IMG/VR virus record: IMGVR_UViG_3300036045_000039
Span: 1-36,875 of that record
Reading direction: 5' to 3' (one strand)
DNA length: 36,875 nt
Source of the DNA: a virus
Shown here: piece after piece, positions 1-36,875 of the stretch
Layout of the letters: the number at the start of each line of letters is the position of its first letter
Position numbering within the stretch: position 1 is the first letter of the stretch
Notes under the pieces: generated by a model
What the model was told of the DNA's origin: nothing
Databases searched by the model: none
Seen by the model: only the letters and a program-made list of their open reading frames with translations
Translations under genes and position numbers: made by a program

Positions 1-297
1 CCCGTAGGCGCTGCCCTGGGCCGCGCCTACGGGGATTGGGATGCGCCGCAGCAGCCGATCAGCCGTCCAGCGGCGACGTATGGGACGCTGCCGGAGCCGA
101 ACGGCAAGAGGAAGGCTGCGCCGGATCGCAGCCTCCTTGCCGGGCAACTGGACATGATGTGGACGGGGGTCAAGGAAATCCGCCTGAGCGATTTATCCAA
201 GCCCGCAGAAGAGCGGCAAATCTCGATTGAGTATGTCGAGGACTTCATCGCCAAACTCCGCAAGCTGACTATTAGTCGGCTGGAAGCGGGGGCGTGA
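1..297 (+). CDS. Hypothetical protein, C-terminal part (cut by window edge)
   Basis: Frame 1 is open from the first base to a TGA at 295-297 and gives 98 residues with no start codon that must be used, so the gene begins outside the window. The visible part is proline/glycine-rich at first (residues 1-50) and then a charged, probably helical tail that ends KLTISRLEAGA. I do not recognise a family. Its stop overlaps the next start (TGATG), which indicates translational coupling and membership in the same early-type operon. Function unknown. Confidence 0.65.
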   Translation, partial: PVGAALGRAYGDWDAPQQPISRPAATYGTLPEPNGKRKAAPDRSLLAGQLDMMWTGVKEIRLSDLSKPAEERQISIEYVEDFIAKLRKLTISRLEAGA

Positions 298-557
298 TGA
301 CCACCCTGACAACGGCGGAGCGCGAGTCGCTCCGCACCTTCCTTTCCAACCTGCGCCAAGCGAGTTTCCTGCTGGAGTGGCGATTGGAAATAAGCGAGGA
401 AAAGTACGACCCGGAATTCGAGCCACGCCGGATGAGCATGGAACGACTGGAGCGCCGGGTACTCAACCTGGTTCAGCAGCACGGCGATGATTTCCGGTTG
501 CTGCTGCGGTTGGTCGAGGCGGCGGGGGTAGAGGAAGGGGAGGACGACCATGATTGA
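297..557 (+). CDS. Hypothetical small protein
   Basis: Eighty-six residues, mostly helical and highly charged (many Arg and Glu), with an acidic C-terminus (EEGEDDHD). The ATG at 297 overlaps the preceding TGA; a GTG three bases earlier is possible but less likely. The end overlaps the next gene by 8 bases. No recognised domain. The composition and position suggest a small accessory phage protein, perhaps protein-binding, but that is only inference. Confidence 0.6.
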   Translation: MTTLTTAERESLRTFLSNLRQASFLLEWRLEISEEKYDPEFEPRRMSMERLERRVLNLVQQHGDDFRLLLRLVEAAGVEEGEDDHD

Positions 558-1065
558 TTTCACATTCACGCCGACCTCGGCGGAGCCGCACGCGATCCCG
601 GTGCCGTTTTTCGAGGAGGCGCGGGCCAAATTTGCGCCGTACTACGCGGTGGATGGCAAGCGGCTCGACCTCGAAAAAGCGAAGGATGCCGTGCGGCAGG
701 AACTCAGCAAGTTGGGGGCGGGCAACATCCACTTTATCGAAGGCATCTACGGCAGGGGCGACTCGCGGCGGCACGGCTACCAGGTGGAGTTCATGGTCGG
801 CAAGGCGCAGGGGCGGATGACCTGCGCCGGACTGCCGCTGAAGTACGATGAAACCCCGCTCAAGGTGCTACGGGTCAAGGTGCAGGCGCTGCTCAACCTA
901 CGGGATCAACTGAAGGCCGCCGTCACCGCCCAGGTGTTCGCGCCGGGGTTTCACCCGTTGGTCGGCACGCTGGTGCTGCCCAGCGGCAACACGGTCAGCG
1001 AGGCGGTGGTAGCGCAACTCAGCGCCGGGTTGCCGACTGATCGGCTGCTGACGGGGGGTGAGTGA
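550..1065 (+). CDS. Hypothetical protein, early region
   Basis: A 171-residue protein with a good Shine-Dalgarno sequence (GGGGAGG at 537-543, six bases before ATG). The N-terminal half is mixed and charged; residues about 55-100 (IHFIEGIYGRGDSRRHGYQVEF onward) look like a beta-rich domain, followed by a helix (LRVKVQALLNLRDQLKAA). I do not recognise the family. It shares its TGA with the next start, so it is translated with its neighbours. Function unknown. Confidence 0.65.
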   Translation: MIDFTFTPTSAEPHAIPVPFFEEARAKFAPYYAVDGKRLDLEKAKDAVRQELSKLGAGNIHFIEGIYGRGDSRRHGYQVEFMVGKAQGRMTCAGLPLKYDETPLKVLRVKVQALLNLRDQLKAAVTAQVFAPGFHPLVGTLVLPSGNTVSEAVVAQLSAGLPTDRLLTGGE

Positions 1066-1574
1066 TGCCCGCAACGATCAAGGCATTGACCGTCCGCGAA
1101 CCCTGGGCAACGGCTATCGCGATCAAGGCCAAAGCCTATGAAACCCGGAGTTGGAAAACGGACTATCGGGGCAAGTTGGTTATCCATGCGGGCAAACTCT
1201 GGGGGCGGGAGCAGGCTCACTCGCTCGCCAAACTAAGCAACCTCAACCCAAAATTACGAGCGGTAGCCGACGACATCCCGTCAAGGCTGGGTCGGGTGTT
1301 GTGCGTGGGTCAACTCATCCACTGTTATGAGATCACACGCCGTTTTCGGGACATCATCCTTGACCGCGAGCAAGCCTTTGGCGATTGGACGCTGGGACGC
1401 TTTGCCTGGCAGTTGCAAGTGACCTACGTGTTTAACCCGCCGATCCCGGCGGTGGGTAAGCTGGGCTTGTGGGAGTGGACGCCACCGCTGGAACTGGACG
1501 GCGTGAACCTGAGTCCACCGTCGCGCTGGATGCAAGTGCTGGGACTGGAGTGGGAAGACGATCAAAACGCATGA
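1065..1574 (+). CDS. ASCH-domain (PUA-like) protein
   Basis: 169 residues. The N-terminal segment has the classic ASCH layout: ALTVREPWATAI, then YETRSWKT, then a beta strand ending VIHAGK. Family members pair this opening (xLSIRQPWAxxI) with the conserved E-R-W/S segment. ASCH domains belong to the PUA-like fold and are thought to bind RNA or modified bases; some have ribonuclease or amidohydrolase activity. The middle (GRVLCVGQLIHCYEI) matches the later strands. In phages such genes sit among early accessory functions, as here. The ATG at 1065 overlaps the previous stop; GTG at 1062 is an alternative. Domain call is firm, biochemical activity unknown. Confidence 0.85.
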   Translation: MPATIKALTVREPWATAIAIKAKAYETRSWKTDYRGKLVIHAGKLWGREQAHSLAKLSNLNPKLRAVADDIPSRLGRVLCVGQLIHCYEITRRFRDIILDREQAFGDWTLGRFAWQLQVTYVFNPPIPAVGKLGLWEWTPPLELDGVNLSPPSRWMQVLGLEWEDDQNA

Positions 1575-1765
1575 AGTACATCTACCTCGGCGACCGGCTG
1601 ACCGACCCGGCGCTGCGCGGGATGCCCTGCGACCCGGTACTGAACGCGGCGGGCAAGTGCATCCGGGGGCGCAACGGTTCCATGCTGGTCGCCGGGTCGG
1701 ATGGTCGGCGGTGGGTGGTGATCGGCAGGCTGTTACGGAAGCAGAATAAGGAGAAAAAGGCATGA
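1571..1765 (+). CDS. Hypothetical small basic protein
   Basis: Sixty-four residues starting MKYIYLGDRLTD and ending in a lysine-rich tail (RKQNKEKKA). The ATG at 1571 lies just before the end of the ASCH gene (stop at 1572-1574, ATGA arrangement), and the end overlaps the next start in the same way. The pattern YLGDRLTDPALRG...PCDPVL...CIRGRNGSMLV...RWVVIGRLLR recurs in phage genomes as an unnamed protein. It could bind nucleic acid given its charge. Function unknown. Confidence 0.65.
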   Translation: MKYIYLGDRLTDPALRGMPCDPVLNAAGKCIRGRNGSMLVAGSDGRRWVVIGRLLRKQNKEKKA

Positions 1766-2097
1766 GTAAGAACACAAAGCCTAACCGCAGCCTTGAACGG
1801 TTCAAAGCGTGGCTGGCAGACCCGGTTTGTGGACTGAGCGCGGGCCACTTTGTTGATCCCAAGCGCTTCGCTGACAAGTGGGCTATCTACATAGGTGTTG
1901 ATTACACCCAAGAGCAGTTGTGTGTGATCGGCATCGTTGACGACGAGGCGCTTTTTGACGAGGTGCGTCTGATACTGCCCATCCTCTCTCGATTGGCAGT
2001 GAGCCAGGCACTCAAGACAATGCCGGATTGTATATCCTTTCCGGTTAACACGTTCCTCTGGGGGCCAGACCTATTCGAGAAGATCACGTTGCCATGA
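1762..2097 (+). CDS. Hypothetical protein
   Basis: 111 residues, with a good ribosome binding site (AAGGAG about 8 bases before ATG). Contains a basic N-terminus (MSKNTKPNRSLERFKAW) and an alternation of strands and helices, but no motif I recognise. Its base composition is clearly AT-richer than the neighbouring genes, which suggests later acquisition. Overlaps both neighbours by ATGA-type junctions, so it was integrated cleanly into the operon. Function unknown. Confidence 0.65.
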   Translation: MSKNTKPNRSLERFKAWLADPVCGLSAGHFVDPKRFADKWAIYIGVDYTQEQLCVIGIVDDEALFDEVRLILPILSRLAVSQALKTMPDCISFPVNTFLWGPDLFEKITLP

Positions 2098-2405
2098 CCC
2101 CGAACCACGCGGTTGAAACGCTGCTGATGTGGCTGCGCTCGCAGCAAGGACGCTACCTTGCGCCAACGGTGCTTGAGCCAGAGAACCAGCACTGGCCCAC
2201 GTTGTTATTCCCGGTCGTGGAAGCCTTTGACGAGCGGACTGGCAACACGATCATCTTCACCTGCGTGACCCACCGTAAGCATGTGGAGGCTGCGCTGAAG
2301 TGGGCAGCAGACTTTGCCGAATGGCTGGGAAGCTACTACGGCGATGAAGATGAACCGTTGGATGTGGATTATGCCGTCTGGTACGGCGAGGTGATACGAC
2401 CATGA
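2094..2405 (+). CDS. Hypothetical protein
   Basis: 103 residues, acidic at the C-terminus (GDEDEPLDVDYAVWYGEV). A helix (HAVETLLMWLRSQQ) is followed by beta segments and another helix (EAALKWAADFAEWLGSYY). Like the gene before it, it is somewhat AT-richer than the structural genes. It overlaps both neighbours at ATGA junctions. No known family recognised. Confidence 0.65.
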   Translation: MTPNHAVETLLMWLRSQQGRYLAPTVLEPENQHWPTLLFPVVEAFDERTGNTIIFTCVTHRKHVEAALKWAADFAEWLGSYYGDEDEPLDVDYAVWYGEVIRP

Positions 2406-3181
2406 ACGACAAACTTCAGCACGCCGCTGCTGATGCCTTGCGAGTCGCGCTGCGGCTGATGACCTTGCTCACTGACGACTGCACCCGGCTCCAGATTGCC
2501 GGGTCGCTGCGGCGGGGCAAGGCGGCGGTCGGCGATGTGGAATTGGTGGCGGCACCGCGCTACCGTCCGTCGCCCGCCGGTGAGCAAAATCTGTTGGACA
2601 TGCGGCTCCAGCAGATGATTGATCTGGGGCTGGTCAAGCCGCGCCTGAAGACCAACGGGGCGCTGCTGGCCTGGGGCGGTACCTGGTCGGCGCGGCAGAT
2701 GGCCGGGCAGGACGCACCGCCAGCGGGCAGCCGCTACAAGGCATTCTGGTATGACGGCCTGCCGGTGGACATCTTCATTGTGCTACCAGATCGGCAGTGG
2801 GGGCCAACGCTACTGCTCCGCACCGGGCCGGGTGATGCGAATCAGGTGCTGATGACGGAGCGTGGTCGCCTCACTCGCAACGGCGACCGGGGCATTTGCC
2901 CGCCGGAGGTTAAATGGATTGACGCGGCGCTGTACCGGGAGGGGGCGCTGCTGCATACCCCTGATGAGCGCAGTGTATTCGCCGCGTGTGGTCTGCCGTA
3001 CATCGAGCCGCATGATCGGGACGCGGGGACGTATCATCAACTGGCGTATGCCGAAAAAGCGAATTGGACGCTCAAGACTCGCTATGCTGAAACCGTGTGG
3101 GAGGTTGAGCCGGGGCAATGCACGCTGCCGCCGTTGCCGCCCGTGCTGGAGGTGCCGGAGGAACAGCCCCGGTTGTTTTGA
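2402..3181 (+). CDS. Family-X-like DNA polymerase / nucleotidyltransferase
   Basis: 259 residues resembling the palm and thumb of family X polymerases (Pol beta, PolX) without the N-terminal 8-kDa domain. Residues 34-40 are GSLRRGK and 44-49 GDVELV, matching the nucleotidyltransferase signature G-S-x-R-R-G-K...G-D-[ILV]-[DE]. The metal ligands would be Asp45 and Glu47, with a third acidic residue at Asp123 in LPVDIFIV. The segment QWGPTLLLRTGP and the C-terminal VFAACGLPYIEPHDRD match the thumb and the usual ending of PolX proteins. The second carboxylate is Glu rather than Asp. A role in gap filling, end repair or untemplated addition is expected from the family. It is the last gene of the left cluster. 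Confidence 0.8.
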   Translation: MNDKLQHAAADALRVALRLMTLLTDDCTRLQIAGSLRRGKAAVGDVELVAAPRYRPSPAGEQNLLDMRLQQMIDLGLVKPRLKTNGALLAWGGTWSARQMAGQDAPPAGSRYKAFWYDGLPVDIFIVLPDRQWGPTLLLRTGPGDANQVLMTERGRLTRNGDRGICPPEVKWIDAALYREGALLHTPDERSVFAACGLPYIEPHDRDAGTYHQLAYAEKANWTLKTRYAETVWEVEPGQCTLPPLPPVLEVPEEQPRLF

Positions 3182-3497
3182 GGCGATTGACACTCTGCCA
3201 GATTTCGCTTATCCTGAGCGCACATGGATGTTGGGTATCCCTTCCACCATGTTGCTACCCGGTGATCGCGGGGAAGCCCGGCAGGCTCCAGGCCTGTGCT
3301 GCGTGACAGCACCGATCACCTTGCAACTTGCTTCGAAACCCAACTGTAGCCCGCGCCAGATGCGTGCGGGATAGGGACTGCGACCGATAACGCAAAGGCA
3401 GGCGGGAGCCACAGAACGCTGCGGATCAGATACGTACTGTCGGCGATTTGATCTTAAGGGGTTGCGCCAGCGACCGGGAACGTAGACATTCCCGGAC

Positions 3498-3542
3498 ACA
3501 CCGCCTCGATGGGCCTTGAAATCCATCGAGGCGGTGTCGTTT
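3498..3542 (+). terminator. 15-bp hairpin, terminator-like
   Basis: A perfect 15-bp stem (3498-3512 with 3523-3537) has a 10-base loop GCCTTGAAAT and is followed by CGTTTAT, a weak U tract. Its architecture, and much of its sequence, recurs at 4096-4133 with the loop inverted. It may terminate transcripts entering from the polymerase gene, or be the last domain of the RNA candidate. Confidence 0.5.
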
Positions 3543-3553
3543 ATACCGCCTGC

Positions 3554-3577
3554 AAACCCCCTGAAAGTGGGGGTTTT
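3554..3577 (+). terminator. Intrinsic terminator
   Basis: An 8-bp stem AAACCCCC/GGGGGTTT (3554-3561 with 3569-3576) and 7-base loop, with the 3' side running into TTTTG. This is a compact rho-independent terminator that closes the left transcription unit before the promoter candidate of the 3644 gene. Confidence 0.6.
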
Positions 3578-3582
3578 GCCGC

Positions 3583-3611
3583 TTGCTGCGTCCCCGAACC
3601 AGAGGTACTGT
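3583..3611 (+). promoter_or_regulatory. Weak sigma-70-like promoter candidate
   Basis: TTGCTG (3583-3588) and TACTGT (3606-3611) are separated by 17 bases, 33 bases before the start codon at 3644. Each hexamer matches consensus at only three positions, so the support is mainly its location just after a terminator and before a solitary gene. Confidence 0.25.
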
Positions 3612-3643
3612 GTGACTGTAATCAGCTACCGGAGAAAACGACC

Positions 3644-3946
3644 ATGACCAGCACAATAGCCCCCCAACACATGACCCTGACCCAACTCCAAAACGAGTAC
3701 CAGGCCCGCTTTGGCATTCAGGGCGCAGTCATATGGGATATGACCTCCGCCGATCTGATCGACGGTCTGACCAACCCGGCCCACATCCCGCTCCGCAGCC
3801 GCCCGCGCCGCCAGGCAATCGAAGTGGGCGACCGAGTCCACGACCAGTACGGGGAGACCAGCACGGTGGTGAGCATTGGCGCTCGCGGCATCGTGACGAC
3901 CAGCGGGCGCTACCACTCCGCCAATCTGCGACGGGTCAACGCATAA
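3644..3946 (+). CDS. Hypothetical 100-residue protein, SH3/KOW-like tail
   Basis: Starts MTSTIAPQHM after a good ribosome binding site (CGGAGA). The N-terminal half has a helix (LTQLQNEYQARFGI) and the phrase ADLIDGLTNPAHI. The C-terminal 45 residues (VGDRVHDQYGETSTVVSIG, then IVTTSGRYHSANLRRV) look like a small beta barrel of KOW/SH3 type, a fold that often binds nucleic acid; this is a pattern judgement. The gene stands alone between two hairpin-rich non-coding regions and its stop codon directly abuts the 5' strand of the next RNA candidate. A DNA- or RNA-binding role would fit, but function is unknown. Confidence 0.65.
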   Translation: MTSTIAPQHMTLTQLQNEYQARFGIQGAVIWDMTSADLIDGLTNPAHIPLRSRPRRQAIEVGDRVHDQYGETSTVVSIGARGIVTTSGRYHSANLRRVNA

Positions 3947-4083
3947 TTTGATGCACCGCAACCCCCGCTGCCGACTTTGCTATGTTGATGGACAGGCAAA
4001 GCGATCACGCGGAGGTGTCTTATGAAGCAGTAGATGGCGATCCCTGAACGGTGCGCGTAGAGGGGTCGGCGGACTGCATCAAA
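3947..4083 (+). ncRNA. Candidate structured RNA with 9-bp closing helix
   Basis: Starting at the first base after the stop at 3946, TTTGATGCA (3947-3955) pairs perfectly with TGCATCAAA (4075-4083). Nested inside is CTGCCGAC (3968-3975) with GTCGGCGG (4065-4072), 8 bp with one wobble. Deeper helices are TTTGC/GCAAA (3976-3980 with 3996-4000) and ACGCG/CGCGT (4007-4011 with 4054-4058). A terminator hairpin follows 12 bases later (4096-4140). A closed multi-helix domain followed by a terminator is the layout of a cis-regulatory leader or small RNA. It also contains a three-codon reading frame at 4022. No known riboswitch class is recognised. Confidence 0.45.
4022..4033 (+). CDS. Three-codon minigene (Met-Lys-Gln-stop) candidate
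   Basis: ATG AAG CAG TAG is preceded by GGAGG at 4011-4015 with an ideal six-base spacer. The first base of this GGAGG pairs in the ACGCG/CGCGT helix, so folding could modulate ribosome entry. Minigenes of this size occur in phages (for example lambda bar minigenes, which deplete peptidyl-tRNA), and short leader ORFs regulate downstream hairpins. Whether it is translated is unknown. Confidence 0.3.
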   Translation: MKQ

Positions 4084-4095
4084 CGACCTCTCATT

Positions 4096-4140
4096 CACCG
4101 CCCGCATGGATTTCAGGCTCCATGCGGGCGGTGTTGTTTT
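4096..4140 (+). terminator. 14-bp terminator hairpin, inverted-loop partner of 3498-3537
   Basis: A perfect 14-bp stem (4096-4109 with 4120-4133), a 10-base loop ATTTCAGGCT and a following TTGTTTT. The stem shares CACCGCC...TGG with the hairpin at 3498 but differs by compensatory changes in the middle. The loop resembles the reverse complement of the other loop. This is a likely intrinsic terminator of the RNA candidate at 3947-4083. Confidence 0.65.
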
Positions 4141-4194
4141 GCCGACAAGCCCCGGCGGGCGGGCGGGGTAGCCTGAGAGGGAGGCAGGCACAGG

Positions 4195-4203
4195 ATTGGA
4201 GAC
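4195..4203 (+). promoter_or_regulatory. ATTGGAGAC start-associated box
   Basis: This Shine-Dalgarno-containing nonamer lies five bases before the start at 4209. The identical nonamer occurs on the minus strand before the gene starting at 34721, and a one-mismatch copy occurs before the gene starting at 33780. All three have a GC-rich hairpin upstream. See the findings. Confidence 0.5.
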
Positions 4204-4208
4204 CGGGT

Positions 4209-4463
4209 ATGGCAACACTTCCTAATCCAGATCGGCAGCAGGTTCACGCGCAACTCATGCAGCGGCTTTCCGATATGGGCGAAGCGGTGGGCATGACCAA
4301 AAGCGACTTGCGCGGGGCAATCAACGCGGCGGATGACTGGCTGGATTCCAACATGGCGGCCTACAACCTGGCGCTGCCCTTGCTGGTACGGAACCTTCTC
4401 ACGGCACGGTTGAAAGCCCTGATCCTGGTGCTGCTCATCCTACGCCGATTTGAGGTGCTGTGA
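4209..4463 (+). CDS. Hypothetical phage protein (small, upstream of structural genes)
   Basis: 84 residues starting MATLPNPDRQQ. The pattern (PNPDR...LM...S.....G.TKSDLRGAINAADDWLDSN...YN.ALP) recurs as an unnamed small protein in phage structural regions. It is followed by a hydrophobic helix (LKALILVLLILRRF). It has the ATTGGAGAC ribosome binding box and opens the structural module that runs to 8021. Its stop overlaps the next ATG. Function unknown, probably virion- or assembly-associated by position. Confidence 0.65.
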   Translation: MATLPNPDRQQVHAQLMQRLSDMGEAVGMTKSDLRGAINAADDWLDSNMAAYNLALPLLVRNLLTARLKALILVLLILRRFEVL

Positions 4464-4951
4464 TGGCAACCCGCTTTGTACTGAACGGCGAAAGTGGCGT
4501 GGGGGTGGGTTCGGCTTTCCCACAGCGCGGGCGGGATGCCCAGGGGCGCATGTACCTGGCCTTCGATGCCGCCACTGATGAAACCCACGAATGGGGGCAA
4601 TTGGTGGCCCCGCAGGGGTTGACCGGCACCCTGACGCTGGTCATCCAGTATTACATGGCCTCCGGCACAACCGGCAATGTGGTGCTGACCGGGCAGGTGG
4701 AAGCAGTCACCCCGGCGGACACGCTCGACCTGGACAGCGCCAGCAGCTTCGACACGGTGAACTCTGTGACCAGCGCCGTCCCTGGCACCCAGGGCTACCT
4801 CGCCAGCGCCAGCATCACCCTGACCAACGCCGACAGCATTGCCGCCGGGGACTACTTCCGGCTGCGCGTCGCCCGCGATGCTGACAACGCCAGCGATACA
4901 GCGGCAGGCGATTGCCATCTCCTGACGGTGGAATTCCGGGACGCGGCGTAA
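4463..4951 (+). CDS. Probable virion structural protein, beta-rich
   Basis: 162 residues, mostly predicted beta strands, with a typical structural-protein composition rich in Gly, Ala, Thr and Asp. The segments LTLVIQYYMASGTTGNVV, SVTSAVPGTQGYLAS and ITLTNADSIAAGDYFRLRVARDA look like the two sheets of a jelly-roll and resemble unnamed proteins beside phage fibres. It lies immediately before the LamG protein with no gap (stop at 4949-4951, next ATG at 4952). Attachment to the virion surface or fibre is inferred from context only. Confidence 0.6.
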   Translation: MATRFVLNGESGVGVGSAFPQRGRDAQGRMYLAFDAATDETHEWGQLVAPQGLTGTLTLVIQYYMASGTTGNVVLTGQVEAVTPADTLDLDSASSFDTVNSVTSAVPGTQGYLASASITLTNADSIAAGDYFRLRVARDADNASDTAAGDCHLLTVEFRDAA

Positions 4952-6670
4952 ATGGCTGTCCTGTTCGCCTCGGCGTCTTCGCAACGCTGGTTGCGGAGCA
5001 GCGGGGCGACCATTGATTACAACAGCGCCTATACCTGGATGGCGTGGATATACCTGACCACCCTGCCATCGGGGTCTGACCCCAGCATCCTGAAAACGGA
5101 CAATACAGGCAGCTACAGCAGTGAGATGCTGCGGATCAATGACTCCAATGATTCGCTGCGGATGGATGTGGAAAACGCGGGCGGCAGCAGCAATGTGGTG
5201 GGGTCGGCGCTTTCGGCAAGCACCTGGTACCACGTTGCTATCGTCCGCACCAGCAGCAGCAACCTGTACGTTTACCTGAACGGCGTGCTGGACATCACCA
5301 ATACGCGCTCGGTGGCTTCCCGCGGGGCTTCCAGCCGGATGTGGGTCGGCAGCCGGGACGCGGGCGCGGACTTTTTCAACGGACGCATCCACGCCATGAA
5401 GCTGTGGCAGGCAGCACTTTCGGCAGCCGAAGTGCAGGCGGAAATGCACCTCGTCACACCTTCGCGCTGGTCAAACCTGTGGGAATGGTACCCGATCATG
5501 CCGGGCGCAACCGAGCGCGTCACCGGCTACGCCAACGCCTACAACTTCACCGAGTACAACTCCCCGACCGATGCCGCCAGCGATAACGGTATCGCCTGGG
5601 GCGGGGCGCAATACATCCTCAGCCATGTGGCAGCGGGTGGGCCGACCTACTCAATCAGCCTGAGCGGGGGCATCACCCCGGCGGGGGCGCTCGTCAAACG
5701 GGCGGGGAAGCTGCTTAGCGGGGACTTGATGCCGGCGGGCGCTCTCGTCAAACGCCCTGGCAAGATATTTACCGGCGACCTGACACCGACCGGGGCATTG
5801 GGCAAGCGAGTGGGGAAAGTATTGAGCGGGGGCATCACCCCGGCGGGCGACCTGACCAAACGCCCCGGCAAACTCTTCACCGGGGAGATCACCCCGGCGG
5901 GGGCGCTGGTCAAACGGGCGGGTAAGTTGTTCAGCGGGGCCATCGAGCCGACGGGGACACTCACGGCACTGCGGGCGCTGCTGCAGAGCCTCAGCGGGGC
6001 CATCACGCCAACGGGGTCACTGACCAAACGACCCGGCAAACTGCTGACCGGGGACTTAAGCCCGTCGGGGGGCTTCTCCAAACGGGTGAATAAAGTGCTA
6101 GGCGGGGGCATCAGCCTGGCGGGTGGCTTCTCCAAACGGGTGAACAAAGTGCTGGTCGGCGGCATCACGCCGACAGGGACACTCGCGGCGCTGCGGGCGC
6201 TGCTGCAGAGCCTCAGCGGGGCGATCACCCCGACCGGGACGTTGACCAAACGAGCCAGCAAACTCCTGACCGGCGACTTGGCCCCGGCGGGCATCACCCG
6301 CCGACAAGTGGGCAAGGTGCTGGCGGGTACACTGAGCCTGAGCGGGGAGGCCAGCGTGACGCGGGGCCTGCAACTGGCGCTGACCGGGACGCTGGCCCCG
6401 GCGGGCGCGGTGACGAAGACGCTGGCGCGGTCGCTGGCGGGGACGCTCATCATGGCGGGGGTGCTGGTCAAAGCGCCGCGCAAATGGCTGAACGGCTTCC
6501 TCACGCTGGCGGGCGAAGTGACCTCGCCCAGCTTCGCGCCGGTGGTGGCGGTCATCTGGCCGCGCATTTACCTGCGGGTCAACGCCCGCCCGATCCGGCT
6601 GGAAGTGAAACCGCCGGGCATACAAGTCACGTTTGGCGCTCGGCGCTTCAAGATAGGACGAGAATCATGA
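4952..6670 (+). CDS. LamG/ConA-like jelly-roll protein with tandem repeat stalk
   Basis: 572 residues. Residues 1 to about 210 form a LamG-like lectin domain, with the signatures YTWMAWIYL, WYHVAIVRTSSSNLYVYLNG, MWVGSRDAG and FNGRIHAMKLWQAALSAAEV, as in LamG_3 (Concanavalin A-like) domains. Residues 237 to about 525 are roughly 16 repeats of 18-20 residues with consensus S-G-x-[IL]-x-P-[AT]-G-x-L-x-K-R-x-G-K-[LV]-[LF]. The last 45 residues return to a beta-like segment. No signal peptide is seen. By context this is a virion appendage; a carbohydrate-binding head on a repetitive stalk would suit a fibre or capsid decoration. The exact place in the particle is unknown. Confidence 0.75.
   Translation: MAVLFASASSQRWLRSSGATIDYNSAYTWMAWIYLTTLPSGSDPSILKTDNTGSYSSEMLRINDSNDSLRMDVENAGGSSNVVGSALSASTWYHVAIVRTSSSNLYVYLNGVLDITNTRSVASRGASSRMWVGSRDAGADFFNGRIHAMKLWQAALSAAEVQAEMHLVTPSRWSNLWEWYPIMPGATERVTGYANAYNFTEYNSPTDAASDNGIAWGGAQYILSHVAAGGPTYSISLSGGITPAGALVKRAGKLLSGDLMPAGALVKRPGKIFTGDLTPTGALGKRVGKVLSGGITPAGDLTKRPGKLFTGEITPAGALVKRAGKLFSGAIEPTGTLTALRALLQSLSGAITPTGSLTKRPGKLLTGDLSPSGGFSKRVNKVLGGGISLAGGFSKRVNKVLVGGITPTGTLAALRALLQSLSGAITPTGTLTKRASKLLTGDLAPAGITRRQVGKVLAGTLSLSGEASVTRGLQLALTGTLAPAGAVTKTLARSLAGTLIMAGVLVKAPRKWLNGFLTLAGEVTSPSFAPVVAVIWPRIYLRVNARPIRLEVKPPGIQVTFGARRFKIGRES
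5660..6526 (+). repeat. Tandem 54/60-base coding repeats in the LamG protein
   Basis: About 16 units, each encoding 18 residues (54 bases) or 20 residues (60 bases, the units containing ALRALLQSL). A higher-order period is visible: the segment around 5966-6006 recurs almost exactly around 6188-6228, 222 bases later, equal to one 60-base and three 54-base units. The repeats are in frame and keep the consensus SGxITPxGxLxKRxGKxL, degenerating towards the C-terminus. Confidence 0.85.
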
Positions 6671-6954
6671 GTTATTACGGAGCCAGGAAGGTCACGCCGA
6701 TCAAGCACCTGGACGAGATCATCTTCCAGGAGATTGAAGCGACCGACCTGGACGGTGCTACTGTGGGCAGCGCCACGATCCTGAAAGTTGAACCGGATGG
6801 GGAACTGCTGGTCACCATTGAGGAGACGGTGGGCAACGTCGTCACCCTGCGGCTGACAGGGGGGGTAGCCCATCACACTTACACTTACATTGTACGCATT
6901 CCCTTGAGCAATGGCGAGCGGCGGGCAGCCGTCCTTACGACTGAAGTGAAATGA
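6667..6954 (+). CDS. Probable small structural protein
   Basis: 95 residues starting MSYYGARKVTPIK, mainly beta strands (ATILKVEPDGELLVTIEE, VVTLRLTGG, YTYIVRIPL). The layout is typical of an Ig-like or fibronectin-like domain. Its ATG overlaps the stop of the LamG gene. Products of this type sit beside phage fibre and baseplate genes, but I cannot name the family. Confidence 0.6.
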   Translation: MSYYGARKVTPIKHLDEIIFQEIEATDLDGATVGSATILKVEPDGELLVTIEETVGNVVTLRLTGGVAHHTYTYIVRIPLSNGERRAAVLTTEVK

Positions 6955-6961
6955 GGGACTG

Positions 6962-7291
6962 ATGGCAGCGTTCAAAGTGCTACGTGATTTCACGGTGACG
7001 AGTGCGATGCCCGTCAAGATGGTGGCTCCGGGAGCGACCTACATCAGTGAGGATGTCATCAGCGGGTTGACGGCGGCGGAGGCGGCGGAACTACTGCAAC
7101 TGGCCCCGGCGGGGACGTTCGAGGCGTTCGATGCCGAAGCCCGCACGGTCACGGACTGGCTGGCCCGGAAAATTGCGGCGGGCGAAATCGCTCTACCGGA
7201 AGAGGCCCCTGATCCCAACCCGAACATCAAGCGCATCCACGTCAGCGGTTCAGTCGGCGCGGCGGGCGACCTGAAGACGGATAAGGAGTAA
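6962..7291 (+). CDS. Hypothetical structural-module protein
   Basis: 109 residues. The first 60 (FKVLRDFTV...MVAPGATYISEDVISGLTAAEAAELLQLAP) resemble short phage proteins with a strand followed by a helix that binds a partner. The C-terminal part is polar and ends AAGDLKTDKE. It has a short seven-base gap to its neighbour and a common ribosome site. Function unknown; a structural or chaperone role is inferred from position. Confidence 0.6.
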   Translation: MAAFKVLRDFTVTSAMPVKMVAPGATYISEDVISGLTAAEAAELLQLAPAGTFEAFDAEARTVTDWLARKIAAGEIALPEEAPDPNPNIKRIHVSGSVGAAGDLKTDKE

Positions 7292-7295
7292 CGCC

Positions 7296-8021
7296 ATGCA
7301 ACTGACTTTTGGCGGTAGCTCCCGCCCAAGCGGCAGTGTATCCGTCCGCAAGATCGGCGCGGTGGTGCCAGCGCCACTTGGTTACACGCTCCGCAATCGG
7401 CTGCGCCTCGGCTTTCTCAAAGGCTGGTTCGCCAAACACGCCGTCATCCCGGTCGCTAATGCTTTTGGTGTTATGTGTGGCATCGGCGAACTGAGCCTCC
7501 GCAAACGCACCTGGTACAACGAGATTGAGCGCGAGCATTTTGTGGCGCTGCGCCGGGACGGAAAGCTGGAGGAGGCCGAAGCCTACGCGCTCACCCGCAC
7601 GTATTGGATTGATTACGGCGTGGTGAGTTACCGCGTGGTGACGAACGCAGGCGTGGGCTTCATCGTCGATGCCTTCCAGAATCTGGTCGAACTGGAAACC
7701 ATGAATTATCACGGTATCGGTACCGGCAACAACGCCGAGTCCGCCAGTGATACCGCGCTCCAGACCGAATCGACCACCGCGCTCAACCCGGATAACATCC
7801 GCGCCACTGGCACACAGTCGGAACCGGCCAGCAACCAGTATCGTTCGGTCGGCACGCTGACGGCGGACGCTGCCATCGCCAACACTGAACACATGATTTC
7901 CAACCAGGCAGCGACTGGCGGCGGTATCTGCTTTGACCGCAGCGTGTACAGCGTGGTGAACATCGCCATCGGCGAGAGCATCCAACTGACCTACACGCTG
8001 ACCCTGACCAGCGGCGGGTAG
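7296..8021 (+). CDS. Phage structural protein, C-terminal GTG...TGTQ...SGG family
   Basis: 241 residues with a strong ribosome binding site (AAGGAG). The C-terminal 110 residues carry the pattern MNYHGIGTGNNAESASDTAL, RATGTQS, YRSVGTLT, TEHMISNQAATGG, FDRSVYSVVNI and ESIQLTYTLTLTSGG. This recurs in unnamed virion proteins of many phages and probably forms a beta-sandwich. The N-terminal part is basic and helical, with LEEAEAYALTRTYWIDYGVV. It is the last gene of the pre-terminase structural module and is followed by a terminator at 8053-8079. Precise function unknown. Confidence 0.65.
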   Translation: MQLTFGGSSRPSGSVSVRKIGAVVPAPLGYTLRNRLRLGFLKGWFAKHAVIPVANAFGVMCGIGELSLRKRTWYNEIEREHFVALRRDGKLEEAEAYALTRTYWIDYGVVSYRVVTNAGVGFIVDAFQNLVELETMNYHGIGTGNNAESASDTALQTESTTALNPDNIRATGTQSEPASNQYRSVGTLTADAAIANTEHMISNQAATGGGICFDRSVYSVVNIAIGESIQLTYTLTLTSGG

Positions 8022-8052
8022 TCCCGCGCTCAAGCCCTAAAAGTGATCGACA

Positions 8053-8079
8053 AAACGCCGGGCCATACGCCCGGCGTTT
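8053..8079 (+). terminator. Strong intrinsic terminator
   Basis: An 11-bp stem (AAACGCCGGGC, 8053-8063, with 8069-8079) closes a five-base loop CATAC. The 3' arm ends GTTT and runs into ACTATTTCT. It lies 32 bases after the stop at 8021 and closes the first structural module. Confidence 0.75.
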
Positions 8080-8102
8080 ACTATTTCTAACCTGCTGATG
8101 CC

Positions 8103-8131
8103 TTGTGTTATAAAAGAAATGTTCTTACACT
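8103..8131 (+). promoter_or_regulatory. Sigma-70-like promoter candidate for the terminase operon
   Basis: TTGTGT (8103-8108) and TACACT (8126-8131) have a 17-base spacer in the most AT-rich stretch of the gap between terminator and gene. The -10 and following bases, TACACTGAAA, recur at 29484-29493 before the lysis genes. The remaining leader (8132-8246) shows no clear fold. This is a plausible start for the 8247-14485 operon. Confidence 0.4.
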
Positions 8132-8246
8132 GAAAACAAAAGCCGCCCGACGCGCCCACGCCGAACGGCTCCTCACTGCGTTAATTCCACCTGCTCAAGC
8201 ATCCACAGTTTAATGCAACCCGAATGCAAACGCAAGGCGGTGCAGG

Positions 8247-8813
8247 ATGCAACTGAGCTATCTCCCGGCGACTCAAAACAAGCGGAAGCACCCCCCGAAG
8301 CGGGCAGCAGGCTACCAATCGGCGCGGGTCATGCAGCCGACCCTGCCGTATGCCGGGCTGGAATGCGTGCAACTGGAGCGCAAGCTGCGGGCCATGCGGG
8401 TAGATGATGTGTTGCGCTGGCGGGGGTGGCGGCTGGAGTATTTGTACCAGGTGCGGGGGGATAAACATTACCGCCTGTACGAGGGCGACCACCTGCGCTA
8501 TGTGCAGAACATCCCGGATTGGGTGCCGATCCGCACGATACAGCGGGACATGGCGACGGTGCTGTATTGGCGGGGCTGGGATGCCGACCATGTGCATTTG
8601 ATTGAGTACGGCACGCGCTGCGGCCTGACCAGTTACCGACTGAAACTGCGGAAGCCGCACCTGCTGCCGGATTACGAAACGCCCAAAGATCGGCAGCGGT
8701 ATGAAAAGCGGGTGGCGGGACTGAAAGCGACCGGCGGCGGGCGCAGGTTCCAGCAGGCGTTCACTTTCCGGCCCCGGCGGGGGTCAGCAGTGGGGCAGTA
8801 TTTAGACCGATGA
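8247..8813 (+). CDS. Hypothetical protein before the methyltransferase
   Basis: 188 residues, very rich in Arg, Trp and Tyr. Two WRGW motifs appear (DVLRWRGWRLEYLY and TVLYWRGWDADHVHLIEYG) in what look like two related alpha/beta units. The charged tail (RRFQQAFTFRPRRG) suggests nucleic-acid contact. No family is recognised. It is the first gene after the promoter candidate and precedes the ParB-methyltransferase by 69 bases, so a DNA-related role is possible but unproven. Confidence 0.6.
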   Translation: MQLSYLPATQNKRKHPPKRAAGYQSARVMQPTLPYAGLECVQLERKLRAMRVDDVLRWRGWRLEYLYQVRGDKHYRLYEGDHLRYVQNIPDWVPIRTIQRDMATVLYWRGWDADHVHLIEYGTRCGLTSYRLKLRKPHLLPDYETPKDRQRYEKRVAGLKATGGGRRFQQAFTFRPRRGSAVGQYLDR

Positions 8814-8882
8814 AACAAGCCCGCATCAAATTATGCGTATCTTAATAGAGACGACCGTTTTAGGTAGCGGACGGTGTAGACC

Positions 8883-10151
8883 ATGCCGAAGAAGCCAGCC
8901 ACGCCCACCCTTAAATCTTTCAAGCCCGATCCTGCCAACGCCAACCGGGGGACGCAACGCGGGCGCAAACTCCTCGATGACAGCATCCAGCAGGTGGGCT
9001 TCGGGCGTTCTATCGTGGTGGATCGGCACGGCACCATTTTGGCGGGCAACAAAACCCATGCCGAGGCGCTGGAGCTGGGCCACGAGCAGGTGATCGTGGT
9101 GCCGACCGAGGGCGAGGCGTTGGTGGTGGTACAGCGGAATGACCTCGACCTGAACGAACCGGATGGCCGCGCCCGATTGCTGGCTTACCTGGATAACCGC
9201 GCTGGTGAACTTGGCCTGGAGTGGGATGCCGATCAAATCCTGCGCGATGTACAGGCGGGTTACGACCTGAGCGGCATGTTCAGCGAGCGCGACCTAGCGG
9301 CGCTTTTTGCCGACCTGGAACTGGATGCTCAACCGGACACGTTTGGCCCAGATGAAGCCGAAGCCCTCCTAGCAGCATGGCAGGTAGAGCCGGGGCAACT
9401 GTGGCGCATCCCCTCGGCGCACGGCGGGGAGCATCGGCTGCTGTGCGGCGACAGCACCTACTCGGCAGACGTGACCCGCCTGATGAACGGGCAACGGGCG
9501 CAGTGCGTCCTCACTGACCCGCCCTACGGGGTAAGCTATGAGCGCGGTCAGTTTGACGGCACCCCCCGCAAAAGTCATCGACCGCAACGCATCCAGGGGG
9601 ATGATCGGCGCGGGGCGGCCCAGCAAGCCTTCATTGCTGACGTGTTCAACACGGCGCGGGAGCAGGCGGCGCTGCCAAACGCGACCATCTATATGTGTTC
9701 AGCGGCGCTGGCGGAGGGTTGCTCCAGTTACTTCGGCCTGGTTGAGGCGGGCGTGCATGTGCAGAGCCAGATCATCTGGCGGAAGAACCATTTTGCCTTG
9801 GGACGGAGCGATTACCAGTGGTCGCACGAGGGCATCTGGTACGGTTACTGGCAGGGCAAAGACCGCATCTGGAACGGCGGACGCGACGAGTCCACCGTGA
9901 TTGATGCCATCAAACCGGCTGCCACCGTTCACCCAAACGAAAAACCCATTGACCTGTTCAGCGCCTTCATCCGCAACTCGACCCTGCGCGGCGGCGTGAT
10001 TTACGAGCCGTTCAGCGGGGGCGGTACAACCCTGCTGGCTGCCGAGGCGCTGGAGCGCACGGTCTGCGCGATGGAACTGGAGCCAAAATATGTGGCGCTG
10101 ACCCTGGCGCGGCTGGCGGCGCTGGGTCTGCGCCCGCAGGTGGATGGCTGA
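8883..10151 (+). CDS. ParB-like nuclease domain fused to DNA methyltransferase
   Basis: 422 residues. Residues 10-100 are a ParB/Srx-like domain (DDSIQQVGFGRSIVVDRHGTILAGNKTHAEALELG). From about 165 there is an S-adenosylmethionine-dependent DNA methyltransferase. The catalytic motif IV is DPPYG at 212-216, HPNEKP lies at 350-355, and the SAM-binding motif I FSGGGTT lies at 377-383. Motif IV before motif I is the beta-class order, and DPPY favours N6-adenine over N4-cytosine. Such fusions are common next to phage terminases. They may protect the genome from host restriction or mark it for packaging. The recognition site cannot be read. The weak ribosome binding site makes the exact start less certain. 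Confidence 0.88.
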   Translation: MPKKPATPTLKSFKPDPANANRGTQRGRKLLDDSIQQVGFGRSIVVDRHGTILAGNKTHAEALELGHEQVIVVPTEGEALVVVQRNDLDLNEPDGRARLLAYLDNRAGELGLEWDADQILRDVQAGYDLSGMFSERDLAALFADLELDAQPDTFGPDEAEALLAAWQVEPGQLWRIPSAHGGEHRLLCGDSTYSADVTRLMNGQRAQCVLTDPPYGVSYERGQFDGTPRKSHRPQRIQGDDRRGAAQQAFIADVFNTAREQAALPNATIYMCSAALAEGCSSYFGLVEAGVHVQSQIIWRKNHFALGRSDYQWSHEGIWYGYWQGKDRIWNGGRDESTVIDAIKPAATVHPNEKPIDLFSAFIRNSTLRGGVIYEPFSGGGTTLLAAEALERTVCAMELEPKYVALTLARLAALGLRPQVDG

Positions 10152-10156
10152 ACATC

Positions 10157-10603
10157 ATGGGGCTGAACAAAAGCAATGCTCTGCTGATCGCCCAGCGGCG
10201 GGAAATAGTCTCCCGCTTGGCGCTGCGCGGCATGACCCAGCGCGAAATTCGGCTGCAGTTGGTCAAGCGCAAACTGACCAACCCGAAGACGGGCGAAGCC
10301 TGGAGCCTGGGGACGATCAACACAGACATCAAGGCGCTGGAAAAGGAATGGCAGCAGAAAGCCAGCCGCAAGACTGATGAGATGAAGGTGCGGTTATTGG
10401 CTGAACTGGACGAGTTGAAATATGCCGCCTGGTCGACAGGCGACCTGAAGATTGTCCACCATGTACTTCTTGACCAGCTCAAGCTACACGGCTTGCTCAT
10501 CAATGAAGTGCGCGTGAACCTGCAAGACGAACTGAAGAAAATTGGACGGACGGAAGATGAGCTTGTCGGCGGACTGGAAAAAGTTATCGCCACAGGCGCG
10601 TGA
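10157..10603 (+). CDS. Terminase small subunit (putative)
   Basis: 148 residues. Residues 10-60 form a helix-turn-helix-like region (REIVSRLALRGMTQREIRLQLV...WSLGTINTDIKALEKEW), followed by helices that could oligomerise. The protein lies between the methyltransferase and the large terminase, and its 3' end overlaps the large subunit by 47 bases. Small terminases recognise packaging sites and regulate the motor. The call rests on the HTH and gene order rather than on a specific family signature. Confidence 0.65.
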   Translation: MGLNKSNALLIAQRREIVSRLALRGMTQREIRLQLVKRKLTNPKTGEAWSLGTINTDIKALEKEWQQKASRKTDEMKVRLLAELDELKYAAWSTGDLKIVHHVLLDQLKLHGLLINEVRVNLQDELKKIGRTEDELVGGLEKVIATGA

Positions 10604-11978
10604 GGCGCTGCTGCTGAAAGCCATTCAGCGGGTACAGCTTCAGCAAGCCGCGCAAGGTGCCGAACCGCCCCCGGAGGAACTGCGCGGTTCGAACCGCGCT
10701 ATCCAGCAACGGACTGACCTGGGCATTGTCCTGAGCGGCCCGGCGGGGACGGGCAAAAGCCGGGCCGTCCTGCGGAAACTGCACACGCTGGCCTGGCGCT
10801 ACCCGCGTTCGCGCCTGCTGATCGTCCGCAAGGTGCGGGTTGACCTGGTGGAATCCACGCTGGTGACGTATGAGCGGGATATTCTGAGTGTGGATAACCC
10901 CATCTGCTCCAGCATTAAGCGGACGCATCGGCAGGTTTATCGCTACCCGAACGGCAGCGAGGTAGCGGTCGGCGGCATGGATCGGCCCGGCAAGATGCTC
11001 TCCGCCGAGTACGATTTCATCTTCGCGGGCGAAGCCAGCCAGTTCACCCGCAATGATTGGGAGATTTTCACCTCTCGCCTGCGCTCCGGCGTGATGCCGT
11101 ATCAGCAGTTGATCGGCGATACCAACCCGGACTCGCCGAAGCACTGGATTCGGCAGATGGCGGACGCGGGCGACCTGACCTTGCTGGAGACCACCCACCG
11201 GGATAACCCGCGCTATTGGGATGCCGCTGCCCATGACTGGACGGCGCGGGGGCGGGATTATGTGCTGGGCAAGCTGGCGAAGCTGACCGGTCTGCGCCGC
11301 GCCCGCTACTACGAGGGCAAGTGGGTGCAAGCGGAGGGCGCGGTCTACGATACCTTCGACGAGCGCGTCCATGTAATTGACCGCTTCCCGATCCCCTCCA
11401 GTTGGCGGTGGGTCATCTCCATTGACTTCGGCTACGTCAATCCGTTCGTCTGCCAGTTCTGGGCGCTGGATAACGACGACCGGATGTACCTGGTGCATGA
11501 GATTTACTACTCCCATCGGCTGGTGGCGCAGCACGCCGCACAGATCGCCAGCCTGCTCCAGGGCAAGCGGGTGCTGGCGATCCCGGCTGACCACGATGCC
11601 GAAGACCGGGCAACGCTGGCGGCGCACGGGGTTCACACCACGCCCGCCCGGAAAGACATCCGCAGCGGCATCCAACTGGTGCAGGCACGGCTGAACGCCC
11701 AGGCGGATGACAAGCCTCGGCTGTTCATCTTCCGGGATGCGCTGGAGGAGCGCGACCCGGCGCTGGCAAGCGCGGCCTCCCCGTGTAGTACGCTTGAGGA
11801 AATGCCCGCGTACATCTGGCAGCCAACGGCGGACGGCAAGACCGGGAAGGAAACCCCTGTGGACAAAGACAATCATGGCATGGATGCCATGCGCTACGCG
11901 GTCGCGGCGGTGGATCGGGTCGGCTCGCTGGAGATCGGCGAAGCCCCGCCGCTGCTGGCGGATTTCTTCGGGGGGTAG
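10557..11978 (+). CDS. terL: Terminase large subunit
   Basis: 473 residues. The ATPase domain carries Walker A GPAGTGKS at 61-68 and a Walker-B-like strand YDFIFAGEA at 152-160, with Glu159 as the likely catalytic glutamate. The C-terminal RNase-H-like nuclease shows three acidic clusters: SIDFGYVNPF (Asp290), PADHDAEDR (Asp345/Asp347) and HGMDAMRYAV (Asp443). This matches large terminases of the Terminase_3/XtmB type, which translocate DNA into the procapsid and cut it. The chosen ATG at 10557 lies inside the small-subunit gene; a TTG at 10542 is also in frame. The length is normal. Confidence 0.93.
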   Translation: MSLSADWKKLSPQAREALLLKAIQRVQLQQAAQGAEPPPEELRGSNRAIQQRTDLGIVLSGPAGTGKSRAVLRKLHTLAWRYPRSRLLIVRKVRVDLVESTLVTYERDILSVDNPICSSIKRTHRQVYRYPNGSEVAVGGMDRPGKMLSAEYDFIFAGEASQFTRNDWEIFTSRLRSGVMPYQQLIGDTNPDSPKHWIRQMADAGDLTLLETTHRDNPRYWDAAAHDWTARGRDYVLGKLAKLTGLRRARYYEGKWVQAEGAVYDTFDERVHVIDRFPIPSSWRWVISIDFGYVNPFVCQFWALDNDDRMYLVHEIYYSHRLVAQHAAQIASLLQGKRVLAIPADHDAEDRATLAAHGVHTTPARKDIRSGIQLVQARLNAQADDKPRLFIFRDALEERDPALASAASPCSTLEEMPAYIWQPTADGKTGKETPVDKDNHGMDAMRYAVAAVDRVGSLEIGEAPPLLADFFGG

Positions 11979-11981
11979 CGG

Positions 11982-13565
11982 ATGCTGTTTCAACCGAGCG
12001 TGAACTGGCGCAGCCGCCTTTCCAACGGGGTGACGGCGTTCCTCAACGCCTACTTTAACCCCGGCAACTTCGTCCCCATGCGCGAGTCCGGCTGGGATAC
12101 CTACGAGGCGCGGTTGACGCGCTACTACACCGCCGAGCATTACCTGAATAATTCCATTTACGAAGCGTTCAACACTTTATCCACGCAGCTTAAGATGCAC
12201 CATCGGCTGTATAAAAATATCCGGGGGATATACAACCCGGTCGCCCGGCAGAACGAACTCCTGGTCGCCTTCATCTACGGCGGGGCGCTCGACCTGGAAA
12301 CCATGACCGGCGGGGCGCTGCCGATCAAGACGGATAACCCGGCGTTGCTGGATGCGCTGCGTAAGCTGCTGATCTGGTCACGCTTTGGCGAGCAAAAGTC
12401 GCTGTACGTGCGCTGGGGCGCGGCGCTGGGCGATGTGGCGCTGAAGGTCATTGATGACCGCGCCGCCGAAAAGGTGCGGCTGGAAGTGCTGCACCCCGGC
12501 AAAATCCGCGAGGCCGAACTGGATGAGGTTGGCAACGTCACCAGCTGCGTGATTGAGTACGAGCGGGATGACGAACTAGACTACGCCGCGCTCAAGGCCG
12601 GGCGCTACGCCTTCGCCAAACAGCAGCGCCAGCGCAAGAGCTATGTGTACACCGAGGTCATCACGAAGGAGTACTTCGCCACTTTCCGGGATGGCGAACC
12701 CTATGCCTACTTCGATGGTCTGACCGAGTGGGAGAATGAGTATGGCTTTGTGCCGCTGGTGCTGGCGCATCATCAGCAATTGGGGTTGACCTGGGGCGGC
12801 AATGCCTGGCGGTTGGCGCAGCGCAAAATTGATGAGGTCAATGACCAGGCCAGCCTGCTCAACGATCAAATCCGCAAGATCATCATTCCGCTGCTGCAAG
12901 CACGGGGGATTGCCAACGCCGGGCAACTTTCGACCAGCAGCGAAGGACGCGATGGCCTGAACATCCTGTACCTACCGGACAAAGACACGTCGCTGGAGGC
13001 CATCACCACCTCGCTGGACATCGCCGGGGCCAGCAGCAACGTAGTGGACATGCTGCGCGAGATTGAACGCGATATGCCGGAACTGGCGCTCCAGCGCATC
13101 CGGGAGCAGGGGCAACTCACCGCGCCAGGGGTTCGCTCTGGCTACAGCGACGCGCTGGGGCGGATTGAGGAAGCATGCGGCAATTATGACCACGCGCTGA
13201 TCCGCGCCATGCAGATGGCGGTCAGCATGGGCGGGCAGCGGAATTATCGCGGCTTCGAGCCTTTCAGCCTGAACAGTTACGACGCGGGCGACCTGGACAT
13301 GGTTATCCGGTCGCGCCCGATCATCCCGGACAGCCTGAGCCTGAGCGAGCAGCTTTCCGCCCTGGGCGCAGTCGGGGGCCAAACCCCGCAGGTGCAGCGA
13401 CTTTCACTGCAATTGCTGGATTACGATGAGTCGACCATCAACGCCGTACTGGCTGACCGCGAGGCGCAAATGCGAGCCGAATTGCGCGAGTTCAGCACCG
13501 GGTTGTTTGAGGAAGACGATCTGCCGGAGGACGAGGATGCCGAATTTACCGAAGACCCCGCGTAG
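11982..13565 (+). CDS. Portal protein
   Basis: 527 residues, directly after terL with a strong GGGGGG-type ribosome site. The features resemble SPP1 gp6-like portals: an N-terminal helix region, a central wing and stem (PLVLAHHQQLGLTWGGNAW, DEVNDQASLLNDQIRKIIIP) and the long helical crown (ELALQRIREQGQLTAPGVRSGYSDALGRIEEACGNYDHALIRAM). It ends in an acidic tail (LFEEDDLPEDEDAEF). Portals form the dodecameric DNA entry ring. Order terL-portal-minor head protein supports the call. The end overlaps the next gene by 29 bases. Confidence 0.88.
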   Translation: MLFQPSVNWRSRLSNGVTAFLNAYFNPGNFVPMRESGWDTYEARLTRYYTAEHYLNNSIYEAFNTLSTQLKMHHRLYKNIRGIYNPVARQNELLVAFIYGGALDLETMTGGALPIKTDNPALLDALRKLLIWSRFGEQKSLYVRWGAALGDVALKVIDDRAAEKVRLEVLHPGKIREAELDEVGNVTSCVIEYERDDELDYAALKAGRYAFAKQQRQRKSYVYTEVITKEYFATFRDGEPYAYFDGLTEWENEYGFVPLVLAHHQQLGLTWGGNAWRLAQRKIDEVNDQASLLNDQIRKIIIPLLQARGIANAGQLSTSSEGRDGLNILYLPDKDTSLEAITTSLDIAGASSNVVDMLREIERDMPELALQRIREQGQLTAPGVRSGYSDALGRIEEACGNYDHALIRAMQMAVSMGGQRNYRGFEPFSLNSYDAGDLDMVIRSRPIIPDSLSLSEQLSALGAVGGQTPQVQRLSLQLLDYDESTINAVLADREAQMRAELREFSTGLFEEDDLPEDEDAEFTEDPA

Positions 13566-13878
13566 GCATTTGCCCGCGCTGCGGCCCGACCAGTTGCAAG
13601 CGAAGCTGGACGAACTGGCCGACTTGCACGGGGTCAGCGGGGCGGGCAAGCAGTTGATCGCCGCCTCGCTGCGGGCGGCCTCTACGGGTGAGGCGGAAAC
13701 GGCTGCCAGCACGATCCGCTCCTTGCCCCCTGAGCGCCAGCGGGAAGTGTTGCGGGGTCAGCAGATGTTGGCGGCTGCCAGGGTCAGCAAAATGGCGAGC
13801 GCACGGGCGGGATTGCTGGCGATGAGCGATGCCGAGTGGGACGCGCTGGTGGAGGAAGCTGCCGAGGATGCCGAGTAA
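13537..13878 (+). CDS. Hypothetical head-module protein
   Basis: 113 residues starting MPNLPKTPRRHL inside the portal gene. A GGAGG (13526-13530) six bases before the ATG fixes this start. The protein is helical and Ala/Arg/Glu-rich (LDELADLHGVSGAGKQLIAASLRAAS...QMLAAARVSKMASARAGLLAM), ending VEEAAEDAE. Small helical proteins between portal and MuF-like genes occur in many phages. Function unknown; it could be an assembly factor. Confidence 0.65.
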   Translation: MPNLPKTPRRHLPALRPDQLQAKLDELADLHGVSGAGKQLIAASLRAASTGEAETAASTIRSLPPERQREVLRGQQMLAAARVSKMASARAGLLAMSDAEWDALVEEAAEDAE

Positions 13879-14485
13879 GCTCATCCAGGTGATGCTGCTG
13901 TTGTATCGGCGCACGCCGGAGGAAGCCCGCGCCCTGGAAAAGCAACTCATCCAGCAGCGGCGGCGCATCTTCCGGGCGGCGGTGAAAGAGGAACGCAACA
14001 AACTCGGCTGTACTGACCCGCTGCCACGCCAGGCTCCACGCGGCGATGATTACACGCAGCTCAAGGCCATGAGCCGCCTGGACGCGGATTCGATCACGGC
14101 GACCTGGAACCGGGATGTGGCGGGGCAACTGACCCGGTTGTACGAAGCCAACCCACGCGGCAATCGGCAGTATTACATCAGCAACATGGAACAGTGGGCG
14201 GCAGAACGCGCCGTCTGGAAAGACAAGCAGATCGCGCTCAACACCGAACTGACCACACGGGGCTACGCCCGCCAGCGTTTCTTCGACCAAAACCTCAGCC
14301 AGGGCGATTTCATCTTCATTGGGCCGCCGCCGGTGTGCGAGGTATGCGTGGGTCATTTCGCGGCGGGGGTGGTTGACCGGGACACCGTGCGCCGGAACCC
14401 GGCCCCCGTCCATATCAACTGCCCGCACGAGTGGGAGCCGGTCGCCCGCGAACAGGTCAACTGCGCCGATCTATGGCTCGGATAA
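13868..14485 (+). CDS. MuF-like minor head protein (putative)
   Basis: 205 residues beginning MPSKLIQVM; the ATG overlaps the previous stop. The N-terminal half is helical and basic. The C-terminus carries a Cys/His set VCEVCVGHF...PAPVHINCPHEWEP, the metal-binding-like ending found in phage Mu gpF-type head morphogenesis proteins. These proteins join the procapsid near the portal. The position between portal and scaffold fits. Its end converges with the antisense gene 14457-14666, overlapping by 29 bases. Confidence 0.65.
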   Translation: MPSKLIQVMLLLYRRTPEEARALEKQLIQQRRRIFRAAVKEERNKLGCTDPLPRQAPRGDDYTQLKAMSRLDADSITATWNRDVAGQLTRLYEANPRGNRQYYISNMEQWAAERAVWKDKQIALNTELTTRGYARQRFFDQNLSQGDFIFIGPPPVCEVCVGHFAAGVVDRDTVRRNPAPVHINCPHEWEPVAREQVNCADLWLG

Positions 14486-14666
14486 AACGCCGAAGCAGGA
14501 TAATAAACCAATCCAGTCGAGTAGGTGGCTGCTTGCCCGTGCTTTGCATGAAGTATGGAGCTTGATTGGTGGTTTCGAGCGGCACTTCATACTTGCCGGA
14601 CGCGCCGAATCGCTCCCGCAGTTGCCGCAAATCTTCCTCGGTTGTCTTTGCTGGTTGCTTATCCAT
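14457..14666 (-). CDS. Antisense small accessory protein (moron candidate)
   Basis: 69 residues starting MDKQPAKTTEEDLRQLRERFG; the C-terminus has a short amphipathic or membrane-touching helix (RLDWFIILLRRFIRAIDRRS). A GGAG lies eight bases before the ATG and a promoter candidate with near-consensus hexamers lies at 14691-14717. It is opposite in direction to the head operon. This is the pattern of a moron, an independently expressed gene inserted between late genes. Membrane association could mean a role in the infected cell, but function is unknown. An overlapping minus frame (14471-14692) is less convincing. Confidence 0.55.
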   Translation of the reverse strand: MDKQPAKTTEEDLRQLRERFGASGKYEVPLETTNQAPYFMQSTGKQPPTRLDWFIILLRRFIRAIDRRS

Positions 14667-14690
14667 GTCTTGTACTCCGTGAGTGCCACC

Positions 14691-14717
14691 ATTGTAATTC
14701 AAAATTCAGGCTGACAA
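14691..14717 (-). promoter_or_regulatory. Promoter candidate for the antisense gene
   Basis: Read on the minus strand, TTGTCA (plus coordinates 14712-14717) is followed after 15 bases by TACAAT (14691-14696). Each matches consensus at five of six positions. The spacer is shorter than the ideal 17. The start codon lies 24 bases beyond the -10, leaving room for the GGAG ribosome site. Confidence 0.45.
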
Positions 14718-14802
14718 CCCCCTACTCCCAATTTGATACGCTCAAAGCATCTACCGCACGCGCCGGGTATGCGCGGCCTGTTCGTGTAAGGATGGATGAG
14801 CA

Positions 14803-15447
14803 ATGACTGACCTCGCTCCGCAACCTACGCCCACGCCGGAACCACCGGCCACCCCGCCGGGCAACACGGGGGATGCTCCACCGGGGGCGCAATTCAACCA
14901 GGAACAAGTTGACCGCATGATCGGCGACCGCCTCAAACGGGCGGAAGGCACGTGGATGAAGAAGCTGCTGGAAGGATTAGGGGTGGATAGCCTCGACAGC
15001 CTGAAAGCGCGACTGACCCCGACCGCGCCTGCGCCGGATGCGGGAGCCGAACTCCAGCAGTTGAACGAACGGTTGCAGGCTGCCGAAACCAAAGCGGGTG
15101 AAGCCGAGCAACGCCTGACCGCCCTGCAACAGGAGCGCCGCACCGAAAAGCGGAACGGCATCCTGAGCAAGGCGCTGGCGGAGGCCCGTGCCACCGACCC
15201 GGAAAGCCTGCTGATCCTGCTCCACGCCAAACACGGGGAGCAGGTCGGCAAGGTTTTTGGTGCCGATGACAGCGCCGACCCCGACCAACTCAAGCAGTTG
15301 GTCGAGACGGCGCGGGCCGGGTTCAAAGGCTTCTTCGGCAGCGCCTGGCCAGGGGTGCCATCCAACGCAGGCGGGCGGACGCCGAACCCGGAAGGGCAGG
15401 CGCGGACGGCAGCCGCCAGAACCAATCAGAAAATCATTCGAGGATAG
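14803..15447 (+). CDS. Capsid scaffolding protein (putative)
   Basis: 214 residues. A proline-rich start (QPTPTPEPPATPP) is followed by a helix with QFNQEQVDRMIGDRLKRAE and a coiled coil at about 85-125 (LQQLNERLQAAETKAGEAEQRLTALQQERR). The end is Gly/Ala/Arg-rich (TAAARTNQKIIRG). This arrangement, and especially the F-[NT]-Q-[ED]-[EQ]-V-[DN]-x-[IM]-[IV] opening, is typical of phage scaffolds placed just before decoration and capsid genes. Scaffolds guide capsid shell assembly and then leave. It follows the antisense gene by about 136 bases. Confidence 0.8.
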   Translation: MTDLAPQPTPTPEPPATPPGNTGDAPPGAQFNQEQVDRMIGDRLKRAEGTWMKKLLEGLGVDSLDSLKARLTPTAPAPDAGAELQQLNERLQAAETKAGEAEQRLTALQQERRTEKRNGILSKALAEARATDPESLLILLHAKHGEQVGKVFGADDSADPDQLKQLVETARAGFKGFFGSAWPGVPSNAGGRTPNPEGQARTAAARTNQKIIRG

Positions 15448-15453
15448 AAACCT

Positions 15454-15849
15454 ATGGCTCCCCTGACTATCTCCTCGGCGCGGATCATCAGCGCCTGGGA
15501 CAAGTTCGACCTTCCTGCACAGGAAGCGTTCGATTACGAGGCCGTCCGCTTTCATACGGATGGTTCGGTTACACCGGCAAACGCCACCAACACGACCGAA
15601 AACAACTTCCAGGGCATCGCGGTCATCAAGGCCGAGCGGGTTGGTCGGGCGGTGACGGTCGTGCGTGGCGGGTTGGTCGATGTCGGCAATGCGCTGGACG
15701 CGATGGCTTTTGGTGCGCCGGTGTTCCTGAGCGACACTGACGGCGCGTTCGATACGGCGGCTGGCACGACCAGCGTGATTGCTGGCCGAGTTCATCCGAT
15801 CTGGAACGGCAGCATTGCCAATAAAGTCTTTAAAGTGGAGAAGGAATAA
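15454..15849 (+). CDS. Capsid decoration/cement protein (DUF2190-like)
   Basis: 131 residues starting MAPLTISSARI. The sequence is beta-rich with FQGIAVIKAERVGRAVTVVRGGLVDV, FGAPVFLSDTDGAF and VIAGRVHPIW, the layout of DUF2190-type cement proteins. These are lambda gpD-like trimers that stabilise expanded capsids. Position between scaffold and major capsid is the usual one. Confidence 0.75.
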   Translation: MAPLTISSARIISAWDKFDLPAQEAFDYEAVRFHTDGSVTPANATNTTENNFQGIAVIKAERVGRAVTVVRGGLVDVGNALDAMAFGAPVFLSDTDGAFDTAAGTTSVIAGRVHPIWNGSIANKVFKVEKE

Positions 15850-15854
15850 CCATC

Positions 15855-16937
15855 ATGCCGAATAACGTTGCTTATGGTTTCCACCAACTCCAAGACATTT
15901 TCAGCCAGCGTGCAAACGAGGTGAATGTGGAGGTCATCACGACCGCCATTGAAGCCTCGGCAGCCGCCCATACACAGGATATGGAAGCCCTGTTGGAAAC
16001 CTTAGTCCAGCCGCTGGTTGGCCCGCCGAAGAAGCGGGTCAAGGTTGGCGGTAGCAGCGAGTCCCAACCGCTTTCGCAGGATGGTACGCCCTTACCAGAA
16101 CGCGAAGGAGCGTCCTATGAAATCTCCGTTCCGTTCTGGCGCACGGGTAGCAGCATTGGCTTCAACCGCGAAGTGCGGGAGAAGATCACCATTGGCGAGC
16201 TGAACGAGAAGATGCTGGAACGCCAGCGCCAGGATGCGGGCTGGATGATCCGCCGCCTGCTGGCTTCGGTGTATACCCGCAGTGAGTGGACGTACCGGGA
16301 CGACTCGGACGACATTGGCACGCTCAGCATCAAGGGTCTCGCCAATGGCGACACGGATAGCTACCCCGATCTGAACGGCACCTTTGCGGTTGACGATCAT
16401 TATTCGGCGCAGGCTGCCGCCATTGACGATGTCAACAACCCCTTGCCCGCCATGTATAGCGAACTGTACGAACACCCATTCAATATGGAGCCGTTTGTGC
16501 TGTATGCCCATCCTACGGAAGCAACTGCTATTAGTCTGCTAGGTGGCTTCACCGAAAACCCGACTCTCAACCCGTTCATCCAGTATGGCGATGTCACGCT
16601 GGCAAACGGGGTGGATGACTACCTGGGCTTCGGCAACCGCGTGATGGGCGTGTGTAACCAGTTCATCATTGTGGAAAGCCGCCGGATTCCGGCAGGCTAC
16701 CCCTTGGGGGTTGCGCTGGGGGGGGCGCGTCCAGTTTTCATCCGGGAAGAGCCGGAGGCGAACCTGCGCGGTCTTCAGATGGTACCGTTCGTCAAGGATA
16801 GCAACCACGCCGGCTTCGATTTCTACCGCAAGGCGGGCTTTGCTCCCTACAACCGGGTCGGGGTAGTGGTCAGGCGCATCGGCAACGCGACTTACGCCCC
16901 GCCGAGCGGCTACGATGCCTCAACGTTGCCGGGCTAA
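15855..16937 (+). CDS. Major capsid protein (HK97 fold expected)
   Basis: 360 residues, next after scaffold and decoration genes. The features include an N-terminal helix, a spike of strands with ASYEISVPFWRTGSSIGFNREV and a P-domain-like helix (EKMLERQRQDAGWMIRRLLASVY). The C-terminus has the axial-domain-like FIREEPEANLRGLQMVPFVKDSNHAGFDFYRKAGFAPYNRVGVVVRRIG. Gene order makes it the shell protein. No separate prohead protease is evident. The fold assignment follows from family knowledge; I cannot align it here. Confidence 0.82.
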   Translation: MPNNVAYGFHQLQDIFSQRANEVNVEVITTAIEASAAAHTQDMEALLETLVQPLVGPPKKRVKVGGSSESQPLSQDGTPLPEREGASYEISVPFWRTGSSIGFNREVREKITIGELNEKMLERQRQDAGWMIRRLLASVYTRSEWTYRDDSDDIGTLSIKGLANGDTDSYPDLNGTFAVDDHYSAQAAAIDDVNNPLPAMYSELYEHPFNMEPFVLYAHPTEATAISLLGGFTENPTLNPFIQYGDVTLANGVDDYLGFGNRVMGVCNQFIIVESRRIPAGYPLGVALGGARPVFIREEPEANLRGLQMVPFVKDSNHAGFDFYRKAGFAPYNRVGVVVRRIGNATYAPPSGYDASTLPG

Positions 16938-16942
16938 CCGCG

Positions 16943-17365
16943 ATGGCAACCCCCGCCGCACTAGCGGCTAAGAAAGCAGTGGCGATCCGGCAGATTCATG
17001 CGGCTGCTAATCGCCTGGCGGGGTATGCGGGGATAGAGCCGGTCTTGGTGCCGGCTCATGCCCGCGATACCGAACACTTGCAGGCAAACCAGTTAGAGGC
17101 CATTGGTCTGTGGCTGAATAGACTAGCTGATTTGATCGCGCCGATGGATGACGAGGGCGACGTGCCGCCGCTGACCGACGGACACGGCATCCCGGTGACG
17201 GACTTGCCGCTGGATGAAGACGCGGCCCAGGCCGAGGCGCTGGCGGCGGGCGACCTGGTGCTGGCGGAAAGCCTCAGCCCGGATGAAGCGTTGCCGGAAG
17301 CTGCGCCCGCCGAAGAACCCGTTGAGCCAACCCCGCGCCGCCGCAAGAAGCCGGCAGAGGGGTAG
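16943..17365 (+). CDS. Hypothetical protein after the capsid gene
   Basis: 140 residues. The N-terminal 70 are helical (AALAAKKAVAIRQIHAAANRLAGYAG, LEAIGLWLNRLADLIAP). The rest is a low-complexity acidic, Ala/Pro-rich region ending in a basic patch (TPRRRKKPAEG). Many phages have a small protein with such a tail in this slot; roles proposed for the position include head-tail joining, but no family is recognised here. Confidence 0.6.
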   Translation: MATPAALAAKKAVAIRQIHAAANRLAGYAGIEPVLVPAHARDTEHLQANQLEAIGLWLNRLADLIAPMDDEGDVPPLTDGHGIPVTDLPLDEDAAQAEALAAGDLVLAESLSPDEALPEAAPAEEPVEPTPRRRKKPAEG

Positions 17366-17371
17366 CCCGCT

Positions 17372-17749
17372 GTGACCACGCTCTCTACCGAGCAATTCGC
17401 CGACCTGCGCCTGCTGGTCGGCGATGAATGCACCCCCGCCTGGATTACGGACGAGCAGATTGACGCGCTGTACGTGCGGGCGGCGGGCGTGACGGTGGGC
17501 AATGCTGACCGTACCGAGGCGCTGACGGTGGTGTACATCATCCGCCGCTTGCTGGGCAAGGCGGCGGTCAAAGTGGATACGCGGAGCGACGTGGGAGGCG
17601 AGAGCCGCTCGCAGTGGTTCGATCACCTGCAGGACTTGCTCGGTTACTACGAGCGGTTGGCCGGGGTGAACGGCGGCACTTTGTTCACGGGGTCGCTGCA
17701 ACTGGGCATTGATGCGACCAATGAGGAAGCGTGGCTGGCGGATGATTAA
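17372..17749 (+). CDS. Head-tail connector protein (putative)
   Basis: 125 residues with a GTG start at 17372. The sequence is helical, with DEQIDALYVRAAGV, EALTVVYIIRRLLGKAAVKV and SQWFDHLQDLLGYYERLAG. This is the general profile of HK97 gp6/SPP1 gp15-type connectors that bind under the portal. The position after the capsid gene and before the gp10-like gene supports it. The call depends mainly on gene order. Confidence 0.55.
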   Translation: MTTLSTEQFADLRLLVGDECTPAWITDEQIDALYVRAAGVTVGNADRTEALTVVYIIRRLLGKAAVKVDTRSDVGGESRSQWFDHLQDLLGYYERLAGVNGGTLFTGSLQLGIDATNEEAWLADD

Positions 17750-18233
17750 CGTCACCATCACAGTGGATGCAGACATACTGGACGCGCTGGGCGAGCAGGT
17801 GCGCCGCGCCCCGGCGTTGGTCAAAGGGGCAGTACGGCGGCAGGTCAACAAGGAACGGCAGCGACTACGGGCTGAACTGAAGGTGACACCGGGGCCGCCG
17901 AAGTATCCGCTGCGCTGGAAAAGCGAGAAGCAGCGGCGGGCGTTCTTCGCCACCAATGGCTTCGGCAAGGGCATCCCGTACCAGCGGACAGGCAAGATGG
18001 TTGACGCGTGGGACTTGCAGACGGTGAACCTGCCCGACGGGTTGGAGATCAGCGCGGTCAACGAAACGGCCTACGCCCGATTTGTGATCGGCGATGATGC
18101 CCAGCCGTTCCACCTGGACACGGGCTGGCGGCAGGCCGCGCCCACCCTGGCGAACAGCCGCGCCCGGCTGGAAAACGACCTGATCGAAATCTGGTATACG
18201 CTGGATGATCCCCGCGCCGGGGTGCGACCATGA
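17742..18233 (+). CDS. Tail completion/neck protein (HK97 gp10-like, putative)
   Basis: 163 residues starting MINVTITVDADILDALG, overlapping the previous gene by 8 bases. The basic N-terminal helix (VKGAVRRQVNKERQRLRAE), the PYQRTGKMVDAW segment and the NETAYARFVIGDDAQPFHLDTGW segment resemble neck proteins of the HK97 gp10/SPP1 gp16.1 kind, where R-T-G-x-L and Y-A-x-x-V...G recur. It would close the head-tail joint. Confidence 0.6.
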   Translation: MINVTITVDADILDALGEQVRRAPALVKGAVRRQVNKERQRLRAELKVTPGPPKYPLRWKSEKQRRAFFATNGFGKGIPYQRTGKMVDAWDLQTVNLPDGLEISAVNETAYARFVIGDDAQPFHLDTGWRQAAPTLANSRARLENDLIEIWYTLDDPRAGVRP

Positions 18234-18706
18234 TAACGGTTGAACAGCGCGTGATTGAGCGGCTCAAACTGCTTTGCCCGCTGATCCCCGGCCTGGACGG
18301 CGGCGTGATTGACCCGACCGAAGGCCCGCTCTCTCCGCCGTGCATGGTGGTGGAGGACTGGCTGGGGGCGGGGCCGCGCCAGGCCACCCGCCAGCGCATC
18401 AGCAGCGCCGAATACGCCGTCACCCGGACGTACCTGCTGGTGCTGGTGGCGGATAACCTGTGCGATACCGCCGCGCTGGACGAGGCGGAGAAAATCAAGG
18501 GTATCCGGGCGGCGCGGCCCTGGATGGAGACGGTGCCGAAGTTCTTCCTGCCGCTACGGTTGCTCTCCTACAACCATGAGCCGCTGGCAGGGGTGCGCGA
18601 AGTCTCGCCCATGAGCGACAACGGCATTGACTTCATCACCTGGGCCAAGCGTATCTGGGTGGCCGTGCAGTACGGAATAGACATCACCACGTATGAATCA
18701 ACGTGA
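18230..18706 (+). CDS. Tail terminator-like protein (putative)
   Basis: 158 residues, starting four bases before the previous stop is complete. The layout is a helix (VEQRVIERLKLLCPLI), then strands (YAVTRTYLLVLVADNL, FFLPLRLLSY, KRIWVAVQYGIDIT). Its position directly before the tail tube gene is where lambda gpU/HK97 gp11-like terminators occur. No diagnostic motif is visible, so this is chiefly a positional call. Confidence 0.5.
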   Translation: MITVEQRVIERLKLLCPLIPGLDGGVIDPTEGPLSPPCMVVEDWLGAGPRQATRQRISSAEYAVTRTYLLVLVADNLCDTAALDEAEKIKGIRAARPWMETVPKFFLPLRLLSYNHEPLAGVREVSPMSDNGIDFITWAKRIWVAVQYGIDITTYEST

Positions 18707-18717
18707 AGGAGTGACCT

Positions 18718-19581
18718 ATGTCACGCGGTAACATTTACCTTTTCCAGAAAGCCTTCTTCTACACAGTGGACAGTAGCGGGCGTAGCTGGGGCCGCCTGAA
18801 CCCGGACGGCCCCAATACCCCGCCACTGACCAGCCATGCCTATGAACTGCGCGGGCCAATTAGCATGACCCCACCGCAAGGCTCAATGGCGCGTTCGATC
18901 TTCCGGGGGGGCGGGCAATTGGAAGGTTCGGCCTTCATGGGGCTGAATGAACTCAACGAAGGGTCTTTCGGGCTTTCGCAAGCCGATGCGGATGCCATTG
19001 CCCTGATGAGCGGCTCCCTGGTGGACAGCACCAGCCTGACCGGCGCGAAGATTTTCAGCAATAACCCGCTGCGCCCAACCCCGATGGTCGGCGGTTTGCT
19101 GTTCGGGGCGCAATTCCAGCGCCGGGACAGCACGGCAACCGATTGGTGGTGGCTTAATTATCCGCTGGTGACGGGCAAACTGGATGTCGGCGGCCTCACC
19201 CAGGAAGCAGGCACCAATCCGGTGCCAGTCACCTGCACCTTCACGCCATCGGCTTCTGGCTATTTCCCCAACGGTCGTCCGTTCGGCAGCGCCCAGGGCT
19301 GGTACAACAACCAGACCTTTGAGTACGCCATCACCACCCGCAAGGGGTTGGCGCTTTCCACCTTCATTGCCGATGGCGTGGCTACCTCGTTCATTGTCGG
19401 CTATCGACCCAGCTACAACGATGTTACAGGCGGCAATACCCAGAACTGGTTCGCCCGCAACGGCAACGCCCTGGTGCCGACCAGCTTCAACACCACCACC
19501 GGGGTAGTCGTCATGCCAACAACCGGCGCTGCCAACGATGTCAATGTGGTGCTGTACCAGACCGATTACCTCGCCATCTAA
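18718..19581 (+). CDS. Major tail tube protein (putative)
   Basis: 287 residues with a clear ribosome site (AAGGAG). The sequence is beta-rich with Gly/Ser/Thr/Asn bias (LRGPISMTPPQGSMARSIFRGGGQLEGSAFMG; FTPSASGYFPNGRPFGSAQGWYNN; AFIADGVATSFIVGYRP-like segment near 215). It lies between terminator and chaperone genes, the standard place for the tail tube subunit. The C-terminal 70 residues may form an extra Ig-like decoration domain (FIADGVATSFIV...FNTTTGVVVMPT). Confidence 0.7.
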   Translation: MSRGNIYLFQKAFFYTVDSSGRSWGRLNPDGPNTPPLTSHAYELRGPISMTPPQGSMARSIFRGGGQLEGSAFMGLNELNEGSFGLSQADADAIALMSGSLVDSTSLTGAKIFSNNPLRPTPMVGGLLFGAQFQRRDSTATDWWWLNYPLVTGKLDVGGLTQEAGTNPVPVTCTFTPSASGYFPNGRPFGSAQGWYNNQTFEYAITTRKGLALSTFIADGVATSFIVGYRPSYNDVTGGNTQNWFARNGNALVPTSFNTTTGVVVMPTTGAANDVNVVLYQTDYLAI

Positions 19582-19593
19582 ACGGAGGGTTCA

Positions 19594-19851
19594 ATGAACG
19601 ACTATCAAGCGCGGCTGGGCAAGGAAACAGCAGAGGGGCGGAAATGGCCCGCCCTGGACGCAGCGGGCTTCCCGTATGAGCGGGAAGCAGCGACCGTGCA
19701 GGGCATCGGCAACGGTCACTTTATCGTCAGGCCGATCAACTGGAATGATCCGGTGACGGAAGCGGCGCTGCGAGCGGCGGCAGCCGGATTGCCCGTTGAA
19801 CCGCTGGACGAAGCCGAGGACATCCTAGAGGCCAATGATGGCGCTGGTTGA
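19594..19851 (+). CDS. Hypothetical protein between tail tube and chaperone
   Basis: 85 residues with a GGAGG ribosome site. The sequence contains KWPALDAAGFPYEREAATVQG and HFIVRPINWNDPVTEAALRAAA. It is acidic at the C-terminus. No family is recognised. Its 3' end overlaps the chaperone gene by 14 bases, so it belongs to the same transcript and is probably involved in tail assembly. Confidence 0.6.
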   Translation: MNDYQARLGKETAEGRKWPALDAAGFPYEREAATVQGIGNGHFIVRPINWNDPVTEAALRAAAAGLPVEPLDEAEDILEANDGAG

Positions 19852-20281
19852 AATACCCACGCCAAACGGTGCCATCACGTTCGTTTTTGAGGGGTCGCGC
19901 AGGATGGGTCAGTTCCTGCTGGAAGACCAGATTACGCTCGCCGTGCCGGAAATGCAGGCCATCCCAATCGGCAGCGAGTCGCGTACTTGCTTTTTCAACT
20001 TCCGGTCATTCATGGCCCGTACAAAGGACATTCAGTTTGGGCCGGAATTAGCCGAGGACGAAAGCAACCTGCGCCTATTCTGGGAAGGACTTGGTCAACC
20101 GCGTGATTGGGCGCAGGAATGGCTGCGGTTCAATGAACTGGTTGACCTGACCATGCACGATACCTGGCTGAAGGCGTATGACACCGTTACGCTGGCCTTG
20201 CCGCTGGCTGCGCGACTGGAATTACAGGCGGAGGACGGCACGACCGCAAACCCAAAAGAGAGGCGGCGGTCGAAGAAGTAG
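19838..20281 (+). CDS. Tail assembly chaperone, short form (lambda gpG analogue)
   Basis: 147 residues (MALVEIPTPNG...). The ATG at 19838 is favoured over that at 19835 because AGAGG ends six bases before it. The protein is alpha/beta with a helical middle (LRLFWEGLGQPRDWAQEWLRFNELVDLTM). It lies between tail tube and tape measure as lambda G does. Its last codons contain the slippery heptamer CCCAAAA at 20251-20257, and ribosomes that slip back one base make the long form. The normal ending is the basic tail ERRRSKK. Confidence 0.75.
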   Translation: MALVEIPTPNGAITFVFEGSRRMGQFLLEDQITLAVPEMQAIPIGSESRTCFFNFRSFMARTKDIQFGPELAEDESNLRLFWEGLGQPRDWAQEWLRFNELVDLTMHDTWLKAYDTVTLALPLAARLELQAEDGTTANPKERRRSKK

Positions 20282-20286
20282 ACCGC
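20251..20286 (+). promoter_or_regulatory. Programmed -1 ribosomal frameshift signal
   Basis: In the zero frame the sequence reads C CCA AAA (20251-20257), a canonical X-XXY-YYZ heptamer. It is overlapped by a second, A AAC CCA (20248-20254). Eight bases downstream a six-bp hairpin GCGGTC/GACCGC (20266-20271 with 20281-20286, nine-base loop) forms. The zero-frame stop (20279-20281) lies just past the site. The -1 frame is open across the site and continues to 20556. All the elements known from phage G/GT frameshifts are present. Confidence 0.8.
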
Positions 20287-20556
20287 ATGGTGCGGGATTA
20301 CGTGGCGCGAGAAAATGCCTATGACCCGGAGGCGGTCATGCTGACGCGCCCCAGGCTGGTTTTGCACTACGCGCCGCACCTGGTACTGCGCGGGGCATTG
20401 GAGTATGAGCGCACCCAGCAGCGCCCGCGCCCGGAGGTGCTGGCCGAAGAAGATGAACATTGGCGCGAGGACATTGACACCATGCTCGACTGGTTGAAGT
20501 TCCACCGAGACTTCGGCAAACGCCCGCCTATCATCCGTGATGACCCGCCCGCCTGA
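20257..20556 (+). CDS. Tail assembly chaperone, -1 frame extension (lambda T-part analogue)
   Basis: After the slip the reading frame continues KREAAVEEVDRMVRDYVAREN and ends with PPIIRDDPPA, adding 99 residues to give a fusion of about 239. An internal ATG at 20287 exists, but no convincing ribosome site precedes it, so frameshifting is the better explanation. The added part is helical (YDPEAVMLTRPRLVLHYAPHL, WREDIDTMLDWLKFHRDF). In other phages the long form binds both the tape measure and the tube subunits. The stop codon sits in the loop of the terminator at 20543-20577. Confidence 0.72.
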   Translation, partial: REAAVEEVDRMVRDYVARENAYDPEAVMLTRPRLVLHYAPHLVLRGALEYERTQQRPRPEVLAEEDEHWREDIDTMLDWLKFHRDFGKRPPIIRDDPPA

Positions 20557-20577
20557 CAAGCGGGCGGGTGCTTTTTT
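20543..20577 (+). terminator. Strong intrinsic terminator after the chaperone gene
   Basis: A perfect 10-bp stem ACCCGCCCGC/GCGGGCGGGT (20543-20552 with 20560-20569), a seven-base loop and a following GCTTTTTT. The stop codon of the long chaperone (20554-20556) lies in the loop. It would end or attenuate late transcription before the tape measure gene. Confidence 0.85.
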
Positions 20578-20596
20578 GGTAGGGTGATAGACAGTG

Positions 20597-21100
20597 CTAG
20601 TTGTCTTCGTCCAGCGCAACATCCGGGCGCAGGCGGTTCCGTAGCAGGGTGTCCTTGCGGGTGGCAGTGATTTCGTCGGCGGGAACCAGCGGGACTTGTC
20701 GCTCGGTCAGACGGCGAAGTTCGCGCAAGGCGGCGGTATCGGCAGTCGGCCCATCTGTGATAGGCATTGGTTCAGCCGCGCGGGTGTTGCGCTCAATGCG
20801 GGCAAGGAAGATGGTCTGCCGAACCAATTGCTCGGCATTGTTGATCTGGATGCGAATGACTTCGGCGGTGGCCTGAAGGAAAAGTCCCAAAACAATGCCT
20901 GTAACAATTATTCCAAAACCCGCTCCGCGCTGGGCATCTGATGTGGGGACAATCTCGGCAGTGCCGTTAATGAAGTCATATTCAATTGAGGGTGAGGTTG
21001 CGGTTATAACACCTCCAGCGATGCCGATTAGAAAACTGAGAAATGCTATGACACGGAAAGCCCAAATCAATACACGGAGTACCGGATACTTTACTGTCAT
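20597..21100 (-). CDS. Antisense two-helix membrane protein (moron candidate)
   Basis: 167 residues, opposite to the tail operon. Two hydrophobic segments are visible at about 8-33 (LRVLIWAFRVIAFLSFLIGIAGGV) and 60-80 (GFGIIVTGIVLGLFLQATAEV). They are followed by a polar cytoplasmic-looking tail of about 85 residues with LARIERNTRAAEP and LRELRRLTERQ. A GGAG precedes the ATG by eight bases. No family is recognised. A membrane protein inserted between chaperone and tape measure genes, on the other strand, fits a moron acting in the host cell, for example superinfection exclusion, but that is inference. The 5' half is AT-richer than its neighbours. Confidence 0.7.
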   Translation of the reverse strand: MTVKYPVLRVLIWAFRVIAFLSFLIGIAGGVITATSPSIEYDFINGTAEIVPTSDAQRGAGFGIIVTGIVLGLFLQATAEVIRIQINNAEQLVRQTIFLARIERNTRAAEPMPITDGPTADTAALRELRRLTERQVPLVPADEITATRKDTLLRNRLRPDVALDEDN

Positions 21101-21151
21101 GATGGCAACTCCAAACCCGTTTTCTATAGGATAACACAGCAGTCAAACATT

Positions 21152-23440
21152 ATGGCTCAAAATCGCGTTGTCGAGACAATCCTTGCTTTCAAGGTTGATG
21201 AACCTAATGTTCAGCGTGCCAATTCGGCAGTTGCTGAATTGAGAACCACCATTGAGCGTCTGAAAAGCAAAGAATCTGTTGAGCCGATCAAAATCAATCC
21301 CAACCAAGTGCGTGTTGTCAGCAAAGCAATGCAGGCTCTACAAGCTGATGTTGAGCGACTAAAGAAAGGCACGCCAATTGAATTGGTGAAACCGACAACC
21401 TCAGTTTCTGGAAATAGTGCCATCAGCAGACAAGGCGGGGGTAGTGATTTCATTGGGAAAACTATTTTAGACAGTGTCCGGAGTGCAACCAGTAGCATCC
21501 CTATTCTTGGCGACGCTGTTCAAAATTTAGGAGTAGGTACTGAACAAGCAATTGGCAGAATTGCGACCTCAAGTCCGCTGGCTGTAGCAGCGATAGTTGC
21601 TGTTGGGGCGGGTTTTGCGCTGCTTGACCGCCAGTTACAAGATACCAAAAATACCCTAAATGCAGCCGTTAGTGCTAACGAAGCCTACTACGACCTGATC
21701 GGCAGTGCTGCGACCGAAGAAAAGGTTATTGAACGCCGCGAGGAGCTTAATCGCAGATTGGCGGCCCAACAGGAAGAGTTATCTGTCATTGAAGCCTCTT
21801 TTGCCTCCGCATTTGAAGGTGCTGTGAAATCTTTTGGAGAGGTTGGCGGGCGAGCAGCCTTTGCTATATCTAATGCGCTTAGTACGGATGACGAGGCAAC
21901 TGCCCGCGCAGATGAACTTCGCAATTCGGTAAGGGACGCGCAGGCCGAAATTGATGCTTTAAGTAGAGGGTTGGAAAATGGGGCTTTTGCTGCTGCGACG
22001 GCAGCCGAAGCGGAACGGAAATTGGCCGAAGCCCGCGCTCGGCAGGCTGTCGGCTTCAACCAGGATTTCTTGAACGCTGAACTCGAGGCCGGAAACCTTG
22101 CGGTGAGAGCATCCGTTGAGGCAGTTGAGGAACGTATTGCTGCCCTTCAACGAGAACAAACGGTACTGGCTGAGTATGCCGGGTATGTTCAACGCCAGAT
22201 TGATAATGCTGGAGATGATGTTGCGGTTCGGGAAGCGTTGCAAGCGCAACTGGACGGCATTAACCGCAGCATTGAAACAGCCACCAATACGCTGACTTTG
22301 TTCAATCGTGATGGCCTGCTCGAAACCGTCCGCGCCGCTGAGGCGGCAAAAGAGGCACTCGAAGCCGAGCAGCGCGTCCGCGAGGAGTCGATCAACCTGG
22401 TGCGCCAGTATGAGCAGGATAAAGCCCGCATTGAGCAGCAGGCCGCCGAACGGGAAATCGCGCTGGCGCAGCAACTGAGCGATCAGCAATTGGCGATTGC
22501 CGAACGCGCCGCCGAGCAGGAAGCCGACCTGCTGGAGAAGCTGGTGCAGGCGCGGGATGACCTCGCCGCCGACCTCGCCACTGATCTGGCGGATGCGGCG
22601 GCCCAGGCGCAGGAGGACGCGCTCAATCGGCAGATTGACTTCCAGCGGCAGGAGGTCGAGAGCGCCATCCAGCACCAGGCCGACCTGGAGCGCATCCGGC
22701 GCAGCGGCGAGGAGCGCGAGTTTGAACTGGCGCTCAACCGTGACTTCGCCGGGTTGGCGCGGTCGCGGCGGCAGACGGCCAGCGACCTGACCAACGCCAA
22801 CCAGCAGTTTGGCGAAGACCGGGCCGCCCGCGCACGGGCGTTCCAGCAGCAGAACGAAGATGCCGCCCGGCAATACGACCTGGAACGCAACCAGCGCATT
22901 GCCCGCTTCCAGCAGGACGTGGTGGATGCCGAGGTCAATTACCAACGAGAACGAACGCAGATTGCCCAGCAGCGACAGCGCAATCTGCAGGAAGCGCAGA
23001 CGGCCTACAACCGTGAACTCCTGCAACTGCGGCAGAAGCTGACCGCCGAACTGGCGCAGCGGCAGCAGGCGGTGGTGGCTGAACTGCGGCTGGTACAGCA
23101 GGGGACAGCGGCGAAACTGGCGCTGGAGCAGCAGTACTACGCGCAGTCACAGCGCCTGATCCAGCAGGCCATCGGCAACCTGGGCGGCAGCAGCGGGCAA
23201 GCGGGCAATGCCTCCGGCTTCCTCCCTTCGGCTACCCGCAGCAGCGGCCTGAGCAATCTGCGTCCGTTACCGGGGCGCGGTAGCCAGCAAACGGCCTCCG
23301 CCGCGCCGGGCGGGATCGTGCTGAACCTGAACATCCCGATCACCACCGGGGCCAGCGCCGACCAGATTCGCGGGCTGGTGCCAGCGATCCAGCAGACGGT
23401 GCGGACGGAAGTCGCCGACCTGTTCGGCGTGAGCGCATAA
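21152..23440 (+). CDS. Tape measure protein
   Basis: 762 residues. After an N-terminal region with short helices comes a hydrophobic segment at about 147-162 (LAVAAIVAVGAGFALL). Then follow long coiled coils very rich in Gln, Ala, Arg and Glu (for example QYEQDKARIEQQAAEREIALAQQ and similar stretches to about residue 670). The C-terminus is Gly/Ser-rich and then structured (IVLNLNIPITTGASADQIRG). This composition, and a place after the G/GT chaperones, identify the tape measure. At 1.5 angstrom per residue it predicts a tail near 110 nm. No good ribosome binding site precedes the ATG. Base composition changes sharply near 22310, discussed in findings. Confidence 0.85.
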   Translation: MAQNRVVETILAFKVDEPNVQRANSAVAELRTTIERLKSKESVEPIKINPNQVRVVSKAMQALQADVERLKKGTPIELVKPTTSVSGNSAISRQGGGSDFIGKTILDSVRSATSSIPILGDAVQNLGVGTEQAIGRIATSSPLAVAAIVAVGAGFALLDRQLQDTKNTLNAAVSANEAYYDLIGSAATEEKVIERREELNRRLAAQQEELSVIEASFASAFEGAVKSFGEVGGRAAFAISNALSTDDEATARADELRNSVRDAQAEIDALSRGLENGAFAAATAAEAERKLAEARARQAVGFNQDFLNAELEAGNLAVRASVEAVEERIAALQREQTVLAEYAGYVQRQIDNAGDDVAVREALQAQLDGINRSIETATNTLTLFNRDGLLETVRAAEAAKEALEAEQRVREESINLVRQYEQDKARIEQQAAEREIALAQQLSDQQLAIAERAAEQEADLLEKLVQARDDLAADLATDLADAAAQAQEDALNRQIDFQRQEVESAIQHQADLERIRRSGEEREFELALNRDFAGLARSRRQTASDLTNANQQFGEDRAARARAFQQQNEDAARQYDLERNQRIARFQQDVVDAEVNYQRERTQIAQQRQRNLQEAQTAYNRELLQLRQKLTAELAQRQQAVVAELRLVQQGTAAKLALEQQYYAQSQRLIQQAIGNLGGSSGQAGNASGFLPSATRSSGLSNLRPLPGRGSQQTASAAPGGIVLNLNIPITTGASADQIRGLVPAIQQTVRTEVADLFGVSA

Positions 23441-23458
23441 AAGTATGCAGGGGGCGTG

Positions 23459-23878
23459 ATGCCAGCCTTCACCGATTACAAAATCGCCGCCGGACATAAC
23501 AACGCGGGCGGCCTGACCCTGATCGGTCTGATCGTCCCGGCGGGCGACATCGCTTTCCCGGAGCCGACCGCCCGCTTGAGTTATTCGCCAGGGGTGCGGC
23601 GGGTGCGGCTTGACCAGCAGCTTTACGTGGCGGGGTTCCCGGCGCAGACCTGGGAGATGCCGTTCCTGAGCCTGCCGCAGTATCAGTACCTGAAGACGAC
23701 CTACTGCGGCGGCGGGTACAGCGGCCTGGTGACAGTGCGGACGCGCTGGAACGCCGGGGCTTATGCCCATTTCAACGCCGTGCTGCAGGTGCCGCTGGAA
23801 CCGGAGCTCGAGTCGCTGCAGGCGGGCAACAAGTGGGTGCGGGTGCCGCTGAAACTGATGAACCTGGTGGCGCTATGA
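23459..23878 (+). CDS. Minor tail protein (putative)
   Basis: 139 residues starting MPAFTDYKIAAGHNNAGG; a GTG at 23456 is an alternative. The protein is beta-rich (LIGLIVPAGDIAFPEPTARLSYSPGVRRVRL, SGLVTVRTRWN, AHFNAVLQVPL, VRVPLKLMNL). A small protein in this place, between tape measure and hub, is commonly a distal tail or tip component. The final ATGA overlap links it to the next gene. No family assigned. Confidence 0.6.
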   Translation: MPAFTDYKIAAGHNNAGGLTLIGLIVPAGDIAFPEPTARLSYSPGVRRVRLDQQLYVAGFPAQTWEMPFLSLPQYQYLKTTYCGGGYSGLVTVRTRWNAGAYAHFNAVLQVPLEPELESLQAGNKWVRVPLKLMNLVAL

Positions 23879-26800
23879 GCTTCCACGCGGCGCTGACGAG
23901 CGACCAACTCAACACCCTGCGCGGGACGGCAGCCAACCCGGCGCGGTTCAGCGGGGCGGCCTACATCTCACTCTGCCCGAACACGGCGGCTTACACGGCG
24001 CGGGTCAACCAGACGATCTTTAGCGCGGCGCTGGCGCAGATCACCTACGACACGGGTTCCGGCACGCTGGCGAACGTGCAGCCGGGCATGACCGTGCTGC
24101 TGAGTAAGTCGAATGATGCCAAAGCGGCCTACTGGGCGGGGCGGGTGCGGAAAACGCCGACTGCTTCCCGGCTGTACATCAATGAAACTTCGCCGGGCGA
24201 CATTGCCGATAACGATTATATCTTCGTGCTGGATGACTACCGTATCTGGGATCGGCTAGGGCGGGAGGTGAGCGGCACGCTCTACGCGGATTACGACCTG
24301 GCTTTCCAGCGGATGCCACCGGTCATCCACAATCTGCGTTCGGCCTATGCGGGCTGGATTGACACAACGATCTCGGCGCTGGAGATTGCCTTCAGCGCCC
24401 AGGCGTTCGCCGCCGAAAGCGGGGCCAGCATCAGCGGCTATAGCTGGAGCATCGCCGACGGCACCCTGCAAGCTGGCACACTCACGAGTGCCGCCATCAC
24501 CGTCCGCTTTCCGGGGGGCTTCCGCTGGATCAGTTTGACCGTGACCGACAGCGGCGGGCGGACGGCAACGCGGCGCATCCCGGTCTGGGCGCACAGCAGC
24601 GCTTACCCGCCGCACGTCCTGAGCGCGGATGACCTGAACGTGACGGCGACCGCCGAGGGCGGCTACAACGGCAGCCTAAGGGCGTTTGCCGGGGTCAGCG
24701 CCGTACTCGACAGTACGCTGCTGGTGGCATGGGGGGATGACCGATACCAGACGGGGGCCGGGCCACTGACGGGCAGCAACATCCTGCTGCTGGGTCGGCT
24801 GCGGCAGCAAAACGACAGCCTGCGCCCGGCGGACGATGCCGGGGCCGATGCCGAATTGCGCTACGAGGTGGAGGGGCCGCTGGCGCAGCTGGGGCGGTTG
24901 CAGCAATTGCCCTACGAATTCACCTTCGCCAGCAACCCGACCAAGTGGGGGCAGGTCAATAAGCTGACCCCCTGGCGGGCCTGCGTGCTGCAACTGCGCT
25001 TGTGCAGTACCTTTCTCGACCTGCACTCGCTGACGTTCGATAGCACGGCGGATACGTTTCAGGCGGCGGGTTTCGTCACCCAGAGCGGCAACATCCTCAC
25101 TGGACTGAACGATCTGGCTTCATCAATCAACGCGGCGGTGCAAATCAACGCGGCGGGGCAGGCGCAGATCGTGCGGGATGCCCAGATCATCAACCTGGGC
25201 TTGCGGGCGGCGCTGCCGACGGTCGCCACTTGGGGCGCTGCTGATGTACTGGACATTGCCCTAGAGCAGACCATGCCGCAGCAGATCGGCAATTTGCAGG
25301 CCAGCGGCGGCAGTTACAACACCACCTCACGCAAGGTGACCCCCGTCCTCAGCCTGGCACCGGGGGTGGCGCAGGGGTATGCCGAGGGGCAAGGTCAACT
25401 CAGTGGACAGGTGCTGGTGGCGAATGAAATCAAAAGCGCGGCAGAGGCTGAACTCAACACCCGTTCCGGCAATGCCTACGCTAAGTCCCAGGCGCTGGAT
25501 CGGCTGACCATCACCCACCCGGACGGGTATTACTGGCTGACCCCGGCTGCCGACCAGTGGTTCTGCTTTGATCCGGCGGCACTGCCGTTGGTCAGCGGAG
25601 GCAATTTCACCAGCACTACGCGCTGGTTGCTGGTGAGCAGCACGGTGCGCCACGATGCTGCGAGTGGCACCAAGCAGGTGCAGGTCGTCTACGTGCGCGA
25701 ATCCAGCGGCCCGCCGGGGCAGACCATCACCCAGCCGCCGTCGAGTGAGGGCGGCAATCCGCCGCCGGTGGAGTTCCCGCCGATTGAACCCGGCTTCGGC
25801 TTCCCGCCCGAATGGTATCAACCGCCGGGGGAGACGGGCGGCCCGGTGGTGGAACCGCCCAATCAACCGCGCAGCGATGGCGGCACAGTGCTGCTGGGGG
25901 TGGGCGGCACACACAACCGGGTCTACCTCAGCACGCGCTTCTTGGCTGCGGAGCCAACTTGGGCGGATGTGACCCCGCCCATTGCCGAGGATGGGCTTAT
26001 CAAGCAAGCCATCTTCGACCCCTGGCGCAAAAGCGGGGCTTATGTGCTGGCGCGGGAAGAACACGATGAATGGTGCTACCGCTTTGATTTTACGCTGGAC
26101 GATCAAGGTTGGATCAGTTGCGATCAGTTCTTCATCAACAGCGGCGGCGATACGACCGACACCAGCAGCACTTATCAGGATGGCATTGGCTGGAAAGGCA
26201 ATACCTACTATTTCGGGGTAGGGCGCGGTTACACGGCTATCCGATTGAACTTTCCGTACAATGTGACCCTCAAAAAGATCAACATCACCGGCATTGACAG
26301 CAACGTGGGCAATTCGGGCTACATGGAAAGCACGTACTTTGCTATCGGCGGCGGGTCGTTCACACTAACTGGTACTTATCTGGAAGTGTGCATGGGCAAC
26401 TTTGGGGGAGGGGTAAACCCCACCATCACATCGGTCACGCTTTATGGTCAAGGCCCTAATCCTTTTGGTCTAAACCACGACTGTACCCCTGAAGATTATG
26501 GCCCTCCTATTATCATTGATTCGGTCTGGCGGACAGATGATGTTTTTGCTGACCCGGTGATGTGGTTACGGGGCGCTCCACTGGTGGCTGCGCTGGCACT
26601 GATTGACCACACGCCGATCCGGGATGCGCTGTACGCCGCCGATACCGTCACCGCCGCCTCATATTACTCCACTGACCGGGGCGTGAGCTGGGCCACCGCA
26701 GAAGACGCAGGCGCACCGAATACGCCGCTTTCCGGCGCGGACGTGAGCAAGTTTGCCTCGGTGCTGCTGCTCAGTGGTGACGGGCAAATGCAGAAGCAGG

Positions 26801-27351
26801 CCACCGGCGGCGCGTTCGCCGCTTATGGAGGGGCTAAAGAAGGCGGGGCGGTCTTCATCCCGCGCAAAACCTTCACCACGCTCAACACCAATAACAACGG
26901 GAGTGACCCGCAATACCTGCTGGCGGCGGGGGTCAGCGACGGCGGGGAAAGCCTGTGGCGGGTGACGGTAGCCGGGGCGATCTTCACCGCCATCACGCCG
27001 ACCCTCAGCGGCAATGACGGGCTGGGCGTGGGGCCACAGTGTATCGTCATGCCCTGGGCCAGCGGCAGGATCATCCTGGCTATTCTGCTGTTTGGCAGCA
27101 CGCGACGGCTGGTCATCAGCACAGATAGCGGGGCCACCTGGGCGGAGGCGACGGGCGATGTGCCGGTCGGCGCGGTGGCGGATTACATCCGCATGAGGAA
27201 GACCGATACCCGGATGCGGCAGGCGTACTTCAACGCCAGCAACGGCCCGGCTTACCTGCCCAACGTGCAGGCGGCTTCCCCCACGTTTGTCATCAAGCCG
27301 TATCCATCCGATCAACCGATTGTGAGCATTGAACCCTGGGAGGGCGCATGA
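23875..27351 (+). CDS. Tail hub/tip protein with Asp-box propeller-like C-terminus
   Basis: 1158 residues. Residues about 50-260 include a strand-rich hub-like part and an Ig/PKD-like domain (SISGYSWSIADGTL...WISLTVTDSGGRTATRRIPV). A proline-rich linker follows (about 615-685, PPVEFPPIEPGFGFPPEWYQPPG). The C-terminal third has Asp-box (BNR) repeats with the form S-x-D-x-G-x-x-W: STDRGVSWATA near 26670-26700 and STDSGATWAEA near 27115-27147, as in sialidase-like propellers. Between them, around 26150-26560, is an AT-richer inserted segment. The N-terminus is likely the baseplate hub; the propeller may bind receptors. Confidence 0.7.
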   Translation: MSFHAALTSDQLNTLRGTAANPARFSGAAYISLCPNTAAYTARVNQTIFSAALAQITYDTGSGTLANVQPGMTVLLSKSNDAKAAYWAGRVRKTPTASRLYINETSPGDIADNDYIFVLDDYRIWDRLGREVSGTLYADYDLAFQRMPPVIHNLRSAYAGWIDTTISALEIAFSAQAFAAESGASISGYSWSIADGTLQAGTLTSAAITVRFPGGFRWISLTVTDSGGRTATRRIPVWAHSSAYPPHVLSADDLNVTATAEGGYNGSLRAFAGVSAVLDSTLLVAWGDDRYQTGAGPLTGSNILLLGRLRQQNDSLRPADDAGADAELRYEVEGPLAQLGRLQQLPYEFTFASNPTKWGQVNKLTPWRACVLQLRLCSTFLDLHSLTFDSTADTFQAAGFVTQSGNILTGLNDLASSINAAVQINAAGQAQIVRDAQIINLGLRAALPTVATWGAADVLDIALEQTMPQQIGNLQASGGSYNTTSRKVTPVLSLAPGVAQGYAEGQGQLSGQVLVANEIKSAAEAELNTRSGNAYAKSQALDRLTITHPDGYYWLTPAADQWFCFDPAALPLVSGGNFTSTTRWLLVSSTVRHDAASGTKQVQVVYVRESSGPPGQTITQPPSSEGGNPPPVEFPPIEPGFGFPPEWYQPPGETGGPVVEPPNQPRSDGGTVLLGVGGTHNRVYLSTRFLAAEPTWADVTPPIAEDGLIKQAIFDPWRKSGAYVLAREEHDEWCYRFDFTLDDQGWISCDQFFINSGGDTTDTSSTYQDGIGWKGNTYYFGVGRGYTAIRLNFPYNVTLKKINITGIDSNVGNSGYMESTYFAIGGGSFTLTGTYLEVCMGNFGGGVNPTITSVTLYGQGPNPFGLNHDCTPEDYGPPIIIDSVWRTDDVFADPVMWLRGAPLVAALALIDHTPIRDALYAADTVTAASYYSTDRGVSWATAEDAGAPNTPLSGADVSKFASVLLLSGDGQMQKQATGGAFAAYGGAKEGGAVFIPRKTFTTLNTNNNGSDPQYLLAAGVSDGGESLWRVTVAGAIFTAITPTLSGNDGLGVGPQCIVMPWASGRIILAILLFGSTRRLVISTDSGATWAEATGDVPVGAVADYIRMRKTDTRMRQAYFNASNGPAYLPNVQAASPTFVIKPYPSDQPIVSIEPWEGA

Positions 27352-29450
27352 GCCTCAAAACCCTGCTGCAACAGCAGCTTAACCTGGTCACGCGCCTGGC
27401 CCGCCTGGGGGATGGCACGGGCGCGGTGCGGGATGCAGCAAAACCGGGCAATGTGTGGGTGCGGTTGCTGCAGGCCGATAATACGCTGCGAGCGCCCGTC
27501 TCCATGCCGATCCACCCCAACGCCAACCTGCCCATACTGGAAGATACCCCGGTACGGGTCGGCAAGCTGGACGGGCGGGACGTGGTGCTGAGTGGCGACT
27601 CGGTCGCGCTGGCAAGCGGCGGCTATCACCCCGGCATTCTGAACCCGCTGGATCACACGCTGAACGGGTTCGTCAGCACGACGCAACTGATGCCCATGCT
27701 GTGCAAGCCGCACTTGGACCCGGCCAAGCCGCTGTACGCCAGCGTGTGGCCGGCGCTGCTGCTGGTGGAGGACACCCTGAACCTGGCTGGCGCGGAAGAG
27801 ATCAACCTAGGCAGTTTCGTCCCTGGTGCGGATTTGCACCGCTACGTGGTGGTCTGCTGGCGCAGCGACACCAATGTACTGGAGGCAGTCGCCAGCACAC
27901 CGAAGGCCGTGACCGATCCGCTGGGCGCTGAAGATTTGCAGGAGGCATTGGACGACCGCACAACTGGCGCGATCCCGATCTGGGCGTGGCGATTGGAAGG
28001 CGGGCAGACGGCGCTGCGGGCGGAGCCGGGGTACGAGCAGGACATGCGGCAACTCATCAACCTGCCGACCAGCGGCGGGGGAGGGGGAGGCGGCCTGACG
28101 GCGGAGGAAATCCGCGATCTGGTGGCGGCGTTCGTGATTGAAGGCGCAAATATTGATGTGGTGCATGATGACGGCGCGGATACCCTGACCATCAGCGTGA
28201 GCGGATTGACCCCTGCCGAAATCGGCGGGTTTAATGAGGCGGTTGATGACCGGGTGGCGGCGCTGCTCGTTGAAGGGGCGGGCATTGACCTGGTTTACGA
28301 CGACGGTGCAGCCACGCTGACGGTGAGCGCCACTGGCCCCACGGCGGTTGCCCCTAGCATTGTCGGCGGTCGGCTGAGTTTGAGCAGCAGCGAGCCAGTG
28401 CCAATAGGTGATGTCAGCAACCAATCCACGCTGTATTACCTGCCGTACACGGGCAACCAGATTGCGCTATGGAACCCCACCACCAGCGCATGGCAACTGT
28501 ACACCATCCCGGATGCCGGGGTCAGTCTGGTGCTGCCTTCCACGCAACAACGTCTGTATGACATTTTCCTCTACGACAATACTGGCACCCTGACCCTGGA
28601 AACGGTCATCTGGAATGAGCCACAAAACCGGGTCATCAGCGGTGTCACCAATGCTTCGCCGCCAGTCGTGACTTTCACAACAAGTCATACAATGGTGGTG
28701 AATGATCTTGTCACCATCAAAGATGTGGTTGGCGCGACCGGGGTCAACGGCACGTGGCGAGTACGCGCTGTTGGCGCGACCACCATCACGCTGGAGAACC
28801 TGGACGCGACTACGCCGGCCGCGCCCGGCGTATACACCAGCGGCGGGGTTTGCGCCCGCGAAAATGAATTACTGACGCGGGCAACGGCGCTGGCAAAGCA
28901 GAACGGGGTGTATGTCAAAAGCGGCACGCCGGCGCGGCGCTATATGGGATCAATCAAAACGGGCCGAACGAATGGAGCCAGTTCTGATAGTCGGGCGCAT
29001 CGATTGCTTTGGAATGCTTATAATCGGGTACGTAAATGGCTTCGAGCGTTCCCTACTCCCGTTAGCTGGACTTACTCCACAAACGCTTATCGCTTCATGA
29101 ACAATGACGCTGCGGTGCGGGTCAACTTTGTGCTTGGCCTTCCCATAGATATGCCAGAACTAAAGGTTTTGGGCCACGTCAGTACAAGCGGAACGAGCGC
29201 CCATAACGTTGCAATTGCTCTAGCTTCTACAGCCGGAACTATTACTGCACAGGGAACCCAACCTCGCCTTAATTTTGGCGCAGCCAATCAAGGCGGTAGT
29301 TTGACTGGGGAACTTGAATATCTTGGATTTGAAGCTGGCTCATGGTCATTTCAAGCGCGAGAGCGCGGCGGCGGGGTTGGCACGCAGACTTGGGGAAATA
29401 CGCTTGAATCATTGGCAAGTGCCGGACTGATCGGCGCTCACTGGTGCTGA
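27348..29450 (+). CDS. Tail fibre / receptor-binding protein (putative)
   Basis: 700 residues. The N-terminal 240 residues are the tail-attachment-like part and end in a heptaglycine linker (243-249). Then come two copies of a fibre repeat: EGANIDVVHDDGADTLTISV and EGAGIDLVYDDGAATLTVSA. The middle has YLPYTGNQIALWNPTTSAWQLYTIP and an Ig-like segment. The tip (about 530-700) begins RRYMGSIKTGRTNG with LLWNAYNRVRKWLRAF, a pattern found at phage fibre tips. The tip DNA is AT-richer than the rest. It should bind the host receptor. It shares an ATGA junction with the hub gene. Confidence 0.75.
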   Translation: MSLKTLLQQQLNLVTRLARLGDGTGAVRDAAKPGNVWVRLLQADNTLRAPVSMPIHPNANLPILEDTPVRVGKLDGRDVVLSGDSVALASGGYHPGILNPLDHTLNGFVSTTQLMPMLCKPHLDPAKPLYASVWPALLLVEDTLNLAGAEEINLGSFVPGADLHRYVVVCWRSDTNVLEAVASTPKAVTDPLGAEDLQEALDDRTTGAIPIWAWRLEGGQTALRAEPGYEQDMRQLINLPTSGGGGGGGLTAEEIRDLVAAFVIEGANIDVVHDDGADTLTISVSGLTPAEIGGFNEAVDDRVAALLVEGAGIDLVYDDGAATLTVSATGPTAVAPSIVGGRLSLSSSEPVPIGDVSNQSTLYYLPYTGNQIALWNPTTSAWQLYTIPDAGVSLVLPSTQQRLYDIFLYDNTGTLTLETVIWNEPQNRVISGVTNASPPVVTFTTSHTMVVNDLVTIKDVVGATGVNGTWRVRAVGATTITLENLDATTPAAPGVYTSGGVCARENELLTRATALAKQNGVYVKSGTPARRYMGSIKTGRTNGASSDSRAHRLLWNAYNRVRKWLRAFPTPVSWTYSTNAYRFMNNDAAVRVNFVLGLPIDMPELKVLGHVSTSGTSAHNVAIALASTAGTITAQGTQPRLNFGAANQGGSLTGELEYLGFEAGSWSFQARERGGGVGTQTWGNTLESLASAGLIGAHWC

Positions 29451-29483
29451 CCGGCACGCGGCAACCCCGCCCACCCAAGTTGC

Positions 29484-29493
29484 TACACTGAAA
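29484..29493 (+). promoter_or_regulatory. TACACTGAAA motif before the lysis cassette
   Basis: This 10-base motif lies 25 bases before the start at 29519 and is identical to 8126-8135 before the terminase operon. At 8126 it overlaps a promoter -10 candidate, but here no good -35 is seen. It could be a phage-specific late promoter or activator element, or chance. Confidence 0.25.
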
Positions 29494-29518
29494 GCAGGGT
29501 GAGAGGCGGGTCACACAC

Positions 29519-30265
29519 ATGGACGTGTTGTTCCAGTTGATCGAGCAGATCGGCATCCCGGCAGCGATAGGGGTGCTGCTATTTTGGGTACTGCTGGAAA
29601 GCCGACGCAGCCAGTCGCGGTTGAATGACGCGAAAGAATCCTGGCAACTGGAGGCGGGCAAGCAAGCCCAAAAAAGGGTTGATAAACTGCAAGACGACCT
29701 GACCGCCATGATGGAGGAGCGGGAGGCCGACCTGAAGCAGGTGCTGCAACTGGAGCGCGAAAATACCCGGCTGAAGCTGGTCGAACGGGATACCCGCATC
29801 CAGCAGTTGGAATCCACGCTGGAAAGCCAGCGGCTGCAAAATCTGGCGCAGGTGGATCATTTGCAGGGGCAGATCAATGAGTATCGGCGACGGCAGCCCA
29901 ATTACGATCAACTGGCACAGAAGGTACTCAGCCTCGAAGAAGCACTCAAATTGCACCGCGATACGATTGAAACCTTGACGCGGATGCTGAAACAGGAACA
30001 GCGGCAGCACCAAGAGGTCATCCAGAAGCATGATGCCGAGATGCGGGGTCTGCGGGAAAAATACGAGCGCGAAATCAGCGATCTGAAGAATACGGTGGGG
30101 GATGTGCAAACGCAGGCGGCGCTGGCTGCCCAGCGAGCGGACACGGCCATCAATGATGTGCAGGCGGTGCGGCAGTTGCAGACCAAGACGCTGGAGAAGA
30201 TCACGGATAAGTTGCTGGTGCTGGACACGCCGCCACCCGATACGGAGGCTCTACCCCATGAATGA
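29519..30265 (+). CDS. Membrane-anchored coiled-coil protein in lysis cassette
   Basis: 248 residues. Residues 12-27 are a single hydrophobic segment (IPAAIGVLLFWVLLES region), and nearly all the rest is coiled coil (long heptads with LEREN, LESTLESQRLQ, LEEALKLHRDTIETLTRML). A membrane anchor followed by a long coiled coil next to holin and endolysin genes is the general form of a spanin-like or holin-associated protein, but no spanin lipobox is seen. The end overlaps the next gene by 8 bases. Confidence 0.6.
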   Translation: MDVLFQLIEQIGIPAAIGVLLFWVLLESRRSQSRLNDAKESWQLEAGKQAQKRVDKLQDDLTAMMEEREADLKQVLQLERENTRLKLVERDTRIQQLESTLESQRLQNLAQVDHLQGQINEYRRRQPNYDQLAQKVLSLEEALKLHRDTIETLTRMLKQEQRQHQEVIQKHDAEMRGLREKYEREISDLKNTVGDVQTQAALAAQRADTAINDVQAVRQLQTKTLEKITDKLLVLDTPPPDTEALPHE

Positions 30266-31157
30266 CCGCGACCGCCAGTGGACGGCGCAATCGGCAGCTA
30301 TTGCCGAGTGGGGATCGCCGCGCCTGAGCATTGCGTTGACGGTCGATGAAGTGTCGCTGCTCATCACCAGCTACCACCTGATTGAGATCAAGCTGCGCCA
30401 GCACGCCGACGGCATTGCCCGGATGCCCAAAAGCGAAGGGCTGCCAACGCTGGAACATGACATTGCCGATAGCTTTGGCACGATCAAAAACGTGTTGTAT
30501 CAAGCGGGCGCACGCGCCCAAAAGGAGAACGCGGTGAACAAGTTGAAATTGGGCATGGTGATGTTGGGCTTGCTGTTGCTGGCGCTGCTGGTGCTGCCGG
30601 GGCTGACGATCGCTGCGCGGGGCAATGCACTGCACTCGTCGTCGCTGCCGCAGTTGGTGGCTTTCCTCCAGCCGGAGCCGACCGAGGAGCCATCGCTGGA
30701 ACCGAGCGCAGAGATGACGGCGGAACCGGGGCCAGTGGTCACGCCAGTGGAGCAGATTGAGGCGGCCGGGCAACTGTTGACGCAAGTGCTGCTGTTCATT
30801 GGCTACATCGCGGCGGGCGGCGGGATATTGATGGCCTTTGGTGCATTCCTGGCAGATCGGCGGACAAGGATGGCAACGGAGAAGCTCTTCCTGAGCCAAC
30901 CGCCAGAGGCGCAGGAGCGATTAGCGATGCTGGCTGACCGGGTGGCCGATATTGCCGACGAAGCCGTGAAGACGTTGGCGGGCATCAGCAACTTCCTGCG
31001 CGATGTGACGGATGGCAGGATTGAAGTGCAGCGCGTCAGGATGGAGCAGGGGGAACCCTTAAGCACGGAACTACGCGATGCTATTTTGAAGTCTGCAGCG
31101 CAAGGCCGTGTAGCGCCGATCCCCATGTATCCCACTGGCGAAAGCGGCCAGGGTTAA
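30258..31157 (+). CDS. Two-helix membrane protein (holin-like, putative)
   Basis: 299 residues, with GGAGG ten bases before the ATG. Two strongly hydrophobic segments lie at about 97-119 (KLGMVMLGLLLLALLVLPGLTIA) and 173-199 (LLTQVLLFIGYIAAGGGILMAFGAFLA). They are joined by a Pro/Glu-rich linker (EPTEEPSLEPSAEM). Flanking parts are soluble and helical. The gene sits immediately before the endolysin, overlapping by one base. A holin role is inferred from position and topology, but the protein is unusually large for a holin. A structural membrane protein is the alternative. Confidence 0.5.
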   Translation: MNDRDRQWTAQSAAIAEWGSPRLSIALTVDEVSLLITSYHLIEIKLRQHADGIARMPKSEGLPTLEHDIADSFGTIKNVLYQAGARAQKENAVNKLKLGMVMLGLLLLALLVLPGLTIAARGNALHSSSLPQLVAFLQPEPTEEPSLEPSAEMTAEPGPVVTPVEQIEAAGQLLTQVLLFIGYIAAGGGILMAFGAFLADRRTRMATEKLFLSQPPEAQERLAMLADRVADIADEAVKTLAGISNFLRDVTDGRIEVQRVRMEQGEPLSTELRDAILKSAAQGRVAPIPMYPTGESGQG

Positions 31158-32500
31158 TGACCATGCCGAATTGCCTGGGCGCAAATGTGCTGGATACCGC
31201 GCTGGTGGACGGCGCTCCGGCCTGGGAGCGCATCCAGCAGGCGGACATGGCGGCGGTCACGATCCTCGACGGCAGCCACCCGGAACAGGCGCTGGCCTTC
31301 GCCGGGCGGCTGCGCCGGGAGCGCCCGCAGACGATGGTGCTGTATCGGCGCTACCGGGATGAGCTGCCGGATGCGACGCTGTGGGAGCGCCTGACCCCGG
31401 CGCAATTTGTGGAGCTATTCCGCCCGGCGCTGGAGATGGGGTGCTACGCCTGCACGCATTGCGAGGCGGCCCCGGATGAACTGACCCGGTTGGCAGATTT
31501 TGAGACGAAGGTGCTGGACATCACCGCGCCAAAAGGTTGGCGACTGGCGGTTTTCAAGATGTCCACCGGGTCGCCGGGCGGCTACCGGGGTGAACAGCCT
31601 GACCACTACGCATCATTTGATGCACTGTGGCGGTCAATGGCGGCAGCCAACCGCGACCCGCTGGGGCGCAATGAATTTCCGGCGGTGATCGCTGCACCGC
31701 ACGCCTACTTCCAGCAGCAAGGGTTGGGCGGCGGGATGCTGGATCGTCCGCCGGAAATCCACCGCCGGGCGGCTGAACTTGGGCTGGATACCCGCCTGAT
31801 CCCGATCCACATTGGCGAGACCGGATTGGTGTATGAACAGGCGGACGGCAGGCTCGACCCCAACGCGGGCTACCGCGATAAGAAAGTACGGCTTGACCCG
31901 ACCCGCTATGCCCGGATGGTCTACGACGTGGTGCGGACGCACTTCCTGCCGCGTGGATACATCCCGCACCTGTGGTCGCTGGGCGCGTCGGTCGGCGGGT
32001 GGATGAGCGGCAGCTTCGATACCCTGTGGGATGACCCGTTCTGGAAGGCACTGCAAGGGTTGTGCGCGAATGGCAGTCTGCGGCTGCCGACGTGGTACGG
32101 GCAGGGCGGGTCTATCCAGCAAGAGACCTGGCGGGCCTACTTCTGGGAGCGGGCCATCCCGGCGCGGTTGATCGGCAATAACCTGCGGGTGCGGGCGCTG
32201 CCGACAGTGGACGGCTCCATTGTCGCCACGCTGCCGCCGGAGGGGGTGGTCGGCCTGTATGTGCTACCCAGCGATTTGAAACCGGAGGATCGTCACCCGG
32301 CGACCATTGGCAGCGAGCGGGGCTTGTGGCAGCCGGTGTTCCTGAACAGCAGCGAACGCGGGTGGGTGTTTGGGCCGTACCTGCGGACGGCACCGCTGAT
32401 CGGGGGGCAGCCTACCCCGGCTAATCAGGGCGTGACGTTGCGGCTGACCCCGCAGGAGCGGGATGTGCTGGCGGCGGTGCTGGAAAAGCTGGCGAACTAA
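31157..32500 (+). CDS. Endolysin-like TIM-barrel hydrolase with SH3b domain
   Basis: 447 residues. Residues about 30-330 look like a glycoside hydrolase TIM barrel of GH-A type: strands ILDGS, MVLYRRY and VIAAPH, with Glu103 in THCEAAPD and Glu221 in IPIHIGETG as candidate acid/base and nucleophile. Residues about 338-412 form a bacterial SH3 domain (NNLRVRALPTVDGSIVATLPPEG...WQPVFLN...GWVFGPYLR) that often binds cell wall. It is last in the lysis cassette, so it probably degrades the host wall on release. There is no signal peptide, so release needs a holin. ATG 31157 or 31163 could be used. Not a standard N-acetylmuramidase. Confidence 0.7.
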   Translation: MTMPNCLGANVLDTALVDGAPAWERIQQADMAAVTILDGSHPEQALAFAGRLRRERPQTMVLYRRYRDELPDATLWERLTPAQFVELFRPALEMGCYACTHCEAAPDELTRLADFETKVLDITAPKGWRLAVFKMSTGSPGGYRGEQPDHYASFDALWRSMAAANRDPLGRNEFPAVIAAPHAYFQQQGLGGGMLDRPPEIHRRAAELGLDTRLIPIHIGETGLVYEQADGRLDPNAGYRDKKVRLDPTRYARMVYDVVRTHFLPRGYIPHLWSLGASVGGWMSGSFDTLWDDPFWKALQGLCANGSLRLPTWYGQGGSIQQETWRAYFWERAIPARLIGNNLRVRALPTVDGSIVATLPPEGVVGLYVLPSDLKPEDRHPATIGSERGLWQPVFLNSSERGWVFGPYLRTAPLIGGQPTPANQGVTLRLTPQERDVLAAVLEKLAN

Positions 32501-32769
32501 CCCCTTTTTTGCTTTAGTTCTTGTACCTCCAGTGCGGCGCGGATGAAGTAATCTTCACCCATTTGTTCACGGATGCGGGCAGCCGGATCGGGATTTTGAA
32601 TTCGCCACACTTGATCCATACATCGCTCAAGTTCGGCTATGGCATGTTCCGCATCAAGCAGCGGTTGCTCGCTTGACGGAACAGCAGCCAGTACGTCGAG
32701 CGCATCGTTCAAGGCGGCAATCTCTGCTTTTGCTTTAGCGACCAGTTCTATAATGCTGTTTGAATCCAT
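32497..32769 (-). CDS. Hypothetical small helical protein
   Basis: 90 residues (MDSNSIIELVAKAKAEIAALNDALDVLA...). Predicted helical with coiled-coil character and an acidic middle (LLDAEHAIAELERCMDQVW). It converges with the endolysin gene, the two stops overlapping by four bases. A weak SD (AGGGAA) lies upstream and a perfect TATAAT lies about 57 bases before the ATG. Function unknown. Confidence 0.6.
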   Translation of the reverse strand: MDSNSIIELVAKAKAEIAALNDALDVLAAVPSSEQPLLDAEHAIAELERCMDQVWRIQNPDPAARIREQMGEDYFIRAALEVQELKQKRG

Positions 32770-32825
32770 CGTATTGATATTCCCTGTATGCGTATTCTTT
32801 TCATGCGAGAATTGCTTACTGGCTC

Positions 32826-32831
32826 ATTATA
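32826..32831 (-). promoter_or_regulatory. TATAAT -10 element candidate
   Basis: Perfect TATAAT read on the minus strand, preceded directly by TG. No good -35 hexamer is found at normal spacing, so support is modest. It would start a transcript about 50 bases before the gene ending at 32497. Confidence 0.25.
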
Positions 32832-32849
32832 CAGTTGATTCTTCCCCGG

Positions 32850-32879
32850 CAGCGCCCCGGTCGGCTGACCGGGGCGCTG
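32850..32879 (-). promoter_or_regulatory. 13-bp GC-rich hairpin between minus-strand genes
   Basis: A perfect 13-bp stem (32850-32862 with 32867-32879) with a four-base loop lies ten bases after the stop of the gene at 32889-33101. It shares the core GGTCGGCTGA with the hairpin at 33797-33818. No U tract follows on the minus strand; TTGATTT follows on the plus. It may be a terminator for plus-strand read-through or a processing/leader element. Confidence 0.5.
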
Positions 32880-32888
32880 TTGATTTAG

Positions 32889-33101
32889 CTACTTATCCAA
32901 TTGGCGAGTAGGCGGTTGCCATGTATGCTTGAGCATCTTGTGCAACGTGTCACTGGCGAACGCAGCGGTGGCTTCCTGCAACGTGCGTAGTGCCAGTTGC
33001 ATCTCGAATGATGTCACGGCAGAGTCATCGGCGGTCATCTCGATTAGGTCGCACGCTATCCGAATAGCATCCAGTTTGGGTTTAGCAATTTCAAAGTTCA
33101 T
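32889..33101 (-). CDS. Hypothetical small helical protein
   Basis: 70 residues (MNFEIAKPKLDAIRIACDLI...) with a GGAG eight bases before the ATG, which overlaps the stop of the Dam-like gene (ATGA). The sequence is helical (FEMQLALRTLQEATAAFASDTLHKMLKH). No family recognised. Translational coupling to the methylase suggests co-expression. Confidence 0.6.
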   Translation of the reverse strand: MNFEIAKPKLDAIRIACDLIEMTADDSAVTSFEMQLALRTLQEATAAFASDTLHKMLKHTWQPPTRQLDK

Positions 33102-33583
33102 GCAAACATCTCCATTTGCTCCGGTTTCGACTCTGCCGCCTGCTGGAGCGCACGGTCGGCGGCGGGGTTGAGCCACAGCACTTCAGTGGCAGTGCTGTGG
33201 CCGTTGGTACGGGTCGGCTGGCTGACCGACCGCCATGTGCCGAACAACTCGCGGTACAGGTCGCCCGCGTAGCCACTGAGCAGCACCATCCCCTGCAAGC
33301 TGTGCAGCGCCGTTGCCAGATGGCGGTGATCGGCATCGTTGTATTCGTGCCGATAGCGGCTGCGGCTGCCCTTCGACCGCACCCGCATGACGTAGGGCGG
33401 GTCTACGTAAAAGACAGTGTCCGGACTGTCATAGCGGGCCAGCACATTGAGCGCATCGTCATTTTCAATGATGACGCGCTTGAGTCGTTGCACCGCGTAC
33501 TCCAGCCCGGCAATGCGCCACTTGGCTCCGACGTAGCGGAGCGGCGGGGTGCCAAAGAAGCCGGGCGGGGTGAGGCTGGTCAT
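33098..33583 (-). CDS. D12-class DNA adenine methylase with internal deletion
   Basis: 161 residues. The start PLRYVGAKWRIAG matches the beginning of Dam/D12 adenine methylases. The end YDSPDTVFYVDPPYV (DPPY at 61-64), RYRHEYNDADHRHLA, GMVLLSGYAGDLY and TEVLWLNP matches the C-terminal half. The stretch normally between them, about 100-130 residues including the SAM-binding FxGG motif and the target-recognition region, is absent: the sequence passes straight from KWRIAG to LEYAVQRLKRVIIEN. The frame is intact, and start and stop are tied by ATGA overlaps to both neighbours. It is probably not an active methylase. Full-length relatives have about 270 residues. Confidence 0.75.
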   Translation of the reverse strand: MTSLTPPGFFGTPPLRYVGAKWRIAGLEYAVQRLKRVIIENDDALNVLARYDSPDTVFYVDPPYVMRVRSKGSRSRYRHEYNDADHRHLATALHSLQGMVLLSGYAGDLYRELFGTWRSVSQPTRTNGHSTATEVLWLNPAADRALQQAAESKPEQMEMFA

Positions 33584-33780
33584 GAGCGCCGCGCCCGCTG
33601 AAGCTTCGGCAGGCGACCCTGATACTGCCGACAGCCACACGGACGGGCATAGACGCAGCGCCCTACTTGCTCCAGATGGGCAATCGGCTGCTTGCAGTGG
33701 AGACAATGAGTCGCCTTACCGGAGACCATCTCGGCAAAAGCAACGATGGCATCAATAACTTCCTTTGGCTGTTCTTTCAT
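33580..33780 (-). CDS. Small zinc-ribbon-like protein
   Basis: 66 residues starting MKEQPKEVIDAIVAF. A metal-binding set CLHCKQ, then CVYARPCGC (spacing C-x2-C-x12-C-x5-C-x-C), suggests a small zinc ribbon. The C-terminus is basic (KLQRARRS). The ATG at 33780 is chosen because a GGAGAC box lies upstream; earlier in-frame ATGs lack it. It overlaps the methylase start by ATGA. DNA or RNA binding is possible. Confidence 0.6.
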   Translation of the reverse strand: MKEQPKEVIDAIVAFAEMVSGKATHCLHCKQPIAHLEQVGRCVYARPCGCRQYQGRLPKLQRARRS

Positions 33781-33826
33781 GTTTGTGGTCTCCATTGGGG
33801 CGATCAGCCGACCGCCCCGCGTGCGA
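33781..33826 (-). promoter_or_regulatory. Start-associated leader: hairpin plus AATGGAGAC box
   Basis: On the minus strand, a 9-bp hairpin (33797-33805 with 33810-33818, four-base loop) is followed by AATGGAGAC (33788-33796) and the ATG at 33780. A G-U pair in the stem exists only in minus-strand RNA; the plus strand would have A-C. The 17-base sequence at 33809-33825 is identical to 34751-34767 in another leader. Confidence 0.55.
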
Positions 33827-34276
33827 TTAAGCGGTGATCTCCCACAGGGTCTTTTGCCCGGTGGGGTGCGTATCAACCCGTCTGCGACCGGGGCGATCCC
33901 AGGACTGCGCGGCGGTTTTGTAGAGTTCCCGCCATCCAGCCGCTTTAATGGATGTACCCGGTTCCTCGATCAAGGTATAGGTGATGAGGCGGTGGTAGCC
34001 CATTGCCCGCGCAGCTCGCCAAGCGGCTGCGTAAAGCATGGAGCAGGCATTCGGTGTGCCATCTGTACAGCAGCGGGTGACTTCAGCCGTCACGCCGTCC
34101 TGTAGTTTGCGTGCGACTGGTCGCCCGACAATGACCACTCCACAGACTCGTTCGCCATCATTGACCGCGATGGCAAACAGGCCGCCTTGCGGGGCGCGGT
34201 GATGGCGGTGATGCTCATCCACGTAGCGCCGCGCTTCCTTGAGCGTGATCGGCTGGATGTGCAGACGGTTGGTCAT
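33827..34276 (-). CDS. XF1762-like protein (GNAT-like fold)
   Basis: 149 residues. The sequence closely follows the XF1762 family: LHIQPITLKEARRYVDEHHRHH, then VCGVVIVGRPVARKLQDG, EVTRCCTDGTPNACSMLYAAAWRAARAMGY, LITYTLIEEPGTSIKAAGW and a final THPTGQK. These small proteins are common in phages and plasmids and are thought to be GNAT-like N-acetyltransferases with unknown substrates. Start ATG 34276 overlaps the upstream stop. The highly conserved CCTDGT and EPGTS motifs are intact. Confidence 0.85.
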   Translation of the reverse strand: MTNRLHIQPITLKEARRYVDEHHRHHRAPQGGLFAIAVNDGERVCGVVIVGRPVARKLQDGVTAEVTRCCTDGTPNACSMLYAAAWRAARAMGYHRLITYTLIEEPGTSIKAAGWRELYKTAAQSWDRPGRRRVDTHPTGQKTLWEITA

Positions 34277-34476
34277 CAGCGCCGCGCCCAGCGCCCGAGG
34301 CGGATGTACCACGCCGGGCGGCGGAGTTTGGCACGGGCTTCAGCCAGAGCCGGAAGCCGCTCCGGGGCAATAGCGGCCTCAATAAAACCAGCCAGCGCAG
34401 GCGAGGACTCACATTGGCGAGCCAACTTTTCAATCGTGGCATCGTCAATACTTTTGATGCGCGGCTCTGGTATCAT
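34276..34476 (-). CDS. Hypothetical small basic protein
   Basis: 66 residues starting MIPEPRIKSIDDATIEKLARQ, with a strong GGGGAGG site before the ATG, which also overlaps the upstream stop (ATGA). The C-terminus is Arg/Trp-rich (AKLRRPAWYIRLGRWARR), suggesting membrane-surface or nucleic-acid contact. No family recognised. Confidence 0.6.
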   Translation of the reverse strand: MIPEPRIKSIDDATIEKLARQCESSPALAGFIEAAIAPERLPALAEARAKLRRPAWYIRLGRWARR

Positions 34477-34721
34477 TCCAATCCCTCCCCATCCGGTACG
34501 CCGTAGGCGCGTACATTGCCATCTGCCAACAGATTGGCAATGATAATGGCCTGTCCTTTGAGCGAGGTAAAGGCGTTCATGGCTGCTACCTGTAAACTTT
34601 TGAGTTCGTCTTCCGGGACATCTTCGTTGATGCCCTTCAGCAGCAAATGGTTGCGGTGGAAGAACTCGGCTTTGTACGAGCGATAGCAATCCAACAGCCT
34701 TGTGAATTCAGTGATGCCCAT
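34473..34721 (-). CDS. Hypothetical small helical protein
   Basis: 82 residues starting MGITEFTRLLDCYRSYKAEF, with ribosome box ATTGGAGAC seven bases or less from the ATG. Two helices are visible (EFTRLLDCYRSYKAEFFHRN; DELKSLQVAAMNAFTSLKGQAIIIANLL). The end is acidic (GVPDGEGLE). No family recognised; it is coupled to the following small basic protein. Confidence 0.6.
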   Translation of the reverse strand: MGITEFTRLLDCYRSYKAEFFHRNHLLLKGINEDVPEDELKSLQVAAMNAFTSLKGQAIIIANLLADGNVRAYGVPDGEGLE

Positions 34722-34784
34722 GAGTAGTCTCCAATTGGAGGCGGACACAGCGACCGCCCCGCGTGCGGGTTGAGTGAAAACAGC
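34722..34784 (-). promoter_or_regulatory. Start-associated leader: hairpin, palindrome and ATTGGAGAC box
   Basis: A 7-bp hairpin (34738-34744 with 34754-34760), again with a G-U pair valid only in minus-strand RNA, precedes the box at 34727-34735. A perfect 12-bp palindrome CTCCAATTGGAG (34729-34740) overlaps the ribosome box and may be an operator. The leader is homologous to that at 33781-33826. Confidence 0.55.
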
Positions 34785-35111
34785 TTACGGTGCCGGGCGC
34801 TTCCAGCGCCAGACCCCGATGCTCGGCGTGTACTCGATCAGGTCGGGTTGCTGGTGGATGTGGTCAAATTTGGGGCCGCCGACCAGGAAGGTATCCATGA
34901 TACTGCCGGGCGGGAAGCGCCAGCCGGACAGGATGTCCGAGTCAATGTCCACGCGGACGACGGTGCCAAAGCGGGAGCCATCCCGTTTGGCATCTTCCAG
35001 GGTGACGATCTGATAGCGCACCAGCGACCCTGGCAGTTCGAAGATGTCGCCGACGGCCAGATCAAGGGTGTGAACGCGGATGACAGTGGGCGTGTGTTGG
35101 GGGTCGGTCAT
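34785..35111 (-). CDS. Hypothetical beta-rich protein
   Basis: 108 residues with a beta-rich pattern (VIRVHTLDLAVGDIFELPGSLVRYQIVTLED, GTVVRVDIDSDIL). The layout recalls small phage proteins with a single beta-barrel domain. The ATG overlaps the upstream stop. The C-terminus (IGVWRWKRPAP) is basic and aromatic. No family recognised. Confidence 0.6.
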   Translation of the reverse strand: MTDPQHTPTVIRVHTLDLAVGDIFELPGSLVRYQIVTLEDAKRDGSRFGTVVRVDIDSDILSGWRFPPGSIMDTFLVGGPKFDHIHQQPDLIEYTPSIGVWRWKRPAP

Positions 35112-35668
35112 TTCAGCAAGCCTCGCTGTTTCAGGTAGGTACGGGTTTGCGGGGTGGTGCCGCGCAGCCAGTGAGCGCGGATTTCGGTGCGCTGGCTGCC
35201 ATCCGGCTGGCGATAGGTGTAGGACTCAATCTTGACGACGGCCCCGGCGAAAGTGGAACGCGCCCACTCCATCTTGGGGCCAGCTACGACCCGCCAGCCG
35301 ATAGTGTTGGTCGGCAGGTCGAGCCGGGTGCTGCTGCCATCGGCTGAACGCAGCTTGAGCCGACTGATGCCCTGGCGAGTGTGCTGCAACCAGGTCAGTT
35401 CCAGTGGCCCGGTCAACTCCGGCAGGCCGGGAACGCCGGCCAGCACATCGCCTTTGCTCAGGCGGCGCAGGTCAATCAGGATGTAGTCCGGGCGCAGCGG
35501 GCCACTGGCATAACCCTGGTTGAACGCGCGGCGGGTACTCATGCCCCGCGAGCGATTGTAGGCCGCGCCGCTACCCGACGGCGTGGGCGCATGGCGATAC
35601 CCCATTTTGGCCTTGAGGCGCTCGTTCAAGGTCGCCATCGCCTGAGCATCGAAGTAAGCGCGGCTCAC
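35108..35668 (-). CDS. Hypothetical protein, basic
   Basis: 186 residues from a GTG start at 35668, chosen because GTGA overlaps the upstream stop; ATG at 35638 (MATLNERLKAK) is an alternative. The sequence has a basic N-terminal tail (RHAPTPSGSGAAYNRSRGMSTRRAF) followed by beta strands (YILIDLRRLSKGDVLAG, LELTWLQHTRQGISRLKLRS, WRVVAGPKMEW). No family recognised. A nucleic-acid role is possible. Confidence 0.55.
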   Translation of the reverse strand: MSRAYFDAQAMATLNERLKAKMGYRHAPTPSGSGAAYNRSRGMSTRRAFNQGYASGPLRPDYILIDLRRLSKGDVLAGVPGLPELTGPLELTWLQHTRQGISRLKLRSADGSSTRLDLPTNTIGWRVVAGPKMEWARSTFAGAVVKIESYTYRQPDGSQRTEIRAHWLRGTTPQTRTYLKQRGLLK

Positions 35669-35892
35669 GAGGCCACCACCGAAACGGGTTCGCACTGCAC
35701 GGCGTAGAGGGTGTAAAAGTCGGTGCTGATCGGCAGGGAACGGCCTTCGGCGCACCAGGCCATGCGGTTCCAGCCGGTTTCGCCCAGCTTGCGGGTCAGC
35801 GTGACCCACGCGCCGTTGTGGTGGATGACCATGCCGGGCTTGAGTTGATGGCCCGGCAGGCGGGTGAGGTTGGGTTGAACGATCTCGAACAT
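35665..35892 (-). CDS. Hypothetical small protein
   Basis: 75 residues starting MFEIVQPNLTRLPG after a good ribosome site (AAAGGAAG, six bases before ATG). The sequence LKPGMVIHHNGAWVTLTRKLGETGW and YTLYAVQCEPVSV is beta-rich and resembles small SH3-like phage proteins. Its stop overlaps the GTG of the next gene. It follows a 139-base gap with a hairpin. Function unknown. Confidence 0.6.
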   Translation of the reverse strand: MFEIVQPNLTRLPGHQLKPGMVIHHNGAWVTLTRKLGETGWNRMAWCAEGRSLPISTDFYTLYAVQCEPVSVVAS

Positions 35893-35941
35893 GCTATACT
35901 TCCTTTCGTACTGGTTTGGTCGCTGGTACACGTTCCATAGT

Positions 35942-35970
35942 GGGCGGGGGTGTTGATCGCACTCCCGCCC
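35942..35970. promoter_or_regulatory. 11-bp GC-rich hairpin in the 35893-36031 gap
   Basis: GGGCGGGGGTG (35942-35952) pairs with 35960-35970 with one G-U pair on the plus strand, and a seven-base loop. On the plus strand it is followed by GCTGCGTTTT; on the minus strand it has one A-C mismatch. The rest of the 139-base gap shows nothing further. Confidence 0.4.
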
Positions 35971-36031
35971 GCTGCGTTTTATGGACACGGGTCGCGGGCG
36001 GATTAGGGCGCACTCGCCCGTATATCCGCCC

Positions 36032-36400
36032 CTACAGGGAAACTACTACCTTCGGGTGCTTGAACCCCTCGACCTTTTGGGTCTTGAGTTCCCCTTTCGC
36101 CACGCGGCGCGAAATGGTGGACTGGTTGACCCCGTAGTGTTGGGCGGCATCCTTTTGGCTCATCAATCGATAGCCGCGCCCGGCAGGGGTGGCAGTGACG
36201 GCACCGCCCCGGCGCAACTGACCAATGACTTCCTCCGACTGAACCACCATATCCTCCAACCGACCGATATAGCTTTCCAGGCGGCTAATCTGCGCCCGGA
36301 GGATACGGTTGTCTTCGATCAACCGCGCACGTTCGTCCGGCGCGTTGACGGTGAGGGCGGTCGCCAGGGCTTTGTTGATGCGGGCGGCAGCGGCGGTCAT
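36032..36400 (-). CDS. HTH transcriptional regulator candidate
   Basis: 122 residues. The N-terminal 75 are helical, partly coiled coil (ERARLIEDNRILRAQISRLESYIGRLEDMVVQSEEVIGQL). The C-terminus has a helix-turn-helix (MSQKDAAQHYGVNQSTISRRVAKGELKTQKVEG) that resembles MerR/excisionase-type or HTH_17 domains, ending FKHPKVVVSL. The ATG at 36400 overlaps the upstream gene by four bases. It could regulate this cassette, for example via the leaders described. Confidence 0.7.
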   Translation of the reverse strand: MTAAAARINKALATALTVNAPDERARLIEDNRILRAQISRLESYIGRLEDMVVQSEEVIGQLRRGGAVTATPAGRGYRLMSQKDAAQHYGVNQSTISRRVAKGELKTQKVEGFKHPKVVVSL

Positions 36401-36870
36401 GAGCGGATGCCCTCCACTGCCACCTGCACGGCGTTGAGCGCCTGGGTGAAGATGCCGCCAGCCAGGAAGCCGGTGGTCACACAACCGCCACGCCCATCGA
36501 AGGCCACGCCCAGCTTTTCCGAAAGCGGGTGCCGGGCGACCGTGCCGAGCGCCCCGGCCAGCAGCGGAAAGGGATCGCCTTCCAGCGCGTCCGGCTCCGT
36601 GACCAGTTCTACCCGCATCCCCTCCATCCACTGAGTCGGCTGGGCTGCCAGCGGCAGGTCATCGACCGCCGTGATGGGCTGGGTGGCATCCGCGTCGAAG
36701 TAGATGGCATCGTGCAGGTGTTTGTGCGCGGCCTGGAGCGCGGTGAGCTGCCCCAGCGGGCAGGTCGTGGCGGCATCCGACCGGAGTAGATCGCCCAGCA
36801 GATGATGAATGCGGCGCAGCGCCGGGCCACTCACCAGCGTGCAGTTGGCAGGGGCGGCATCAAAGGGCAT
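36397..36870 (-). CDS. Hypothetical protein at window edge
   Basis: 157 residues from an ATG at 36868-36870 that lies five bases from the end, so an upstream start cannot be excluded. The protein has a helical N-terminus (GPALRRIHHLLGDLLRS, LTALQAAHKHLHDAIYFDADA) and a beta-rich end (MRVELVTEPDALEGDPFP, LGVAFDGRGGCVTTGFLAGGIF). No family recognised. Overlaps the HTH gene at its 3' end, so probably one operon. Confidence 0.55.
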   Translation of the reverse strand: MPFDAAPANCTLVSGPALRRIHHLLGDLLRSDAATTCPLGQLTALQAAHKHLHDAIYFDADATQPITAVDDLPLAAQPTQWMEGMRVELVTEPDALEGDPFPLLAGALGTVARHPLSEKLGVAFDGRGGCVTTGFLAGGIFTQALNAVQVAVEGIRS

Positions 36871-36875
36871 GGGGG

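Follow-up and report, generated by a model that had tools for sequence, protein, structure and literature searches.

Non-coding gaps ahead of the structural operon

The locus raises the question of what an extended, structured non-coding stretch does directly ahead of the virion genes of a tailed phage, where a sequence-only reading had proposed a riboswitch-like or leader RNA with an embedded minigene. The window, the whole stretch of DNA that was analysed, is the entire IMG/VR record IMGVR_UViG_3300036045_000039 (36,875 bases), an otherwise uncharacterised tailed phage. On the + strand, a small-gene cluster (294-3181) is followed by a non-coding gap of 462 nt (3182-3643), a gene for a 100-aa protein (3644-3946) with the Shine-Dalgarno sequence GGAG, a second non-coding gap of 262 nt (3947-4208), and the virion-structural/packaging operon, whose first gene encodes 84 aa (4209-4463) and which includes, from 4209 onward, genes for a LamG-type virion protein, a methyltransferase, the large terminase, the portal, and capsid and tail proteins. 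The median intergenic gap on this strand is 5 nt, and the 262-nt and 462-nt gaps are both outliers. The TAA stop codon of the 100-aa gene (3944-3946) abuts the element.

Codon usage analysis gave the 100-aa gene a positive score in its own frame and negative scores in the other frames, and also scored the gene at 4209 positive, as coding, while the opposite-strand ORF and the other ORFs across both gaps scored as non-coding. The 100-aa protein matched no PHROG or Pfam entry and no known family, its predicted structure (pLDDT 60) was too poor for use, and homology searches with the small genes flanking the element found no relatives. The gene that adjoins the structured boundary on its upstream side (2402-3181) encodes a DNA polymerase beta-like nucleotidyltransferase with Pfam matches to the palm and thumb.

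Our analysis favours, with moderate confidence, the explanation that the element is the structured 3' UTR of the transcript of the upstream gene (3644-3946) and that this transcript ends at a strong intrinsic terminator, which sets the upstream cluster apart from the structural operon at 4209. The non-coding gap, a fold that is predicted to be stable in isolation, and a directional terminator support this explanation directly, and its functional steps are inferred from sequence, predicted folding and motif statistics. The earlier description of a well-folded, non-coding + strand RNA with an intrinsic terminator just ahead of the structural operon was supported; a riboswitch or aptamer-like function for it was not. 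The alternatives considered below are each less likely, with the regulated leader the likeliest of them, the free small RNA next and the riboswitch last.

Predicted fold of the RNA body

The structured RNA body is predicted to occupy positions 3947-4083 of the + strand (137 nt; minimum free energy -60.4 kcal/mol), with a closing helix, P1, that encloses P2, P3 and P4. P1 can be read directly from the sequence as nine perfect base pairs between TTTGATGCA (3947-3955) and TGCATCAAA (4075-4083) and, as had been proposed, starts at the base after the stop codon. The nested helix of 8 bp is the P4 hairpin, in which CGATCCCT (4038-4045) pairs with AGGGGTCG (4061-4068) through one G-U pair and seven others at a pairing probability of 0.99, and the two smaller helices correspond to P2 and a weak P3 in the predicted fold.

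Compared with dinucleotide shuffles, the body without the terminator had a z of -4.4, with none of 200 shuffles folding as well, and the whole RNA including the terminator had a z of -5.6; the body without P1 reached only -2.6. The element had been picked from the whole genome, and its z is to be read against a genome-wide ranking, which was obtained in a two-step scan by composition-adjusted energy first and by shuffle z second. The body ranked 38th among 4,900 scanned windows by composition-adjusted energy, and about 45 of the 4,900 had a shuffle z equal to or below its own, at about 13 distinct places, many of them coding. The fold of the body is therefore unusual rather than exceptional, and suggestive, whereas the terminator is exceptional and its evidence solid. 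Locally, the genome folds most strongly at 15181-15317 (minus strand, z -8.4), within a coding region (14803-15447).

The predicted pairing depended on where the RNA begins. The pairing probability of P1 was about 0.9 only when the RNA began at 3947 and was 0.05-0.14 once the mRNA of the upstream gene was attached, whereas P4 and the terminator remained near 1 in every context, a pattern that fits a 3' UTR better than an independent aptamer. On a transcript that runs through the upstream gene, a terminating ribosome would cover the 5' strand of P1, and the GC-rich hairpins would protect the 3' end.

The stability of P1 in an RNA that starts near 3947, together with the compact fold (z -4.4) and the terminator, is also what would be expected of a free, trans-acting small RNA some 190 nt long, either transcribed from a promoter of its own or released from the mRNA by cleavage. 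This alternative is rather unlikely, as no sigma70-type promoter was found near 3947 or inside the element to start such an RNA, and the searches described below yielded neither a relative nor a known family.

Search for relatives and known RNA classes

The Rfam search gave nothing above threshold and hairpin-driven noise below it, and no riboswitch covariance model matched, in agreement with the earlier statement that no known RNA class is recognisable. A search for tRNA and tmRNA found none. With the region or the RNA as query, blastn against phage and plasmid records returned chance matches only, and no match was found to an exact 21-mer from the inner part of the element.

Relatives were reached via the terminase, with a best identity of 55-57%, and via the portal, with 48% at best. 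In the loci of these relatives, blastn of the element recovered pieces of chance length only, and a comparison of terminators across the relatives revealed no conserved boundary element. A covariance model derived from this one sequence had no match over the terminase- and portal-relative loci and 24 whole records, a result that proves little with so weak a model. Two further candidates were set aside: a search of viral contigs for P1 as a gapped pattern hit only unrelated, mostly AT-rich sequence, and a segment at 3964-3974 with 10 of 11 positions complementary to the start of the gene at 4209 was judged to be a chance match.

Terminator hairpins and the upstream structured gap

The intrinsic terminator extends to 4140, with a stem (4096-4110/4119-4133) of perfect pairing followed by the tail TTGTTTTG. 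It begins 12 nt after P1, as had been noted, and its stem is 15 bp long, not the 14 bp first given. A stable GC-rich hairpin followed by a T run, the hallmark of intrinsic termination, is present at 4096; the T-rich tail occurs on the + side only, and the hairpin alone has a z of -5.8 against shuffles. RNA polymerase arriving from upstream would accordingly stop near 4138. Another strong + strand terminator (20543-20570) lies ahead of a minus-strand gene of membrane type (20597-21100), which is found in a low-GC stretch (20543-21151) inside the tail gene cluster and has a moron-like look.

The element resembles the terminator-bounded 3' UTRs and intergenic insulators of phages in that it is non-coding, follows a stop codon, ends in a GC-rich hairpin with a T tail, and precedes an operon of another class. 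It differs from them in the unusually long structured stretch (137 nt) ahead of the terminator.

The gap at 3182-3643, for which no relatives were found, is at least as structured as the one at 3947-4208. It contains a sigma70-like, promoter-like sequence, TTGACA-17-TATCCT (3187-3215), a compact four-way junction fold (3261-3320, z -3.1), a terminator-like hairpin (3498-3537, with its tail to 3543, + strand) and a further hairpin near 3554-3578. Over 21 nt, the hairpin at 3498-3543 shares 81% identity with the terminator at 4096 in its 3' arm and tail. A pair of such similar hairpins, one after the other ahead of the late operon, would fit gated late transcription, by analogy with antitermination phages. 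The stretch from the terminator to 4209 yielded no consensus promoter, which counts against the 3' UTR and insulator reading, as it leaves the expression of the late operon unexplained; under that reading the operon would have to be reached via some other type of promoter or via read-through or antitermination.

Competing helix, minigene and possible regulation of the late operon

A second helix of 9 bp (4060-4068/4084-4092, + strand) competes with the main fold of the body, as it would replace P4, whose 3' strand is 4061-4068, and would form a pseudoknot with P1. Two helices of at least 9 bp occurred together in only 1.5% of shuffles. A fold that beats 200 of 200 shuffles, combined with the competing helix, hints at something more than a passive 3' UTR. 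When the competing helix was forced in the absence of P1, the structure was less favourable than the main fold by 7.8 kcal/mol, and the terminator hairpin was left intact. The competing helix ends at 4092 and the terminator begins at 4096, and no helix of at least 8 bp was found to take up the arms of the terminator stem; one 8-bp alternative (3995-4002 with 4136-4143) touches only the U tail. The element therefore lacks the mutually exclusive antiterminator and terminator by which riboswitches classically work.

This bears directly on the proposal of a riboswitch, or of a leader-peptide attenuator in which the MKQ minigene would serve as sensor. The minigene, ATG AAG CAG TAG (4022-4033, + strand), is preceded by GGAGG (4011-4015) at the favourable spacing that had been described, here 6 nt, and is directly followed by a second mini-ORF (4034-4060). 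In the earlier reading the first G of GGAGG joined a helix; it is indeed predicted to be paired, but so is essentially the entire Shine-Dalgarno sequence, which is buried in P2 in all contexts. The predicted structures thus offer no accessible ribosome-binding site, translation of MKQ is not favoured, and control via the minigene was not upheld. Recoding of the stop codon in the minigene frame was rejected, since several core genes end in TAG.

With its long closing helix, multi-branch body of three inner hairpins, downstream terminator and well-spaced Shine-Dalgarno sequence, the element does look like a riboswitch with a terminator expression platform, yet it has no antiterminator/terminator switch, no known conserved core and no relatives found. 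Together with the lack of an Rfam match, the loss of P1 in its natural upstream context, and the location of the P1 5' strand within a repeated DNA motif, these features make a riboswitch or attenuator very improbable.

A better account than a riboswitch, although itself unlikely, would be a regulated leader ahead of the late operon. According to this explanation, transcription would start upstream at the sigma70-like site (3187-3215), run first into the terminator at 3498 and then into that at 4096, and read through into the structural genes to an extent set by the structured RNA or by a phage factor. The promoter-like sequence, the twin hairpins in series ahead of the structural operon, the competition of P4 with the 4084-4092 strand, and the lack of a consensus promoter after the terminator are all consistent with it. 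On the other hand, such promoter matches are no commoner in the genome than in shuffles, the costly competing helix spares the terminator, on whose stem no antiterminator strand was found, and no antitermination factor was recognised in the phage.

Known systems of this kind provide only partial parallels. The lambda pR' leader (6S RNA) ends at tR' before the late genes, which are controlled by Q antitermination. The element is similar to it as a short transcript closed by a terminator just ahead of structural genes, but here no Q gene was recognised, no promoter lies at the expected place, and the RNA follows a coding gene. The put RNA of HK022, about 70 nt in two adjacent stem-loops downstream of early promoters, is likewise a nascent, structured RNA of a phage and lies upstream of terminators (PMC9378689), whereas the element consists of three hairpins inside a long closing helix and does not show the features of a put RNA.

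A bolder proposal is that the whole stretch 3182-4140, comprising both structured gaps and their two similar terminator hairpins, forms a gate to the late operon that is controlled by RNA: the choice between P4 and pairing with the 4084-4092 strand (pseudoknotted with P1) would decide read-through with no dedicated antitermination protein. We regard this as improbable. If either the leader or the gate were real, it would represent a rare, protein-free timing of late genes by a phage.

Repeated DNA motif at the stop codon

Besides its predicted pairing, the 5' strand of P1 is part of a repeated DNA motif. The near-palindrome CGCAT-AATTTG-ATGCA (3940-3955) overlaps both the stop codon and the P1 5' strand, which belongs to CGCATAATTTGATGC, a sequence with an exact copy at 8823-8837 on the minus strand and a copy matching at 14 of 15 positions at 31609-31623 on the + strand. 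The 15-nt motif CGCATMATTTGATGC occurs three times in this phage, whereas related phage loci totalling 2.07 Mb, some of them overlapping one another, contain no copy even with one mismatch allowed. Six occurrences of TTTGATGC were found in the genome, compared with 1.3 expected.

These observations suggest that the repeated motif is a candidate operator and that P1 can economically be read as a site in the DNA for a phage regulator; a DNA-binding regulator of the phage may act at this boundary via the near-palindrome, and the candidate DNA-binding proteins of the phage include the product of 36032-36631 on the minus strand. In its strict form, this proposal holds that P1 is not an RNA helix and consists instead of two inverted DNA half-sites (TTTGATGCA), with CGCAT-N6-ATGCR as the full site, which is compatible with the 3' UTR and terminator reading of the remainder. 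We consider the strict form unlikely, given that the copy at 4075 is a half-site only and that enrichment of the dyad alone is unexceptional among all 4+4 dyads. The full dyad is present at 3940-3955, 8822-8837, 23434-23449 and 31609-31624; the last lies inside a gene, and the first three are located at gene boundaries, that at 23434 being the end of the tape-measure gene. The element marks where the upstream genes of an orphan phage give way to its structural genes, and the terminators and the repeated motif provide two testable sites there.
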